Part shown: positions 1 through 64,000 of the stretch, piece after piece
Layout of the letters: each line of letters begins with the position of its first letter
Position numbering within the stretch: position 1 is the stretch's first letter
Assembly (NCBI RefSeq): GCF_000169435.1
Contig: NZ_AAYB01000002.1
Span: forward strand, 496,001 to 560,000
Source: Roseobacter sp. CCS2
GTDB lineage: Bacteria > Pseudomonadota > Alphaproteobacteria > Rhodobacterales > Rhodobacteraceae
Length of the DNA stretch: 64,000 bases
Reading direction: 5' to 3'
Program-made: the position numbers and the translations under genes
The notes under the pieces: model-generated
Told to the model about the DNA's origin: nothing
Database searches by the model: none
What the model saw: only the letters and a program-made list of their open reading frames with translations

Positions 1-174
1 TTCAGCGACGACATGGCCTTTGCCATGCTCACCGGCATCGCCCGAGATATCGGTGATCCGATCCATCATCAGCATCGGCGGGGCAGGGAGCTGTGCATTT
101 CCTTCGCCAAACAGTTCGCCGCGCGAACATTTCAGCAGGTCGTCTTTGTCGAAAGATGTAGGATAATCGGCCAT
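1..174 (-). CDS. fabA: 3-hydroxydecanoyl-ACP dehydratase, N-terminal fragment (cut by window edge)
   Basis: Only the first 58 codons are present. They begin at an ATG at 174 with [16 protein letters not shown] and continue through [14 protein letters not shown], which is the characteristic FabA N-terminus. FabA dehydrates 3-hydroxyacyl-ACP and isomerises the C10 intermediate, opening unsaturated fatty acid synthesis in the cytoplasm. It diverges from irr across about 130 bp; in Rhodobacterales the irr/fabA(-fabB) divergent arrangement is common, which supports both calls. The rest of the gene lies outside the window. Confidence 0.92.
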
Positions 175-307
175 CTCGCTGGTCTCATTCTTATTTACTG
201 CGTCCAGTGACCTGTAGCACTCTGCGGTTTATAAGGGCAAGTCTGTGCTTTTTCTGACTGTTTTCATTTGATCCGGGGGATATTCTTCCCATATAGATTG
301 AGAATAG

Positions 308-742
308 ATGTCAAAAAGAGCGATTATGTCAGACATAGCAACACAGCGCAGTACGAATTGGTTGGCTGGAGCAGGGCTTCGTCCGACACGGCAACGCATG
401 ACATTGGCGTCATTGCTTGTTGGTGATGGACAGGATCGGCATGTGACGGCAGAGAGCCTGTTTGCGGCGGCGTCCAATGCGGATGAAAAAGTGTCGTTGG
501 CAACCGTCTATAACACGCTGCGCGCCTTTTGCGATGCAGGTCTGATGCGCGAGATTACTGTGGACGGATCGAAGAGCTACTTTGACACGAATATGACCGA
601 TCACCCCCATTTTTACTGGGAAGACACAGCAAAGCTGACTGATGCGCCTGCGGACCAGTTGGAAATTTGTAATTTGCCCGATGCGCCCGAAGGGGCAGAA
701 ATTGCATCGGTGGATGTGGTTATCAGGTTGCGACGGACCTGA
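308..742 (+). CDS. irr: Fur-family iron response regulator Irr
   Basis: A 144-residue Fur-superfamily repressor. The N-terminal winged helix (about residues 17-85, including GLRPTRQRM and VSLATVYNTLRAF) is followed by a short dimerisation/metal domain. Irr controls haem and iron genes in alphaproteobacteria and is destabilised by haem in rhizobia. Here the segment that is HHH in Bradyrhizobium/Rhizobium Irr reads DHPHFYWED, so one histidine is replaced by proline. An alternative ATG at 326 (MSDIATQRS) has a better purine-rich stretch ahead of it and may be the true start. The divergent position to fabA matches other Rhodobacterales. No convincing ICE-box was found in the 133 bp between irr and fabA. 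Confidence 0.9.
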   Translation: MSKRAIMSDIATQRSTNWLAGAGLRPTRQRMTLASLLVGDGQDRHVTAESLFAAASNADEKVSLATVYNTLRAFCDAGLMREITVDGSKSYFDTNMTDHPHFYWEDTAKLTDAPADQLEICNLPDAPEGAEIASVDVVIRLRRT

Positions 743-750
743 GAATGTAT

Positions 751-768
751 GGTGGATCATGATCCACC
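751..768. repeat. REP-like palindrome, copy 1 (5' of the REP-associated transposase)
   Basis: A perfect 18 bp palindrome, GGTGGATCATGATCCACC, followed by TTAC. It is the core of the 26 bp element found at 61992-62017 and, with a central change, at 3573-3598. It lies between the irr stop and the transposase-like gene, where REP elements usually flank their RAYT gene. There is no T-tract, so it is not a typical intrinsic terminator. Confidence 0.85.
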
Positions 769-822
769 TTACTTTTTGAAACGTTTCACCATTAATTAAC
801 CTTACCGCGCCACGCTATCGGT

Positions 823-1353
823 ATGTCCAATTATCGCCGTCTTCGCGTGCCCGGTGGCACCTACTTTTTCACTGTGCGTTTGCAGGATCAGCGCTCTGAT
901 TTGTTGATCTCTCATGTTGATCTGTTGCGCGATGCGACGCGGCTTTGCAAGAAACGCTGGCCTTTTGCAATTGATGCTGCGGTCATACTTCCCAGTAAAT
1001 TGCATATGATCTGGACCTTGCCTGAAGGTGACGATGACTTTTCAAAGCGGTGGCGGATGATCAAATCAAGCTTTTCGCGCCACGCCCCCGCACCGCATCA
1101 CATTCCTGAAAGCCATCGCAGACGTGGTGAAAAAGGCATTTGGCAACGCAGGTTTTGGGAACATCTGATCCGGGATAATGATGATCTGGCGCTGCATATG
1201 CATTTGATCCGATCTGCGCCTATTCACGAGGGTCTTGTGAAAAAGCCCAGCGATTGGCCTTATTGTTCACTGCATCACACGTCGCGCAGGCTTAAAACCA
1301 CTGCCCCGGCTCCATCAGGCCCAGGTCCATCAATTGCTGCGATTGCCAGCTGA
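823..1353 (+). CDS. REP-associated tyrosine transposase-like protein (RAYT), catalytically degenerate
   Basis: A 176-residue protein of the IS200/Y1-transposase RAYT family. Its family hallmarks are YRRLRVPGGTYFFTVRLQ at the N-terminus, the WTLPEGDDDFSKRW block, GIWQRRFWEHLIRD and DWPYCSLHH near the C-terminus. RAYTs are single-strand nucleases that recognise REP hairpins. Two catalytic signatures appear lost: the HUH motif reads K59-L60-H61 (SKLHMIW), and the helix that normally reads YIHxNPVKHGLV reads LIRSAPIHEGLV, so the expected catalytic Tyr is Leu128. The 3' end overlaps the convergent neighbour by 62 nt, so the last 20 or so residues may not belong to the ancestral protein. It is probably a decaying or repurposed DNA-binding protein. 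Confidence 0.8.
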   Translation: MSNYRRLRVPGGTYFFTVRLQDQRSDLLISHVDLLRDATRLCKKRWPFAIDAAVILPSKLHMIWTLPEGDDDFSKRWRMIKSSFSRHAPAPHHIPESHRRRGEKGIWQRRFWEHLIRDNDDLALHMHLIRSAPIHEGLVKKPSDWPYCSLHHTSRRLKTTAPAPSGPGPSIAAIAS

Positions 1354-2155
1354 ACTGCGCCGACTGTGGCCAGTGGAAGGTATTGATTACGGCGCGACTG
1401 CCCGGGTTACGCCGCAGCGCCTTGGCCGTGCGAAACGAACAAATCGCCGCTGACAGGTTGTTATGCCACGGACAGGAATATGTGTTGTATTCGGCCAGAT
1501 TGAATGACCGATCGGCCAACATCTGCAATCCCGGCTGTGCCCGGAAAAATGAAATGCGATCAGTGCGTTGGCGCGCCTTTGGAATATGTTCTTCGAAACG
1601 CCACCGCAGGCCGCCAAAGATATTGATCTGCCGGTCCAGCGTTTCGCCTGCTGCATCTTCGCGGGCCAAAGCATAGTAGCCTGACTTGTCAAAATATGCG
1701 CTGTCGCGATCTACACCGTTGGCATGCACGGTAAGGTCTTTTGCGTAAAGATCGACGATATAGCTCATGACCGTGTCGCGCCGTTCTTCGCGCATGAAGG
1801 TCAGCATCTCACCTACGCTGCGGTGTTCGCAAAACGGATAGAGCAGGTATTCGGCGTTGTAGCAATAATAGAGCCATTGGTCCGGCAGCGCCTTGATCAT
1901 CGCATTGGCGATTGTCTGCAATGCATCTTCGGCGCTGACATCAAAGTCGACGCGATGCAGCTTGTCTGGTACCTCTGCGGGAAGGGCGTGTTCAGGGGCA
2001 CAAAAGGCTATCAAATGCGCGAAACCTGCATTCGCGTGATGGGTGATGGTGCTTGCGACCTCTACATCGTCTTCGATCAGGATCAGTGCCACCGGCCCGT
2101 CGGGCAGGGTGCGTCGGGCGTCATTGGCCAAGGCTGCAAGTGATGGATAGTGCAT
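1292..2155 (-). CDS. Glycosyltransferase-like protein, function unknown
   Basis: A 287-residue soluble protein starting at ATG 2155 ([17 protein letters not shown]). Upstream in-frame codons lack family-like sequence, so the longer reading was not used. The N-terminal part ([18 protein letters not shown] ... HLIAFCAPE) and the central [22 protein letters not shown] and [13 protein letters not shown] blocks resemble the GT2/GT92-like putative glycosyltransferases common in Rhodobacteraceae. I cannot see a clear DxD motif, so activity is uncertain. The gene overlaps the transposase-like gene tail-to-tail and lies back-to-back with miaB. Confidence 0.6.
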
Positions 2156-2268
2156 GTGGTCTCGCGTCGCGGGGGAACCGGTGCAAAATCGGCGATATCT
2201 GGCCGCATTGCAAGCGTTCCGCCAAATCGCTAGAAGGCGCAGGTTGCCCCAATCCAAGAGCTTGCCCC

Positions 2269-3576
2269 ATGTCCGCGCCCAAGAAGCTTTATATCAAGAC
2301 CTATGGCTGTCAGATGAACGTCTATGACAGCGAACGCATGGCCGAGGCGCTGGGCGGCAAAGGTTATGTCGAAACGCAGACGCCTGACGACGCGGATATG
2401 ATTCTGCTGAACACCTGCCATATTCGCGAAAAAGCGGCAGAGAAGGTGTATTCTGAGCTGGGCCGTTTCAAGAGATTGAAAGCTGAGAACCCTGATCTGA
2501 AAATTGGCGTTGCAGGATGTGTCGCTCAGGCTGAGGGTGAGGAAATCATCAAACGCCAGCCGATGGTGGATTTGGTGGTTGGCCCCCAAAGCTATCACCG
2601 ATTGCCTGCGATGGATGATGCCATTCAGACGGGTGCGAAAGCGCTCGACACTGATTTTCCAGATGATGACAAGTTTGAAACGCTCAAAACACGGACCAAA
2701 GCCAAGCGTGGCCCGACGGCATTTTTGACGGTGCAGGAAGGCTGCGATAAATTCTGCGCTTTCTGTGTGGTGCCATATACGCGCGGCGCCGAAGTATCGC
2801 GCCCCGCTGATCGCATCATCCGTGAGGCGCAGGAATTGGTCGAAAGTGGCGTGAAGGAAATCACGCTATTGGGCCAGAACGTGAATGCCTATCATGGGCA
2901 TGCGGGTGGTTTGGCCGGGCTGATCTGGGCCTTGGACAAGGTTGATGGGTTAGAGCGTATTCGTTTTACCACATCCCATCCCAACGATATGGACGATGCG
3001 CTGATTGAAGCGCACGGACGCTGCGATAAGCTGATGCCCTATCTGCATTTGCCAGTGCAGTCCGGATCCGACCGTATTCTCAAGGCGATGAACCGCAAAC
3101 ATACGGGCGAAAGCTATGTGCGTTTGATCGCGCGCATTCGTCAGGCGCGTCCTGATTTGCTGCTGTCCGGTGATTTTATTGTGGGCTTCCCCGGTGAGAC
3201 GGATCAGGATTTTGAAGACACCATGCAGTTGGTACGCGACGTGCACTATGGGCAGGCCTATTCGTTTAAATATTCAACCCGCCCGGGCACGCCAGCGGCG
3301 GAAAAGCCACAACTGCCCGAGGACGTGATGAACGACAGGTTGCAGCGCTTGCAGGCACTTCTTCGTGAACAGCAACAAGCGACACAGGCCGCAATGGTGG
3401 GCCGCGAAGTGAAGGTGTTGTTTGAAAAAGCGGGACGCGAACCGGGGCAGATGATCGGCAAGTCTGAGTATCTGCATGCGGTTTATGCGGATGCCCCGGC
3501 TGATGTGATTGGGCAGGTGCGGCGCGTAAAGGTTGTGCAGGACAGTCCAAATTCATTACGAGGTGCGTTGATGTAA
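2269..3576 (+). CDS. miaB: tRNA-2-methylthio-N6-dimethylallyladenosine synthase
   Basis: A 435-residue methylthiotransferase that adds the methylthio group to i6A37 of tRNAs reading UNN codons. The start ATG at 2269 gives [17 protein letters not shown]. The N-terminal UPF0004 domain carries three cluster cysteines ([21 protein letters not shown]). The radical-SAM motif [15 protein letters not shown] follows at about residues 155-170, and a TRAM domain ends the protein. It heads the run of RNA-maturation and envelope genes up to trmB. Its TAA stop lies inside a REP palindrome. Confidence 0.97.
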
Positions 3577-3598
3577 GGTGGATCGTGATCCACCTTAC
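3573..3598. repeat. REP-like palindrome, copy 2 (straddles the miaB stop codon)
   Basis: Two perfect 12 bp arms, GTAAGGTGGATC and GATCCACCTTAC, separated by GT. The TAA stop of miaB (3574-3576) is part of the left arm, so insertion or homogenisation of the element rebuilt the end of the gene. The remaining 120 bp before phoH show no clear promoter. Confidence 0.88.
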
Positions 3599-3722
3599 CT
3601 GATCACGCGTTAAGCACTTTATAAAGAATTCCGTCGCAAACCTGTGACAATCGCCTGTCAGACCTTGCACCTTGCGTTTCGACGCGCCACCATAGCCATA
3701 TATAGATGAAGAGGAGAGCTGA

Positions 3723-4736
3723 TTGGCCACCGGTGCCCTGACCCCACCCAGCGAAGCTGCGACAGAAGCCTTGCTGGAGTTTCCCGACAACTTTTTGCTG
3801 ATCGACCTTTGCGGCGAATACGATCGCAACCTGACCACCATCGAAGACAAACTTGGCGTGCAAATTCTGCGTCGTGGCAACCAACTGGCCGTGATAGGCG
3901 AGGCGGACGCCCGGCTGGAGGCCACGCAGGTATTGGGCGCGCTCTATAGCCGCCTTGAGGCCGGTCGCACGCTGGAACCCGGTGATCTGGACCGCGAATT
4001 ACGCATGGGTGCCGAGCCGATGTTTGATCCGGCCCGTGATGGCGACCAGATTGAGCTTTTTAAAGGCGAAACCGAACGGGTTGAAATCAAGACCCGCAAA
4101 AAGCTGATTGAACCGCGCACCGATGCGCAAAAGGCCTATGTTAAATCGCTTTTTGCCAATGAATTGGCTTTCGGCATTGGCCCCGCGGGGACGGGTAAGA
4201 CCTATCTGGCCGTTGCTGTTGGCGTGAACATGCTGATTTCCGGCCATGTTGATAAGATTATCCTGTCCCGTCCGGCTGTCGAGGCGGGCGAAAAGCTGGG
4301 GTATCTGCCCGGCGATATGAAGGACAAGGTCGATCCTTACATGCAGCCGCTTTATGATGCGCTGAATGATTTTCTGCCGGGCAAGCAATCGGCCAAGATG
4401 ATGGAGGAAAAGGTGATCGAGATTGCACCTTTGGCCTTTATGCGTGGCCGTACCCTGTCCAATGCCTTTGTTGTGCTGGATGAGGCGCAGAATGCGACCA
4501 CAATGCAGATGAAGATGTTCCTGACCCGTCTGGGCGAAGGTAGCCGCATGGTGATCACAGGCGACCGCACCCAGATCGATCTGCCGCGTGGTGTAAATTC
4601 GGGGCTGTGGGATGCGGAACGGTTGCTCAAGAATATCAACAAGATCAGCTTTAATTACTTCACGTCCAAGGATGTTGTCCGTCACCCATTGGTTGCCGCC
4701 ATTATCGAAGCCTATGAGGCGGATGATCCCAAGTGA
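3723..4736 (+). CDS. phoH: PhoH-like P-loop ATPase
   Basis: A 337-residue PhoH/YbeZ-family protein. The TTG start at 3723 is favoured because a strong AGGAGAG Shine-Dalgarno lies just upstream and no ATG fits. An N-terminal KH-like segment (about residues 20-80) precedes the PhoH ATPase core with Walker A GPAGTGKT (about residues 153-160) and Walker B VVLDEAQN. In this family YbeZ partners YbeY in rRNA processing. The gene overlaps ybeY by 4 nt (GTGA), so the two are translationally coupled. Confidence 0.95.
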   Translation: MATGALTPPSEAATEALLEFPDNFLLIDLCGEYDRNLTTIEDKLGVQILRRGNQLAVIGEADARLEATQVLGALYSRLEAGRTLEPGDLDRELRMGAEPMFDPARDGDQIELFKGETERVEIKTRKKLIEPRTDAQKAYVKSLFANELAFGIGPAGTGKTYLAVAVGVNMLISGHVDKIILSRPAVEAGEKLGYLPGDMKDKVDPYMQPLYDALNDFLPGKQSAKMMEEKVIEIAPLAFMRGRTLSNAFVVLDEAQNATTMQMKMFLTRLGEGSRMVITGDRTQIDLPRGVNSGLWDAERLLKNINKISFNYFTSKDVVRHPLVAAIIEAYEADDPK

Positions 4737-5233
4737 CCGTCGACTGCGTGGTTGAAGACCCGCGCTGGGGCGATATCAATGCTCTGGCACAGATCGCGAC
4801 AGATGCTGCTTTGGAACGGCTTGGTCTAGAATCCTCTGTTTTCGAAATCAGTGTCTTGGCCTGCGATGACGCGCGAATTGCTGTGCTGAACGAAGGGTTC
4901 CGGGGTAAACCGAAGCCTACGAATGTGCTAAGCTGGCCGTCAGATGAGCGTGCGGCCGCAATAGATGGCGAAATGCCGCTTGCACCCCGGCCCGGTCCTG
5001 ACAATGAACTTGGTGATATCGCCATTGCCTTTGATACCTGCACCCGCGAAGCTGCGGAGGCAGGCAAAACCATGCAAGATCATACGATCCATTTACTTGT
5101 GCATGGCACGCTGCATCTGTTGGGTTTCGATCATGAACGTGACCGCGATGCCACCTTGATGGAAGGGTTAGAGACAGAGATACTTGGCAAACTGGGTATT
5201 CCTGACCCATATAGAGATGAAACGGGGCAATAG
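4733..5233 (+). CDS. ybeY: Endoribonuclease YbeY (rRNA maturation factor)
   Basis: A 166-residue metalloprotein with the diagnostic zinc motif HLLVHGTLHLLGFDH (H-x3-H-x5-H) near residues 123-137. YbeY acts in 16S rRNA 3'-end maturation and ribosome quality control. The start is GTG at 4733, overlapping the phoH stop. The GELGDI-type segment of the family reads NELGDIAIAFDTC here. Confidence 0.96.
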   Translation: MTVDCVVEDPRWGDINALAQIATDAALERLGLESSVFEISVLACDDARIAVLNEGFRGKPKPTNVLSWPSDERAAAIDGEMPLAPRPGPDNELGDIAIAFDTCTREAAEAGKTMQDHTIHLLVHGTLHLLGFDHERDRDATLMEGLETEILGKLGIPDPYRDETGQ

Positions 5234-5254
5234 ACCCACATAGGTAAGGATAAA

Positions 5255-6142
5255 ATGGCCGATACAGGCGACGTACCGTCTAGCGCTGCGCAAAGCGCGC
5301 AGCCGGATCAAACCACTACTTCACCGGGGCTTTTGACCCGCTTGCGCAATGCGTTTCGCCCGCCCACCCCGCCAGAGGTGCATGAGGAGGAGCCGCAGCC
5401 GATGCTCAAATCCGCAGGTTCTGTTCTGGGCATGCTTAATCTGCGCCGGATGCGGGTTGAGGACGTGTCGGTCCCCAAGCCTGATATCGTGGCGGTGCCT
5501 GTCACCATCACAAAGGATGAATTGGTTGAGGTGTTTCGGGACAGCGGCCTGACCCGCCTGCCAGTGTATGATGGTACGTTGGATACGCCCATCGGTATTG
5601 CGAACCTCAAGGATTTTGCGTTGCGTCATGGCTTTAATGGCAAAAGCCCGTCAATGGACCTGCGCGCGATGGCGCGCCCCTTGATCTATGTACCGCCCTC
5701 AATGCCGCTGGGTGTGTTGCTGCAAAAGATGCAGGCCGAACGTATCCATATGGCGTTGGTCATTGATGAATATGGCGGCACGGATGGTCTGGTGACTATT
5801 GAAGATCTTATTGAACAGGTTGTCGGTGAGATCGAGGATGAACATGACATCGAAGAGGCCAAAAGCTGGGTCATGGAAAAGCCTGGCTGCTATCTTGCTC
5901 AGGCCCGTACTGATTTGCATGATTTCGAGGCTGAGATCGGAATGACGCTGACCCACCCCGAAGAGGTCGATGAAGAAGAGATCGACACGCTGGGCGGTTT
6001 AGTCACCATGCTGGCCGGGCATCTGCCAGCGCGGGGCGAAGTGATCGTTCACCCCGAAGGTCCGGAGTTCGAGGTTGTCGATGCTGATCCACGCCGGGTA
6101 AAGCGTTTGCGCGTGCGCCTGTCCGCTGCAAGCAATGGCTGA
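5255..6142 (+). CDS. CBS-domain CorC/HlyC-type protein
   Basis: A 295-residue cytoplasmic protein with two CBS domains (about residues 70-205, with TRLPVYDGTLDTPIGIANLKD and MALVIDEYGGTDGLVTIEDL) and a C-terminal CorC_HlyC domain that ends VKRLRVRL. It lacks the DUF21 membrane domain, as in E. coli CorC/YbeX. The role is linked to Mg/Co homeostasis and, through gene neighbourhood, to ribosome maturation. AAGGA precedes the ATG at 5255. The 3' end overlaps lnt by 8 nt. Confidence 0.9.
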   Translation: MADTGDVPSSAAQSAQPDQTTTSPGLLTRLRNAFRPPTPPEVHEEEPQPMLKSAGSVLGMLNLRRMRVEDVSVPKPDIVAVPVTITKDELVEVFRDSGLTRLPVYDGTLDTPIGIANLKDFALRHGFNGKSPSMDLRAMARPLIYVPPSMPLGVLLQKMQAERIHMALVIDEYGGTDGLVTIEDLIEQVVGEIEDEHDIEEAKSWVMEKPGCYLAQARTDLHDFEAEIGMTLTHPEEVDEEEIDTLGGLVTMLAGHLPARGEVIVHPEGPEFEVVDADPRRVKRLRVRLSAASNG

Positions 6143-7634
6143 CAGTATGACGCAATTTGCAGCCCAACCTGCATGGGTGCGGTTGGGTTCGCTTGCCGTG
6201 TTGGGGGCTATGGCCGGTTTGGGGCAGGCCCCGTTTGATTTTTGGCCTGCGACTATTCTGGCGCTGGCTGCACTGTTTATTCTTTATCCTGTCATTCAAA
6301 ATGCCAGGCAGGCGGCTTTGCATGTCTGGGCTTTTGGGTTTGGTTATTTCGCCTGTAGCCTGCGCTGGATCGTTGAACCGTTTTTGGTGGATATCGCGCG
6401 CCATGGCTGGATGGCGCCATTTGCTTTGCTGCTGATGGGCGCGGGTGCCGCATTATTTTGGGCGCTGGCCGCATGGTTGGCCTCACGCTTGGCACCGGGG
6501 CGCATTGGCATGCTGGGTTTGTTATTAGTCGGGGCAGAGGTGCTGCGCTCTTTGATCCTGACAGGGTTTCCGTGGGCTTTGCTGGGCCATGTCTGGGTCA
6601 CGACATGGTTGGCGCAGGTGGCAGCCTTTGGCGGACCGCATCTACTGACCCTTTTGACGGTAGTTTGTGGTGTGGCTGTGGCGATGCTGGCAAGGCGCAA
6701 TCTTATTGCCGGGCTGGTAACACTTGGTCTTGTTCTGGCGATGGCTTTTGTTGTGCGATCCGGTCCAGAGCCGGAACGCACAGGCGACGATCCCGTGGTG
6801 CGCCTTGTCCAGCCCAACGCGCCGCAACATCAAAAATGGGACCCTGCCTATGCGGATATCTTTCTTAACCGGTTACTGCGGCTGAGCGGCGAAGGTGATC
6901 TTCCTGATCTTGTGGTCTGGCCCGAGACGGCGATCGCCTATCTGTTGAACCATATTGAAGACGATCTGCGCCTTCTGTCTGACGCAGCCCGCGGCGCGCC
7001 GCTGGTCTTTGGCATCCAACGCCGCGATGCGCAGGCCCGCGCATATAACAGTCTTGTCGTTATGGGACCGGGTGGCGATGTGCAAAGCATCTACGACAAG
7101 CAACACCTGGTCCCCTTTGGTGAATACATGCCCGGCGCGCGGCTGCTGGGCCGGATAGGTGCGACGGGGCTTGCGCGCAATCTTGGTGTCGGGTTCACGC
7201 CGGGTACGACACCCGGGCCGGTGCAGTTGCCGGGCATTGGGGCCGCCGTGCCATTGATTTGCTACGAGGGTATTTTTGCCGAAGAAATCACCTATGGCGA
7301 CACACGACCGCGGTTGCTGCTTTTGATCACCAATGATGCCTGGTTCGGGCAGGCGGCGGGCCCACATCAACACCTTGCGCAAGCGCGCCTGCGTGCGATT
7401 GAACAGGGGTTGCCGATGGTGCGCGTTGCGAACACAGGCATCAGCGCAATGATAGATGCCAAGGGCCGGATTTCGGCGTCCTTGCCGTTGGGCGTCGACG
7501 GGGCCATTGATGTCCCCCTGCCACCGGCCTTGCCTGCAACGCTTTATAGCCGCTGGGGTGATTTGCCGGTGACTATGCTGCTTTTGTTGTTAACCTTTGG
7601 GGCATATCTAGGGGCAAAACGCGATAGCGATTGA
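6135..7634 (+). CDS. lnt: Apolipoprotein N-acyltransferase
   Basis: A 499-residue inner-membrane enzyme that adds the third acyl chain to lipoproteins. About six N-terminal and one C-terminal membrane segments flank a periplasmic carbon-nitrogen hydrolase domain. The catalytic triad is visible as Glu in [11 protein letters not shown], Lys in [15 protein letters not shown] and Cys in [12 protein letters not shown]. The start at 6135 overlaps the CBS gene by 8 nt, in the usual ybeY-corC-lnt order. Confidence 0.96.
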
Positions 7635-7670
7635 CCTTCCTGTTGGCGCACCCTATGCGGGTCTCCAATT

Positions 7671-7715
7671 CTGTCACAACGGCTTCCTGACGTGGCAGAG
7701 ATTTTTAATGGAGCA
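7671..7715 (+). promoter_or_regulatory. SAM/SAH riboswitch (H-type pseudoknot) controlling metK
   Basis: Helix P1 pairs CTGTCAC (7671-7677) with GTGGCAG (7692-7698). The P1 loop GGCTTCC (7681-7687) can pair with GGAGC (7710-7714) to form a pseudoknot, and that GGAG is the metK Shine-Dalgarno. The conserved string TCACAACGGCTTCCTGACGT and the metK context match the SAM/SAH class described in Rhodobacterales. Ligand binding should hide the ribosome site and repress translation. Confidence 0.88.
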
Positions 7716-7722
7716 CATCCCC

Positions 7723-8904
7723 ATGGCGCGTAATAACTATATTTTCACCTCGGAATCTGTATCCGAAGGTCACCCTGATAAGGTCTGCGACCGTATCTCA
7801 GATTCGATCCTTGATGCCCTTCTGACAGAGGAACCTGAAGCGCGGGTCGCTTGTGAAACCTTTGCCACGACAAACCGCGTTGTCATCGGGGGTGAAGTTG
7901 GATTGTCTGACCAATCCAAGCTGAATGATTACATGGATCGGATCGAAGACATCGCGCGCGCCTGTATCAAGGATATCGGCTATGAGCAGGATGAGTTCCA
8001 CCACGCGACTTGCGAGATTACCAACCTGCTGCACCAGCAATCGGCCCATATAGCCCAAGGTGTAGATGCGTCCGAAGGCAAGGACGAAGGTGCCGGTGAT
8101 CAAGGGATCATGTTCGGCTACGCGACAACAGAAACCGCTGAACTGATGCCAGCACCGATCCAATACGCCCACGCGATCTTGCGCCGCTTGGCCGAAGTGC
8201 GCAAATCCGGTGAAGAGCCGACATTGCGCCCTGACGCCAAAAGCCAAATTTCCCTGCGTTATGTTGATGGCAAGCCGGTTGAGGCGACATCAATTGTATT
8301 GTCGACCCAGCACCGTGATGAAAGCCAAAGCAGTGCTGATATCCGCGCCATTGTCGAACCTTACATCCGTGAGGTTCTGCCAGAGGGTCTGATTACGCCA
8401 CAAACCGAATGGTGGGTAAACCCGACGGGGACGTTTGTCATTGGTGGCCCGGATGGCGATGCGGGCCTGACCGGGCGCAAGATTATTGTTGATACCTATG
8501 GTGGTGCCGCCCCGCATGGCGGTGGTGCATTCTCGGGTAAGGACCCAACCAAGGTGGACCGTTCCGCAGCCTACGTCGCGCGCTATCTGGCCAAGAACGT
8601 GGTTGCCGCTGGTATGGCGGAACGTTGCACCATTCAGCTTAGCTATGCGATTGGTGTGGCCAAGCCATTGTCGATTTATGCCGATACGCATGGCACGGGT
8701 GAGGTTGCGCCTGCCGATATCGAACGCGCCATCGCACAGGTAATGGACCTGACGCCGCGTGGCATCCGCGAGCATCTTGCCTTGAACAAGCCCATTTATG
8801 AACGCACCGCCGCCTACGGTCACTTTGGTCGCGCACCGGACGCTGATGGTGGGTTCAGCTGGGAACGGACCGATCTGGTTGAGGCGCTCAAACGCGCTGT
8901 TTGA
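7723..8904 (+). CDS. metK: S-adenosylmethionine synthetase
   Basis: A 393-residue enzyme that makes AdoMet from ATP and methionine. Motifs include [13 protein letters not shown] at the N-terminus, [12 protein letters not shown] and [19 protein letters not shown]. The start is ATG 7723, nine nucleotides past the GGAG inside the riboswitch. An upstream in-frame ATG at 7708 lies within the riboswitch itself and is rejected as the start. Product feedback through the riboswitch is the likely control. Confidence 0.97.
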
Positions 8905-8972
8905 TTGGTGGGGTGGGCCAGACCCGCCTCACCTGATTGCGCATGTGACCTGCGCTTGCTAAAGCCCGCCGC

Positions 8973-9689
8973 ATGAGCAAGACCAATCATCCCTCCGGTG
9001 CCCCATGGCGCAACTTCTATGGCCGTTTCAAAGGCAAGACGATCCGTGCATCCCAGCACGACTACCTTGAAAACGATCTCGCCCCATTGTCCCCTGGCCC
9101 TATTGGGTGGGACGAGAACCCGGAGCGTACGCCGCTTGATCTGACGAAGGTCTTTGGCGGCAAGGAAATTTGGCTCGAGATTGGTTTTGGCGGCGGCGAA
9201 CACCTGATCCATATGGCCGAAACCTATCGCGATGTCGGCCTGATTGGGTGTGAGCCGTTTATCAATGGTGTCGCAATGCTGTTGGGTAAAATTCGCAAGG
9301 CGGATGTTGATAATCTGCGTGTGCATCCCGGCGATGTGCGCGATCTTTTTGATGTGCTGCCTGACGCGACTTTATCCAAAGTCTTTCTGAATTACCCCGA
9401 CCCATGGCCCAAGAAACGCCATCACCGCCGCCGCTTTGTCACGCCAGAGCATCTGGGCCCCTTGCACCGTGTGATGAAACCCGGCGCTGAGTTGCGTGTG
9501 GCCACCGATATCAAGGATTATGTCCGCCAAACGTTAGAGCAGGTGCCCGCCCATGGTTTTGAATGGCTGGCCGAGCGTCCTGCGGATTGGCGTGATCCTT
9601 GGACCGATTGGCTCTCGACCCGCTATGAACAAAAGGCCTTGCGAGAGGGGCGTACGCCCCATTATCTGACCTTTCGCCGGGAGTTTTGA
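8973..9689 (+). CDS. trmB: tRNA (guanine-N7-)-methyltransferase
   Basis: A 238-residue Rossmann methyltransferase that forms m7G46 in tRNA. The AdoMet motif is WLEIGFGGGEHL, and the family signature is NYPDPWPKKRHHRRRFV. The C-terminus ends with the typical KALREGRTPHYLTFRREF. It lies 68 nt after metK, so product supply and use are neighbours. An imperfect GC-rich inverted repeat (8906-8934) in the gap has no T-tract and is not called a terminator. Confidence 0.95.
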   Translation: MSKTNHPSGAPWRNFYGRFKGKTIRASQHDYLENDLAPLSPGPIGWDENPERTPLDLTKVFGGKEIWLEIGFGGGEHLIHMAETYRDVGLIGCEPFINGVAMLLGKIRKADVDNLRVHPGDVRDLFDVLPDATLSKVFLNYPDPWPKKRHHRRRFVTPEHLGPLHRVMKPGAELRVATDIKDYVRQTLEQVPAHGFEWLAERPADWRDPWTDWLSTRYEQKALREGRTPHYLTFRREF

Positions 9690-9765
9690 AGGCAAGATAG
9701 TGAGGGGCAATGGACCCCGTTACTGGCCTGGGTTATCAACACCACGAGTTTAAAAGGAATACTGC

Positions 9766-11118
9766 ATGTCCGGTCACGGCACCCCGATCCCTATGATGTC
9801 GCGCCCTTGCGGCCCCTTGTCGGGTGAGGCCCATGTGCCCGGCGATAAGTCGATTTCGCACCGATCCCTGATCCTTGGCGCGATGTGTGTGGGCCAGACC
9901 CGTATCACTGGTCTGCTTGAAGGCGAAGATGTGCTGGATACCGGGCGCGCGATGGAGGCCTTTGGCGCCACCGTAACCAACCATGGTGATGGGGAATGGA
10001 CTGTAACTGGCGTTGGTGTCGGTGGTTTTGCAGAGCCTGAGCAGGTGATTGATTGCGGCAATTCGGGCACGGGTGTGCGTTTGATCATGGGGGCCATGGC
10101 GACCTGTCCGATTACCGTGACCTTTACGGGCGATGCATCACTGAATGGCCGCCCGATGGGCCGCGTCACGGATCCTTTGGCGCTGTTTGGTACACAGGCT
10201 GTCGGGCGCCAAGGTGGCCGTTTGCCGATGACGTTGGTTGGCGCGGTTGATCCGGTGCCGGTGCGCTATGTTGTTCCTGTCCCGTCCGCGCAGGTCAAAT
10301 CTGCGGTGCTTTTGGCGGGGCTGAACGCCCCCGGCCAGACCGTTGTTATCGAGAAAGAGGCGACCCGCGATCATACGGAACGTATGTTGCAAGGGTTTGG
10401 GGCCACATTGACGGTTGAGCAAACCGATGAAGGCCGTGTGATTACGCTTGATGGCCAGCCGGAACTGACCCCGCAAACCATTGTTGTGCCCCGTGACCCA
10501 TCCTCTGCGGCGTTTCCTGTATGTGCGGCGATTATTACGCCGGGATCTGACGTGCTGGTCCCCAATATCGGGCTAAACCCGACACGCGCGGGTCTGTTCA
10601 CCACATTGCAGGACATGGGCGCAGATCTGGTTTACGAGAACATGCGCGAAGAGGGCGGTGAGCCTGTCGCGGATCTGCGCGCAAAGTTTTCGCCTGACCT
10701 GAAAGGCATTGCTGTCCCGCCAGCGCGGGCGGCCAGTATGATTGATGAATACCCGGTGCTGTCTGTTGTCGCCGCTTTCGCGCTAGGCGTGACCGATATG
10801 CAGGGCGTCAAGGAGTTGCGTGTTAAAGAAAGCGACCGGATTGATGCGATGGCCAAGGGGTTGCGTGCAGCAGGCGTAAGCGTGGATGAGGGCCCCGATT
10901 GGTGGAAAGTGACAGGGTTGGGCCACGGTAATGTGCCGGGTGGTGCGACCGTCGCCAGCCAGCTTGACCACCGGATTGCGATGGCATTTATGGTGATGGG
11001 CATGGCCACGCAAAAACCGATGAGTGTGGATGATGGCAGCCCGATTGCGACCTCTTTCCCGATTTTTGAGGACTTGATGGCAGGGTTGGGCGCCCAGATC
11101 GTGCGGACCAATTCATGA
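9766..11118 (+). CDS. aroA: 3-phosphoshikimate 1-carboxyvinyltransferase (EPSP synthase)
   Basis: A 450-residue enzyme of the shikimate pathway joining PEP to shikimate-3-phosphate. The N-terminal [18 protein letters not shown] binds substrate; [12 protein letters not shown] and RVKESDRI are the other family signatures. AAAGGAA precedes the ATG. It overlaps cmk by 4 nt (ATGA), as in many proteobacterial aroA-cmk-rpsA operons. Confidence 0.97.
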
Positions 11119-11723
11119 GCTTCACCGTTGCCATTGATGGCCCTGCGGCGGCGGGGAAAGGGACAATCTCCAAGGCGGTCGCGGCGCATTTTGGGTTTGC
11201 GCATTTGGATACGGGCCTTCTTTATCGCGCGGTGGGCGCGAAAGTGATCGCTGGGGCAGCGCCGATTGCCGCAGCTCAAGCACTGGAAACAACTGATCTG
11301 GAAAATGACAGTTTGCGCACGCCGCAGGTGGCACAAGCCGCCAGCGAGGTTGCGGTCATCCCGCAGGTACGCGCGGCATTGATCGCGTTTCAGCGCAGCT
11401 TTGCTGGGCGGGATGGCGGCGCAGTTCTGGATGGTCGTGATATCGGGACAGTGATTTGCCCTGATGCCCATGTGAAGCTGTTTGTGACCGCCAGTGCCGC
11501 ATGCCGTGCTGAACGCCGCTTTCAAGAGTTGGTGGGCAAGGGGATGGATATGACGTTGGACACCGTTCTGGCGGATGTCAAAGAACGGGATGCGCGTGAT
11601 CGCAATCGGAAAACAGCGCCTCTAGTGCCTGCCGATGATTCCATTGTCATTGATACGTCGGATTTATCTGCTGCCGAGGCTATAGCCGCAGCCATCAAGG
11701 TGGTGGATGCAGCCCGCAGTTAA
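11115..11723 (+). CDS. cmk: Cytidylate kinase
   Basis: A 202-residue (d)CMP kinase. The P-loop is [14 protein letters not shown], followed by [14 protein letters not shown] (CMP-binding) and the [12 protein letters not shown] segment typical of the family. It is usually followed directly by rpsA; here three other genes (11811-13898) lie between them. Confidence 0.96.
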
Positions 11724-11810
11724 GTTTGCTGCATGTTGCAACGCCTCACCAAAGCTTGCTTTGCGCAACTGTGATCCGCCGTCCTAGGCTGACACCATAA
11801 GGAGTTGCCT

Positions 11811-12329
11811 ATGATCCGTATTCTCGCGCTTGTCGCATTTTTGTTGCCTGCCTCTGCATCTGCCCAAGAGGCTGAACCGCATATGACCTTACCGCGCATG
11901 GCTGAAATCGTACTGGCGCTGGACCCTGATGCGCAATTGTCAGGGGCCGGTTTTTCGCTGACCATTGATGATATCCCGGTTTTGATTGTCACCGATGTGC
12001 GCGCCAACCGGATGCGTGCGATGGTCCCGATCCGTTCAGCCGAAACAATGACGGCAGAGGAGATGCAGCGCGTGATGCAGGCCAATTTCGACAGCGCGCT
12101 TGATGCGCGTTATGCAGTTGCCCGGGGCCAGCTTTGGGGTGTCTTCCTGCATCCGTTCAAAGAACTGGAGCGCGATCAGTTTATTTCGGGCGTGGCGCAG
12201 ACGGTCAATGTGGCCAAAACCTATGGCTCGCTTTACACCAGTGGGGCAGGGCAGTTTGGCACAGGCGATAGCAGTGATCTGCAACGCGAATTGATCGAAA
12301 GACTGCTGGAGCAAGGCGAAGAAATCTGA
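11811..12329 (+). CDS. Exported protein of unknown function, possibly YbjN-like
   Basis: A 172-residue protein with a clean signal peptide (MIRILALVAFLLPASASA, cleavage after ASA-Q). GGAG at 11801-11804 sets the ATG at 11811. The mature part has an alternating strand/helix pattern (GAGFSLTIDDIPVLIVTDV, then RMRAMVPI) loosely like YbjN/secretion-chaperone folds; this is an impression, not an assignment. It ends 13 nt before the acetyltransferase-like gene, so the two are probably cotranscribed. Confidence 0.6.
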   Translation: MIRILALVAFLLPASASAQEAEPHMTLPRMAEIVLALDPDAQLSGAGFSLTIDDIPVLIVTDVRANRMRAMVPIRSAETMTAEEMQRVMQANFDSALDARYAVARGQLWGVFLHPFKELERDQFISGVAQTVNVAKTYGSLYTSGAGQFGTGDSSDLQRELIERLLEQGEEI

Positions 12330-12342
12330 CACCACTGGTTTT

Positions 12343-12969
12343 ATGACATACAAAACCGTTGACTTGGAAACATGGCCGCGCGCGGCGCAGTTTCACTTTT
12401 TCCGCACGTATCAGCAGCCGCATTATGCGACGACGACACGATTGGATGTAACCCACCTGATGGCGCGTAAGTCAGCGGGTGTGTCGCCGTATCGCGCCTG
12501 TCTTTATGCGATTGGTGCAGGCATCCACAAAGTGCCAGAGCTTTGCATGCGCTTTCGCGACAATGTGGTTGTTGCGCATGATATGATTACGTTGTCGATG
12601 ACTGTCCCGACAGAAGCGGGCACCTTTGGCTACGCTTATGTCCCCTATGTGCCAGAATTTGCCAAGTTTGATGCGCAAGCCAAATCACTGATCACAGACG
12701 TCGCCAAAGGTGGCGTGTTGCAGGCCAACAGCGGAGAGCGTGATGATCTGGCGTATCTGTCTTGCATGCCTTGGCTGGATTATACCGCTATCAACAATGC
12801 TTTACCCGGGCCGGATGACTGCATCCCTCGGGTAAGTTGGGGCAAGATTGTCGAACGGAACGGGCGCTGGGACATGGCGATGACGCTAGAGGTGCATCAT
12901 GCGCTGGTGGATGGTGCGCAGGTCGGCGCGTATTTTGACGCGGTACAGCAGGCGCTGGCAGAAATTTGA
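12343..12969 (+). CDS. Chloramphenicol acetyltransferase-family (type A CAT-like) protein
   Basis: A 208-residue protein with the CAT fold signatures: the N-terminal WPRAAQFHFFRTYQQPHY and the catalytic His motif HHALVDGAQVGAYF (H-x3-DG, about residues 185-198). Classical type A CATs are about 215-220 residues, so the length fits. Known members acetylate chloramphenicol with acetyl-CoA, but chromosomal CAT-like proteins often have other, unknown acceptors. Placement between an exported protein and a methyltransferase gives no hint of a mobile resistance cassette. Confidence 0.8.
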   Translation: MTYKTVDLETWPRAAQFHFFRTYQQPHYATTTRLDVTHLMARKSAGVSPYRACLYAIGAGIHKVPELCMRFRDNVVVAHDMITLSMTVPTEAGTFGYAYVPYVPEFAKFDAQAKSLITDVAKGGVLQANSGERDDLAYLSCMPWLDYTAINNALPGPDDCIPRVSWGKIVERNGRWDMAMTLEVHHALVDGAQVGAYFDAVQQALAEI

Positions 12970-13043
12970 ACGCCGGTGCTGACTGCGCCCCGTCTGGCAG
13001 CTTTTTTCTTTCGTAACTGCGTTCTTTCGATTACCGAAAAGAA

Positions 13044-13898
13044 ATGGCGCACAAAAAGATAGATACACGAAGTCTCGGACTGGATGTTGGTCTGAATTTC
13101 TCAAAATGGCTGACGGGTGCAGAGAACCTGCATTATGGCTACTGGCCGGGGCTTGAGGTTTGTGCCGCAAATTTTGGTGCGGCGCAGGTTGCCTATACGG
13201 ATTTGGTGTTTCAGCGCCTGCCGCAAGCGCCATGCCGCATCCTTGATATTGGTGGCGGTGCGGGAGAAACGGCGCGCAAATTGATTGCCTTGGGCCATCA
13301 GGTTGAGATTGTGATACCCAGCGCTTTTCTTGCTGAACGCTGCCGCGCGAATGCACCAGAGGCTGTTGTTCACGAGACGACGTTTCAAGACGCACAGCTG
13401 TCAGGCCCGTTTGATGTGTGCCTGTTTTCAGAAAGCTTTCAATACATTCCGCTGGATCAGGGGGTTGCAAAGTGCCTGTCCTTGCTGAAACCAGATGGTC
13501 GCATCGTCATTGCAGATTGTTTTCGCAGTGAAACTTTTGCGTCAGATGCAGTTCAGGCAACGGTAGGAGGCGGGCACCCGATTGCGGCATTCCGTGATCT
13601 TGTGCAGTCTACCGGTCTACATGTCAGTCAAGAGGTTGATATCACCCACGAAGTTGCCCCTTCTATTGATCTTGAGCAGGGGTTGTTCAATGTGATCGGG
13701 TATGCGGGCAAGCGCATTGATGCGGAGCTTAGCGCGCGTCGGCCACGCGTGCGCGGCATCGCCCACTGGATCATGCGTCGCTTGATCAGTGCGCGAAAAC
13801 GGGCGCGACTTGATCAGCGGTTGAACCAGCAGACACGCAATGCGGCCCATTTTACTGCGAATAATACGTACCTCGTGCTAGTCTTGACACGTACATGA
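13044..13898 (+). CDS. SAM-dependent class I methyltransferase
   Basis: A 284-residue protein. Motif I is RILDIGGGAGETARKL (about residues 66-81), preceded by an N-terminal segment with NLHYGYWPG like small-molecule methyltransferases. Later blocks are FDVCLFSESFQYIP and LLKPDGRIVIADCF. The substrate is not identifiable. A basic C-terminal stretch (about residues 235-265) is unusual for the family and might contact membrane or nucleic acid. It is the last gene before the rpsA promoter. Confidence 0.75.
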   Translation: MAHKKIDTRSLGLDVGLNFSKWLTGAENLHYGYWPGLEVCAANFGAAQVAYTDLVFQRLPQAPCRILDIGGGAGETARKLIALGHQVEIVIPSAFLAERCRANAPEAVVHETTFQDAQLSGPFDVCLFSESFQYIPLDQGVAKCLSLLKPDGRIVIADCFRSETFASDAVQATVGGGHPIAAFRDLVQSTGLHVSQEVDITHEVAPSIDLEQGLFNVIGYAGKRIDAELSARRPRVRGIAHWIMRRLISARKRARLDQRLNQQTRNAAHFTANNTYLVLVLTRT

Positions 13899-13948
13899 TC
13901 TGCGTATTCGTAGCGTTGATCCCAACCTCTTTGACGTAGCAAAACCCC

Positions 13949-13977
13949 TTGCATCATTGGTGAATCCCCCCTATACG
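13949..13977 (+). promoter_or_regulatory. Sigma-70-type promoter of rpsA
   Basis: TTGCAT (13949-13954) and TATACG (13972-13977) are separated by exactly 17 nt. A roughly 170 nt leader would precede the rpsA ATG. The leader contains several GC-rich inverted segments but no element I can name. Confidence 0.6.
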
Positions 13978-14154
13978 CGCGGCTGTCGAAGTGTCGAGAC
14001 AGGCGCGGACGTGAGACTTGAGCGGGGTCGGTGAGCAACCGGCCCTGTTGTTTTATGTTCCGCGAGAGCACTTGCGACCAAACCGAAACCACAAAGACCG
14101 GCGGACACAACCGCTCGGCCCGTATAAAACCAAACGTTAGGAAAACGACGCCAC

Positions 14155-15828
14155 ATGGCTAACACAATGGAAGAGTTTGAAGCACTCCTGAATGAAAGCT
14201 TCGAAATGGACACACCCGCTGAAGGGTCAGTTGTCAAAGGCAAGGTTATCGCAATCGAAGCGGGCCAAGCCATCATCGACGTGGGCTACAAGATGGAAGG
14301 CCGCGTAGATATCAAAGAATTCGCAAATCCCGGTGAAGAGGCTGAACTGGCCGTTGGTGACACTGTTGAAGTGTTCCTGCGCCAAGTTGAAAACGCCCGC
14401 GGCGAAGCTGTTATCTCTCGTGAGATGGCGCGCCGTGAAGAAGCATGGGATCGTCTGGAAAAAGCATATGCTGACGAAGAGCGCGTCGATGGCGCAATCT
14501 TTGGCCGCGTCAAAGGTGGTTTCACTGTGGATCTTGGCGGCGCTGTTGCGTTCTTGCCGGGCTCGCAAGTGGACGTCCGCCCCGTACGTGATGCCGGCCC
14601 CTTGATGGGTCTCAAGCAGCCATTCCAGATTTTGAAAATGGACCGTCGTCGTGGCAACATCGTTGTGTCCCGTCGTGCCATCCTTGAAGAATCACGTGCC
14701 GAACAGCGCGCCGAAGTCATCGGCAACCTGACCGAAGGCCAGGAAGTTGACGGCGTTGTCAAGAACATCACCGAATACGGTGCGTTTGTTGACTTGGGCG
14801 GTGTTGACGGTCTGTTGCACGTCACTGACATGGCATGGCGCCGTGTGAATCACCCATCCGAGATCCTGACCATTGGTGAAACGATCAAGGTGCAGGTCAT
14901 CAAGATCAACAAAGAAACTCACCGTATCAGCCTTGGCATGAAGCAGCTGCAGGACGATCCTTGGGATGCTGTTGAAGCCAAGTTCAGCCTCGGTTCCGTC
15001 CATCAGGGTCGCGTCACAAACATCACCGACTATGGTGCGTTTGTTGAGCTGGAAGCCGGTGTTGAAGGTCTGGTGCACGTGTCTGAAATGTCCTGGACAA
15101 AGAAGAACGTCCACCCCGGCAAGATCGTGTCTACTTCGCAGGAAGTCGAAGTCATGGTTTTGGAAATTGACAGCGCCAAGCGTCGTGTTTCCCTTGGCCT
15201 GAAGCAGACACAGCGCAACCCATGGGAAGTCTTTGCAGAGCAGTTCCCTGAGGGCACTGAGGTCGAAGGCGAAGTCAAGAACATCACCGAATTCGGTCTG
15301 TTTGTTGGCCTTGAAGGCGACATCGACGGCATGGTTCACCTGTCTGACCTGACATGGGAAGGCCGCGGCGAAGACGTCATCGGTGATTTCCGCAAAGGTG
15401 ACGTGGTTCAGGCCAAAGTTGCTGAAGTCGACGTTGAGAAGGAACGCATTTCGCTGTCCATCAAGGCGCTTGACGGTGACCCATTCGCAGAAGCCGTTGG
15501 CGGCGTGAAGCGCGGTTCGATCATCACTGTTGAAGTGACCAAGATCGAAGATGGCGGCATCGAAGTTGACTATGAAGGTGCCAAATCCTTCATCCGTCGT
15601 TCCGATCTGTCCCGTGACCGTGCCGAGCAGCGCCCAGAGCGTTTCGGCGTTGGCGATAAAGTCGACGTGCGCGTCACCAACATCGACAGCAAAACACGCA
15701 AACTGGGTCTGTCGATCAAGGCACGCGAGATTGCAGAAGAGAAGGAAGCGGTTGAGCAGTATGGCTCCAGCGATTCCGGTGCGTCCTTGGGTGATATCCT
15801 TGGTGCGGCGCTGAAGGGCGACGACTAA
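14155..15828 (+). CDS. rpsA: 30S ribosomal protein S1
   Basis: A 557-residue protein made of six S1 RNA-binding repeats, the full length for proteobacterial S1. Repeats 3-5 carry ITEYGAFVDLGGVDGLLHVT, ITDYGAFVELEAGVEGLVHV and ITEFGLFVGLEGDIDGMVHL. S1 recruits mRNA to the 30S subunit. The acidic N-terminus (MANTMEEFEALLNESF) supports ATG 14155. A strong intrinsic terminator follows. Confidence 0.98.
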   Translation: MANTMEEFEALLNESFEMDTPAEGSVVKGKVIAIEAGQAIIDVGYKMEGRVDIKEFANPGEEAELAVGDTVEVFLRQVENARGEAVISREMARREEAWDRLEKAYADEERVDGAIFGRVKGGFTVDLGGAVAFLPGSQVDVRPVRDAGPLMGLKQPFQILKMDRRRGNIVVSRRAILEESRAEQRAEVIGNLTEGQEVDGVVKNITEYGAFVDLGGVDGLLHVTDMAWRRVNHPSEILTIGETIKVQVIKINKETHRISLGMKQLQDDPWDAVEAKFSLGSVHQGRVTNITDYGAFVELEAGVEGLVHVSEMSWTKKNVHPGKIVSTSQEVEVMVLEIDSAKRRVSLGLKQTQRNPWEVFAEQFPEGTEVEGEVKNITEFGLFVGLEGDIDGMVHLSDLTWEGRGEDVIGDFRKGDVVQAKVAEVDVEKERISLSIKALDGDPFAEAVGGVKRGSIITVEVTKIEDGGIEVDYEGAKSFIRRSDLSRDRAEQRPERFGVGDKVDVRVTNIDSKTRKLGLSIKAREIAEEKEAVEQYGSSDSGASLGDILGAALKGDD

Positions 15829-15852
15829 GTCTGACCTGATGCTTTGAAAAAG

Positions 15853-15888
15853 AAAGCCCCGCCGCAGATATCTGCGGCGGGGCTTTTT
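15853..15888 (+). terminator. Intrinsic terminator of rpsA
   Basis: A perfect 34 bp palindrome with half-site AAAGCCCCGCCGCAGAT, ending in TTTTT, 25 nt after the rpsA stop. The rest of the gap up to ihfB (15889-16266) is lower in GC and holds one hairpin, listed separately. Confidence 0.95.
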
Positions 15889-16141
15889 CATGTCAGAAGG
15901 TGAAAGCTAACATGCTGGTCGCCAGAGCGATGTGGTAACTGCCGTCTGCACGTTAATGACGTGGGCCGCGTTGACGGTTGGATCGGCACCAAAGCTGGAA
16001 GCCATACGACATACGACCCAGCTATTTTCTTAGGAAAAAGTATGACGCCGAATCGTCATCTTTTGACTGCGCATAAAGGGGCATCAGCTGATCATTTCGC
16101 GGGTTAATGCTACGATTTTCTAAAGATTGATGTCGTGAAAG

Positions 16142-16164
16142 ACCGTTTTTTGTCGAAAAACGGT
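16142..16164 (+). promoter_or_regulatory. Hairpin in the ihfB upstream region
   Basis: ACCGTTTTT and AAAAACGGT form a 9 bp stem with a TGTCG loop, about 100 nt before the ihfB start. It lies in a nearly 380 bp stretch without any supported gene. It could be an operator dyad, an attenuator-like element or an IHF-bent site; the sequence does not decide. Confidence 0.4.
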
Positions 16165-16266
16165 AGAAACCTGCTATTTCGCCGAGGCTCAAAAATGCCT
16201 ATAGTCTTTTGATAAGCGGGAACAAACCTGCAATATGTATTTGCTTGCTGGTTGGGAGGCCAAATT

Positions 16267-16548
16267 ATGATCCGTTCTGAACTGATCCAGAAACTCGCCG
16301 ACGAAAACCCCCATCTTTATCAGCGCGATGTTGAGCGTATCGTGAACACGATTTTTGAAGAAATTATAGAAGCTATGGCACGTGGTGACCGGGTGGAACT
16401 GCGCGGCTTTGGTGCCTTTTCTGTTAAGAAACGCGATCAGCGTATTGGCCGCAACCCGCGGACGGGCGAAGCGGTTGAAGTTGACGAAAAGCATGTGCCG
16501 TTTTTTAAGACAGGCAAATTGCTGCGCGATCGTTTGAACGGTAGTTAG
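16267..16548 (+). CDS. ihfB: Integration host factor subunit beta
   Basis: A 93-residue HU/IHF-family DNA-bending protein. The body runs from [18 protein letters not shown] to the conserved [11 protein letters not shown] and the DNA-intercalating arm [17 protein letters not shown] 16267 is preceded by GGGAGG at good spacing; a longer in-frame TTG reading is rejected. IhfB pairs with IhfA, which is not in the window. Confidence 0.96.
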
Positions 16549-16630
16549 GCGGAAGGCCGCGCGTCAGTCACACTGACTTAAATCTGTAAAAGCGGTTCAC
16601 CGTATGGACGAACTGCGGTAGGATCAGCTT

Positions 16631-16987
16631 ATGAAAACGATACGCTATGCTTTTTGGGCCGTTGTGGGCCTTTGTTTGATCCTGATTGGCCTTGCAAACC
16701 GGGATATTGTCACGGTGCGCGCCATGCCCGAAGCCTTGGGCGACCTTCTTGGACTGTCGCCTGACGTGCAGCTGCCTTTGTTTGTGGTCATTTTTATTGG
16801 CGTTGGTGCTGGTCTGATGATCGGGTTTTTGTGGGAATGGGTGCGCGAGCATCGCATACGCGCAGACGCCCGCAGCAAAGCGCGTGAGGTGGAAAGCCTG
16901 CGCCGCGAGGTGGACCAACTGCGCGGTGCGGCTGCGGGTGCCAAAAGCGATGATGACGTTTTGGCATTGCTTGAAAAGACCGGCTAA
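16631..16987 (+). CDS. LapA-domain (DUF1049) inner-membrane protein
   Basis: A 118-residue protein with two membrane helices (about residues 5-22 and 47-70) and a C-terminal coiled coil (about residues 75-105), the LapA/YciS plan. In E. coli LapA works in controlling LPS assembly. It overlaps trpF by one nucleotide (TAATG), and the ihfB-lapA-trpF order is frequent in Rhodobacteraceae. Confidence 0.85.
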
Positions 16988-17640
16988 TGCCTTCCGAAAC
17001 ACGGGTGAAGATATGCGGGCTGCGTGATGTGGCCGCGCTGGACGCTGCTGTCGGGGCAGGGGCCAATTATGTTGGACTTGTCTTTTTTCCCAAATCACCT
17101 CGCAACGTCAGTATCGCGGAGGCGGCCGTTATCGCACAGGCCACGCCGCCGGGTGTGGCCAAAGTTGCCTTGGTCGTCGACGCAGATGACGCTTTGCTGG
17201 ACGCGATCACTGCGCAGGTTCCACTGGATATCCTGCAACTGCATGGTCACGAGACACCGGCGCGTGTGCGTGAAATTCGCGCGCGCTATGGGCTGCCCGT
17301 CATGAAAGCGGTTGGTGTGGCGGATGAGGATGATCTGGCCGCACTCGATACTTACGCGGCGGTGGCAGACCAGATTTTGGTCGATGCCAAACCACCCAAG
17401 GATGCTGATCTGCCGGGTGGTAACGGTTTGTCATTTGACTGGCGTTTGATTGCTGGTCGCCGCTGGCCTGTGCCGTGGATGCTGGCAGGTGGTTTAACGC
17501 CTGACAATGTGCGCGAAGCGATTGCACGCACAGGTGCGACGCAGGTCGATGTATCCTCTGGGGTTGAGGCGGCACCTGGGGTCAAGGATGCAGAACGTAT
17601 TGCTGCGTTTTGTGCGGCGGCGCATTCAGACCCGGATTGA
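16987..17640 (+). CDS. trpF: Phosphoribosylanthranilate isomerase
   Basis: A 217-residue TIM-barrel enzyme for the third step of tryptophan synthesis. Signatures are VKICGLRD at the N-terminus, [10 protein letters not shown] in the middle and the phosphate-binding end [12 protein letters not shown] plus VDVSSGVE. It starts on the lapA stop codon and runs in the same direction as trpB, 92 nt downstream. Confidence 0.96.
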
Positions 17641-17732
17641 ACCAGTGCAGTTTCCGTCTGCGACCGGATGGCTGCTTTACCATTCTGGCTGGATTAGCTA
17701 GGTCTGACAGGCACAAAAACAGCAGGTGTCTC

Positions 17733-18959
17733 ATGGCCAACGATCTCTTTAACAGCTTCATGACCGGTCCCGATGAAAAGGGCCGCTTCGGCGACTTTGG
17801 CGGGCGTTTTGTGTCTGAAACATTGATGCCACTGATCCTTGAGCTGGAAGAGCAATATGAACACGCCAAGACGGATGAAACATTCTGGGCCGAAATGCAC
17901 GATCTATGGACGCACTATGTTGGTCGTCCCAGCCCGCTATATTACGCGGAGCGCCTGACAGAGCATTTGGGCGGTGCCAAGATTTACCTGAAGCGTGATG
18001 AGCTGAACCACACTGGCGCCCATAAGATCAATAATGTGCTGGGGCAGATCATCCTTGCCCGCCGGATGGGCAAGACGCGTATTATTGCTGAAACTGGTGC
18101 AGGGCAGCATGGTGTGGCAACCGCAACGGTCTGTGCAAAGTTTGGGCTCAAGTGCATCGTTTATATGGGCGCGCATGATGTTGAACGGCAGGCCCCGAAT
18201 GTGTTTCGGATGCGTCTGCTGGGGGCCGAAGTGGTCGCTGTCACCTCTGGTCGTGGTACGTTGAAGGATGCGATGAACGACGCGTTGCGCGACTGGGTGA
18301 CCAATGTGCGCGACACGTTCTACTGCATTGGCACCGTTGCTGGGCCGCACCCATATCCTGCCATGGTCCGCGATTTTCAGGCCATTATCGGCAAGGAAAC
18401 CAAGGAACAAATGCAGGCTGCCGAAGGCCGTTTGCCCGACACACTGATCGCCGCGATTGGTGGTGGGTCAAATGCCATGGGCCTTTTTTACCCATTTCTG
18501 GACGATAAAGACGTCAACATCATCGGGGTAGAGGCCGGCGGCAAAGGTGTGAACGCCAAGATGGAACATTGCGCGTCACTTACGGGCGGTCGTCCCGGGG
18601 TGCTGCATGGTAATCGCACGTATTTGTTGCAGGATGATGTAGGCCAGATCCTTGAGGGGTTCAGCATTTCGGCGGGTCTTGATTACCCCGGTATTGGGCC
18701 GGAACATGCGTGGCTGCATGACATTGGACGCGCACAATATGTTGCGATCACCGATGTAGAGGCATTGGAGGCGTTTCAGCTTTGCTGTGCGCAAGAAGGG
18801 ATCATACCTGCGCTAGAACCATCGCATGCTTTGGCGCATGTGATGAAGATCGCGCCCGAGCTGCCTAAGGATCATCTGCTTGTCATGAATATGTGTGGGC
18901 GCGGCGACAAAGACATCTTTACTGTGGCCAAGCACCTTGGCTTTGACATGAAAACCTAG
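17733..18959 (+). CDS. trpB: Tryptophan synthase beta chain
   Basis: A 408-residue PLP enzyme that condenses indole with serine. ATG 17733 gives [20 protein letters not shown]; the longer in-frame reading has no family sequence. The PLP lysine lies in [15 protein letters not shown], and the phosphate loop is [12 protein letters not shown]. The alpha subunit gene trpA is not adjacent: it lies about 10 kb away on the other strand (29209-30000). Confidence 0.97.
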
Positions 18960-18962
18960 CCG

Positions 18963-18998
18963 AGAAGGACCTAAACTAAAGTTTAGGTCCTTCTTTAT
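18963..18998 (+). terminator. Likely terminator of trpFB
   Basis: A 14 bp perfect stem, AGAAGGACCTAAAC with its complement, closed by a TAAA loop, begins 4 nt after the trpB stop. The trailing CTTTATC is only weakly T-rich. Confidence 0.7.
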
Positions 18999-19008
18999 CG
19001 GGTTTATG

Positions 19009-19036
19009 TCATCCACAATAAACGCATTGTGGATAG
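19009..19036. promoter_or_regulatory. Inverted pair of near-consensus DnaA-box-like sites
   Basis: ATCCACAAT and ATTGTGGAT form a 9 bp dyad with a 6 nt spacer. Each arm extends to an 8/9 match to the DnaA box (TCATCCACA, and TGTGGATAG on the other strand). A second short dyad, ACACAC-G-GTGTGT, lies at 19076-19088. Both sit upstream of the poly-Asp gene and may be regulator sites. Confidence 0.35.
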
Positions 19037-19114
19037 CGTTAGGTTATGCTTCGGCGTTTGATCCGGGTGAACGGTACACACGGTGTGTGCTGATTACCTT
19101 AGGAGCAATGACCA

Positions 19115-19606
19115 ATGAAGAATATTTTATTATCGACTACAGCCGTGTTTGCGTTGACGACAGGTGCCGCACACGCGCAATCTATCGCTGAGCAAGTGAT
19201 CTCGGCACTTCAGGCAGAAGGGTATGAAAGCATCGAAGTGACAAACGGCCCAACGCAGGTCAAAGTCGAAGCGGTCCGTGATAACCGCAAGCTAGAAGCG
19301 GTTTATGATCGGGCGACCGGTGCAATTCTTGAACAAGAAGTTGGGTCTCTTGATGATGATGATGACGATGATGATGACATCGAACCGGGCGTAACCATCG
19401 AAGACGACGACGATGACTTCGTTGATTTCGACGACGACGACGAAGACGACGAAGACGAAGACGACGACGATGATGACGATGACGACGACGACGATGATGG
19501 CGGCGACGATGATGATGACGACGACGATGATGATGATGACGACGACGATGATGATGATGACGGTGATGACGATGATGATGACGATGACGATGATGATGAA
19601 GACTAA
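19115..19606 (+). CDS. Exported PepSY-like protein with long poly-aspartate tail
   Basis: A 163-residue protein. A signal peptide (about residues 1-22, ending AHAQ) is followed by one PepSY-type unit (about residues 23-75, with VKVEAVRDNRKLEAVYDR and TGAILEQEV). The remaining half is almost only Asp with a few Glu and Gly, in runs of 9, 13, 19 and 11 Asp. AGGAG at 19101-19105 sets the ATG. PepSY domains are small extracytoplasmic domains often linked to peptidase inhibition or ligand sensing. The tail carries extreme negative charge and could bind Ca2+ or other cations; that is inference. It is followed 21 nt later by a second gene of the same plan. Confidence 0.8.
   Translation: MKNILLSTTAVFALTTGAAHAQSIAEQVISALQAEGYESIEVTNGPTQVKVEAVRDNRKLEAVYDRATGAILEQEVGSLDDDDDDDDDIEPGVTIEDDDDDFVDFDDDDEDDEDEDDDDDDDDDDDDDGGDDDDDDDDDDDDDDDDDDDGDDDDDDDDDDDED
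19352..19603 (+). repeat. GAY-codon repeat tract 1 (poly-Asp coding)
   Basis: The sequence is largely an interrupted GAT/GAC trinucleotide array. GAT and GAC alternate irregularly rather than in a clean microsatellite, with breaks by ATC, GAA, GGC and GGT codons. It encodes the tail of the first poly-Asp protein. Confidence 0.9.
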
Positions 19607-19627
19607 GCGTGTGCTGACGGCCTTGTG

Positions 19628-20089
19628 ATGCTAAAGAGGGCCGCCATATGTTTCGCACTCATAGGGACGCCGCAGTTTGCGGCGGCCCATCCGTGCAGAT
19701 CAAATTGTGACCAGCTGCAAGGCAAGCTTTTCAGGATCACATTACAGCGCACATGGCTGGGCCGCGTTCGCGTGGTTGCGCGTCGTGATGATTTGCAACG
19801 TGAATTGGTTTTCAACCCACAGACTGGGGAAATCCTTCGGGACTATTGGCGAACGACTGATGCCGATGATGACCGGAAAAAAGATGCACCCCGCATCTTT
19901 AACCCCGGGGGAGGATCATCGGATAACGACGACGATGACGATGACGACGATGATGACGACGATGATGACGATGATGATGACGACGATGATGATGACGACG
20001 ATGATGACGATGATGACGACGATGACGATGATGACGATGACGATGATGACGATGACGACGACGATGACGACGATGGGGACGATGATTGA
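19628..20089 (+). CDS. Second exported PepSY-like protein with poly-aspartate tail
   Basis: A 153-residue protein from ATG 19628 (a GTG at 19625 is also in frame). A signal peptide (MLKRAAICFALIGTPQFAAA) precedes a mature part with a close Cys pair (HPCRSNCDQLQG) and a PepSY-like unit (RVRVVARRDDLQRELVFN, then TGEILRDYW). A Gly-Ser linker leads into 49 uninterrupted Asp codons (19928-20074) and a final GDDD. It differs from its upstream neighbour outside the tail, so the pair is not a simple recent duplication. Confidence 0.78.
   Translation: MLKRAAICFALIGTPQFAAAHPCRSNCDQLQGKLFRITLQRTWLGRVRVVARRDDLQRELVFNPQTGEILRDYWRTTDADDDRKKDAPRIFNPGGGSSDNDDDDDDDDDDDDDDDDDDDDDDDDDDDDDDDDDDDDDDDDDDDDDDDDDGDDD
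19928..20074 (+). repeat. Uninterrupted GAY repeat tract 2 (49 Asp codons)
   Basis: 147 bp of only GAT and GAC codons in mixed order. The tract is in frame throughout the second poly-Asp gene. Such tracts can change length by slippage or recombination with tract 1, and they are also prone to assembly error. Confidence 0.92.
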
Positions 20090-20114
20090 TCCGGTCTGAT
20101 CAAAAAGGGGCCGA

Positions 20115-20603
20115 TTGTTGAAAGGTCAATGGACTGTCGCATTGATCGTCGCGGTGCAGCTTTTATGCGCCGTCTTTTTCGTATCCCAGATCATCGGATC
20201 AATATTGGGTGTCGCACCGATCAGTTGGCAACTTTATGAACTGGTCGAATTGGGCGCAGCGCTTGGGCTTTTGCTGGGTGTGGGCTTTGGTTGGGTCGTT
20301 CTACGCCGGACAATGGCCCGAAATGTCGTGATCGAAGACCAGCTGAGGCTGGCCTCTGGTGCTTTTATGGATGTGCTGGAGGAACGGTTTGCAGCATGGG
20401 CGCTTACACCGGCTGAACGCGATGTCGCACTGTTTGCGATCAAGGGCATGTCCACACAAGAGATTGCAGCACTGCGCGAAGTCAGCGAAGGCACGATCAA
20501 GGCGCAGACCAACGCGATTTATCGCAAAGCGGACGTGTCCGGGCGCACACAGCTACTGAGCCTTTTTATTGATGATCTGATGGAAGCGTCGTCAACCAGC
20601 TGA
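20115..20603 (+). CDS. Membrane-anchored LuxR-type transcriptional regulator
   Basis: A 162-residue protein. Two membrane helices (about residues 6-28 and 40-62) are followed by a short linker and a GerE/LuxR helix-turn-helix at the C-terminus (LTPAERDVALFAIKGMSTQEIA, then VSEGTIKAQTNAIYRKADVSGR). The start is TTG 20115 with AAGGGG eight nucleotides before it; no ATG fits. There is no receiver or autoinducer domain, so any signal must come through the membrane part or partner proteins. It lies 25 nt after the poly-Asp gene and is probably in the same transcript. Confidence 0.82.
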   Translation: MLKGQWTVALIVAVQLLCAVFFVSQIIGSILGVAPISWQLYELVELGAALGLLLGVGFGWVVLRRTMARNVVIEDQLRLASGAFMDVLEERFAAWALTPAERDVALFAIKGMSTQEIAALREVSEGTIKAQTNAIYRKADVSGRTQLLSLFIDDLMEASSTS

Positions 20604-20975
20604 TGTGCCCACCGCATATTCCCGTAGAATATCAATTGAGACGATTTCCAGCGCACGTACATGGGTGGCATGCAAATTGACCTGTGGCGCGCATCCTTCC
20701 TCATGCGCTTGCAGAAAGCGACTTGCGCAAAGGCACCAGCCATCACCCGCTTTTAACCCGGGAAATCCGTATTCGGGCCGCGGTGTGCTGAGGTCATTGC
20801 CAACATATTTTGAAAAGGCGAGGAATTCGTCGGTCATTACCGCGCACACCGTATGACTGCCCTGGTCCGCCGCGCATGTGTCACAGGCGCCATTGCGGAA
20901 GAACCCGGTCATAGGGGCGGTTGAGCAGTCAGCCAGCGCACTGCCAAGCACATTGAATGAAGGGTCTTTTTCCAT
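20592..20975 (-). CDS. DUF2237 family protein
   Basis: A 127-residue protein starting at MEKDPSFNVLGSALADCS. The family signatures are PMTGFFRNGACDTCAADQGSHTVCAVMTDEFL and GLKAGDGWCLCASRF. The several conserved Cys suggest metal binding; no function is established. The last 12 nt overlap the LuxR-type gene tail-to-tail. Confidence 0.88.
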   Translation of the reverse strand: MEKDPSFNVLGSALADCSTAPMTGFFRNGACDTCAADQGSHTVCAVMTDEFLAFSKYVGNDLSTPRPEYGFPGLKAGDGWCLCASRFLQAHEEGCAPQVNLHATHVRALEIVSIDILREYAVGTSAG

Positions 20976-21041
20976 CAGATACGCGCCTTTCCTTGTTTGC
21001 AATGAATGTAGGTTTGTCAGATAAAATTGCCACGCCTGACC

Positions 21042-22082
21042 TTAGGCAGCGCCGCGATCAGCCCATGCAATCCATCGCCCGTGAAAATCCGCCCGACCCA
21101 GATCAAGCGTCACGTTCCCCGGCCAAAGCCGCAAGGTCAACGCCGCCCCGTGCCCGCTGTTGTCATTTTCCATACCAAACCATGCCAACGGCGTATCTGC
21201 CGTTGCTGACTTGCCGGCCTCTTCGATCAAGGCTGTGCCTTCGGCCTGCTTTGCTGCGGGAAAGTACTGCCATGCGACGGTGCTGTAGATCAAATGGGTC
21301 TGCCCCTTCACATGCGTCAAACGCGGTTTGATCCAGTCAATTGCGTCACCTTGATCCACTGGCGTCTGCGCAGTTGCAATGGCCGCGCGGGTCAAGGTCA
21401 GCCGTTCTGGTTGATCCGGCCAAAGATAGGCTTGCAGGCGCAAGGCCTGATCGGGGTGTGCAGGGTTCAAGGGGTTCAGGTCCACCCCGCCGCGTGATGC
21501 GATCGTCACCGCTGTATCTGGCGGGTATGGTCCGGTCCAGTCTGGCGCCAGCGTCAGGGCAGGATCACTGGCACCACGGGTCGTATCCCCCAATTGCAGG
21601 GCGTAAGCATCCCAATGCAGGTTGAGGCCACCGCTGGCCCCCAGTTCTGATGTGCGCAGGGGCAGCCCAAAGCGATCCGCCAGCAAATGCCCTACAGGGA
21701 TCAACGCGGCTGACCGCCGTACTTCGTTGGTTTGCGGCGCGCTGTCCAACCATGCGTTGATATGATCAGCGTCAGCCACAAGCGCCCTGCTGACGGCATT
21801 CCAAAGCTGTGTGTCGCTGACGATATTGGGCGGGTACACCTGCCTAAGCCCCACGTGCCCTAACAGATGAAGCGCATGTAGCGCACCAGCCAGCCGCAAA
21901 GGCACAGATTGCCCGGCAGGGCTGATGTCCCCTTGCCACGCAAAGATGCGATCCCTGACCGACCCTTCCGGCCATTCCATTGTGCCACAAAGCGCCATCA
22001 GCCGTTCCATGAAGGGCGAGCCCAGATTGGCGCAGGCCTTGGATTGGTAAAGAAACGCCTCTTGAATTGCAGGGGGCGTCAA
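21042..22082 (-). CDS. DUF2332 family protein
   Basis: A 346-residue protein with DUF2332 hallmarks: an N-terminal QSKACANLGSPFMERL, then LLADRFGLPLRTSELGASGGLNLHWDAY, which resembles a methyltransferase-like glycine loop. The start is TTG 22082, overlapping the pth stop by 4 nt (TTGA), so it is translationally coupled to pth. Function is unknown. Confidence 0.85.
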   Translation of the reverse strand: MTPPAIQEAFLYQSKACANLGSPFMERLMALCGTMEWPEGSVRDRIFAWQGDISPAGQSVPLRLAGALHALHLLGHVGLRQVYPPNIVSDTQLWNAVSRALVADADHINAWLDSAPQTNEVRRSAALIPVGHLLADRFGLPLRTSELGASGGLNLHWDAYALQLGDTTRGASDPALTLAPDWTGPYPPDTAVTIASRGGVDLNPLNPAHPDQALRLQAYLWPDQPERLTLTRAAIATAQTPVDQGDAIDWIKPRLTHVKGQTHLIYSTVAWQYFPAAKQAEGTALIEEAGKSATADTPLAWFGMENDNSGHGAALTLRLWPGNVTLDLGRADFHGRWIAWADRGAA

Positions 22083-22753
22083 CGGAACCTGTCCACAAGC
22101 TTTTGAACGGCAGAACGTGTATCCGGTTCCGGTTCTGGCGCAGGTGGCGTTGCTTTTGGTTTTGGCGCTGACTTGGATGAACGCGGCGGGGCCACACGCA
22201 ACGCGATTGCATTAAGAAATTTGCCACCATCGCCTGCGATCAGATCGGCAATGCCGTCGCTGATCCCGCGTAGTGCGTCATCCAGCCATTCTGCATCGGC
22301 TTTGGGGAAATCGCGCAGAACATAACCCGGCACGGCATCTTTATGTCCCGGATGCCCGACGCCCATGCGCACGCGGTCATAGTCCGGCCCGATATGTCCG
22401 TGGATCGACCGCAGACCGTTGTGTCCTGCATGTCCGCCGCCAGTTTTCAGGCGCACTTTGCCGGGGGCCAGATCAATTTCGTCATGGAACACAATGATGT
22501 CGTCGGACGCGAGTTTGAGATAGCGCATCGCTTCGCCGACGGACTGACCAGACAGGTTCATAAAGGTTTCAGGTTTCAGCAGTGTCACCCGCTCTGACCC
22601 AAAGCGCCCATCGCAGGTTTGTCCCTGAAACTTGGATCGCCAGCCGCTGAACCCATGGTCCGCTGCGATCCGGTCCAGTGCCATATAGCCGATGTTGTGA
22701 CGGTTCTGCGCATATTTTGCGCCGGGATTTCCAAGGCCAACAAGTAATTTCAT
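22079..22753 (-). CDS. pth: Peptidyl-tRNA hydrolase
   Basis: A 224-residue enzyme that recycles tRNA from prematurely released peptidyl-tRNA. Catalytic residues are seen in LGNPGAKYAQNRHNIGYMA (His20) and VFHDEIDLAPGKVRLK; KTGGGHAGHNGLRS is the third signature. The C-terminal 40 residues are a Pro/Lys-rich extension beyond the usual 190-200 residue core. In many bacteria rplY precedes pth directly; here a 2.4 kb gene on the other strand separates them. Confidence 0.96.
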   Translation of the reverse strand: MKLLVGLGNPGAKYAQNRHNIGYMALDRIAADHGFSGWRSKFQGQTCDGRFGSERVTLLKPETFMNLSGQSVGEAMRYLKLASDDIIVFHDEIDLAPGKVRLKTGGGHAGHNGLRSIHGHIGPDYDRVRMGVGHPGHKDAVPGYVLRDFPKADAEWLDDALRGISDGIADLIAGDGGKFLNAIALRVAPPRSSKSAPKPKATPPAPEPEPDTRSAVQKLVDRFR

Positions 22754-22865
22754 GAGGGCAACCTATCTTATGCCGCAGTGCAGCGCCAGAGCGTGATTTT
22801 TGAGGATCACACCCTGGTTGCAACAGATGACGATGATGCAGGCTTGCTTGTTTGGTGAAATGCAT

Positions 22866-22892
22866 GAAAATGAAGCGATAGCCTTCATTTTC
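22866..22892 (+). promoter_or_regulatory. Hairpin ahead of the dimethylglycine-dehydrogenase-like gene
   Basis: GAAAATGAAG and CTTCATTTTC form a 10 bp perfect stem with a 7 nt loop, ending 17 nt before the ATG. The right arm is followed by AAAGGAAA, the likely ribosome site. It could be an operator or a translational control element. Confidence 0.45.
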
Positions 22893-22909
22893 GAACAAAG
22901 GAAAACGGC

Positions 22910-25345
22910 ATGAAAACGCGGACCAAGGCCGTTGTGATCGGGGGCGGCATTGCGGGCTGTTCAACTATTTATCACCTGACCCAAGAAGGCTGGACCGACG
23001 TGGTGCTGGTGGAACGGAACGAGCTGACCTCTGGTACAACTTGGCATTCGGCGGCGCAGGTCACCAACTTTGGTATGAACCAGACGATGGTGGGGCTGAA
23101 GACGCATTCGATTGCGCTTTATAAGGAACTTGCGGACGATCCGGACTATCCCATCAACTATCATCATGGTGATGGCGGTATCCGCCTGGCTAATACAGAC
23201 GCGCAGATGCAGGGCTATCGGCATTTTGCGTCCATGGCGCGTGGCATGGATGTGGAATTTGAAGTCATCGACGCCGCCGAATGCGCGCGGCGTCATCCGC
23301 TGATTTCTACTGATAACCTTTTGGGCGGTCTATGGGATCCGATGGATGGCGACATTGACCCAGCCCAACTGTGTCAGGCGCTTGCCCGCCGCGCGCGCAA
23401 GGCGGGGGCCGAGGTTTACCGCAATACGCCGGTGACAGGGCTGACCCAACACAAGGATGATACCTGGACCGTACATACCGAGCATGGCGATATTGATTGC
23501 GATGTGGTGGTGAACGCAGGTGGATATCGCGTGAACGAAGTGGGTACGATGATGGGCGTGCAGCATCCTGTTGTGTCAATGGAACACCAGTATTTCCTGA
23601 CCGAGGAGATCCCCGCCATCAAAGAGGCAGGCCACCGCATGCCGCTGCTGCGTTGCCCGATCAGTGACTACTATTGCCGTCAGGAAAAGAACGGGTTGCT
23701 TTTGGGGTTCTATGAGCAGGATTGCAAAACATGGGGTATGGATGGGATCGACCCGAACTTTGTGAATGCGCTGTGCCCGGATGATCTGGATCGCGTGACA
23801 GATGTGCTGGAAGGGGCGTTTGCGCGTATGCCCGCGTTGATGGAAACAGGTATTCATACGGTCGTGAACGGGCCGATTACCTACACGATTGATGGTGCGC
23901 CGTTGGTCGGGCCCATTCCCGGCAAGCGGAATGCGTTCTGCATCATCGGCCTGCGGGCTGGTCTGGGCGAGGGCGGGGGGCACGGTTGGTTGCTGGCCCA
24001 GCAAATCGTGCATGGCGAGGCGTGCTATGACACATGGTGTATTGATCCAAGGCGCTTTACGGGGCACGCAAACGTTGAGATGACGGCGCTGAAGGCGATT
24101 GAGGATTACCAAAACGAATTCCGCTTTCACTTTCCACACGAAAACCGGCCTGCGGGACGGCCTGCGAAGACAACGCCTTTGACGCCCATTCTGGCGGCGG
24201 AAGGTGCGGAATTTACCGTCGTAAACGGATGGGAGCGGATGGATTACATTAAGCCCGCGCCGGACTTCCATCCTGCGTTGGATTTCCATTTTGATGAGAG
24301 CTTTGATGTCATCGCGGCTGAGGTTCGAAATGTACAAGAAAATGTGGGTTTGTGTGAGGTAAACGGCTTTAATCGGTTCGAAATTACCGGTGCTGATCGT
24401 CATCAATTTCTTGACCGCATGTTCTGTGGTGCTGTGACCAAACGTGATGGTCGCGTTGGCCTTGGCTATCTGCTGAACGATCATGGCATGATCAAAGGCG
24501 AAGCGACCATCGCGAACCTGCCTGCATCAGACCGCGGCCCGGCGCGGGTTTGGTATGGCTCTGCCGCAGCGTCTGAATACCACGACATGGATTGGCTGAA
24601 GGCGCATGTTGCGGCGGATGAGGACGTGCAAATCAAAAGCCTGACCAATGATCAGACGATCCTTGTGCTGGCAGGGCCAAAGTCGCGCGATGTATTGCAG
24701 GCGGTCAGTCGCGGCGATTGGTCAAAAGAGGCCTTTCCTTGGCTATCGGTGCGCGAATGCTTCATTGGGTTCGCGCCTGCGACGGTGTTGGGTGTCAGTT
24801 TCAGTGGTGAGTTGGCTTATGAAATCCACGTGCCGAACGCATCGCTTTATGCGGTCTATCTGGCATTACGCGAGGCGGGTAAAGACCATGGTTTGCGGCT
24901 GTTCGGTGCGCGCGCTGTTGATGCGATGCGCATGGAGAAAGGGTTCTTGCATTGGAAGGCGGACCTGATCACCGAGTTTACGCCTTATGAGACGGGTTTG
25001 GATCGCTTCGTGCGTGCAGATAAAGCGAATTTCATCGGCAAGAATGCATTGGCCAAACAGCATGCCCAAGGGTTGCGTAAAAAGCTCGTGACGTTGCAGA
25101 TCGACGCGACCCATGCACCTGCCTATGGCGGTGGGTCCTTGATGTTGGATGGCAACGTTGTTGGCACGATCACATCTGGAGACTGGGGGCATCGGGTTGG
25201 AATGAACCTCGCCTATGCCTTTGTGAAACCAGAATTGGCCGCGGTCGGCAGTACGATGCAATTGGACCTGCTGGGGGATTTGGTTGGCGCAAAGGTAATT
25301 GCGCCGTCACCCTATGATCCCGGTTTTGATCTGATGCGCAGCTAA
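22910..25345 (+). CDS. Dimethylglycine/sarcosine dehydrogenase-type FAD-folate enzyme
   Basis: An 811-residue two-part enzyme. The N-terminal DAO domain has the FAD motif VVIGGGIAGCSTIYHL and the TTWHSAAQV site, where His46 matches the position that carries covalent FAD in dimethylglycine dehydrogenase. The FAO_M linker and GcvT-type folate domains follow (about residues 430-800, with FEITGADRHQFLDRM and FSGELAYEIHVPN). The family oxidatively demethylates N-methylglycines and passes the one-carbon unit to tetrahydrofolate. The exact substrate (dimethylglycine, sarcosine or a relative) cannot be read from the sequence. It fits the carnitine and quaternary-amine genes elsewhere in the window. 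Confidence 0.85.
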   Translation: MKTRTKAVVIGGGIAGCSTIYHLTQEGWTDVVLVERNELTSGTTWHSAAQVTNFGMNQTMVGLKTHSIALYKELADDPDYPINYHHGDGGIRLANTDAQMQGYRHFASMARGMDVEFEVIDAAECARRHPLISTDNLLGGLWDPMDGDIDPAQLCQALARRARKAGAEVYRNTPVTGLTQHKDDTWTVHTEHGDIDCDVVVNAGGYRVNEVGTMMGVQHPVVSMEHQYFLTEEIPAIKEAGHRMPLLRCPISDYYCRQEKNGLLLGFYEQDCKTWGMDGIDPNFVNALCPDDLDRVTDVLEGAFARMPALMETGIHTVVNGPITYTIDGAPLVGPIPGKRNAFCIIGLRAGLGEGGGHGWLLAQQIVHGEACYDTWCIDPRRFTGHANVEMTALKAIEDYQNEFRFHFPHENRPAGRPAKTTPLTPILAAEGAEFTVVNGWERMDYIKPAPDFHPALDFHFDESFDVIAAEVRNVQENVGLCEVNGFNRFEITGADRHQFLDRMFCGAVTKRDGRVGLGYLLNDHGMIKGEATIANLPASDRGPARVWYGSAAASEYHDMDWLKAHVAADEDVQIKSLTNDQTILVLAGPKSRDVLQAVSRGDWSKEAFPWLSVRECFIGFAPATVLGVSFSGELAYEIHVPNASLYAVYLALREAGKDHGLRLFGARAVDAMRMEKGFLHWKADLITEFTPYETGLDRFVRADKANFIGKNALAKQHAQGLRKKLVTLQIDATHAPAYGGGSLMLDGNVVGTITSGDWGHRVGMNLAYAFVKPELAAVGSTMQLDLLGDLVGAKVIAPSPYDPGFDLMRS

Positions 25346-25362
25346 CCGACATTTCCACTGGA

Positions 25363-25391
25363 AAAGGGCACCCCAATCCGGGATGCCCTTT
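25363..25391. terminator. Bidirectional terminator between convergent genes
   Basis: AAAGGGCA and TGCCCTTT form the base of a hairpin whose upper part pairs CCC with GGG. It sits between the ends of the dimethylglycine-dehydrogenase-like gene and rplY. T-tracts on both sides are short. Confidence 0.6.
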
Positions 25392-25414
25392 CGAAATCAA
25401 AGCCGCAGCGTTGA

Positions 25415-26080
25415 TTATTCTTGGGAATCTTCTTCTTCGTCGCCAGTTGTTGGCACTTCGTCTGCTGCAACCTCTTCGCCGTCTTCCTCATCATCGTCAG
25501 CCAGCAAAGCGCGTGGCGCCTGTACGTTGGCGATGACAAAGTCGCGGTCGGTGATCGCAGGTGTCGCACCTTCGGGCAGCGTAACATCGCTGATGGAAAT
25601 GGTGTCGCCGATTTCGACTTCAGTCAGATCAATCTCAATGTGCTCAGGGATGTCGCCAGCCAGCACGTTCAATTCAACTTCATTCCGGACCACGGTCAGA
25701 ACGCCGCCCTTCTTCACACCGGGGCATGTTTCCGCATTCAGGAACTCAACCGGGATAAAGATGTTCACACGGCTTGTACGCTTAAGACGCATCAGGTCGA
25801 TGTGTGTTGGCAGGTCCTTGACCACGTCGCGCTGAACGCCACGACAGATCACACGGACATCTTCTTCGCCCTCAATCTTGAGGTTGTGCAGCGTGGACAT
25901 AAAGCCACCCTTGCGCAGTTTCGTGAGAAGGTAGTTGAATGGGATGATAATGGATTGCGGATCTGCGCCGCCACCATAAACAATGCCAGGTACGTCGCCG
26001 TCACGGCGAGCTTGGCGGGCGGCCCCCTTGCCTGTCCCCGCGCGTACCTTGGCGTTCAGATCTGGGATCTTTCCAGCCAT
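25415..26080 (-). CDS. rplY: 50S ribosomal protein L25/Ctc
   Basis: A 221-residue long-form L25 with the N-terminal 5S-rRNA-binding domain ([21 protein letters not shown]) and the C-terminal TL5/Ctc domain. The last 25 residues are strongly acidic. AAGGAAT precedes ATG 26080; the upstream in-frame extension is rejected. It normally pairs with pth. Confidence 0.96.
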
Positions 26081-26215
26081 AGTATAATTCCTTAATGTAG
26101 GGGCCCGCCTCCAAGGGTGTCCGAGCCCGATGAAGCCCGCCGTATAGGGGCATTGTGTCAGTTTGAAAAGAGGTTTTATCGCCACTTGATGATTTGGAAC
26201 TTGCTTTGGGAAAAA

Positions 26216-27376
26216 ATGGCATGCACGCCTGCGAACATGTCAGTTTTGAACGCACTTTCCTTGTCCCGCCGTCCTGCCGCCGCCTTTGTTGTTGTCGGTA
26301 TGTTTTGGGGGTGTTTCGCCGCCTATGTCCCGGTCATCAAAGACCAGCTGGGCGCTTCCGACGCCTTGTTCGGCACACTTTTGCTGGGGTCTGCGACAGG
26401 GCTCGTTTCGGCAATGTGGCTGGCCCCGCGGGCAGATCGCATACTGGGTGCGCGCGGTATGCAGGTGGGGGCGGCAATGTTGGCGTTGGCGTGGCTGTTG
26501 CCAGGACAGGTGACTGTGCCGCTGGTCTTTGCCGCAACGATGGCGTTTGTCGGATTGGCGTCCGGCCTGCTGGACGTCGTGATGAACGCGCGGGTCAGTG
26601 AGTTGGAGGCGAAACATGCGCGCCCTTTGATGAACGCCAATCATGCGATGTTTTCTGTGGCTTATGCGGTCGGTGCCCTGATCGTCGGGTTCACGCGCGA
26701 GGCTGGTTTGCCGCCCACGCCAGTTTTCGCGGGCTTTGGTGTTATTGCCTTGCTTGCATTGCCTTTGATGCGGATGGACGTCACCTATGTTGATGCAGAG
26801 GCAGGCTATGCCGGGAAATACCCACTTTGGCCGATTGTGCTTTGCGGCGCCATCGTGCTGGTTGCTTTCATGTCAGAGGCCACGGTCGAAGCTTGGTCTG
26901 CCTTGCATGTTGAGCGGACCTTGGGTGGTGGTGCAGCCGAGGGTGCACTGGGCCCGGCCATGTTGGGGATCACCATGGCTGTCGGGCGCTTTTCGGGTCA
27001 GGCTGTCGCCGAACGTCTGCGTGATGTGCCCCTTGTCATAGGGGCTTCAATAATTTCTGCGACGGGGGCGGTGATTGCGGCTTTGGCACCGTCACCACTG
27101 CTGGCGTACCTTGGGTTTGGTATTCTTGGTTTGGGTGTCTCTGTGATCGGGCCCATCGGACTGGCGCTGGTTGGGAAACTGGTCGCGCCGCATCTGCGCA
27201 CAGAGGCGATCAGCCGGACCGCCGTTATTGGCTTTTCGGGATTCTTTTTTGCACCCATGCTGATGGGGCTGCTGTCCGAGGCATTTGGCCTGAGGGTGGC
27301 ATTTCTGGCTGTGGCCTTGTTGCTGCTAAGCGTATTGCCTTTGGCTGTTGTCGTGCGGCGCATCGCAAGGTTTTAA
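26216..27376 (+). CDS. MFS permease, substrate unknown
   Basis: About 386 residues and 12 membrane helices. [23 protein letters not shown] at the first helix and the loop [14 protein letters not shown] follow the YbjJ-like MFS plan. The start is uncertain: ATG 26216 follows GGGAAAA, and ATG 26237 is the alternative. The substrate cannot be inferred from its neighbours. Confidence 0.78.
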
Positions 27377-27390
27377 TGGCTCACGCCGCA

Positions 27391-27425
27391 TAAAAAAGGG
27401 CAGCAACCATACTGGTGCTGCCCTT
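27391..27425 (-). terminator. Intrinsic terminator of the small exported protein gene
   Basis: Read on the minus strand, AAGGGCAGCA pairs with TGCTGCCCTT, and six T follow. It lies 30 nt beyond the stop of the 27455-27712 gene and may also stop transcription of the MFS gene arriving from the other side. Confidence 0.85.
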
Positions 27426-27454
27426 GGGTAGAAGCGTCGTTTTACAATCAGCGA

Positions 27455-27712
27455 TTAGCGCTGGCCTTGCGGCCCACCGTTGTCAGTCGGGGTTGGGTCA
27501 TCATCATCGTCGTCATTGACTGCCGCAGCAATCAATAGGGCTGCAAGAACGCCGACCACGATGTATGTTGGGTTCACGGAGGAGTTAGGAGCCGGTGCCA
27601 TTTCTGCTTCCATCACAGGCGCTTCGACGATCTCATCGGCCAGACCGCCGGCAAAGGTGGATGTTGCGCAGATGGCGATAGCGGCAGCATAGGCTGTTGC
27701 TTTGATAAACAT
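27455..27712 (-). CDS. Small exported protein with a single membrane helix and Asp run
   Basis: An 85-residue protein. A signal peptide (about residues 1-21, ending TFAGG) is followed by a Pro/Glu-rich linker, one hydrophobic helix (TYIVVGVLAALLIAAAV) and a tail that begins with Asn and six Asp. Similar short proteins are frequent and uncharacterised in Rhodobacteraceae. It has its own terminator. The 246 bp upstream are AT-rich, and I see no confident promoter there. Confidence 0.7.
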   Translation of the reverse strand: MFIKATAYAAAIAICATSTFAGGLADEIVEAPVMEAEMAPAPNSSVNPTYIVVGVLAALLIAAAVNDDDDDDPTPTDNGGPQGQR

Positions 27713-27958
27713 GTGATGTTTCCTTAATCGTTGTTTCGTCTTCTAATAAATGTCGCTTTGATGGGCGCAAAATCACACAAGTTACGAAAACGTCAATGCT
27801 TTATTGCATTGAGCGATACTAAGCTGCGGAGCTGGATTTGACGCTGCGTAGAAACAAGCAACTCTTGGTCGTAACGAATTGCGCTCGCTTATGACGCACG
27901 GACAAGGCATTTGAAGATTATGTATTCGCGACTTGGCCCGGGAATGACTTGCGCATTT

Positions 27959-29122
27959 TTACTGCCATCGCCCCTCAAAATTCTCGGGTACGAGCAGGAT
28001 ATCGCGGTCCAGTTCTTTGACGTCACGCCGCCCGCAAAGCGCCATGGTCGTATCCAGTTCTTTGTGGATAACCTCAAGGGCGGTCTTCACACCCTTTTCC
28101 CCCATCGCCCCCAACCCATTGACGAACGCCCGTCCGATATATGTGCCCTTCGCACCCATAGCGAGTGCTTTCAGAACATCCTGGCCGGACCTGATGCCAC
28201 TGTCGAGGTGGACCTCAACCTTGTCACCAACCGCATCCATAATGGCCGGCAAGGCACGGATTGAAGACAACGCGCCATCAAGCTGACGACCACCATGATT
28301 TGAAACGATGATCGCGTCGGCACCCAATTCGGCAGCCTTCTTGGCATCTTCTACATCCAATATGCCTTTCAGGATCACCGGACCGCCCCACATCTTCATC
28401 AGTTCTGCGACCCGGTTCCAATCCAACGCAGGATCAAACGCCTCGGCCGTCCAAGATGCCAGCGAAGAAGGATCGGATACGCCTTTGGCGTGCCCCACGA
28501 TATTGCCAAAGAAACGGCGGGGTGTGCCCAGCATTTCAAGCCCCCATGACCATTTCGTTGCAAGGTCAGCCATGCTTGCAAGCGTAAATTTTGGCGGCGC
28601 AGATAGCCCGTTTTTCAGATCTTTGTGTCGCTGCCCCATGATTTGCAGATCAAGGGTGATGACCATCGCCGAACACCACGCATCGCGCGCCCGGTCAAAC
28701 AGGCGCTGCATGAAATCATTGTCCTTCAGGGTATAGACCTGAAACCAAAACGGTTTGTTGGTTTTGGCCGCCACATCTTCGATCGAGCAGATCGACATGG
28801 TAGACAGTGTAAAAGGAACACCGAACTTTTCGGCCGCCCGTGCTGCCTTGATTTCGCCATCGGCGCATTGCATGCCTGTCAGACCGACAGGGGCGAGTGC
28901 CACAGGCATGGACACATCCTGTCCGATCATCTGGCTGGCCGTGGTCCGGTTTGTCATATCAACCGCGATGCGCTGGCGCAGACGGATCAAATCAAAATCA
29001 GAGGTATTCTCGCGGAATGTCTGTTCGGTCCAACTGCCACTTTCGGCGTAGTCGTAGAACATCTTGGGCGTGCGACGCTTATGAAGCCGCTTTAGATCAG
29101 CAATTGTTGTGATGACAGGCAT
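27959..29122 (-). CDS. lldD: FMN-dependent alpha-hydroxy-acid dehydrogenase (L-lactate dehydrogenase type)
   Basis: A 387-residue TIM-barrel flavoenzyme. Family signatures are MPVALAPVGLTGMQ, the FMN-site SNHGGRQLDGA with the catalytic His, and DSGIRSGQDVLKALAMGA. ATG 29122 is preceded by AAGGAAG; an 18-codon upstream extension is rejected. Members oxidise L-lactate or other 2-hydroxy acids. The substrate is likely but not certainly lactate. Confidence 0.85.
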   Translation of the reverse strand: MPVITTIADLKRLHKRRTPKMFYDYAESGSWTEQTFRENTSDFDLIRLRQRIAVDMTNRTTASQMIGQDVSMPVALAPVGLTGMQCADGEIKAARAAEKFGVPFTLSTMSICSIEDVAAKTNKPFWFQVYTLKDNDFMQRLFDRARDAWCSAMVITLDLQIMGQRHKDLKNGLSAPPKFTLASMADLATKWSWGLEMLGTPRRFFGNIVGHAKGVSDPSSLASWTAEAFDPALDWNRVAELMKMWGGPVILKGILDVEDAKKAAELGADAIIVSNHGGRQLDGALSSIRALPAIMDAVGDKVEVHLDSGIRSGQDVLKALAMGAKGTYIGRAFVNGLGAMGEKGVKTALEVIHKELDTTMALCGRRDVKELDRDILLVPENFEGRWQ

Positions 29123-29208
29123 GGCGACTTCCTTGAATTGGTAATTATTTGTTACCGATTTAAGGGGTTTGTGCAAGAGCCTGCTTTGATGTGGATCAAT
29201 GGGGGGTA

Positions 29209-30000
29209 CTAGCCCCTGTGCGTGCCGTCAGCCAAAGATTTCACAAATGCCAGTACGTCCGCCACGCTTTCGTCTGCGCCGATCTTTTCCACAATGGCAG
29301 AGCCGACAACAGCGCCATCAGCAATCCTGGCAATCGCTTCGGCGGCATCCGGTGTCTTGATCCCAAAGCCAACGATTACGGGCAGATCGGTCTGTGCCTT
29401 GATGCGTGCAACCTCTGGGCCGACGTCACCTGCCTGCGCTTCGGCAGTGCCGGTGATGCCCGTGACAGACACATAATAAACAAAGCCTGACGTATTTTGC
29501 AGTACAGTCGGCAATCGCTTGTCATCGGTGGTTGGGGTGGCAAGGCGGATAAAGTTGATGCCTGCTTTCTGCGCGGGGATACATAGTTCGTCATCTTCTT
29601 CGGGGGGCAGGTCGACGATGATCAAACCGTCAATACCGGCCTCTTTGGCATCAACCAGAAATGCATCGACCCCGCGCGAATAGATCGGGTTGTAATAGCC
29701 CATCATCACAATCGGCGTGGTGTCGTCTTCTTTGCGCAGCTCGCGGGCGTATTGCAGCGTCTTTTCCAGATCCTGCCCGGATTCCAATGCGCGCTGACCG
29801 GCCAATTGAATCGTCGCACCGTCCGCCATCGGGTCCGTAAACGGCATTCCCAACTCGATGATATCTACGCCGGCGGCGGGCAGGCCTTTGACGATTTCAA
29901 GACCTTTGTCATAGTCGGGATCACCCGCCATGACGTAAGCCACAAAAGCTTTCTTCGCCTCGCTACGCAACTGCGCAAATTTTGCGTCGATTCTGCTCAT
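29209..30000 (-). CDS. trpA: Tryptophan synthase alpha chain
   Basis: A 263-residue TIM barrel that releases indole from indole-3-glycerol phosphate. The signature is [17 protein letters not shown] (catalytic Glu, then Asp in [11 protein letters not shown]). ATG 30000 gives [11 protein letters not shown]. It is unlinked to trpFB and lies back-to-back with ychF. Confidence 0.96.
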
Positions 30001-30137
30001 TTTTGTCCCCGGTCTGCAAACTTGCTGTGGTGTGCTTGAAGGTAGACGGAAAATCAATGGCAGAGTGCGCCTCCCATGCGCTTGCGCCTGTCGTCTGCGC
30101 GCCCTAGAAGCGCGTTCAGGATCAAAGGAGAGCTGTG

Positions 30138-31235
30138 ATGGGTTTCAAGATGGGTATTGTGGGTTTGCCAAACGTGGGCAAATCGACGCTGTTTAACGCG
30201 CTGACCAAGACGGCCGCGGCGCAAGCGGCGAACTTTCCGTTTTGCACCATCGAACCCAATGTCGGTGATGTTGCCGTGCCGGATGCGCGGCTTGATAAAC
30301 TGGCGGCGATTGCGTCGTCCAAGCAGATCATTCCGACGCGGATGACCTTTGTCGATATTGCCGGCCTTGTGAAGGGTGCCAGCAAAGGCGAAGGGCTGGG
30401 CAACCAGTTTCTGGCGAATATCCGCGAATGCGATGCGATTGCCCATGTGCTGCGCTGTTTTGAGGATGATGATATTACCCATGTCGAAGGCCGCGTTGAC
30501 CCTGTTGAAGATGCCGAAGTGATCGAAACCGAACTGATGCTGGCTGATTTGGAAAGCATCGAAAAGCGGCTCCAGAACCTGGTGCGCAAGGTACGTGGTG
30601 GCGACAAAGAAGCAGTACAGCAGGTCAAGTTGTTGGAGCTGGCGCAGGCGGCATTGGAAAATGGCAAACCAGCCCGCACTGTTGAGGTGGATGACGACGA
30701 CGCAAAAGCATGGAAAATGCTGCAACTGCTAACCACAAAGCCCGTTCTTTACGTCTGCAATGTTGAAGAAGACAGTGCCGGGTCCGGTAACAGCCAATCA
30801 GCGCGTGTCGCAGAAATGGCGGCTGCACAGGGCAATTCCCACGTCGTGATTTCAGCGCGGATCGAGGAAGAGATCAGCCAGTTAGAGGCTGAAGAGGCCG
30901 AGATGTTTCTTGAAGAAATGGGTCTTGAAGAAGCCGGTCTCGATCGTCTGATCCGCGCAGGTTACGAATTGCTGCATCTACAGACCTACTTTACCGTGGG
31001 CCCGAAAGAGGCGCGCGCATGGACCATCAAGGAAGGCACCTCAGCGCCGCAAGCGGCGGGTGTCATTCATGGCGATTTTGAGCGGGGCTTTATCCGGGCC
31101 GAAACGATTGCCTATGATGACTTTGTGACGCTGGGCGGCGAACAACCTGCCAAGGAAGCGGGCAAGATGCGCGCCGAAGGCAAGGCTTATATCGTCAAAG
31201 ACGGCGATGTGATGCATTTCCTGTTCAATACATAA
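30138..31235 (+). CDS. ychF: Redox-regulated ATPase/GTPase YchF
   Basis: A 365-residue Obg-family protein. G1 is [14 protein letters not shown], the switch II segment is [20 protein letters not shown], and [12 protein letters not shown] is typical of YchF. A TGS domain ends the protein. AAAGGAG precedes ATG 30138. The family binds ATP rather than GTP and associates with ribosomes. Confidence 0.97.
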
Positions 31236-31242
31236 GGCCTTC

Positions 31243-31271
31243 TTGATTTTTGGAATATACGTTTGTATATA
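31243..31271 (+). promoter_or_regulatory. Promoter and operator of the AbrB-Doc toxin-antitoxin pair
   Basis: TTGATT (31243-31248) and TATATA (31266-31271) are separated by 17 nt. The inverted repeat ATATAC-GTTT-GTATAT (31255-31270) overlaps the -10 box, so a bound antitoxin would block polymerase. AAAGGAG follows before the ATG at 31294. Confidence 0.72.
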
Positions 31272-31293
31272 CTGTAAATAAAGGAGATGCCCC

Positions 31294-31518
31294 ATGTTTG
31301 AGACTAAGATTCGTAAAGTCGGAAATTCAGCTGTTCTGACATTGTCGAAAGAGGCTTTGGCCGTCTTGGATGCCGCTGAAGGCGACACGATCTATCTGGT
31401 GCGTACCGATGACGGCAGTTTGGCATTGCGCAGGCATGAGGATGATTTTGCCGATGCGATGCGTGCAGCAGAAGATGTGATGGATGAGAACAGGAAAGCC
31501 TTACAGGCGCTGGCATGA
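31294..31518 (+). CDS. AbrB/SpoVT-type antitoxin
   Basis: A 74-residue protein with the swapped-hairpin DNA-binding N-terminus (TKIRKVGNSAVLTLSKEAL) and a C-terminal helix that would neutralise the toxin. It overlaps the Doc-type gene by 4 nt. Control is probably autorepression through the dyad over its promoter. Confidence 0.88.
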   Translation: MFETKIRKVGNSAVLTLSKEALAVLDAAEGDTIYLVRTDDGSLALRRHEDDFADAMRAAEDVMDENRKALQALA

Positions 31519-31889
31519 CTGATCCGGTCTGGCTGCCGATTGAAGTCGTCTACGTTGTTCATGATCGCCAAATTACCCGCCATGGCGGCACACCTGGCAT
31601 TCGGGATAAAGCGCTTATTGAAATGGGATGTGCGAGGCCCTTGAACTTTTGGGCTTACGGCAAGCCTGATCTGTATGATATGGCGGCAGGCTATGCTTTT
31701 GGCATTGCAAAGGCGCATGGGTTTATTGACGGCAATAAGCGCACAGCCCTTGTGGCTGCTATTACCTTTTTGCGCTTGAACAAGGTCAATTTTCTACCGG
31801 ATCAGGTTGAGGCGGTGCGCATGATGGAAGGTCTTGCCGACGACACTGTGCCTGAAGCTGAATTCGCGCGCTGGCTGCGTGACGCCTAA
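31515..31889 (+). CDS. doc: Death-on-curing (Doc/Fic) toxin
   Basis: A 124-residue Fic-fold toxin. The catalytic motif HGFIDGNKR (residues 68-76) matches the Doc consensus HxFxDxNKR. Doc phosphorylates EF-Tu in phage P1. Together with the AbrB-type antitoxin it forms a complete module. Its stop shares 4 nt with the convergent EamA gene. Confidence 0.9.
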   Translation: MTDPVWLPIEVVYVVHDRQITRHGGTPGIRDKALIEMGCARPLNFWAYGKPDLYDMAAGYAFGIAKAHGFIDGNKRTALVAAITFLRLNKVNFLPDQVEAVRMMEGLADDTVPEAEFARWLRDA

Positions 31890-32734
31890 GGTTTTGCCAG
31901 GCGCAGCAATGCGGCGCCGATAAGCACGGTCATTGTTGAAAAGACCTTCATCAGGTCCAACCGTTCTTTCAAAAAGAAGACGCCGATCAGCAGGGCAAAG
32001 ACGATGCTGGTTTCCCGCAAGGCCGTGACCAACGCGATAGGGGCTTGTGTAAAGGCCCATGTCACAATCGCATATGCGATGAACGATGCCCCGCCGCCGA
32101 TCCAGAACAGCTTGTGACCGGTTTGCCAAAGTTTGCCATATGTCTGCGGTGCACGTACCGCAACGATGGCCACGAGTGCGATGTTGTTGCCAATAGCCAG
32201 CCATCCAAAATATGCCAGTGACGTGCCGCCAGCACGCGCACCCATCCCGTCGACAATGGAATAACCGGCGATAAAGCAGCCCGTAATCAGTGCAAACACC
32301 GCCGCCTTGCCATTGCGCAACCCATCAGCGCGACGCACGAGCGCGAGGCTGACAATGCCGACCCCGATGATAAGAACGGCAAGAAGCTCTGTGCCTTTCA
32401 AAGTCACCCCAAGCATCGTGATTGATACAAAAGCCACGATCAACGGGGCAGATCCGCGCGCAATCGGATACACTTGGGTCAGGTCGCCCGCGCTGTAGGA
32501 ATAAAGCAGAAAAAGCTGGTAGCCCAAGTGCAACAATATGCCAGCGGCCAGATAAGGCAGGGCGTCAGCCCCAAGCGGAGGTGCCACCAGAATAGCCACA
32601 ATCGCAAAAGGTGTGTGCCCGAACATCACGGCCGTCAGCGACACCAATTTGTCCGCGCCGTTTTTGACAAGCGCATTCCACGCCGCATGCAAAACGGCGG
32701 CCCCGATGACGGCTAGAAAAACGGTGATTGTCAC
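31886..32734 (-). CDS. EamA/DMT-family transporter
   Basis: A 282-residue, about ten-helix permease with two EamA repeats (AVLHAAWNALVKNGADK at the start of repeat one; ITGCFIAGYSIVDGMGAR at the start of repeat two). The GDLTQVYPIARGSAPLIV segment is typical. The substrate is unknown. Confidence 0.85.
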   Translation of the reverse strand: MTITVFLAVIGAAVLHAAWNALVKNGADKLVSLTAVMFGHTPFAIVAILVAPPLGADALPYLAAGILLHLGYQLFLLYSYSAGDLTQVYPIARGSAPLIVAFVSITMLGVTLKGTELLAVLIIGVGIVSLALVRRADGLRNGKAAVFALITGCFIAGYSIVDGMGARAGGTSLAYFGWLAIGNNIALVAIVAVRAPQTYGKLWQTGHKLFWIGGGASFIAYAIVTWAFTQAPIALVTALRETSIVFALLIGVFFLKERLDLMKVFSTMTVLIGAALLRLAKP

Positions 32735-32809
32735 GGGGGGCTCCCTTTGGTCGCACGATGTGCGTGTGAAGCCACTTAAGCTGAGATCATGTCAAACTGC
32801 AACGCTGCC

Positions 32810-33640
32810 CTATTCCTGATCATCGCGTAGCTGTCGTTTGATTTTCGCCGCCCGTTCCGGCGGCAAGGTCGGCGCGTTATCCCGCATTTGTTGTACCTTT
32901 GCCTCGGCCCCGGCGATCAAACCTTGGATATGCTGCGCCTCTGGCAGGTTCTTCCAATATTTCTTGGGCATCTCTGATGTCATCGCGCTGACCTTCAGGC
33001 GCGCAGGGTTAAAGATATTACAAAAATAGGTCCCCCACAGCGCCTCTGCCGCGTCCTCGGGCAAGTCGGGCTTGGGTTGACCGGGGTGAAACGAAAGATT
33101 GCCGTCGACAAACTGCGCGGTCACATCCGGCGTGGCAATCATCCAATCCATATCGGCAAAGCGGCGGGCAAAGAAGGGGGCGGTCGGTTCAACCGTGTGA
33201 TGCGTGGGTTCAAACCAGGCAGCAAAGCTGCGCCGCGCGCCGCCTTGGCGCAGGTCACGAAACCGGACAAAGGCTTTCATCTTATGTTTGCAACGATGCA
33301 CACCCTTTTCCATATGCCGCAGCTTGGCCAAATCGGGGTCAGCCCGATCCTGCATCAACCCGGGTTGATGCCGCAGGCGCCAAAGCAACGCGTAGAGCCG
33401 TGCAAAGCGTTGTGGATCTTTGTGCCACACAACCCAATCAGCCATCTGCACAAAGCTTTGCGGGGCTTTGATCCGTCGTGTGAGGGGCGGTAAAGCGGCC
33501 GCAGTGGCAAAGAGTTCCCCCATCTCATTGTCGAAATCCCACAAAACGTCATCGGGCGAAACACCTGCACCAATCAGCCGCTTGGCTGCATCGCGCCATG
33601 CAATATCCGTGCCAATCCGGGGCAGCGGGACAGTGTACAT
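32810..33640 (-). CDS. DUF4130/TIGR03915-family DNA-metabolism protein
   Basis: A 276-residue protein; the start ATG 33640 gives MYTVPLPRIGTDIAWRDAA. The family signature is WGTYFCNIFNPARLKVSAM followed by MPKKYWKNLPEA. It overlaps the radical-SAM gene by one nucleotide (TGATG). The pair is widely conserved and annotated as putative DNA modification/repair; no reaction is known to me. The upstream in-frame extension falls inside the radical-SAM gene and is rejected. Confidence 0.85.
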   Translation of the reverse strand: MYTVPLPRIGTDIAWRDAAKRLIGAGVSPDDVLWDFDNEMGELFATAAALPPLTRRIKAPQSFVQMADWVVWHKDPQRFARLYALLWRLRHQPGLMQDRADPDLAKLRHMEKGVHRCKHKMKAFVRFRDLRQGGARRSFAAWFEPTHHTVEPTAPFFARRFADMDWMIATPDVTAQFVDGNLSFHPGQPKPDLPEDAAEALWGTYFCNIFNPARLKVSAMTSEMPKKYWKNLPEAQHIQGLIAGAEAKVQQMRDNAPTLPPERAAKIKRQLRDDQE

Positions 33641-34875
33641 CAAAACAGGCTCAACTGTTCTGGTGGCGGGGCAAAGCGTGCGCGCAGATTGATGCTGTCG
33701 GTCAAACCGCCGGGCGACCAATCCAGCGCGGTGATAAACGCCTGCGCCTTTTTCAGCGATGCACCCATGCGCAACAGATCCTCGTATCGCAAGCGGCGGT
33801 GCCGCCGCGTGGACAAAATGCGCCCCACAGTGCGCGTGCCAAACCCGGGGATGCGCAACAGCATTTCCTTACTGGCTTTGTTCACGTCTACCGGAAATTG
33901 CGCGCGATTTTGCAGGGCCCACGCCAGCTTTGGATCAACCTCCAGATCAAGGTTGCCATCGGGACGGGCCGCAGTAATTTCATCAACGCCAAAGCCATAA
34001 AAACGCAAAAGCCAGTCAGCTTGGTAAAGCCTGTGTTCACGCACCAACGGCGGCTTGATCAAGGGCAGCTTGGCCGTCGCATCTGGAATGGGCGAGAAGG
34101 CTGAATAATACACCCGCTTCAGTTTGTAATCGCCATAAAGCTGGGTCGACTGCCCAAGGATTGTTGCATCTGTTGACCCATCGGCCCCGACAATCATCTG
34201 GGTTGATTGGCCTGCGGGCACAAAGCGCTTGCCGCGTTTGCCGGTATAGCTGCGCTCACCCGCCATATCCTTGCGCGACTTTACATCACCCATCGCCTTG
34301 CGAATGGTTACAGGGTTCTTTTCGGGCGCATAGGCTTTGACGCTATTGTCGGTGGGCAATTCGACGTTGATCGACAAACGATCCGCATATAGTCCCGCTT
34401 CTTCGATCAATTCAGGTGCTGCGTCGGGAATAGTTTTGAGGTGAATATAGCCGCGAAAATTCTCGACCTCGCGCAGGCGCTTGGCGATGCGCAGCATGTC
34501 TTCCATTGTCTTGTCAGGGGATTGGATGATGCCGGAGGACAGGAAAAGACCTTCGATATAATTGCGCCGATAAAACTCAATCGTCAGCTGTACGACCTCA
34601 TCCACGGAAAACCGCGCGCGTTGCACGTTCGAGGACACCCGGTTGATGCAATAGGCGCAATCGTAGATGCAGAAATTCGTCATCAGTATTTTAAGCAAAC
34701 TAATGCAGCGCCCGTCGGGGGCATAGGCATGGCAGATACCCGACCCTTCGGTCGACCCTAGTCCTTTGCCATCACGACTGTCACGGCGGGTCGTCCCGCT
34801 GGACGCACAAGAGGCATCATAGCGGGCCGCATCACTGAGAATTGCGAGCTTTTGTGAAAGATCAAGACGGGCCAT
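33640..34875 (-). CDS. Radical-SAM protein, putative DNA modification/repair (TIGR03916 type)
   Basis: A 411-residue radical-SAM enzyme with the cluster motif CIYDCAYCINR (about residues 70-80) and a helix-hairpin-helix DNA-binding end (VNKASKEMLLRIPGFGTRTV). It is translated together with the DUF4130 gene. The chemistry is unknown, but HhH plus radical SAM points to nucleic acid as the substrate. Confidence 0.88.
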   Translation of the reverse strand: MARLDLSQKLAILSDAARYDASCASSGTTRRDSRDGKGLGSTEGSGICHAYAPDGRCISLLKILMTNFCIYDCAYCINRVSSNVQRARFSVDEVVQLTIEFYRRNYIEGLFLSSGIIQSPDKTMEDMLRIAKRLREVENFRGYIHLKTIPDAAPELIEEAGLYADRLSINVELPTDNSVKAYAPEKNPVTIRKAMGDVKSRKDMAGERSYTGKRGKRFVPAGQSTQMIVGADGSTDATILGQSTQLYGDYKLKRVYYSAFSPIPDATAKLPLIKPPLVREHRLYQADWLLRFYGFGVDEITAARPDGNLDLEVDPKLAWALQNRAQFPVDVNKASKEMLLRIPGFGTRTVGRILSTRRHRRLRYEDLLRMGASLKKAQAFITALDWSPGGLTDSINLRARFAPPPEQLSLF

Positions 34876-34913
34876 TTGTTCATGTTATGTTCTCATTCAG
34901 TGCTGGGCAAGTC

Positions 34914-36068
34914 TTATTCTTTGTCTGACGCATGCGAAGGTGTCTCAGTCGTAGGAAAGCTCTTTTGCATGAAGTCTTTGGTGGCTTTATCTTGATGCAG
35001 TTTTTCCATCGGTGGCTGCTTGCGCGCGTTCTTCCATAACGTAGAAATTGACCGACAATGATAAAGTGAAAACGCGCGTGATGCCGGAAAAATTCTGCGA
35101 TTGACCCGCTCTAACGCATGCACACCCCAAGGCATACGACCCAAAAAGCTGTCTGGCACAACACAGTATTTATTTACGCAGCGCGCAGGCGGGTCGGCGG
35201 TGTAGATATGATCGGCGTGTTGCACTTTGTTGGCACTTGGTGCGCGATACCGCCATTCACCGTCAAAAGATGTATATTTAAAGATGGATTTTGCAGTCGC
35301 GTCAAAGATGCTTTGACCAGAGCGAGAGACGACCAGTTCATCAATATCGCAGATCAGAACGCCACGCGCCTTTTGCAGCCACCTTTCGCGCACAATGTTC
35401 AGCAGGGCGCGTTGCAGAAACTTCAAAGCGCCCACTGGCGTTACCGTTGCAGGGTTTGGTCCATATCGCAAAGGGACATCCAACACATCAGCGACCGCGA
35501 TACCGGGAATCTGTGCAAGCGCTTGCCGCAAATCTTCGCTGCTGTAGGTTTCGCTGTTGTTGTTACTGAGCAAGACAGCATCGACACCGTGATTGCGCTG
35601 ATGGGCCGTCACCCAGTCGCAAACCCATGACAGATCGTTGTCCTTATTTTGCGCATAAAGAACGTTGCGGCCGCGATAACGCTCCGGGTCAGCTTGGCTG
35701 AAGGGGATACTAAGACTGTTTGTACCTGTGGAAAGTTCAAGCGCGACAGGCGGCGCTGCACAGGGGATGGTTACAGTATCATACACACTGAATTGAGTGA
35801 GGCGGCCCGCTTTGCGGGGCTGATCGCCGACTGTCCAGCGTGCGTTTTGCAGTATTCCTTTGAAATCGAACCATTTGGGGCAGAAAACCTGCAATTGCTG
35901 CCGTTCCGCCGACCAGACCGTATCATAGATGAGCGTATCGTCGTCGTATTGGCGCCAAAAGATCGGATTAAGGACTTCTGCGCCCTTTGGAAGGCCGCGT
36001 TTCCCTAGACCAAAAGCCGTGGCTGAAACCGAAGCGAGCTGATGTACTGTACTTTGCAGTTGGGTCAT
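34914..36068 (-). CDS. Glycosyltransferase, GT2/GT92-like
   Basis: A 384-residue protein; ATG 36068 (MTQLQSTVHQLASVSATAFG) avoids the longer overlap with the GT25 gene. The core has VLYAQNKDNDLSWVCDWV, VDAVLLSNNNSETYSSE and the metal-binding DID motif in GVLICDIDELVVSRSG. It is the last gene of the glycan cluster and probably decorates the same glycan as its neighbours. Confidence 0.75.
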   Translation of the reverse strand: MTQLQSTVHQLASVSATAFGLGKRGLPKGAEVLNPIFWRQYDDDTLIYDTVWSAERQQLQVFCPKWFDFKGILQNARWTVGDQPRKAGRLTQFSVYDTVTIPCAAPPVALELSTGTNSLSIPFSQADPERYRGRNVLYAQNKDNDLSWVCDWVTAHQRNHGVDAVLLSNNNSETYSSEDLRQALAQIPGIAVADVLDVPLRYGPNPATVTPVGALKFLQRALLNIVRERWLQKARGVLICDIDELVVSRSGQSIFDATAKSIFKYTSFDGEWRYRAPSANKVQHADHIYTADPPARCVNKYCVVPDSFLGRMPWGVHALERVNRRIFPASRAFSLYHCRSISTLWKNARKQPPMEKLHQDKATKDFMQKSFPTTETPSHASDKE

Positions 36069-36076
36069 TCGCTGCC

Positions 36077-36862
36077 TCAGACCAGCTTGCGATTGCTGCG
36101 CCACAAACGGCCACGCCGGGCCAGCCAGCCTGCTCTGCGAAAGTAGTTCGCAGCCTTGAGCCGATAGTGAGGCAAGCGCTGATACCATTTGAATTTTTTG
36201 ACCAGCGCAAAGTTGCTGCCTGTGATTGAACTTTCGTTGCCATCGTCCACATGCGTTGAAAACGGCTCAAGCCCGCATTGGCGAAAGTCATGCAGAAAAA
36301 AGCGGTTCAATTCGTGATCAAACGCCCGTGTTTGCGGCCAGAGGTTGGGCAGCACGCGCTGCGCCACATCGCGTTTTATCAAATAGGCTGCGTTACCGGT
36401 AAACGGACCGACATAGGCGTTCAGGCTGTAGTCACCAACATATCCCTGACGCACTGGCAATTTGGCGCGAATACAATTGAACCGGACTGTGTCCCAATGA
36501 TCCGAAGCCTCAAGCGCCAAATCTAGGCTTTGCAAAAAATCATCGTGAAATACAACATCGTCTTCAAGGATGAGTGCCACATCACTATCCGACGCCAGAA
36601 ACGCTTCCCAAACGGCGATATGGCTGGCGTAACAGCCCATCTTACCCGGCAAAATAGGGCTTCCCATATTCCGGGCATAGGCCGCCGCATCGGCCCTTTT
36701 GCTAAGTGTGTCGACCTGCTGCTTTCCATCAATAGCAGGGAAGCGCTGGCAAGGCAGGTCAAGCGGACGTAACTGGTCTTCCATGTGCTGCAATCGGTCG
36801 GCGTCGCGATCCAAGTTGATCAGCCAGACACCCAGATCAGCGCGGGTATGGCCCCTAACCAT
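36077..36862 (-). CDS. GT25-family glycosyltransferase
   Basis: A 261-residue protein with the GT25 plan: VWLINLDRDADRLQHMEDQL at the start, KMGCYASHIAVWEAFL, and the ALILEDDVVFHDDF motif. GT25 enzymes act in LPS and glycoprotein glycan synthesis. It overlaps the NeuB-type gene by 8 nt, which supports coupled expression. A basic C-terminus could be membrane-associated. Confidence 0.86.
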   Translation of the reverse strand: MVRGHTRADLGVWLINLDRDADRLQHMEDQLRPLDLPCQRFPAIDGKQQVDTLSKRADAAAYARNMGSPILPGKMGCYASHIAVWEAFLASDSDVALILEDDVVFHDDFLQSLDLALEASDHWDTVRFNCIRAKLPVRQGYVGDYSLNAYVGPFTGNAAYLIKRDVAQRVLPNLWPQTRAFDHELNRFFLHDFRQCGLEPFSTHVDDGNESSITGSNFALVKKFKWYQRLPHYRLKAANYFRRAGWLARRGRLWRSNRKLV

Positions 36863-37886
36863 CCAGATCCGTCCACTTCAACTGGGTGTTCCGCGTCACT
36901 GCCGCCTTTAGTGTCTTGCCCAAAACCTTGTCAAAATCATAACCCGCAATTTCGCCTGATCCTGGTCTGCGTGCCCAAATGTCAGCCTCAGTAATCACAT
37001 GGCCTGCGGGCAGGTCACGGTCGGCCACGACGGATGCGCGGGCGAAACGATAGACGTCTTCTTCGGCGCTGGTCCGCTGTTTGGGGTTATGCAGTGCGGT
37101 GTGGATTTCGCGGGAACGGTCGATGATATGGCGCAATTCCGAAGGGTCCATAGAGTTGATGATATCGGGACCCTTGCGATAGCGGGTGTCGGTGTAGTGG
37201 CGCTCCAGGATGCATGCCCCAAGTGCAACAGAGGCCAGCGCCATCTCTGGGCCGATGGAATGGTCGGAAAAGCCAACAACGGCGTTTGGAAATGCTTCTT
37301 TAAGGTCAGTGACACCCTGCAGCGATACGATCTCGGGCGGTGAGGGGTAAAGGTTCGTGCATTCCAGAAGGGCATATTCAATCCCCGCATCATCCAAGAT
37401 CGCCACAGAGGCGCGAATTGTCTCGATGCTTTGCATGCCTGTGGACATCAGCACTGGTTTGCCCATGCGCGCGATATGGCGGATGAGGGGCAGGTTATCA
37501 GCCTCACCCGATCCGATTTTAAAGGCGGGTACATCAAGATCATTCAGAAAATCAGCCGCCGCACGTGAAAACGGGGTCGATATCCAGATCATCCCAAGGC
37601 TTTCGGTATAGCGCTTTAGCTCTGCCTCATCCTCCAGCGACAGGGCACATGCCGCCATCACATCCCAGATCGACACATCTGCGTTGGGCGGAAAGATCTG
37701 CTTGGCCTCTTCGGTCATTTCGTCTTCGATGATGTGGGTCTGGTGCTTGATCATCTCGCATCCGGCACCTGCCGCCAGACGCACCATTTCCTTGGCGACA
37801 TCCAGATCACCACCATGGTTGATCCCGATCTCGGCAATCACCAAAGGCGGGTATTCGGGTCCTATCTTGCGGCCAGCGATATCCAT
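36855..37886 (-). CDS. N-acetylneuraminate synthase-family (NeuB-type) nonulosonate synthase
   Basis: A 343-residue enzyme that condenses PEP with a hexosamine. The N-terminal NeuB barrel (PLVIAEIGINHGGDLDVAKE ... SGEADNLPLI ... GFSDHSIGPEMALASVALGA) is followed by an SAF (antifreeze-like) domain at about residues 285-340. The subfamily (sialic, legionaminic, pseudaminic or KDN) cannot be assigned from the sequence. With the CMP-transferase at 38722 it gives synthesis and activation of a nonulosonic acid. Confidence 0.88.
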   Translation of the reverse strand: MDIAGRKIGPEYPPLVIAEIGINHGGDLDVAKEMVRLAAGAGCEMIKHQTHIIEDEMTEEAKQIFPPNADVSIWDVMAACALSLEDEAELKRYTESLGMIWISTPFSRAAADFLNDLDVPAFKIGSGEADNLPLIRHIARMGKPVLMSTGMQSIETIRASVAILDDAGIEYALLECTNLYPSPPEIVSLQGVTDLKEAFPNAVVGFSDHSIGPEMALASVALGACILERHYTDTRYRKGPDIINSMDPSELRHIIDRSREIHTALHNPKQRTSAEEDVYRFARASVVADRDLPAGHVITEADIWARRPGSGEIAGYDFDKVLGKTLKAAVTRNTQLKWTDLDG

Positions 37887-38017
37887 GTCGGGTCTCCCGT
37901 CTGTATGTTTGGCACGTGTCTATGAGGTTTCAATCGAAGGGGCAATTGGGTCGGTCCCATTGCAATGCGCACCTGCATGGTCCAAGTGACAAAGCCAGAC
38001 CAACAACCGAGCCTACG

Positions 38018-38725
38018 ATGATCCGCAAGATATTCAGAGCATTGGACCGCAAAGAACGCGAACTGCGTCAGTCGTTCGGTCACGACATCACCGACCCGGT
38101 TGAACGCAAGCGATCTTACCAGCATGTGCGGTGGCTGGACCACGGCATATTGCGGACGTTCTGGCACAACTTCGCGCAGATCAGTGACGGGGTCTACCGC
38201 TCAAACCATCCTGATCACAAACGGTTCGCGGCCTATGCTGCGATGGGTATCAAAACCGTGCTGAATTTGCGTGGCGTGCACAGGCAGCCACATTATTTGT
38301 TCGAGGCCGAAAGCTGCGAACGCTTGAGCCTAAAACTTGTCACCATACATATGTCAGCCAGGGATGCGCCGCGTAAAGAGAAGCTGATCGACGTCATGAA
38401 CGCCTTTGACACGATGGAGCGTCCGTTCCTTATGCACTGCAAGTCTGGCGCGGATCGGACCGGTCTGGTTGCTGCCTTGTATTTGATGACTAAAGAAGGG
38501 CAAAGTGTGGCCGAAGCGCGCAAGCAACTTAGCTTTCGCTACTTACATATCCGGCGATCTTCGACCGGGATTTTGGACCACTTTCTTGACGTTTACGAGG
38601 CGCGCAACGCCGAAAGCCCGATTGCCATTCAGGATTGGATCAAGACCGAGTATGATGCCAAGGCCTTGACCGAAAGCTTTGCGGCCAAGCAAGCGGCGCT
38701 TAAACCATGGCAAGGCTGGCGCTAG
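38018..38725 (+). CDS. Tyrosine/dual-specificity phosphatase-like protein
   Basis: A 235-residue protein with the CX5R loop HCKSGADRTGLVAALYL (about residues 139-155). It lies between the NeuB- and NeuA-type genes but on the opposite strand. The expected phosphatase of a NeuB pathway, acting on a 9-phosphate sugar acid, is usually HAD-type, so this may be a substitute or a glycan regulator. Inside the gene the ATG at 38018 (MIRKIFRALDRKERELRQ) is chosen; the upstream 34 codons do not look coding. Confidence 0.75.
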   Translation: MIRKIFRALDRKERELRQSFGHDITDPVERKRSYQHVRWLDHGILRTFWHNFAQISDGVYRSNHPDHKRFAAYAAMGIKTVLNLRGVHRQPHYLFEAESCERLSLKLVTIHMSARDAPRKEKLIDVMNAFDTMERPFLMHCKSGADRTGLVAALYLMTKEGQSVAEARKQLSFRYLHIRRSSTGILDHFLDVYEARNAESPIAIQDWIKTEYDAKALTESFAAKQAALKPWQGWR

Positions 38726-39435
38726 GCCGGGTCACGTACGCCATCCGCAATTTGCTTGCCCAGCAAATACTCAATCACGTCCCAGTCAAACGGACTGTCC
38801 ACGTCAAGCCCGCGTTCATTGGGTACGATTAACGGGATGACGTGGCCCTCAAACAGTCGCTTTGCCGTCCGCAGGTAAGACGGCTTGACCACATAGACGA
38901 GGCCCACGTGATCATAAACCATCGGCGCCTGCTGGCGGGCCACAACACCGTGCGGCAGTGGTTTTGACACCTGCAACGCGCCGTGCGCATCCGTTTCCAG
39001 CATGTTGAAATAGGGGTTCTTGCGGCTTTCGCAGCAGGACATCACCATATCGGGCACTTCGGCTTCAAAAAGATCTAAACCTGCATTGATATCTTCGGGC
39101 AGACGCAGCGGCGATGTGCAGTCAAGATCAAGAAACGCGTCTGCGGGTCCGGTCTGTTTTTCAACTTCGCGCAATGCATGTTGCCAGACATCCCATTTTG
39201 CGGCGGTATCCGTCGCCAGTGCCGCAGGGCGCAGCCCGATATCAAGACAACCCTGCTTAAGACCGTGTTCATACATCTCCGGCGAGTCTGTCGAGACAAC
39301 GACATGGTCGACCCGGTCGGATGCAATCAGCTGGTCCAAGGACCAATCAATCAGGTGTTTACCATGTAGCATACGAAAGTTCTTGTTCGGCACACCTTTG
39401 CTGCCTGCCCGCGCGCCGATATGTCCGATAATCAT
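38722..39435 (-). CDS. CMP-nonulosonate synthetase (NeuA-type cytidylyltransferase)
   Basis: A 237-residue nucleotidyltransferase with IGHIGARAGSKGVPNKNFRM, the CTP-binding loop, and DAFLDLDCTSPLRLPEDINAG. It activates the NeuB product as the CMP-sugar for the glycosyltransferases. GGGAGA precedes ATG 39435. Its stop shares CTAG with the phosphatase gene. Confidence 0.88.
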   Translation of the reverse strand: MIIGHIGARAGSKGVPNKNFRMLHGKHLIDWSLDQLIASDRVDHVVVSTDSPEMYEHGLKQGCLDIGLRPAALATDTAAKWDVWQHALREVEKQTGPADAFLDLDCTSPLRLPEDINAGLDLFEAEVPDMVMSCCESRKNPYFNMLETDAHGALQVSKPLPHGVVARQQAPMVYDHVGLVYVVKPSYLRTAKRLFEGHVIPLIVPNERGLDVDSPFDWDVIEYLLGKQIADGVRDPA

Positions 39436-39487
39436 AAGAAATCTCCCGTTGTCGCCTGTTGAGATGTGACCCAAGGCAAGTGGCGGG

Positions 39488-40090
39488 TCAAGACTTGCGC
39501 CCGCGCCATTGGAACGGGCGTATATTCGCGGCACTTTCGGTCACGATGGTGTCGATCTTGGCTGCCCGCGTCGTTGCGCGTTTGGCGTTCAACAGAATTT
39601 CCAATGCTCCGCGCTTTACCGATCTTGGAAAGGCATCCCAATGATCCTGTGCGCCCGGGACCTTGTCAAAAGCGGCTTGTAAGTCTGCAGGGATCACAAG
39701 GTTTTCAACATCGTCCAATGCCGTCCAACTGCCGTCTGCCTTGGCACGGTCGATGGCCGCTTGCCCGGCAGGCGCCATACGACCTTCGGCGATCAACCTC
39801 GTCACTTTGTCCTTGTTGACCCGGCTCCAGTTCGATCCAGCTTTGCGCGGGCTGAGATAAAGCATCGTTCGCAGGTCATCTTTGGCCCGTGGCAGGCTGT
39901 CGACCCAACCGAAACACAGGGCTTCATCGACGACCTCACTCAGCGGCAGATAGCGTGCCGGATCCACCTTTTTGAAGGCGACGACCCAGACCCCGCCAGA
40001 GGTGTTGTGATTTTCGACCAGCCAGTCACGCAAGGCTGCACAGGTTTCGACCACAACTTCTGGTGCGTTCTGAAGTGGTGATTTTCCCAT
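39488..40090 (-). CDS. YdeI/OmpD-associated family protein
   Basis: A 200-residue protein with the family sequence LCFGWVDSLPRAKDDLRTMLY and LSPRKAGSNWSRVNKDKV. Members have been linked to antimicrobial resistance or bacteriocin protection without a known mechanism. It begins 2 nt after the metG stop, so it is probably cotranscribed. Confidence 0.82.
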   Translation of the reverse strand: MGKSPLQNAPEVVVETCAALRDWLVENHNTSGGVWVVAFKKVDPARYLPLSEVVDEALCFGWVDSLPRAKDDLRTMLYLSPRKAGSNWSRVNKDKVTRLIAEGRMAPAGQAAIDRAKADGSWTALDDVENLVIPADLQAAFDKVPGAQDHWDAFPRSVKRGALEILLNAKRATTRAAKIDTIVTESAANIRPFQWRGRKS

Positions 40091-40092
40091 CG

Positions 40093-41811
40093 CTAGCCTG
40101 CGTCGCGGGTGCCTGCGAAACGTGCCGCCCATTCTTCGCGTTCGTCGTCGGTGATCTTGCGGAACAGGTTTTCTGGCACGCTGAATGCGTGACCCGCAGG
40201 CAGTGCTGCGATTGCCGCAGCCACATCAATCGGCCAACTATCATCATCCGTTTGCATCGCGTCGATCATGGTCTTGGATGCGTCAGGGATAAAGGCGGCG
40301 GACAGCACAGCGTAAATCCGGATCAGGTTCAGCGCGAGGCGGACCTGCATTGCCGCTGTCTCCGGATCGGTCTTGAAGGTCGTCCAGGGCGCGTTGGCTT
40401 GCAGGTATTCGTTGCCCAACACCCAAATCGCGCGCAACTCGGCAGCAGATTTGCGGACCTCCATTGCGTCCATATGGCCTTCATAGGCGCGGATGCGGGT
40501 GGTCAGGTCTGCGATCAACTGTTCTTCAGCCGGGCCATATGCCCCGCCTTCTGGTACTGCTTCACTGAACTTTGAGCGGCAAAACTTAGTGATACGGCTA
40601 ACAAAATTGCCCAAAACATCGGCCAAGTCCTTATTCACGTCCGTTTGAAAGTTTTCCCACGTGAATTCGGCGTCCGAAGACTCAGGCGCATGCGATAAAA
40701 GCCACCAACGCCAATAGTCTGCGGGCAAGAGCTCTAGCGCTTGGTCCATGAACACACCGCGCCCGCGCGACGTGCTGAATTGGCCGCCATCATAGTTGAG
40801 GTAGTTGAACGACTTAATGTAATCGACCAGTTTCCACGGTTCTTGACTGCCCAGAATAGTCGCCGGGAAGGACAGCGTATGGAACGGCACATTATCTTTG
40901 CCCATGAACTGGGTGTAGGTCACGTCATCCGCGCCTTTGTCTGTCCGCCACCAGCGCGCCCAGTCGGTGCCCTTGCCCGCGTCTTCCCACTCCTGCGCGC
41001 AGGCGATGTATTCGATGGGGGCGTCGAACCAGACGTAGAAAACCTTGCCTTCCATACCGGGCCATGTCTGGTCGCCCTGTTTGACCGGAATACCCCAGTC
41101 CAGATCACGGGTGATGCCGCGGTCTTGCAGGCCATCCCCGTCGGTCAGCCACTTCTTGGCGATGGAGGTCGTTAGGATCGGCCAATCTGTCTTGCTGTCG
41201 ATCCACGCGGCCAGATCGTCCTTCAATTCAGACTGGCGCAGGTAGAGGTGTTTCGTCTCTCGCACTTCCAACTCAGTCGAGCCAGAGATCGTGGAATGCG
41301 CATCAATCAGATCGGCTGGGTCCAACTGCTTGGTGCAGTTGTCGCATTGATCGCCGCGTGCGCTTTCAAACCCGCAGTTGGGGCAGGTGCCTTCGATATA
41401 ACGATCAGGCAGGAAACGCCCATCGGCCACGGAATAAACCTGTTCTTCGGTCACTTCCTTGATCAATCCAACATCGGCCAGCCGCATGGCAAAGGCTTGG
41501 GTCAGTTTGTGGTTCTGCGGGCTTGACGATCGGCCAAAGTGATCGAAAGACAGGCGGAACCCATCGGCGATCTTGGCCTGTATTCCGTGCATCTCGGCGC
41601 AATACTCTGCCACTGGCTTGCTTGCTTTTGCGGCGGCCAATTCAGCGGGGGTGCCATGTTCGTCTGTTGCGCAAAGAAACAGAACCTCGTGTCCGCGCTG
41701 GCGCAGATAGCGGGCATAAAGGTCAGCAGGCAATTGGCTGCCCACCAAGTTTCCAAGATGCTTGATCCCGTTGATATACGGAATAGCAGATGTGATCAGA
41801 TGGCGGGCCAT
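40093..41811 (-). CDS. metG: Methionyl-tRNA synthetase
   Basis: A 572-residue class I synthetase. The HIGH-like site is [15 protein letters not shown], a Zn knuckle reads [17 protein letters not shown], and the KMSKS loop is replaced by [12 protein letters not shown], a variant of this subgroup. The C-terminal anticodon domain is complete, and there is no tRNA-binding EMAP-like extension. Confidence 0.96.
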
Positions 41812-41946
41812 AGCGCAGTTCCTTGCAGATTTGCAGCCTATCTAGCGGGGGTTTGGGTCAGATGCCAGATGTTGCTGACGGACTGGCCTTTATGGCCGCA
41901 CAAGGCTACATCTGACGTAGCGCACCACGTATTGAGGAGACATCCC

Positions 41947-42411
41947 ATGAAACGTCTGATCCCGGTCATCATCGCAGCAACACTTGGCTCTGCCGCTTTT
42001 GCTCAAGAGGCCTATGTCGGGGCTGGTGTCGATTATCACTTTCCACATTCCGGTGATGCACAGACCGTCACGTCAGGCATCGCAGGGCTGGGCTTTGATA
42101 CAGGGCTTTTCGGCATCGGTGCAGAGGCAGAATATGGTCTGCGGGTTGCAGGCGACAATGACTATGATACCGCCCGTGTGCGCGTTTGGGTCAGCCGCGA
42201 TTGGGCCGATTACACCTTCCGTTTTGCCGGTGGTGTGACCGAGTATTATTTTGAGGATGACAATGCAGGCGGGTTTAACTTTGGCCTTGGGGCCGAGCGT
42301 GAAGTGTCACCAAACCTGACTGTCCGGGGTGAATTGATCCGTGATTTTATGGACAACATCTTTACAGATGCCGTCACAACGACACGCATTGCGGTCCTTT
42401 ATAATTTCTAG
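41947..42411 (+). CDS. Outer-membrane beta-barrel-like protein
   Basis: A 154-residue protein. A signal peptide (about residues 1-19, ending AFAQ) is followed by alternating amphipathic strands (GAGVDYHFPHSG, GFDTGLFGIGAEAEYGLRV) and a terminal Phe (IAVLYNF). The plan fits an 8-strand barrel. GAGGAG at the correct distance sets the start. No function is inferred. Confidence 0.72.
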   Translation: MKRLIPVIIAATLGSAAFAQEAYVGAGVDYHFPHSGDAQTVTSGIAGLGFDTGLFGIGAEAEYGLRVAGDNDYDTARVRVWVSRDWADYTFRFAGGVTEYYFEDDNAGGFNFGLGAEREVSPNLTVRGELIRDFMDNIFTDAVTTTRIAVLYNF

Positions 42412-43631
42412 CGTTCGCGGCTGCGACCCAACAAACGCCCGATCCCGAAACTTGTGCGGGGGGCATAGATGTAACGTGTCCTGTCCTCGGGGGCTTTGCG
42501 CACCCGCATGCGTGACAGGCCAAAGACAACCAGCAGAACGTGACCGACCGATATGAAATAGAACAGTGCGGCAGGCCCGAAATATCCAATCAGGGTTGAC
42601 GTGGTGTAGGGGGCCGCAATCGCGCCAACGGCGAAAAAGAACATCAGCGCGGCGGATAGTTCGACACGTTGGTCCGAAGTGGCAAAGTCGTGGGCGTGGG
42701 CGGTTGCAACCGAATAGATCGGAAAGGTCGTCAAACCAAACAGGAAGGATGCGGTAAGGATCAACACGGTCCCTTGTCCTGCTGTCGTGACCGTAAATGC
42801 ACACGACAGGATCGCCGCAATAGAGAGCCAGATCATCACCCAGCGGCGATCATATTTATCCGCAAGCCATCCCACCGGATACTGCGCAATCGCACCGCCC
42901 GCCACAAAAGCTGCAAGAAACGAACCGATTTGGTTGGCGGTCAATCCAACCTCTTGCCCATAAATCGGACCAACCATCCGGAACGACGCGCTTGAAAGGG
43001 CAGCCACCAAAACGGCCGCAACAGCCAATGGCGAACACGCCCAGGCAAGGGCGGGGCGCAGCCGGGTCGCCTTGGGTGTTTCGGGTTGCGGAACACGGGT
43101 CAACGCCAGCGGCAAAAGCGACGCGCAACACAGGATCGTCAGAATATTATATGCGATATAGGTTTCAAGGTCCGCCAAAGCGCCAATCATGAATTGCGCC
43201 ACGAAAGACGCCCCGGTGTCCGCAATCCGGTAGCTGGCCATGGCACGGCCACGCGTTTCATTGGTGACTTTGGCCTGCAACCATGCCTCGATCACGGTAT
43301 AACAGCCCGCAACACAAATGCCTGATCCGATGCGAAAAAAGGCCCACATATATGGGTCCGTTGTGACCACATGGGCCGCCAATCCAATCGCACCCATTGC
43401 TGTAAAAGTGGCAAAAGCCCGGCTATGACCGACACTGCCCATCAAACGCGGTGCCCACCAGCAACCAATGAAGAAGCCGACAAAATGGGCGGACCCCAAA
43501 AAGCCCACCTGGGCCTGCGAAAACCCCAGTGATAACCCCGTCAAAGCATCAAGTGGCCCAACGCCGCCGGATGACAGCTGCAACAATGCAACTGACAAAA
43601 ACAAGGCAGCAAAGGAGATGATCATCTGCAT
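42408..43631 (-). CDS. MFS permease, YcaD-like
   Basis: A 407-residue, 12-helix permease with GFFIGCWWAPRLMGSVGHSR and YRIADTGASFVAQFMIG, typical of the YcaD subgroup. The substrate is unknown. It shares CTAG at its stop with the beta-barrel gene. Confidence 0.82.
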   Translation of the reverse strand: MQMIISFAALFLSVALLQLSSGGVGPLDALTGLSLGFSQAQVGFLGSAHFVGFFIGCWWAPRLMGSVGHSRAFATFTAMGAIGLAAHVVTTDPYMWAFFRIGSGICVAGCYTVIEAWLQAKVTNETRGRAMASYRIADTGASFVAQFMIGALADLETYIAYNILTILCCASLLPLALTRVPQPETPKATRLRPALAWACSPLAVAAVLVAALSSASFRMVGPIYGQEVGLTANQIGSFLAAFVAGGAIAQYPVGWLADKYDRRWVMIWLSIAAILSCAFTVTTAGQGTVLILTASFLFGLTTFPIYSVATAHAHDFATSDQRVELSAALMFFFAVGAIAAPYTTSTLIGYFGPAALFYFISVGHVLLVVFGLSRMRVRKAPEDRTRYIYAPRTSFGIGRLLGRSRER

Positions 43632-43761
43632 AATGCGACCTATGCGCCTGCCTGCCCACAGATACTAGGCCATAATCGACAATGATATGTCGTCTTTGCA
43701 CCCTTGCCCTTGGGCGCTGGCACATTAGGGTCTGCGCGAACACAAAGTTGAGGCAAAACAA

Positions 43762-44805
43762 ATGAAGCAGCTTCCCCTTGGTCGCACCGACATCATGGTC
43801 AGTGAATGGTGTCTGGGTACCATGACCTTTGGCAATCAGACGTCAGAGGATGACGCGCACAACCAGATTGATATGTCGCTGGATGCAGGCATTAATTTTC
43901 TTGATACTGCCGAGATGTATCCGGTTAACCCGATCCGGGCAGAAACGGTGGGCCTGTCAGAGCAGGTGATCGGAAACTGGATCGCCAAGACGGGCCGCCG
44001 GGATGAGATTGTCGTGGCCACCAAAGTATCTGGCAATAATCCCGGCTGGGTGCGTGAAGGGCGCGGTTACGATGGCGCAGTGATCCGCGAAGCCGTTGAT
44101 ACTTCGCTCAAGCGGCTGCAAACGGATGTGATTGACGTCTATCAAATGCATTGGCCGATCCGCGGATCGTATATGTTCCGGCAGAATTGGACTTATGATC
44201 CCTCTGGGCAGAACCGTCAGCAGACGATGGACCATATGATGGATGTTCTTGAGGCGCTGGGCGATATGGTCAAAGTGGGCAAAATCCGGGCCATTGGCAT
44301 GTCAAACGAAAGCGCGTGGGGCATGACCAAATGGATTGATCAGGCCGAGTCGGCAGGCCTGCCGCGGATGGCATCGGTGCAGAACGAGTATTCTTTGCTG
44401 TGCCGTCTCTATGACACCGACATGGCGGAAATGGCAGTGAATGAAGATGTGACGCTGTTGTCCTTTTCACCGCTGGCCTGTGGTTTGCTGACCGGCAAAT
44501 ACCAGAATGGTGCGGTGCCAGAGGGCAGCCGGTTGTCGATCAACGGCGATCTGGGCGGGCGGGTCACGGACCGGCTTTGGCCAACGGTGCAGGCATACCT
44601 TGATCTGGCGGCCAAACATGGGATCGACCCGGTGCATATGGCGATGGCATGGCAACGGACCCGGCCTTTTGCGGTGTCAGCCATCTTTGGGGCCACAACA
44701 TCGGATCAGTTGACACAGATATTGGCGGGCAAGGACGTGATGTTGTCAGACGCATTGATTGCCGAGATCGATGCGGTGCATCGTGATCACCCAATGCCCT
44801 ACTAG
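43762..44805 (+). CDS. Aldo/keto reductase, Tas-like
   Basis: A 347-residue NADPH-dependent AKR with the TIM-barrel signatures MTFGNQTSEDDAHNQIDMSL, INFLDTAEMYP (catalytic Asp/Tyr), Lys in VVATKVSG and MHWPIRG. The substrate is unknown. Its stop codon lies at the edge of a REP-like palindrome. Confidence 0.88.
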   Translation: MKQLPLGRTDIMVSEWCLGTMTFGNQTSEDDAHNQIDMSLDAGINFLDTAEMYPVNPIRAETVGLSEQVIGNWIAKTGRRDEIVVATKVSGNNPGWVREGRGYDGAVIREAVDTSLKRLQTDVIDVYQMHWPIRGSYMFRQNWTYDPSGQNRQQTMDHMMDVLEALGDMVKVGKIRAIGMSNESAWGMTKWIDQAESAGLPRMASVQNEYSLLCRLYDTDMAEMAVNEDVTLLSFSPLACGLLTGKYQNGAVPEGSRLSINGDLGGRVTDRLWPTVQAYLDLAAKHGIDPVHMAMAWQRTRPFAVSAIFGATTSDQLTQILAGKDVMLSDALIAEIDAVHRDHPMPY

Positions 44806-44832
44806 GTAAGGTGGACTTCAATCCACCTTACC
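44805..44832. repeat. REP-like palindrome, copy 3 (between convergent genes)
   Basis: Arms GGTAAGGTGGA and TCCACCTTACC are separated by CTTCAA. The left arm starts at the AKR stop codon, and the centre carries the GNAT stop (44818-44820). The loop differs from the other copies, so it is a divergent subtype. Confidence 0.85.
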
Positions 44833-45282
44833 CGCTGCACACAAAGCGATCTTGAACCGAGGTCCGGGCGCAGTTGTAATCTCTTCCAGGCCCATGGCGC
44901 GATACGCTGCAGCAGCCCCCGGATTATCGGGCGATGTCCCGATGACCAACCTGCAAGCACCTTGGCTCTGCGCAAAGGCCTGACAGGCCGCAATCAAGGT
45001 CTTTCCAACACCTTTGCCGCGTGCAGGCCCGACAATAAAAAGATGCGCGATGTCATAAAGATCACCACGGTGCATTGGCCGCCAGTGCGATTCAAGCACA
45101 GCATAGCCGATGGCATCACCGTTATGGCGGGCTATGAATCCTTTCAAAGGCCCGTTTATGAATTTCTCTTGTGTGTCGGCCAGCCCCATCAGGCAGGTAT
45201 CGCCATGAAAGGCGCAAAGCTGTCGGATCATCCCCAAAAGATCTGGGATATCCTTGGGTGTCACTTCAGTAATTTTATGCAT
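44818..45282 (-). CDS. GNAT-family N-acetyltransferase
   Basis: A 154-residue acetyltransferase (MHKITEVTPKDIPDLLGMIR). The acetyl-CoA loop is GPARGKGVGKTLIAACQ, and the end is GTSPDNPGAAAAYRAMGLEE. The substrate is unknown. Confidence 0.85.
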   Translation of the reverse strand: MHKITEVTPKDIPDLLGMIRQLCAFHGDTCLMGLADTQEKFINGPLKGFIARHNGDAIGYAVLESHWRPMHRGDLYDIAHLFIVGPARGKGVGKTLIAACQAFAQSQGACRLVIGTSPDNPGAAAAYRAMGLEEITTAPGPRFKIALCAAGKVD

Positions 45283-45541
45283 CGTTCTGTCCTCGCGCTT
45301 GACCCGCAAGGACGCACACCAAACCAATCACCCTTGCGGGCGGTAGTTGTTTTCAGATGTCGTCAAAAAAGCCCAGCCGCCGTTATATGGCGCTGGTAAA
45401 ATAGACCGCTGTGTTCTGTGGCGTCCTGTTCATGACCGTTTGGATGCCAGCAAGCGCCACCCTATGTCAAGAATTCCACCTTGTGTGGTGCGGCGATTTC
45501 AGCAAATGTCCGGTCAAACAGCAGCGCAGGAGAGAACGCAG

Positions 45542-46456
45542 ATGCCGCTTGAGATGAACCGCGAGGTCTTTATCACCTGTGCGGTAACGGGCTCTGGGTC
45601 CACGCAGGACCGCAGCCCACATGTGCCCCGTTCCCCAAAACAGATTGCCGATAGCGCGATTGATGCGGCCAAGGCTGGGGCGGCTGTGGTGCATTGCCAT
45701 GTGCGTGATCCGGAAACCGGTGTCCCCTCGCGCGATCTGGCCCTTTACCGCGAAGTGACAGAGCGTATTCGCGATGCAGAGGTTGATGTTGTGCTGAACC
45801 TGACCGCTGGTATGGGCGGTGACATTGTTTTTGGCGGTACTGAAGCGCCACTGCCCACAGTCGAAGGGACCGATATGGTCGGTGCGACGGAACGTGTCGC
45901 GCATGTCGCCGCATGCCTGCCCGAAATTTGTACGCTGGATTGCGGTACGATGAACTTTGCTGAAGCAGACTATGTGATGACAAACACGCCCGGTATGCTG
46001 GTTGCAATGGGGCAGATGATGACCGATCTGGGCGTGAAGCCCGAAATTGAAGCCTTTGACACCGGACACCTGTGGTACGCCAAGCAATTGGTCAAAGACG
46101 GTGTGCTGGATAGTCCCGCGCTCGTTCAGCTTTGCATGGGTGTGCCTTGGGGGGCACCAGATGATCTTAATACCTTTATGGCGATGGTTAACAACGTGCC
46201 GGATGACTGGACATTCTCGGCCTTTGGTTTGGGGCGCAGCCAAATGCCCTATGTCGCGGCCTCTGTTCTTGCGGGCGGTAATGTGCGGGTTGGTCTGGAA
46301 GATAACCTGATGCTGGATCGTGGTGTTTTGACAACCAACGCACAACTGGTTGAACGTGCGGTGGGCATTGTCGAAAACCTTGGCGCCAAGGTGATTGGAC
46401 CAGAACAGGTGCGTGCAAAGCTGGGTCTGACCAAACGCGCCCCGGTGGCAGCGTGA
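45542..46456 (+). CDS. BKACE-family beta-keto acid cleavage enzyme (probable dehydrocarnitine cleavage)
   Basis: A 304-residue TIM-barrel enzyme of the BKACE (DUF849) family with the metal-binding VVHCHVRDPET motif (His51, His53), TLDCGTMNFAEADYVMTN and GLEDNLMLDRG. The family uses acetyl-CoA to split a beta-keto acid. Beside a carnitine dehydrogenase it most likely cleaves 3-dehydrocarnitine to betainyl-CoA plus acetoacetate. AGGAGA precedes ATG 45542. It overlaps the lipocalin gene by 4 nt. The 259 bp upstream carry no clear promoter. Confidence 0.88.
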   Translation: MPLEMNREVFITCAVTGSGSTQDRSPHVPRSPKQIADSAIDAAKAGAAVVHCHVRDPETGVPSRDLALYREVTERIRDAEVDVVLNLTAGMGGDIVFGGTEAPLPTVEGTDMVGATERVAHVAACLPEICTLDCGTMNFAEADYVMTNTPGMLVAMGQMMTDLGVKPEIEAFDTGHLWYAKQLVKDGVLDSPALVQLCMGVPWGAPDDLNTFMAMVNNVPDDWTFSAFGLGRSQMPYVAASVLAGGNVRVGLEDNLMLDRGVLTTNAQLVERAVGIVENLGAKVIGPEQVRAKLGLTKRAPVAA

Positions 46457-46980
46457 GGGCGCTCGCGCTGATCCTGCTTTTGGCTGGTTGCACGACATGC
46501 GGCAGTGGGGGCCTATTCTCTGTCTACCGCGACACCGATGTCCCGATTGCATCCAAGGCCGTGTTTCAGCCCGAACGCTATTTGGGTGTCTGGCACGAGG
46601 TTGCCCGATACCCGGTCCCGTTTCAGGCTGGTTGCGTTGGGGTGACAGCGGAATACGGATTGCGCGATGATGGTTTATTGTCGGTGCTGAACATTTGTCG
46701 AGATGCGGCAGGGCGGGAAACGTCGCGCATTGCAGGGACCGCCGAAATTGTAGGGCCAGGCCGGTTGAAGGTTCGCTTTCCGTCGGTGCCTTTCGTCGCG
46801 GCAGACTATTGGGTGCTGTGGACTGATGAGGATTACCGCACGGCTGTTGTTGGTGCGCCAAACGGGCGATCAGGGTGGATATTAAATCGTACCCCGGATA
46901 TTCGTGCCGACCGGTTAGAGGCCGCGCGTGATGTTTTGCAATTCAACGGTTATGATCTTAGCCGACTGAAGGAGTTTTAA
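46453..46980 (+). CDS. Lipocalin-family outer-membrane lipoprotein (Blc-like)
   Basis: A 175-residue lipoprotein with a lipobox LLLAGC at the start of the mature chain. The lipocalin signatures are FQPERYLGVWHEVARYPVPF and ADYWVLWTDEDYRTAVVGAP. Start GTG 46453 overlaps the BKACE stop. Blc-like lipocalins bind fatty acids or lysophospholipids. A lipid carrier inside a carnitine operon is unexpected and could handle acyl chains released from acylcarnitines; that is inference. Confidence 0.85.
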   Translation: MRALALILLLAGCTTCGSGGLFSVYRDTDVPIASKAVFQPERYLGVWHEVARYPVPFQAGCVGVTAEYGLRDDGLLSVLNICRDAAGRETSRIAGTAEIVGPGRLKVRFPSVPFVAADYWVLWTDEDYRTAVVGAPNGRSGWILNRTPDIRADRLEAARDVLQFNGYDLSRLKEF

Positions 46981-47231
46981 TGATGAGACGTTTGATTTTA
47001 AGCAGTGTTGTGGCTTTGGCTGCATGTGAAGGTGGTGGCATGAACACCGGCGGCGGTATGCGCGAGTTCATGGTAATCGGGGGGCGTATGTCCTTTGAAG
47101 ATTGTCGTGCTCGTGGTGGCTTGATCATTCGTGATAGCAACACGGCGATGGTCGCATGTGATCCGTCGATCCGACGCACACCTGTACCGGCGGATGAGTT
47201 CGACCACCCTGCTGCCAAGCCCGCAGGCTAA
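46980..47231 (+). CDS. Small lipoprotein, function unknown
   Basis: An 83-residue protein with a lipobox-like LAAC early in the chain. The mature part contains two Cys (FEDCRARGG, MVACDPS), giving a short folded unit. The start ATG overlaps the lipocalin stop (TAATG), and the fusion gene begins 4 nt later, so it is inside the operon. No homologue is recognised. Confidence 0.65.
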   Translation: MMRRLILSSVVALAACEGGGMNTGGGMREFMVIGGRMSFEDCRARGGLIIRDSNTAMVACDPSIRRTPVPADEFDHPAAKPAG

Positions 47232-47234
47232 GGT

Positions 47235-48695
47235 ATGACGGGGCAAACCGCAGCCATCATTGGCGGTGGCGTGATCGGTGGTGGCTGGGCTGCGCGTTTT
47301 CTGCTGATGGGCTGGGACGTGCGCGTCTTTGATCCTGATCCAGAGGCCGCGCGCAAAATCAACGAGGTGCTGGCGAATGCCCGCAGATCCTTGCCCGGAC
47401 TATCGGATGTGGCGTTGCCACCTGAGGGGCGCCTGAGCTTTCATGAAAACATGTCCGATGCCGTCGCTGATGCCAGCTGGATACAGGAAAGCGTGCCAGA
47501 GCGGTTGGAGTTGAAGCGCAAAGTCTATCAGACGCTGCAAGAACACTGCCCGCATGATGCGGTGATCGGTTCATCGACCAGCGGCTTTAAGCCATCCGAA
47601 CTGCAAGGTTGCGCAACCCGGCCTTCGCAGATTGTTGTCGCCCACCCATTTAATCCTGTCTATCTACTGCCGCTTGTTGAACTGGTACCAAGCGACAAGA
47701 CCGATCCTGAAATCCTGAACCGCGCAAAAACTATCCTGACGCAGCTTGGCATGCATCCCCTTCATGTCCGCGCCGAAATTGATGCGCATATCGCTGACCG
47801 CTTTTTAGAGGCTGTCTGGCGCGAGTCCCTTTGGCTGATCAAAGACGGCATCGCCACAACTGAAGAGATCGACAACGCCATCCGCTATGGCTTTGGTCTG
47901 CGCTGGGCGCAGATGGGGCTGTTTGAAACCTATCGCATTGCCGGCGGCGAAGCGGGGATGCGCCACTTTATCGAACAGTTCGGTCCGTGCCTTGAATGGC
48001 CATGGACCAAGCTGATGGACGTGCCGGATCTGACCGATGAACTGATTGACGCGGTCGCCGATCAATCCGATGCACAATCCGGGCGGTACACGATCCGCGA
48101 GCTGGAGCGTGCACGCGATGATAACCTTGTGTCCATCCTGCGTGGGCTGAAAGCGCAGGATTGGGGCGCGGGTCAGCTGCTGAACGCACAAGACCGACGG
48201 ATCGAAGGCACGGTCGCCTTACCAGATGACATCAGCCAGCCGATTGTAACCCTGCACCGTGCTGTGCCGCTGGACTGGACCGACTATAATGGCCACATGA
48301 ACGAGGCGCGGTATTTGCAGGCCTTTGGCGACGCCACCGACCGGATGATGCTGCTTATCGGTTGCGATGCGGACTATATCGCGACAGGCGGCAGTTATTT
48401 TACCGCTGAAACGCATATCCGCCACCTGGATGAGGTCCATGCCGGTGCTGTCATTCGGGTCGAAACGCAGGTGCTGAATGGGGCAGGTAAGAAAATGCAC
48501 CTCTTCCACCGTATGTTTGAAGGGGACCGTGAATTGGCCACAGGTGAACATATGCTGATCCACGTAAGCCTTGAAACACGCAAAGCATCAGATCCGGCCC
48601 CGCATTTGGCGACAACACTGATCAAAGTCGCGGATGCCCATGCGGCCTTACCTGCGCCCAAAGGCGCCGGAAATGCGGTTGGCGTGCGGCGCTAG
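47235..48695 (+). CDS. lcdH: L-carnitine 3-dehydrogenase fused to a betainyl-CoA thioesterase-like domain
   Basis: A 486-residue two-domain protein. Residues 1-310 are a 3-hydroxyacyl-CoA-dehydrogenase-type NAD enzyme (AIIGGGVIGGGWAARFL; VVAHPFNPVYLLPLVELVP), as in L-carnitine dehydrogenase. Residues 340-465 form a hot-dog thioesterase (LDWTDYNGHMNEARYLQAF). Carnitine dehydrogenase alone is about 320 residues, so the extra domain is a true fusion. The thioesterase is expected to free glycine betaine from betainyl-CoA. With BKACE this gives carnitine to betaine. Confidence 0.88.
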   Translation: MTGQTAAIIGGGVIGGGWAARFLLMGWDVRVFDPDPEAARKINEVLANARRSLPGLSDVALPPEGRLSFHENMSDAVADASWIQESVPERLELKRKVYQTLQEHCPHDAVIGSSTSGFKPSELQGCATRPSQIVVAHPFNPVYLLPLVELVPSDKTDPEILNRAKTILTQLGMHPLHVRAEIDAHIADRFLEAVWRESLWLIKDGIATTEEIDNAIRYGFGLRWAQMGLFETYRIAGGEAGMRHFIEQFGPCLEWPWTKLMDVPDLTDELIDAVADQSDAQSGRYTIRELERARDDNLVSILRGLKAQDWGAGQLLNAQDRRIEGTVALPDDISQPIVTLHRAVPLDWTDYNGHMNEARYLQAFGDATDRMMLLIGCDADYIATGGSYFTAETHIRHLDEVHAGAVIRVETQVLNGAGKKMHLFHRMFEGDRELATGEHMLIHVSLETRKASDPAPHLATTLIKVADAHAALPAPKGAGNAVGVRR

Positions 48696-49540
48696 CCCAT
48701 CTTGGCGATCAGTTGGTCAAAGTAAGTTCCAATATCGCGTTGGCTGATGCTGGCGGCGCGCACCAGTTCGTCAAAATGGGCGGTGATGGCGGCGACACGC
48801 TCTGTATCGCGGAAGACCAGATAGTTTTGGCCGATGTAAATCACCGCCAGCAGGGGGCCAAAGATGGTCACAGGGGCAGAGTAAAGCTTGCGTTGATCAA
48901 AGAAATGCAACCGAAGCGTTGGATAAAGCTGCGCATGAAGGTCGCGAATTTTTTCTAGCTGAGGCCGACGCAGGGCTGGCGACAGATCGCGGTAATATCC
49001 ATCACCACGCGCAAAGCTTTCGACTTCGGCCAATGGAATTGCGATTTCATAATCGGATCGCGCGCTGCGCATCCACTCCAGCCGGTCATTGCTGGCCCCC
49101 ATCGCCTGCTCTGTCGTTTTCCCAAGCGATGGCGCGTATTCCCACCGCAGGATATCATCGGTTTTCAGCATATCCGGCAATGCGGCAGGCACGTGACGAA
49201 TTTTGTACCCTTCGGCCTCTTGGTGCCATGCAAAGATTTTTTCATCAACCAGCGCGCGTTGGGCTTGGGTCATGGAAATGGCATTTGCCACAAGGTCCTG
49301 CGCTTGCTCTGGAAGGTCGGACAACCCAAGCAGCCAATCAGCGCTGACGCCGAGCACGGCTGCACACGCTGCCACCAATTGCCCGTTTGGCAAACGTGCG
49401 CCATCGTCCTTGATCAGTTGCGATAGGGTTGACCGATCCACCTGCGCTTGGCGGGCCAGCGCGCTTTGCGTGATCCCCGCCTGCTTCATGCCAGCCTGCA
49501 AACGCGCGCGAAAAACTGCTGCGCGTTCTCTTTTGTCCAT
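48692..49540 (-). CDS. XRE-family regulator, possibly of the carnitine operon
   Basis: A 282-residue protein with an N-terminal XRE helix-turn-helix (residues 10-65: GITQSALARQAQVDRSTLSQLI) and a C-terminal sensor-like domain. It lies tail-to-tail with the carnitine fusion gene (4 nt shared stop). Regulation of carnitine genes is inferred from position only. Confidence 0.78.
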   Translation of the reverse strand: MDKRERAAVFRARLQAGMKQAGITQSALARQAQVDRSTLSQLIKDDGARLPNGQLVAACAAVLGVSADWLLGLSDLPEQAQDLVANAISMTQAQRALVDEKIFAWHQEAEGYKIRHVPAALPDMLKTDDILRWEYAPSLGKTTEQAMGASNDRLEWMRSARSDYEIAIPLAEVESFARGDGYYRDLSPALRRPQLEKIRDLHAQLYPTLRLHFFDQRKLYSAPVTIFGPLLAVIYIGQNYLVFRDTERVAAITAHFDELVRAASISQRDIGTYFDQLIAKMG

Positions 49541-49557
49541 AATTATCAACATATAGG

Positions 49558-49587
49558 ATTATAATCATATTCTGATGGATTTGTGAA
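49558..49587 (-). promoter_or_regulatory. Candidate promoter and dyad ahead of the XRE gene
   Basis: On the minus strand, TTCACA (49587-49582) is followed after 18 nt by TATAAT (49563-49558). The same -10 lies in the perfect palindrome GATTATAATC (49557-49566), a possible autoregulatory site. The leader to ATG 49540 is very short, and no Shine-Dalgarno is visible. Confidence 0.45.
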
Positions 49588-49635
49588 CTAGTGTCAGGAT
49601 GGCGGAAATCGGCCGGGTTGCGTAGTTTCAGCATT

Positions 49636-50523
49636 ATGGGACAGAAAAAAGACGGATCACTCACCAAGACTGAGTGGCCAACGGTTTTACTTATTATTGC
49701 GTGTTACGTCGTGTGGGCACTGGCGCTTTGGGTACTGCCGCTTTGGGCTGGCATTCCGACGGCGGCTTTGACCATCGCGCTGCATGCGTCTTTGCAGCAT
49801 GAGGTTATTCATGGGCACCCGTTCAGCCGTGTCTGGCTTAATGATCTGATCATCTGGCCGCCGCTGGTGCTGTTCATTCCATACATCAGGTACAAGCAAA
49901 CCCATCTTGCACATCACCATGATGAGGTGATCACGGATCCATTTGATGATCCTGAAAGCAACTATCTGGATGCTGGAAAGTGGGAACATCTGCCACGATC
50001 ACTGCAAACTATTCTGTTGATGAACAACACAGTGGCCGGACGTCTGACGCTGGGACCACTGATCGGCACAATCGCATTTGCCACCTGTGAATGGCGCAAG
50101 CGTGACGCTGAAGTACTGCGCGGCTGGCTGATCCATCTGCCCGCTGTTATTGCCGTACTAATTGTCGTGATAACATCACCGATGCCGCTTTGGGCCTACC
50201 TGATCGCGGCATATATTGGCATGTCGATCCTGAAATTGCGCACATTTCTAGAACACCAAGCACATGAACGGGCCAGCGGACGCAGCGTGATTGTCGAGAA
50301 AGGGGGTATTTTCGCTTTCCTGTTTCTTAACAACAACCTGCACGTCGTCCACCACATGCATCCGCGCGTGGCGTGGTATGATTTGCCTGCGCTTTATCGG
50401 TCGCGCAAGGATCACTATTTGCGGCGCAACGGTGGATATTATTTCGCCTCTTACCGCGAAGTGATCTGCACCTATTTCTGGAAAGCCAAAGATCCTGTCG
50501 TGCACCCGCTCTGGCGGCGGTAG
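49636..50523 (+). CDS. Membrane fatty acid desaturase-type protein
   Basis: A 295-residue membrane protein. The di-iron His boxes are HEVIHGHP, THLAHHHDE and HVVHHMHP. There are about four to five hydrophobic helices. The desaturation position and substrate are not readable; aminolipid or carotenoid-type acceptors are also possible in this clan. Confidence 0.8.
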   Translation: MGQKKDGSLTKTEWPTVLLIIACYVVWALALWVLPLWAGIPTAALTIALHASLQHEVIHGHPFSRVWLNDLIIWPPLVLFIPYIRYKQTHLAHHHDEVITDPFDDPESNYLDAGKWEHLPRSLQTILLMNNTVAGRLTLGPLIGTIAFATCEWRKRDAEVLRGWLIHLPAVIAVLIVVITSPMPLWAYLIAAYIGMSILKLRTFLEHQAHERASGRSVIVEKGGIFAFLFLNNNLHVVHHMHPRVAWYDLPALYRSRKDHYLRRNGGYYFASYREVICTYFWKAKDPVVHPLWRR

Positions 50524-50546
50524 CCGATTGCGGGCATAGGGAACAG

Positions 50547-51455
50547 ATGGAACTCTGGATCCCCATCACCATCGGCGCTGCAACCGCGCAAACCTTGCGC
50601 TTTATGTTGCAAAAACGGCTAAAGGGGATGGCACTGTCGACGGCGGGGGCGACGTTTGCGCGGTTCATCTATTCATCGCCATTGGTCGCGGTGATCGCGT
50701 GTGTTTATGCTGTGACATCGGGGCAGGGGGCACCCGATATTCCTGCCGCATTCTGGCCGTATGCCTTGGCGGGCGGCACATCGCAGATTTTGGCCACCAT
50801 GTGTGTTGTCGCACTTTTCAGCCATCGCAATTTTGCGGTGGGGATCACGTTCAAAAAGACCGAAGTTTTGCTGAGTGCATTCTTTGGTTTTCTAATCTTG
50901 GGCGACACATTCACGACGCTCACGATCCTTGCTATGCTGATTGGCCTCGCTGGTGTGCTTTTGCTTTCGGATCCGCCCGGTGGTGTCGGCCCTTGGCACC
51001 AGCGTATCTTCAACCGGGCCACGGCGCTGGGCCTTGGGGCCGGGGTGCTGTTTGGTATTTCCGGCAACGGATATCGCGGCGCGTCGCTGTCATTGGGTGA
51101 TGGTGATGGTGATGTGTTCTACCGGGCGATTATCACGCTTGCCTTGGTGACAGCATTCCAAACGCTTGCCATGGCGCTGTGGCTGGTATGGCGCGAACGG
51201 GGTGAGATCGGGCGGGTCCTGGCGTCTTGGCGCGTTGCTGGGCTGGTCGGGATCACCAGTATGATTGGATCGATCTGCTGGTTTACGGCCTTCACCTTGC
51301 AGAACGCAGCCTACGTCAACGCTGTCGGCCAGATTGAATTGCTATTCTCACTGATGGTCGGGGCATTCGTGTTTGGCGAAAAGGTCACGGCGCGCGAATG
51401 GCAAGGTTTGGGCTTGTTGACCGCCAGCATCATTATGCTGGTGTTGCTGCTTTAA
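50547..51455 (+). CDS. EamA/DMT-family transporter
   Basis: A 302-residue, about ten-helix permease (AQTLRFMLQKRLKGMALS at the first helix; GGTSQILATMCVVALFSHRN). It starts 23 nt after the desaturase-type gene and may share its transcript. Its TTAA stop is shared with the NUDIX gene. Confidence 0.85.
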   Translation: MELWIPITIGAATAQTLRFMLQKRLKGMALSTAGATFARFIYSSPLVAVIACVYAVTSGQGAPDIPAAFWPYALAGGTSQILATMCVVALFSHRNFAVGITFKKTEVLLSAFFGFLILGDTFTTLTILAMLIGLAGVLLLSDPPGGVGPWHQRIFNRATALGLGAGVLFGISGNGYRGASLSLGDGDGDVFYRAIITLALVTAFQTLAMALWLVWRERGEIGRVLASWRVAGLVGITSMIGSICWFTAFTLQNAAYVNAVGQIELLFSLMVGAFVFGEKVTAREWQGLGLLTASIIMLVLLL

Positions 51456-52138
51456 AGCGGGCTACGCCCATCCAAACGGCTGACCAGATGCGCCTCGTCA
51501 TCATTGCGAAAGAACGGCACGCTGGCGGTCGGGCCACCGCGTTTGATGTGGCTGAGCAATTCAGCCAGCACGATTTGCGTGATAAAGGGCAGATCGAACT
51601 GGCGCGCATCGGCCAAAGGCACCCATTGCAAATGCGCCAACTCATCCTCTGCATTTGAAAAATCGTCGGGATCGGTCTGTAGCTGCGCGACATCCGCCAG
51701 AAAAAACCGCGCATCAAAGCGGCGGGGGCGGCCTGCGGGTGTGACCGCGCGAAAGAAAAACTGCAAAGCGGCAGCATTCGGAACATGGCCTGTCGCAGAA
51801 AACCCGCGCCATCCCTGCGGGGCGTCAGACCAAGGGCTGGGGTGGCCAAGAACCTGTCCGGTTTCTTCCCAAAGTTCACGAATTGCAGCAGCGGCGAGTG
51901 CCGTAGGTGATAAAGCGCTCTCACTCGCCAATCGGGCCTCATCCAATGCGCCAAGCGCAGTCGCGGGCACCATCCCATCATTGGCATCGACCGCACCACC
52001 TGGAAAGACAAACTTGCCCGGCATGAACGCAGCACTTGCGCCGCGCTGTCCCATCAGAACCGAAGGTTTTGTCGCGGCATCGCGCAGCACAATGATGGTG
52101 GATGCGTCTCTGATCGCCGATTTGTCGATGTGACCCAC
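51452..52138 (-). CDS. NUDIX hydrolase
   Basis: About 228 residues; the start is uncertain (GTG 52138, coupled to the DUF983 stop, or ATG 52162). The NUDIX box reads GGAVDA ... AAIRELWEETG, with the typical large spacer of the CoA-pyrophosphatase-like group. The substrate is unknown. Confidence 0.85.
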   Translation of the reverse strand: MGHIDKSAIRDASTIIVLRDAATKPSVLMGQRGASAAFMPGKFVFPGGAVDANDGMVPATALGALDEARLASESALSPTALAAAAIRELWEETGQVLGHPSPWSDAPQGWRGFSATGHVPNAAALQFFFRAVTPAGRPRRFDARFFLADVAQLQTDPDDFSNAEDELAHLQWVPLADARQFDLPFITQIVLAELLSHIKRGGPTASVPFFRNDDEAHLVSRLDGRSPL

Positions 52139-52139
52139 C

Positions 52140-52529
52140 TTAGCCGTTGTGGCCGAACCCATGCATCCGGCGCGCCCATTGAATGGCCACAACCATGCCC
52201 TTCATACGCGGCAAAAGAAAGAGCGAGAGGGCGACAGCACCAATGGTAAGTGACGTCGCCATAACCCAAGGCTCTGGCCGAAACTGCACCCACATAAAGT
52301 GGATTACAAACCCAAGGATGTGACCGACAATAAGGATTGTCAGATAGGCTGGTCCATCGTCAGCGCGGTGATGAAACAGCTCTTCTTCGCAAGACGGGCA
52401 GGTATCCGTGACCTTGAGGTACTTTGCAAAAAGCTGGCCCACACCGCAATTGGGGCATTTGCAACGCAGGCCGCGCATGATGGCGGGCTTCGTTGGGCGG
52501 TCGTCAATCTGAAAATCTGCGTCGGACAT
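52140..52529 (-). CDS. DUF983 family membrane protein
   Basis: A 129-residue protein with two Cys pairs (CKCPNCGVGQ, CPSCEEELF) forming a likely zinc ribbon, followed by two membrane helices. Function is unknown. It is coupled to the NUDIX gene downstream. Confidence 0.85.
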   Translation of the reverse strand: MSDADFQIDDRPTKPAIMRGLRCKCPNCGVGQLFAKYLKVTDTCPSCEEELFHHRADDGPAYLTILIVGHILGFVIHFMWVQFRPEPWVMATSLTIGAVALSLFLLPRMKGMVVAIQWARRMHGFGHNG

Positions 52530-52708
52530 TTGGCAACTCCATCCAATTTATCTGACATGAAGCATCAGAACTGATTTGGGAAGGGGGTGCGCGGAATAGC
52601 GGCTATGCAAGAAATTCGAAAAACATGCGACGGAACGTTCAGGCTGCCGCGTTGAAGAAGGGTCAGCGGCGCAGAACCGCTGCGATGAACCGATAAAAGG
52701 AAACGAAA

Positions 52709-53152
52709 ATGAAAACGAAGATTTTGATAGCAGCCCTTCTTTCAGGCCTCGTGATGACTGCGGGCGCCGCGCAGGCCCAAGGGCCAAATGAGCGCCCTGA
52801 TTTTGCAACGCTTGATCTGAATGGCGACGGCGCATTGACGTTGGACGAATTGCAGGCGCAAGGCGAAGCGCGCTTTGCGGCGCAGGATACCAACGGTGAC
52901 GGCGCATTGTCGGCACAGGAATTGTCCACACGTGCGTCTGATCGCGCAGCAAGCATGATCGCACGCTTTGACCAAAATGGTGACGGGCTGTTGCAGCTGG
53001 ATGAGATGCCAACACGCGAAGAACGGCGTGCGGCGCAGATGTTTGACAGGGTGGATGCGGATGAAGACGGCGCAATCTCAGCCGATGAGTTTGAGGAAGC
53101 CCGCGAACGCCGTGGTGAACGCCGCGGTCCCGGCCGCAAGAACCGGGGCTGA
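52709..53152 (+). CDS. Exported four-EF-hand calcium-binding protein
   Basis: A 147-residue protein. A signal peptide (about residues 1-24) precedes four EF-hand loops at residues 36-47, 60-71, 88-99 and 116-127, each starting with Asp and ending with Glu. The C-terminus is Arg-rich. AAAGGAAA precedes the ATG. It heads the ECF-sigma module. Confidence 0.9.
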   Translation: MKTKILIAALLSGLVMTAGAAQAQGPNERPDFATLDLNGDGALTLDELQAQGEARFAAQDTNGDGALSAQELSTRASDRAASMIARFDQNGDGLLQLDEMPTREERRAAQMFDRVDADEDGAISADEFEEARERRGERRGPGRKNRG

Positions 53153-53225
53153 TGGTGGCTTGGCAGGGGTGCCTCCTACCTCTGCCAATTGCCACACGGG
53201 TTTAAGTTGGCTAGCTCTTTTGCAG

Positions 53226-53819
53226 ATGAACGCATCGCCAGATCCTTTTGTAGGCGCGCCAGACGCCGCACTTTTGGTCGCATACGCCAATGGCGATGGG
53301 CAGGCGGCGCGGTCTCTGACAGCGCGTCTTTTGCCGCGGGTCTTGGCACAGGCCACGCGGATGCTGGGCAATCAGACCGAGGCCGAAGACGTGGCGCAGG
53401 ACGCAATGATGCGTTTATGGAAAATCGCACCCGACTGGCGGCATGGCGAGGCGCAGGTCAGCACATGGCTTTACCGTGTGGTGGCAAACCTGTGTACAGA
53501 CCGGTTGCGCAAGCGGCGGGGCGTATCTTTGGATCAGGTGGCAGAGCCTTTGGATGCGGCGCCCAGCGTGACAGCACAGATGCAGACGCAAGCGCGGATG
53601 ACCGCCCTATCGGATGCTTTGGCGCAATTGCCGGAAAGGCAGGCGCAGGCGGTGTCGCTGCGGCACCTTGAAGGGTTAGCGAACCCCGAAATTGCGCAAA
53701 TCATGGACATCAGCGTGCGGTCCGTGGAAAGCTTAACAGCACGCGGCAAACGGGCCCTTGCCGATATCATGGCGGGGCGAAAGGCAGAACTGGGGTATGA
53801 CGATGACGAACCCGAATGA
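53226..53819 (+). CDS. ECF-type RNA polymerase sigma factor
   Basis: A 197-residue sigma-70-family factor with region 2 (NQTEAEDVAQDAMMRLWK) and region 4 (LPERQAQAVSLRHLEGLANPEIA). No long spacer or sigma-1 domain is present, as in the ECF class. ATG 53226 has no obvious ribosome site, so it may be coupled to the EF-hand gene. It overlaps the next gene by 17 nt. Confidence 0.9.
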   Translation: MNASPDPFVGAPDAALLVAYANGDGQAARSLTARLLPRVLAQATRMLGNQTEAEDVAQDAMMRLWKIAPDWRHGEAQVSTWLYRVVANLCTDRLRKRRGVSLDQVAEPLDAAPSVTAQMQTQARMTALSDALAQLPERQAQAVSLRHLEGLANPEIAQIMDISVRSVESLTARGKRALADIMAGRKAELGYDDDEPE

Positions 53820-54159
53820 TGATATGCTAGACGGTCTTTTCGCCCAAGCGCGCAAGACGACGGCTGCGCCGAGTGATGATTTGACGGCACGCGTGCTGGC
53901 CGATGCAGATGCCATGCAGCCACAATCTACGGCGGTTGCGACGCCGCAGATGGGCTTGTGGGCCCGGATGCTGGATACGCTTGGTGGCTGGCCCGCTGTC
54001 GGCAGTTTGGCCACTGCGACGGTTGTTGGCATTTGGGTTGGTGTTGCGCCACCATCATCGGTTGAAGATATGACCGCAAACCTGCTTGGTGATCAGGTCA
54101 GTGTGACCTTGTTCTCGACCGACCTGCTGTTTGAAGAAGAGGTACTTTTTGATGGTTGA
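53803..54159 (+). CDS. Putative membrane-bound partner of the sigma factor
   Basis: A 118-residue protein (MTNPNDDMLDGLFAQAR) with a central hydrophobic helix (VGSLATATVVGIWVGVAPP, about residues 66-85) and a short exported tail. Position directly after an ECF sigma gene is the usual place of an anti-sigma factor, but no zinc-binding or ASD signature is visible. ATG 53803 is chosen because TGGGG lies 7 nt before it. Confidence 0.6.
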   Translation: MTNPNDDMLDGLFAQARKTTAAPSDDLTARVLADADAMQPQSTAVATPQMGLWARMLDTLGGWPAVGSLATATVVGIWVGVAPPSSVEDMTANLLGDQVSVTLFSTDLLFEEEVLFDG

Positions 54160-54643
54160 AGACAAACGACCAACCACACGACCTAGCCGCCTGTGGCGGA
54201 TTGTTCTTGTGGTGTCGCTCGCGCTTAATCTGGCGGTGGTCGGGATCATCGTGGGTGCGATTGTGTCAGGGCGTGCGGGTGATGGGCCACCACGGAGTTT
54301 TGATCTGGGGATCGGGCCAATTGCGCGCGCGCTTGAGCCTCAGGAGAGACAGGCGATCGGGCGCAGTTTAAGGCAGGACCGGGCTTTGCGTTCTTTGGAT
54401 TTGCGAGGTCGTGCCGCTGATATGGTTGAAACGCTGCGCGCGCAGCCGTTTGACCCAGAAGCATTACGTGCATTAATGGCAGATCAGGCGGCAAATGTCG
54501 CAGGGCTGCAAGCCAAGGCACAAGATGCGACCTTGGAACAAATCATTGCGATGACACCGGACCGCAGACGTGCTTTTGCCGATCAGGTCGCCGAAGAGCT
54601 TTCACGGATCAGAGCCCCGCGATTGCGCAACTCAGGCGGCTGA
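54152..54643 (+). CDS. Periplasmic Spy/CnrR-type heavy-metal sensor-like protein
   Basis: A 163-residue protein with one N-terminal membrane helix (WRIVLVVSLALNLAVVGIIVGAIV) and a helical periplasmic part (ALEPQERQAIGRSLRQDRALR) of the heavy-metal-resistance/Spy type. It overlaps the preceding gene by 8 nt and completes the module EF-hand, sigma, partner, sensor. Its metal or stress signal is unknown. Confidence 0.78.
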   Translation: MVEDKRPTTRPSRLWRIVLVVSLALNLAVVGIIVGAIVSGRAGDGPPRSFDLGIGPIARALEPQERQAIGRSLRQDRALRSLDLRGRAADMVETLRAQPFDPEALRALMADQAANVAGLQAKAQDATLEQIIAMTPDRRRAFADQVAEELSRIRAPRLRNSGG

Positions 54644-56023
54644 CTTGCTCATCGCGACCTGATCGCGACCACCTGATTTTGCGGCATAGAGGGCCTTATC
54701 GGCTTGGGCGCAAATTTTGTTGATTGCCGCAGTTTCTGGTTTGATCTGTCCACTGACAGCCAAACCAATCGACACGGTAACCTTAATGTCGGGAAGGTCA
54801 CTTCCCAGTTCAAAGGGCATTGTGTTCACCAAGGCGCGCAGTCGATCTGCCGCCAAACGCGCATCCGTAACAGACGTACCGGGCATTGCGACCAGAAATT
54901 CTTCGCCGCCCATACGGGCAACCAGATCAATGGCCCGCAGATTTTCGCGCAGCCGATCCGCCAATTCGATCAGCACCTGGTCGCCCGCGGCGTGACCATG
55001 CGTGTCATTCACGGCTTTGAAGTGATCAATATCAATCATCATCACCGCCAGTTCCCGCCCCGATTTGCGCGACTGGTCAGCCAGACGCGCCAGATGCGGT
55101 TCAACATAGCGGCGATTGAAAAGCCCCGTCAGCGGGTCAGTGACGGCCGCGTTCAGCCCATTGCGCAGCGTGTCGCGCAATTTATCGTGTTTACGTTTGC
55201 GGGCAATCAGGCGCTTGGCGCGCAGGGCAATTTCTGCGGCATCGCTGGTTTCAGGCACAACATCATCGGCCCCTAAATCAAGGAACATCGCAGCGATTTC
55301 CGGTTTGTCCTTGGGAACCATGACAAGCTGCATTGCCTGCCGGGTTTGCGCGCGTGCGCGCAGGTCGGACACCAGCCCAAACAAACCGCTTCGGCCTGCA
55401 TCGACTGTCGTGGCATTGATCACAAATAGGTCGTGCGCTGCTTGCGCATCGTCCAGTTGCAAAACGGCATAGGGTTCTATGCTATGGATGACACCGCGCA
55501 AATATTTACGCAAATTCAATGTAACTGCCGTTTCCATAGGTCCACGCACCGACAGAACGGCAACTTTTGTGGCACCGTCAAAGCCATTTTTGTTCTCTTC
55601 AAAACCCAAAGCGCGGCTTGTGCCTTCACGCAATTGCAGTTCTTCATGCGTGCTGTGCACCCGCAACATACTGCGAATCCGTGCCAACAGCAGCGCATCA
55701 TTAACCGGGTGGGGCAGTACGTCATCTGCCCCCGCATCAAGGGCGGCAAATCGGGCCTGAGACGTGTCTGCGACGCCCACTGCGATGATCGAGATTGCAG
55801 CGGTTTCGGGAGTGCGACGTAACTCATGGCATAGGCTGTGTTGATCGTCGACCGCATCTGAAAGGTTCATCAAGATCAGGTCAGGTCGGTTTTCGGCAAT
55901 GATGGTCATCGCCTCTTGTTTGCTTACGCAGGCATCCACCACGAAGCGGGCTGCCAACATTTTTACTTTCAACACGATCCTGTTTGTCGCAACAGTGTCT
56001 ATGATCAGTATCCGACCCGGCAT
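54632..56023 (-). CDS. PleD-like diguanylate cyclase with degenerate receivers
   Basis: A 463-residue protein with two receiver-like domains (about residues 1-125 and 150-280) and a C-terminal GGDEF domain (GGEEF motif near residue 371), with a product-inhibition site RAID five residues before the GGEEF. In receiver 1 the phospho-accepting Asp53 is Asn (DLILMNLS) and the conserved Lys is His105 (VLPHPVND). Cyclase activity is therefore likely but control by phosphorylation is not. Paired with the DUF3572 gene downstream on the other strand. Confidence 0.88.
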   Translation of the reverse strand: MPGRILIIDTVATNRIVLKVKMLAARFVVDACVSKQEAMTIIAENRPDLILMNLSDAVDDQHSLCHELRRTPETAAISIIAVGVADTSQARFAALDAGADDVLPHPVNDALLLARIRSMLRVHSTHEELQLREGTSRALGFEENKNGFDGATKVAVLSVRGPMETAVTLNLRKYLRGVIHSIEPYAVLQLDDAQAAHDLFVINATTVDAGRSGLFGLVSDLRARAQTRQAMQLVMVPKDKPEIAAMFLDLGADDVVPETSDAAEIALRAKRLIARKRKHDKLRDTLRNGLNAAVTDPLTGLFNRRYVEPHLARLADQSRKSGRELAVMMIDIDHFKAVNDTHGHAAGDQVLIELADRLRENLRAIDLVARMGGEEFLVAMPGTSVTDARLAADRLRALVNTMPFELGSDLPDIKVTVSIGLAVSGQIKPETAAINKICAQADKALYAAKSGGRDQVAMSKSAA

Positions 56024-56119
56024 TTCTTGCCCCTATCTCAGAGCCATCGGCTCGATTCCTTGTCCTGAGATTCGGTGTTAATGGTTAAAAAACGGTTTCC
56101 ATCGGTATAGGGAAAGTAA

Positions 56120-56398
56120 ATGCAACAAGAACGAGCCGAAGTGATTGCCTTGCAAGGGTTGGCGTGGCTGGCAGCAAATGATGAGCTGTGTCCGCTCTTT
56201 CTAGGCGCGTCCGGTGCATCAGTGGATGACCTGCGCGAGCGGGCCACAGACCCCGCGTTTCTGGCGGCGGTGCTGGAGTTCATTACCATGGACGACGCCT
56301 GGGTCGTGTTGTTTTGTGACACTGTGGGGTTGGGCTATGACCAGCCATTGCGCGCGCGATATGCCCTGCCGGGCGCTGAAAGCGTACACTGGACCTAA
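56120..56398 (+). CDS. DUF3572 family protein
   Basis: A 92-residue protein with LQGLAWLAANDELCPLFLGASG and a C-terminal PLRARYALPGAE. It is a conserved small protein of alphaproteobacteria with no known function. GGGAAAG lies ahead of the ATG. The stop shares 4 nt (CTAA) with the dehalogenase-like gene. Confidence 0.82.
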   Translation: MQQERAEVIALQGLAWLAANDELCPLFLGASGASVDDLRERATDPAFLAAVLEFITMDDAWVVLFCDTVGLGYDQPLRARYALPGAESVHWT

Positions 56399-59300
56399 AG
56401 GTTAATCTTGATCGTGCCCCCCGGTTCCGACGCGCGACTTTGACAAAGAATGATTTCGGTTTCGCGCTGGGCTTTGGACAAGACAAAGTCGCGATGCTCA
56501 ACGGTACCTTCGCGCAACCCACATTTGCAAACACCGCACAGCCCGTCAGAGCATTTCACATCAACATGAACGCCTGCCGCATTCAACGCGTCAGCAGCCG
56601 TTTCATCGGATGAAACGGCGATTTCGCGGCCGTCGATCAGAACCACCGTGAAAGGATGGTTTTCGTACTCTGGTTGCTCTGGCACAGCAAAATATTCCAG
56701 GTGCCACGCGTCATCGGGAAAGCCATTGGCCTTTGCTGCATCCATCACAGCGGCCATGTAGGCATCTGGTCCGCAGGTATAGATATGCGCCCCGCCTTGA
56801 TACAATGTCAGCTTTGCCAGATCGGCACGCGACCCTTCCTCTGATACATGCAGATGTACTTTGTCCGTCCAAGGCACTTGCGCCAGATCAGTAAGGAAAC
56901 CCGCATCACTGCGGCTGTGCATGCTGTAGTGCAAGGCGAAATCAGCGCCAATCGTGTGCAAGCGGTGCGCCATGGCGATCATCGGGGTGATACCGATGCC
57001 ACCTCCCACCAAAAGCGTCTTGGATGCCTCCTCAACCAACGGGAAATGGTTGATAGGCGGCGAAATATAGACCCGCCGCCCTTCCTCAAAAATGCGGTGC
57101 ATCAGCTTTGATCCGCCGCGCCCGTCATCTTCGCGCAGCACAGCAATTTGATACTGGCTGCGGTTGGCCGGATCACCGCTTAGCGAATATTGACGGAAAA
57201 ATTCCGGGGCCACGACGACATCAATATGCGCGCCCGCAGTGGCGGGCGGCAGATCGCTGCCATCTGGTCGCGAGAATTCGTATTTTGTCACAGCATCGGT
57301 CATCTTGATGGCCTTGCTGATGACAACCTCAATCACGGGGGTGTCGCCTTGAATGGGTGCATAAATGTGTTCAGGCAGCATTCCTGCCGCGCGCCGCTTG
57401 CGATGCTCATCAGCCGAGATCATGGCTTCATAGGCTGCAATCCCAGCCTCACGGTCCATGGGTGCTGGCCAAGGGTAGGGTGGTGGCGCAAGGGGGGCAG
57501 GGTAAACGGCTAGCGTTTGATCGGTGTATTTCAGATCAAGATCCGTTTGCAGACTGCGCGCGTTCACCGGATGGCGGGATGGGCGGTAGGCACCGTCATC
57601 CTCCATCTCCAGATCCCACCACCATTTTTTGACCGGGTTGATCGACCCTTTGCCCAGTTTATCGTCCAGTTTTGCCAGCGCTTTGGCCGCTTGTGGCACA
57701 GTCATCGCCAGCTTGCGGAAAGGGGCCTCTGCAAACAGTCCTTCCAGGTTCCATGGGCAGGTTTTCATGCAGCGCCCACACATTGCGCCATTTTTCTGGC
57801 TCACACGGTAGGTGGTGCATTTCTGGCTGTCGGATTTCCAAATCTCATAGCCGTTGAACATCAGCTTCGGGCCGGCAGTGATCGCCCCGGACGGGCATTC
57901 GCGCGCGCATTTGTTGCAGGCATCGCAGAACTTTTGCAGACCAAAATCGATCGGTTTGTCATAGGTCATCGGCATATTGGTCGTGACAACACCAGACTTT
58001 AGGCGGGGGCCAAGAAAGGGGTTGAGGATCACCTCACCAATGCGGCTGACCTCGCCCAAGCCAGAAAGCAGCAAAAGGGGCGGATGCAGCACTTCTTCAT
58101 CCATCACAGAATGAACGCGGGCGGTGTACCCGAGGTTGCGCAGATGCTGTGCCAAAACCCCACCCAATAGCGAAAACCGCAAATAGGCCCGCATGGATTG
58201 TGCGCAGGCGATCCAATCATCGCCAGATGCGCCTTCCATCGTCTCATGTCCTTGGTCAATGATCATCGAGATGGCATTGTCGTGGTAGGGTGTGATCGGC
58301 GCGCCGGTTGTGTCGTGGCTGTAATATGCCCAGTCTGGGCAGGCGGACAGGCCCACAGCATCAACGCCCAAGAAATAAAGCGCGGCCTTGATATTGGCGG
58401 CGTTATTGTCTGGGGTATCTTCGGTTGGTTCTCCGACCGCCTCGCCATCCTGCAACAGCACAAAGGCCCCCAGCGAAGGACGAAACGCATAGGCAGCGGC
58501 GGATTTGCGCACGTAGTTGCCGTTCTTTGTGGCCTCTTGCACATGCTTGCCCATATCGCCAAACAAGCCGCGCACGAACAGATTTGCGCGTTTGGGCACG
58601 CGGGCAACATTGGGGCGGTCGATATAGGTTGTCGGTTCATGCACACGCTTCAGCGTCTCAAACGGATGCGGCCCAAGGGCAAAGTCGCGATTGGCAAACG
58701 CATCGCGGGTGCGGGCTGTTTTGGCATGCGTGCCGCGCCCGGTTTGATAGCTATGTGGTGGATTTTGCCCCGGCGCGATGGGTTGGTCCGGCGTCATATC
58801 AAGCGTGGTTGTGACCGCCGCCAGCCCATAGCGGTCGCCTGTGAACGGATTGGACAAGGTGCCATCTTCCAGCGCAACAAGGCCTGCAAGGGCCGCAAGG
58901 GCATCCAGATGCACGTCAGACGCCGCCATCGAATGCGCCCGCGCATCATATCCCAATGTACGTATATAACTGGCCAAAGTGACCGCCGTTTCCATGCCGC
59001 GCAGACAGGCGCGCTGGGGCAGTGCATCCTTGATCCAATCGGTGCCTTGTTCACCTGTCTTGGGCGCGCGCGGATGATCATACAGAAACACCAGCGCATG
59101 GGTATGGTGACGACAATCGACCGGTGGCATCGCCATGCTGTCGCGCAGTCCAGCCATGATCACGTCAATCCCGGCCGCAAGTGATTTGGGCTGCACCTTA
59201 CGCAGTTTGTCGGCAAGTCGATCAACATCAGGGTTGGCAATAGGTTTTGCGAGCCAAGCCTGACCAGGGATCGCGCAAACACCAACCATACTGGCGTCGC

Positions 59301-59580
59301 AGTAATAGCCAAAGGCCTTAAGGTGATTGGCCCGCTCTGTCAGATTATTAGGTATCTCGGCCATCTCGCGCTTGACCATCCCGTCACGGGTGGCGTCCAG
59401 CATCGCCTGATAGTCCTGCATCGCGCCGATAATGCTCTTGGGGTTTTCGGGCCTGCGAAAGGAAAGGCCCTGCATCGGCGGTAGATTGGACACATCCACC
59501 GATTGCACCCGGCGCAGGCTTTCAAGCGGAAAAGGGCCGAGGTGGACAGGGCGGTCACGATAAGATCGGAATTTCAACAT
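56395..59580 (-). CDS. Self-sufficient reductive-dehalogenase-type enzyme (RdhA-RdhA-reductase fusion)
   Basis: A 1061-residue fusion. Residues about 1-330 form one dehalogenase-like unit (FGYYCDASMVGVCAI ... TLGYDARAHSM) without iron-sulfur motifs. Residues about 370-610 form the second unit with two 4Fe-4S motifs (CDACNKCARECP and CGRCMKTCPW). A ferredoxin-reductase domain follows (RQYSLSGDP, GGGIGITPMIAMAHRL, YTCGPDAYMAAV) and a C-terminal 2Fe-2S domain (CSDGLCGVCKCG). The plan is that of the respiration-independent NADPH-dependent corrinoid dehalogenases. The likely substrates are halogenated phenols; none can be named. No maturation gene is adjacent. Confidence 0.88.
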   Translation of the reverse strand: MLKFRSYRDRPVHLGPFPLESLRRVQSVDVSNLPPMQGLSFRRPENPKSIIGAMQDYQAMLDATRDGMVKREMAEIPNNLTERANHLKAFGYYCDASMVGVCAIPGQAWLAKPIANPDVDRLADKLRKVQPKSLAAGIDVIMAGLRDSMAMPPVDCRHHTHALVFLYDHPRAPKTGEQGTDWIKDALPQRACLRGMETAVTLASYIRTLGYDARAHSMAASDVHLDALAALAGLVALEDGTLSNPFTGDRYGLAAVTTTLDMTPDQPIAPGQNPPHSYQTGRGTHAKTARTRDAFANRDFALGPHPFETLKRVHEPTTYIDRPNVARVPKRANLFVRGLFGDMGKHVQEATKNGNYVRKSAAAYAFRPSLGAFVLLQDGEAVGEPTEDTPDNNAANIKAALYFLGVDAVGLSACPDWAYYSHDTTGAPITPYHDNAISMIIDQGHETMEGASGDDWIACAQSMRAYLRFSLLGGVLAQHLRNLGYTARVHSVMDEEVLHPPLLLLSGLGEVSRIGEVILNPFLGPRLKSGVVTTNMPMTYDKPIDFGLQKFCDACNKCARECPSGAITAGPKLMFNGYEIWKSDSQKCTTYRVSQKNGAMCGRCMKTCPWNLEGLFAEAPFRKLAMTVPQAAKALAKLDDKLGKGSINPVKKWWWDLEMEDDGAYRPSRHPVNARSLQTDLDLKYTDQTLAVYPAPLAPPPYPWPAPMDREAGIAAYEAMISADEHRKRRAAGMLPEHIYAPIQGDTPVIEVVISKAIKMTDAVTKYEFSRPDGSDLPPATAGAHIDVVVAPEFFRQYSLSGDPANRSQYQIAVLREDDGRGGSKLMHRIFEEGRRVYISPPINHFPLVEEASKTLLVGGGIGITPMIAMAHRLHTIGADFALHYSMHSRSDAGFLTDLAQVPWTDKVHLHVSEEGSRADLAKLTLYQGGAHIYTCGPDAYMAAVMDAAKANGFPDDAWHLEYFAVPEQPEYENHPFTVVLIDGREIAVSSDETAADALNAAGVHVDVKCSDGLCGVCKCGLREGTVEHRDFVLSKAQRETEIILCQSRASEPGGTIKINL

Positions 59581-59641
59581 GTTGATTGACACCGTCTTGC
59601 GGGCGGGGTCCGGTGTCAATGCACGAAGGGACAGGTGACGC

Positions 59642-60346
59642 GTGATCAAAGGCATCATTTTCGACAAGGACGGCACGTTGTTTGATTTCAATGCGACGTG
59701 GGGTACATGGACGCGCGGGATGCTTGAGGCAGAAGCAAAGGGTGATCCCGCGGTTTTTGATGCGCTTGCCGATGCGATGGGCTTTGATGTCGACGCAAAT
59801 CAATTTCGGCCTGATAGCATTGTGATTGCAGCAACCGTGGATGAGACAGCTGACTGCATTCTCAGCGCAATCCCTGACAAGGATAAAGACGCATTGTTGG
59901 CGCGTATGAACGCTGCCACAGCGCAGGTGACACAAGTTGAAGCAGTGCCGCTTGCCGATTACTTCAGTGGATTGGCTGCTTTGGGTTTGCGCCTTGGCAT
60001 CGCAACCAACGATGCCGAAGCACCAGCACGCGCGCATCTGGATCGCGCCGGGGTGACCGGGCATTTTGAGTTCATCGCAGGCTATGACAGCGGACATGGC
60101 GGTAAACCAGCGCCGGGACAGCTACATGCCTTTTGCGCACATACCGGGCTGGACGCCACAAACTGCCTGATGGTCGGCGACAGCACCCATGATCTGCACG
60201 CAGGTCAGGCGGCAGGGATGCGGACGGTCGGTGTTCTGACCGGACCTTCGCCACATGCGGAACTCGCGCCTTTTGCAGACATCGTTTTGCCAGATATCGG
60301 GGCAATTCCGGGCTGGCTTAAATCAGAAAATCTGATCGCACTCTGA
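59642..60346 (+). CDS. HAD-superfamily phosphatase
   Basis: A 234-residue HAD-IA hydrolase. Motif I is IIFDKDGTLFDFN, motif III is GKPAPGQLHAF, and motif IV is LMVGDSTHDLHAGQAAG. Phosphoglycolate-phosphatase-like specificity is possible. The start is GTG 59642, with AAGGGACAGG ahead. It lies between two corrinoid-family enzymes. Confidence 0.85.
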   Translation: MIKGIIFDKDGTLFDFNATWGTWTRGMLEAEAKGDPAVFDALADAMGFDVDANQFRPDSIVIAATVDETADCILSAIPDKDKDALLARMNAATAQVTQVEAVPLADYFSGLAALGLRLGIATNDAEAPARAHLDRAGVTGHFEFIAGYDSGHGGKPAPGQLHAFCAHTGLDATNCLMVGDSTHDLHAGQAAGMRTVGVLTGPSPHAELAPFADIVLPDIGAIPGWLKSENLIAL

Positions 60347-60430
60347 TTCCGACACCATCTGTCGGTTTCCCGTCATCGCTATGGGCTGACCTTTGCAATG
60401 CTGACCCTCAGATAACGAGGGACCAGACCC

Positions 60431-61990
60431 GTGGTACAAACAAGCAAATCCAGGCGGCGCGGCGGCGGACGGGCCGGGGCCGCAACCCGCCGCGGCACAG
60501 CAACGATTGAACAGATGGCTTGGCGGGTGCCCGTCAACACAGACCGTCCGACAGAGCCTTTGGGCGAAGAGGGCGTGCAGGCGATCCACGACGGGGCGAT
60601 GCGTATTCTTGAAGAGGTGGGGATCGAGTTTCTTAATGAAGACGCACTGGCGCTTTTTAAAGAGGCCGGGTGCATGGTCAACGGCACCAATGTGCGCATG
60701 GATCGCGATTGGGTGATGGAGATGCTGGGTCATGCGCCAGCGCAGTTTGATATCACACCGCGCAACCCCAACAAGAAAATCACCATCGGCGGTAAGCATA
60801 TCCTGTTTGGAAACGTTTCATCCCCGCCGAATTATTTTGATCTTGAGATTGGCAAAAAGGTCTCTGGCAGCCGCGCGCAATGTGCGAACCTTTTGCGCCT
60901 GACCCAATACTTCAATTGCATTCACTTCGCGGGCGGATATCCGGTGGAACCGGTTGATGTGCACGCCTCAGTCAGACATCTGGACGTGGTCTATGACAAG
61001 ATGATCCTGACAGATAAAGTGGCCCACGCTTATTCGCTTGGCAAAGAGCGGGTCGAAGATGTGATGGAAATGGTCAAGATCGCAGGTAGGCTAAGCGAGG
61101 AAGAGTTTGTCGCTAAACCGCATATGTACACCAACATCAACTCGACCTCGCCTTTGAAGCATGATGTGCCAATGATCGACGGTTGCCTGCGTTGCGTGCG
61201 GCGGGGACAGGCGGTGATCGTGACACCCTTTACGTTGGCTGGGGCGATGGCTCCTGTGACCATGACAGGGGCCGTCACGCTGTCGATCGCAGAGGCGATC
61301 AGCGCAATTGCCTTGTTTCAATATGTCCGCCCCGGCGCACCATGCGTTATCGGCACTTTTACCAGCAACGTTGATATGAAATCCGGCGCACCGGCCTTTG
61401 GCACGCCAGAGTACATGCGCGCGACCCAGATCACTGGACAAATGGCCCGGTTTTACGGACTGCCGATGCGGGGATCTGGCGTATGTGCGGCCAACGTGCC
61501 TGACGGGCAGGCGATGTGGGAGACATCGAATTCGCTTTGGTCAGCGGTGCAATCAGGGACCAACATCGTTTATCATGCAGCAGGTTGGCTTGAAGGCGGG
61601 CTGATCGCCAGCCCGGAAAAATTTGTCATGGATTGCGAAGTGATCCAGTTGATTCAACGCTATATGGAACCGCAGATCGTGGCGACATCGCCGGATGACA
61701 TTGCGATTGATGCAATTAAAGAGGTGGGTCCAAATGGCCACTTCTTTGGGATCGAACACACGCAAGACCGCTACGAGAACGCGTTCCACCAGCCGTTCGT
61801 GTCAGATTGGCGGAACTTTGAAGCGTGGGAAGTTGCGGGCGGTATCTGGACGGCGGAACGGGCGCACCGGACCTTTAAGGACATCATCGCACAGTTTGAG
61901 GAGCCGCCCATGGACGTGGCCGTGAAGGAAGAATTGACCGCCTTTGTCGCAAAGCGCAAAGCCGAGGGCGGAGCACCGACGGATTTTTGA
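60431..61990 (+). CDS. mttB: MttB-family corrinoid methyltransferase without pyrrolysine
   Basis: A 519-residue homologue of trimethylamine methyltransferase. The frame is open without a UAG codon, so it is the non-pyrrolysine type, which in other organisms uses glycine betaine or other quaternary amines. The N-terminus is Arg/Gly-rich (KSRRRGGGRAGAATRRG) and resembles no fold. No corrinoid protein (MtgC-like) or activator is nearby in the window. GTG 60431 is the start; the REP palindrome begins 2 nt after the stop. Confidence 0.86.
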   Translation: MVQTSKSRRRGGGRAGAATRRGTATIEQMAWRVPVNTDRPTEPLGEEGVQAIHDGAMRILEEVGIEFLNEDALALFKEAGCMVNGTNVRMDRDWVMEMLGHAPAQFDITPRNPNKKITIGGKHILFGNVSSPPNYFDLEIGKKVSGSRAQCANLLRLTQYFNCIHFAGGYPVEPVDVHASVRHLDVVYDKMILTDKVAHAYSLGKERVEDVMEMVKIAGRLSEEEFVAKPHMYTNINSTSPLKHDVPMIDGCLRCVRRGQAVIVTPFTLAGAMAPVTMTGAVTLSIAEAISAIALFQYVRPGAPCVIGTFTSNVDMKSGAPAFGTPEYMRATQITGQMARFYGLPMRGSGVCAANVPDGQAMWETSNSLWSAVQSGTNIVYHAAGWLEGGLIASPEKFVMDCEVIQLIQRYMEPQIVATSPDDIAIDAIKEVGPNGHFFGIEHTQDRYENAFHQPFVSDWRNFEAWEVAGGIWTAERAHRTFKDIIAQFEEPPMDVAVKEELTAFVAKRKAEGGAPTDF

Positions 61991-61991
61991 T

Positions 61992-62017
61992 GTAAGGTGG
62001 ATCATGATCCACCTTAC
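61992..62017. repeat. REP-like palindrome, copy 4 (perfect 26 bp)
   Basis: A perfect palindrome of half-site GTAAGGTGGATCA, identical in both arms. It begins 2 nt after the mttB stop codon. Sequence 62018-62240 between it and the CAP gene holds no supported gene. Confidence 0.9.
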
Positions 62018-62240
62018 GCTTTGGCGGCGCGAACATGATAGGGTCTGCTGGACTATCACATTGATAACGGCCTGCATGATTGGGTCCGTTTGGGCAACAG
62101 TTTTTGCTATTGTTGCGTTTTATCGCCCAATCTAATTGCTCGGCATGTAATTGCCGCCGCGCTGCCCCGGCGCCGCCATAGCGTTGCCCTGATCATTTGC
62201 GAACCATAGGTAGAACGCACTCAACGACGGGACAAATCAA

Positions 62241-62717
62241 ATGAATCGCTTCGCAAGCTTTGTGGCTGTAACAGCCCTTTCTTTTGTTGGGACAACTGCG
62301 GCTGCGGCCACATGTGTGGCACCCGCGAACGTCAATCAGCTCGCAACCGAGATTGCAGCAGGACTGAACCAAAGCCGTCGTGCAAACGGTGAAGCGCCGC
62401 TGCGGTTTAATCGTAGGCTGGGGCAGGCTGCCATGGTTCATGCCTGTGATATGGGTGTGAACGATTTCTTTGATCACCGTGGAACAGATGGGTCACGTCC
62501 GCAAACGCGCGTGCAAAGCGCGGGATATAACGACTGTATTGTCGCCGAAAATCTTGCCTGGGGTTACCCCCGGTCTGAACAGATTGTGAACGGTTGGATG
62601 AATTCCCCCGGTCACCGCCGCAACATGCTGCATCCGCGTATCGAAGAGTTTGGTATCGGGATCAGCCAGACCGATAAAGGCCCGTATTGGGTGCTGGTTG
62701 TCGGCAAACAGTGCTAG
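62241..62717 (+). CDS. Exported CAP-domain (SCP/PR1) protein
   Basis: A 158-residue protein. A signal peptide (about residues 1-23, ending AAAA) precedes a CAP domain with [38 protein letters not shown] and [19 protein letters not shown]. Bacterial CAP proteins are of mostly unknown function. Four Cys could form two disulfides. Confidence 0.88.
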
Positions 62718-63157
62718 TCTAGGACGTCGATCCAAATCGTCACTGGCCCGTCGTTTGTCAGGCTGACAGCCATGTCAGCGCCGAACGATCCAGTGGCTGT
62801 TTGAATACCCAAATCCGAAACATCATTGACGAACTGCGCGTAAAGCGTACGTCCGACATCCGGTTTTGCAGCCGTGGAAAACCCGGGGCGATTGCCGCGT
62901 GATGTATCTGCCGCCAACGTGAACTGGCTGACAATCAAGGCCGCGCCGCCCACATCGACCAAAGACTTGTTCATTTTGCCGCCATCATCAGCAAAAATCC
63001 GCAATTTGCTGATTTTCGTGGCCAGCGTTTTGGATGTCGCGGCGTCATCGCCCTCCATCGCGCAAACAAGGATCAAAAGGCCTTTGCCGATTTCCCCAAT
63101 CACATCACCATCCACCCGCACCGCCGCGTCGGTGACTCGCTGAATAAGTGCTCTCAC
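62714..63157 (-). CDS. dtd: D-aminoacyl-tRNA deacylase
   Basis: A 147-residue enzyme that removes D-amino acids from tRNA. Signatures are [18 protein letters not shown] and the Gly-cis-Pro motif NDGPVT. Start GTG 63157 overlaps the stop of the kinase gene by 4 nt. Confidence 0.96.
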
Positions 63158-64000
63158 AGCTCAGACGCCCAAGGCGGGTTCGCCCCAGCCCGGCTAACGG
63201 TGATCGCTGCGACCTTGGCACCAAATGCCGCGGCTGCGCGTAGGTCGGTTTCGGTTGCGTGTTTAATGCCGCCTTTTGTCAGGTGACCGCTCTTGTGCAA
63301 TTGCGCCATGAAACCGGCGCTAAAGGTGTCGCCAGCGCCGACAGTATCCACAACGTCGGCCTTCTCAGCCGCAACATCATACGTACCGTTTGCGGTCACG
63401 ATACTGACCCCATCGCCGCCACGGGTCAGCAGGATCACCTGTGCGCCAGTGCTGGTCAGCAGCGCGTTTGCGTCGGCATCCCCAACGATCCATTCCAAAT
63501 CTTCGTCTGATGTTTTGATGATATCGGCCACACCCATCATGCGGGTCAGGCGCGTGCGGTACGCGGCTTCATCGGTGATGAATGAGGGACGGATATTGGG
63601 GTCAATCATCGTAAGCCGCGTCGATGCTTCACGGACCATCATCGCCTCATAGGCTGCACCACAGGGTTCCACGACAAGGCTGATACCGCCAAAGAATAAT
63701 GCGTCCGCGTCAGTATCCGGTAAATCGCCCTCTGACAGCATGCGCCCTGCGGTGTTTTCGTCGTAAAACGCGTAAGATGCATGCCCATCGGTCAGGGTCA
63801 CAAATGCCAATGTTGTCGGACGATCCGAAATTGCGGCGGGACCACTGTCCACATCGGAGGCTGCCAGTTGGGCCCGCAGCATGTCACCAAAAAGATCAGA
63901 CGACAGGCCCGAGAAAAATTGCACCGGCGCACCTAGTCGCCCCAAAGCAACGGCAGTATTAAACACGGACCCGCCGGCATGCGGTGCAAATGCATTTTCG
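63154..64000 (-). CDS. PfkB-family carbohydrate kinase, N-terminus cut by window edge
   Basis: The visible 281 residues include the family start region ([20 protein letters not shown]), the substrate loop near [16 protein letters not shown] and the catalytic signature [17 protein letters not shown]. Fructokinase is a reasonable guess from the GGSVFNTA form, but the sugar is not proven. The first residues lie beyond the right edge. Confidence 0.88.

Follow-up and report, generated by a model that had tools for sequence, protein, structure and literature searches.

The closest described relative of the protein considered here is E. coli TnpAREP, a REP-associated tyrosine transposase (RAYT) represented by the structure 4er8. 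In the accessible part of PMC3733652, the HUH motif and the catalytic tyrosine are conserved in all RAYTs aligned; excerpts of PMC6006769 and PMC8266576 identify Asn119 of TnpAREP as the third metal ligand and name Gln95 and Arg104 as contacts to GTAG, respectively. Domesticated RAYTs are described, in the portion of PMC8049555 available, as a class of single-copy, vertically inherited genes that still replicate REPINs at very low rates, and the role of RAYTs in their hosts is there called unknown. A RAYT survey, as excerpted, excluded sequences that lacked HuH or Y, regarding them as probably non-functional, and kept 722 of 924 (PMC6006769). The IS200/IS605 TnpA proteins of IS608 and ISDra2 are mobile-element transposases.

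The window (the whole stretch of Roseobacter sp. CCS2 DNA that was analysed, 64,000 nucleotides) contains a RAYT gene in which key residues for cutting DNA have been lost. The features referred to below are as follows.

308 to 742, plus strand: irr, a Fur-family iron response regulator (NF045677/NF045678; synteny), the upstream neighbour, kept across genera
747 to 772, no strand: the REP palindrome of the gene itself, GTATGGTGGATCATGATCCACCTTAC, in the irr-RAYT intergenic stretch
823 to 1353, plus strand: predicted catalytically dead RAYT (TnpAREP-type Y1 protein), 176 aa, ATG to TGA (ORF, NF047646, 4er8 alignment, AlphaFold2 model)
832 to 840, plus strand: Tyr4-Arg5-Arg6, an N-terminal motif whose loss tends to accompany loss of the REP palindrome
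997 to 1005, plus strand: Lys59-Leu60-His61 where His-u-His is expected (alignment)
1201 to 1218, plus strand: His127-Leu128-Ile129...Ala132, with Leu at the catalytic Tyr position and Ala at the metal-ligand Asn position (alignment)
1292 to 2257, minus strand: convergent glycosyltransferase-like ORF, its 3' end overlapping the RAYT tail by ~60 bp (PF13704, slightly below cutoff)
2269 to 3576, plus strand: miaB, the downstream neighbour, kept (TIGR01574, 503 bits against a cutoff of 355; synteny)
3573 to 3598, no strand: REP palindrome containing the miaB stop codon, at a site common to the relatives G003 and G044
61992 to 62017, no strand: REP palindrome whose flanks match a G003 site; the mapped position is ~90 bp off, so it was excluded from the shared sites

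The reading frame at 823 to 1353 is intact, as the initial annotation had it. Its product matches the NCBIfam model NF047646 (REP-associated tyrosine transposase) at 7.3e-52 (175 bits, cutoff 80); it also matches the 4er8 TnpAREP chain at 1e-37, with a gapless alignment to residue 85. A Pfam profile search gave zero hits for the protein, and Pfam Y1_Tnp (PF01797) had no match across the window genome in a search that was positive in 5 of 14 control genomes. The AlphaFold2 model (mean pLDDT 84.8, pTM 0.76; low confidence at residues 1-3 and in the tail from ~153) has a predicted Y1 fold, for which a structure search gave 4er8 as the top PDB match (E 7.4e-18, TM 0.73/0.78); the IS200/IS605 TnpA proteins, unlike this one in being transposases of mobile elements, were weaker fold matches (TMq 0.41-0.48) with low identity, 11-14%. 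The protein thus resembles TnpAREP in predicted fold, collinear sequence, the Y-x-R and WQ..FWEH motifs, residues aligned to the GTAG contacts, a gene placed beside a REP, and a genomic REP family, and differs from it in lacking the first HUH histidine, the catalytic tyrosine, and the metal-ligand asparagine. Judged from its sequence, it is a RAYT by descent and not a working transposase.

In the 4er8 alignment, Lys59-Leu60-His61 falls on H-M-H and Leu128 on the tyrosine (chain position ~115), where the initial annotation had put them. Its statement that both catalytic motifs are lost holds for the first HUH histidine and the tyrosine, but the second HUH histidine, His61, is retained. Ala132 occupies the position of TnpAREP Asn119, the Asn of Y---NP. 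A misplacement of the HUH or the tyrosine, either of which might have lain elsewhere in the protein, was ruled out by this alignment and by those with canonical RAYTs.

The same replacements run through the genus. Our genus set comprised 56 genomes of the marine genus Yoonia, many of them entries still named Loktanella, and a search found RAYT matches in 54. One class, the dead type, is present as one copy per genome (L001-L050, plus two damaged copies, split in G054 and truncated in G029) and is 53-89% identical to the window protein; a second class, mostly ~40-52% identical, retains both HUH and Tyr in each of the 17 members examined (L051-L066, L069). Position 128 is Leu or Val, and never tyrosine, in all 50 orthologues L001-L050 (the truncated locus L068, tabulated with them, has no position 128). 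The first HUH histidine is missing in 49 of the 50, the sole carrier being L041, whose frame ends early, and His61 is kept in 46 and replaced in four (Q, Q, Q, E). Along the helix that held the tyrosine, His127 is present in 50/50, Ile129 in 49/50, and Ala132 in 50/50, whereas position 132 is Asn in 16 of the 17 canonical relatives. As aligned, the active-site helix is uniformly remodelled, not eroded. Internal stops, splits, or truncations are absent from 48 of 52 dead-type hits; the damaged copies have one internal stop each in G011 and G030, are split in G054 and truncated in G029, and G053 is altered inside. His127 (1201-1203), beside the lost tyrosine, is absent from the common residues of canonical RAYTs and is also present in L145, from another genus. 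Two canonical RAYTs, L066 and L069, carry ~20 extra residues between their HUH and Tyr halves.

Gene order is also kept: irr, RAYT, the convergent glycosyltransferase-like gene, and miaB. irr lies upstream at 50/50 genus loci and the other two neighbours are present at 49/50, L034 lying near a contig end. At 20 of the 50 loci, ~0.8 kb of other DNA separates irr from the RAYT gene (L017, L018, L020-L022, L025-L029, L031, L032, L035-L037, L044, L047-L050). One copy per genome at a conserved locus is also the habit of the domesticated RAYT class; this lineage differs from that class in having no residues for replication, and in one pair of genomes described below its REPs hardly differ in position.

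The palindromes reported by the initial annotation do persist. In the window there are three exact 18-bp cores, GGTGGATC-NN-GATCCACC, at 751, 3577, and 61996, where 0.01 would be expected with up to 2 mismatches; the window genome has 27 exact cores and 37 with up to 2 mismatches, against 0 for a reversed-pattern control. The full REP is a palindrome of up to 26 bp, in the window genome GTAAGGTGGATCATGATCCACCTTAC; its GTAA...TTAC ends are reached at 20 of the 27 exact sites by manual reading, and 24 of the 27 have GTAA, GTAG, or GTAT on both ends, a near-symmetry that sets these REPs apart from those of E. coli TnpAREP. Most genus genomes hold ~5 to 58 exact copies. The first type (GGTGGATC) occurs in 33 of the 56 and a second, GATGGGT-NNNN-ACCCATC, in 23; few have both.

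REPs are commonly reported beside genes. Here, 22 of the 27 exact window-genome sites are no more than 20 bp from the 3' end of a gene, with gene ends taken from our own ORF calling, and core genes with a REP after the stop include rpoA, a DNA polymerase III alpha gene, murD, pckA, ispG, and aroC. Among the 19 different REP-marked proteins profiled, no one pathway was prominent: MurD, PEP carboxykinase, IspG, and fructose-6-phosphate aldolase had model matches above cutoff; RpoA, chorismate synthase, ketol-acid reductoisomerase, GcrA, and a MoaA-like protein were recognized by Pfam domain; and the DNA polymerase III alpha subunit, a partial ORF, matched below cutoff. At 6 of the 27 sites the stop codon ends where the REP core begins, within the outer palindrome bases (L234, L235, L240, L243, L246, L256).

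We think it probable that the window protein is an anciently domesticated, cleavage-dead RAYT that has kept its fold and the residues aligned to REP contacts and that acts as a stoichiometric binder of its cognate REPs. The tyrosine and the third metal ligand would have been lost first and the first HUH histidine afterwards, with retention of the fold and of the residues that correspond by alignment to the ones holding the REP hairpin and its GTAR tag. Gln108 and Arg117, which align to TnpAREP Gln95 and Arg104, are kept in 49/50 and 47/50 genus orthologues. The protein would then hold its cognate REPs without cutting them, as extruded DNA, single-stranded DNA, or a 3'-end RNA hairpin; the copy at its own gene could serve autoregulation, and elsewhere a local effect at gene ends would follow, on termination, mRNA end stability, or supercoiling. 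The initial annotation's second suggestion, a domesticated REP-binding protein, is supported indirectly by the contact residues, by a match between own-site and genomic REP type, and by REPs that keep their positions where the search gave no intact RAYT; the binding we infer. The main difficulty is posed by six genomes that keep the gene and lack both REP types, where the protein must do something else or bind sites other than those two types. As a more speculative extension, possible though we would not expect it, the protein would be a cleavage-free, transposase-derived REP reader, a genome-wide 3'-end factor for co-evolving palindromes after core-gene stops, possibly as RNA hairpins, and selection for binding, not transposition, would keep both.

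Those six genomes (G002, G007, G023, G028, G040, G045), which have an open dead RAYT and neither REP type, speak for an exaptation unrelated to REPs, in which the protein would bind a protein partner or single-stranded nucleic acid in general and the palindromes would be kept as 3'-end hairpins. We consider this unlikely. The orthologues in such genomes are under selection (dN/dS 0.03 for L049-L050, one pair from them), so some function must be independent of these REPs; the REPs of the window genome stand at gene ends, where hairpins could act alone; and G016, a fragmented assembly of 440 contigs, shows 11 REPs without any RAYT hit. (G054 combines 9 REPs with its split dead RAYT.) Against this, the palindrome stays beside the RAYT gene in 13 of the 20 genomes with the ~0.8-kb irr spacer. 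The type found at the gene and the type found genome-wide also change together: the own-site type is the dominant one in 20/20 genomes with the GGTGGATC type and 12/12 with the GATGGGT type, in REP counts that include the own site, and these 32 matches are not independent, since both were inherited by descent in related species. Of the remaining 19 tabulated genomes, 5 have a variant own palindrome and 14 have none under strict patterns; REP counts are at least 5 in six of the 14 and below 5 in the other eight. A near-palindrome with one mismatch is present in some of the 14; G006 and G051 bear none yet have 6 REPs each.

The own-site stems covary. Among 36 distinct own-site sequences (43 loci, four of them outside the genus set), 104 of 108 free pairs are Watson-Crick, against a mean of ~56 and a maximum of 71 in 1000 shuffles; the extraction pattern fixed five of eight core pairs, so that free pairs are those at positions 2, 6, and 8 and the 180 imposed pairs were subtracted. 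The N-terminal motif tends to go with the palindrome as well. Y-x-R and a palindrome scoring at least 8 agree in 64 of 70 dead loci (both present in 45, both absent in 19), the discordant loci being three with a palindrome and no Y-x-R and three with the reverse; the same score was reached in 4 of 210 shuffled flanks. Motif and palindrome each change 13 times over a tree of these 70 loci, and the link is not significant when corrected for the tree, with 7 independent well-supported pairs (on average 4.4 agreeing, 0.5 disagreeing, and 2.1 without difference; median p 0.22). Co-loss of motif and palindrome is suggested by these counts. The idea that the palindrome exists only as an irr terminator was ruled out, since in the 13 spacer genomes it stays at the RAYT gene. 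In 44 of 50 dead loci the sequence TTAAC, which we take to resemble a CtrA half-site, is found no more than 45 nt before the start (window stretch 780-822), and canonical RAYTs often carry a similar GTTAACCAT upstream.

That the protein still cuts and joins DNA by relocated chemistry (using, for example, His61, His125, or His127), with REPs still spreading, is in our view very improbable. The conservation of His127 and His61 and of His125 (48/50) would suit it. In the AlphaFold2 model, however, His125 and His127 are placed on the helix that follows the fourth strand, off the HUH strand, and His61 is itself lost in four orthologues. The REPs are, moreover, nearly static where the dead RAYT is the only one. 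In one pair of species of this kind, G024 and G015, 26 of 33 G024 sites are shared in position, 6 have no orthologous stretch, and 1 is absent at a rearranged place; of the 30 G015 sites, conversely, 26 are shared and 4 have no coverage. Sharing is therefore 26 of 27 comparable sites, and all 26 cores are exact, where by our own arithmetic an unconstrained 16-base core would be exact ~22% of the time at the ~91% identity of the stretches. Two pairs of G024 REPs lie 40 bp apart, REPIN-like (C1:155656/155696 and C4:198378/198418).

When relatives were compared with the window genome (G000), a palindrome with up to 2 mismatches stood at the matching place for 16 of 22 G003 sites examined, 7 of 9 from G025, and 6 of 8 from G044, the last two comparisons covering part of their sites. 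In 12 aligned pairs between G000 and G003, identity is 96% over the 26-bp site and 62% over the 30-bp flanks; the sites were chosen for exact cores, leaving 10 outer and central positions free in each, and 11 of these 120 free positions differ against 38% in the flanks. Of 23 sites fetched from G010, which has the second type, a handful of places are shared with G000 or G003, and at several of these the other palindrome type stands in the identical spot. Comparison of empty sites gave mixed results. At the site after aroC, G000, G003, and G046 carry a REP (that of G003 with a different stem), and G032, G025, and G044 carry none; one G003 REP is cleanly absent from G000 and G025, with different DNA there in three other relatives. 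REPs are therefore not wholly static, a point in favor of relocated chemistry, but G003 carries a second RAYT-like hit, so the case is no proof of movement by the dead protein.

Such second hits, present in many genomes, are the basis for a further reading, that another, canonical RAYT maintains the REPs and the dead one is a bystander. The canonical genes examined have their catalytic residues, and three of them (L053, L060, L062) adjoin a palindrome with GATGGGT-type arms and a longer loop. We nevertheless give this reading very little credence. In 17 genomes with at least 5 REPs (G004, G005, G010, G011, G013, G015, G019, G024, G029, G030, G032, G033, G034, G035, G039, G050, G051; the dead gene of G029 being the truncated one), the RAYT search, which may miss very diverged members, matched nothing but the dead RAYT, and these genomes, together with the window genome, hold 6-49 REPs. 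Beyond the gene at 823-1353, the count of intact RAYTs in the window genome, as proposed by the initial annotation, came to zero in our RAYT search, which found one broken relic, L070. As read by eye, the 120 bp upstream of each of the 17 canonical genes contains neither REP type in exact form. L070 is a canonical-type relic in two frames, ~241 kb downstream of the dead RAYT and outside the window. G017 carries a canonical RAYT and lacks the dead type, and its REPs number 1 of the first type and 0 of the second.

A recently inactivated transposase decaying as a pseudogene, the first suggestion of the initial annotation, would account for the changed catalytic positions and the few damaged members but is refuted by the orthologues and has next to nothing left in its favor, for the tyrosine loss is common to the whole genus and to syntenic orthologues in other genera, and the core has evolved under constraint. 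We calculated dN/dS pairwise by the Nei-Gojobori method with our own script, the core being the first 155 alignment columns. The core median was 0.09 (40 closest orthologue pairs), whole-length values ran from 0.03 to 0.40 across the 25 closest pairs, and the median over all 243 pairs with dS < 1.2 was 0.23; five canonical RAYT pairs with dS < 1 gave 0.06 to 0.24. By this measure the core of the dead RAYT is under purifying selection. The tail median of 2.7 (25 pairs) is no evidence of positive selection, since in most loci the convergent glycosyltransferase-like gene runs into the tail with its 3' end. Conservation within that ~60-bp overlap (window 1292-1353), present in most genus loci, may belong to the opposite strand.

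This conservation argues that a clade of RAYTs without HuH and Y is functional, and the HuH/Y-less sequences set aside in PMC6006769 are possibly proteins of the same sort. Excluding RAYTs without HUH or Tyr as non-functional can thus discard a conserved clade. NF047646, the model by which NCBI names RAYTs, draws no line between dead and canonical members: it recognises 52/52 members of set A2, which includes both, at E up to 0.001. Persistence of RAYTs is usually discussed alongside slow copying of REPs, and a long-lived lineage without cutting residues amounts to a natural separation-of-function experiment; should the dead RAYT both bind REPs and be of importance to the cell, its benefit would come from binding, not from moving DNA. 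Domestication of RAYTs is already known, and a conserved lineage lacking the cutting residues is new in the literature searched, mostly without subscription papers, which held no account of one; searches for dead RAYTs, or for REPs in this bacterial group, surfaced none.

The lineage extends beyond the genus set. Tyr-less RAYTs from outside the 56 genomes occupy the same irr/miaB slot, with all three neighbours present at L101, L102, L103, L105, L113, L128, L141, and L167; at L106 irr is adjacent and the glycosyltransferase-like gene 2.6 kb away, and L209, L213, L216, and L218 show irr and the glycosyltransferase-like gene within short stretches. L101 and L106, from unclassified records, fall inside the genus in trees; L102 (Marivivens) and L113 (Nereida) are from other genera. 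Dead RAYTs also occur elsewhere than in this slot (L132, L144-L146, L148, L161, L171). A family-wide search gave hits in 83 of 248 genomes, from which, with further searches, 89 loci were examined (L141-L229: 29 plus 60), most of the remaining hits being short or split. After masking of the catalytic columns and removal of partial and short rows, a tree of 135 rows, among them 25 of the 50 genus loci, contains a 44-row group without any canonical member, in which 40 lack both motifs and 4 keep the HUH without the tyrosine; its SH-aLRT is 93, in a quick, midpoint-rooted tree with several long branches. On the simplest reading of these four (L102, L103, L105, L113), the tyrosine would have been lost before the first HUH histidine. 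RAYTs that keep the HUH and have lost the tyrosine are also found outside the 44-row group (L138, L149, L153, L160, L170, L180, L191, L197, L199, L204, L206, L208, L214, L215); since they scatter over the family tree, tyrosine loss may have been repeated.
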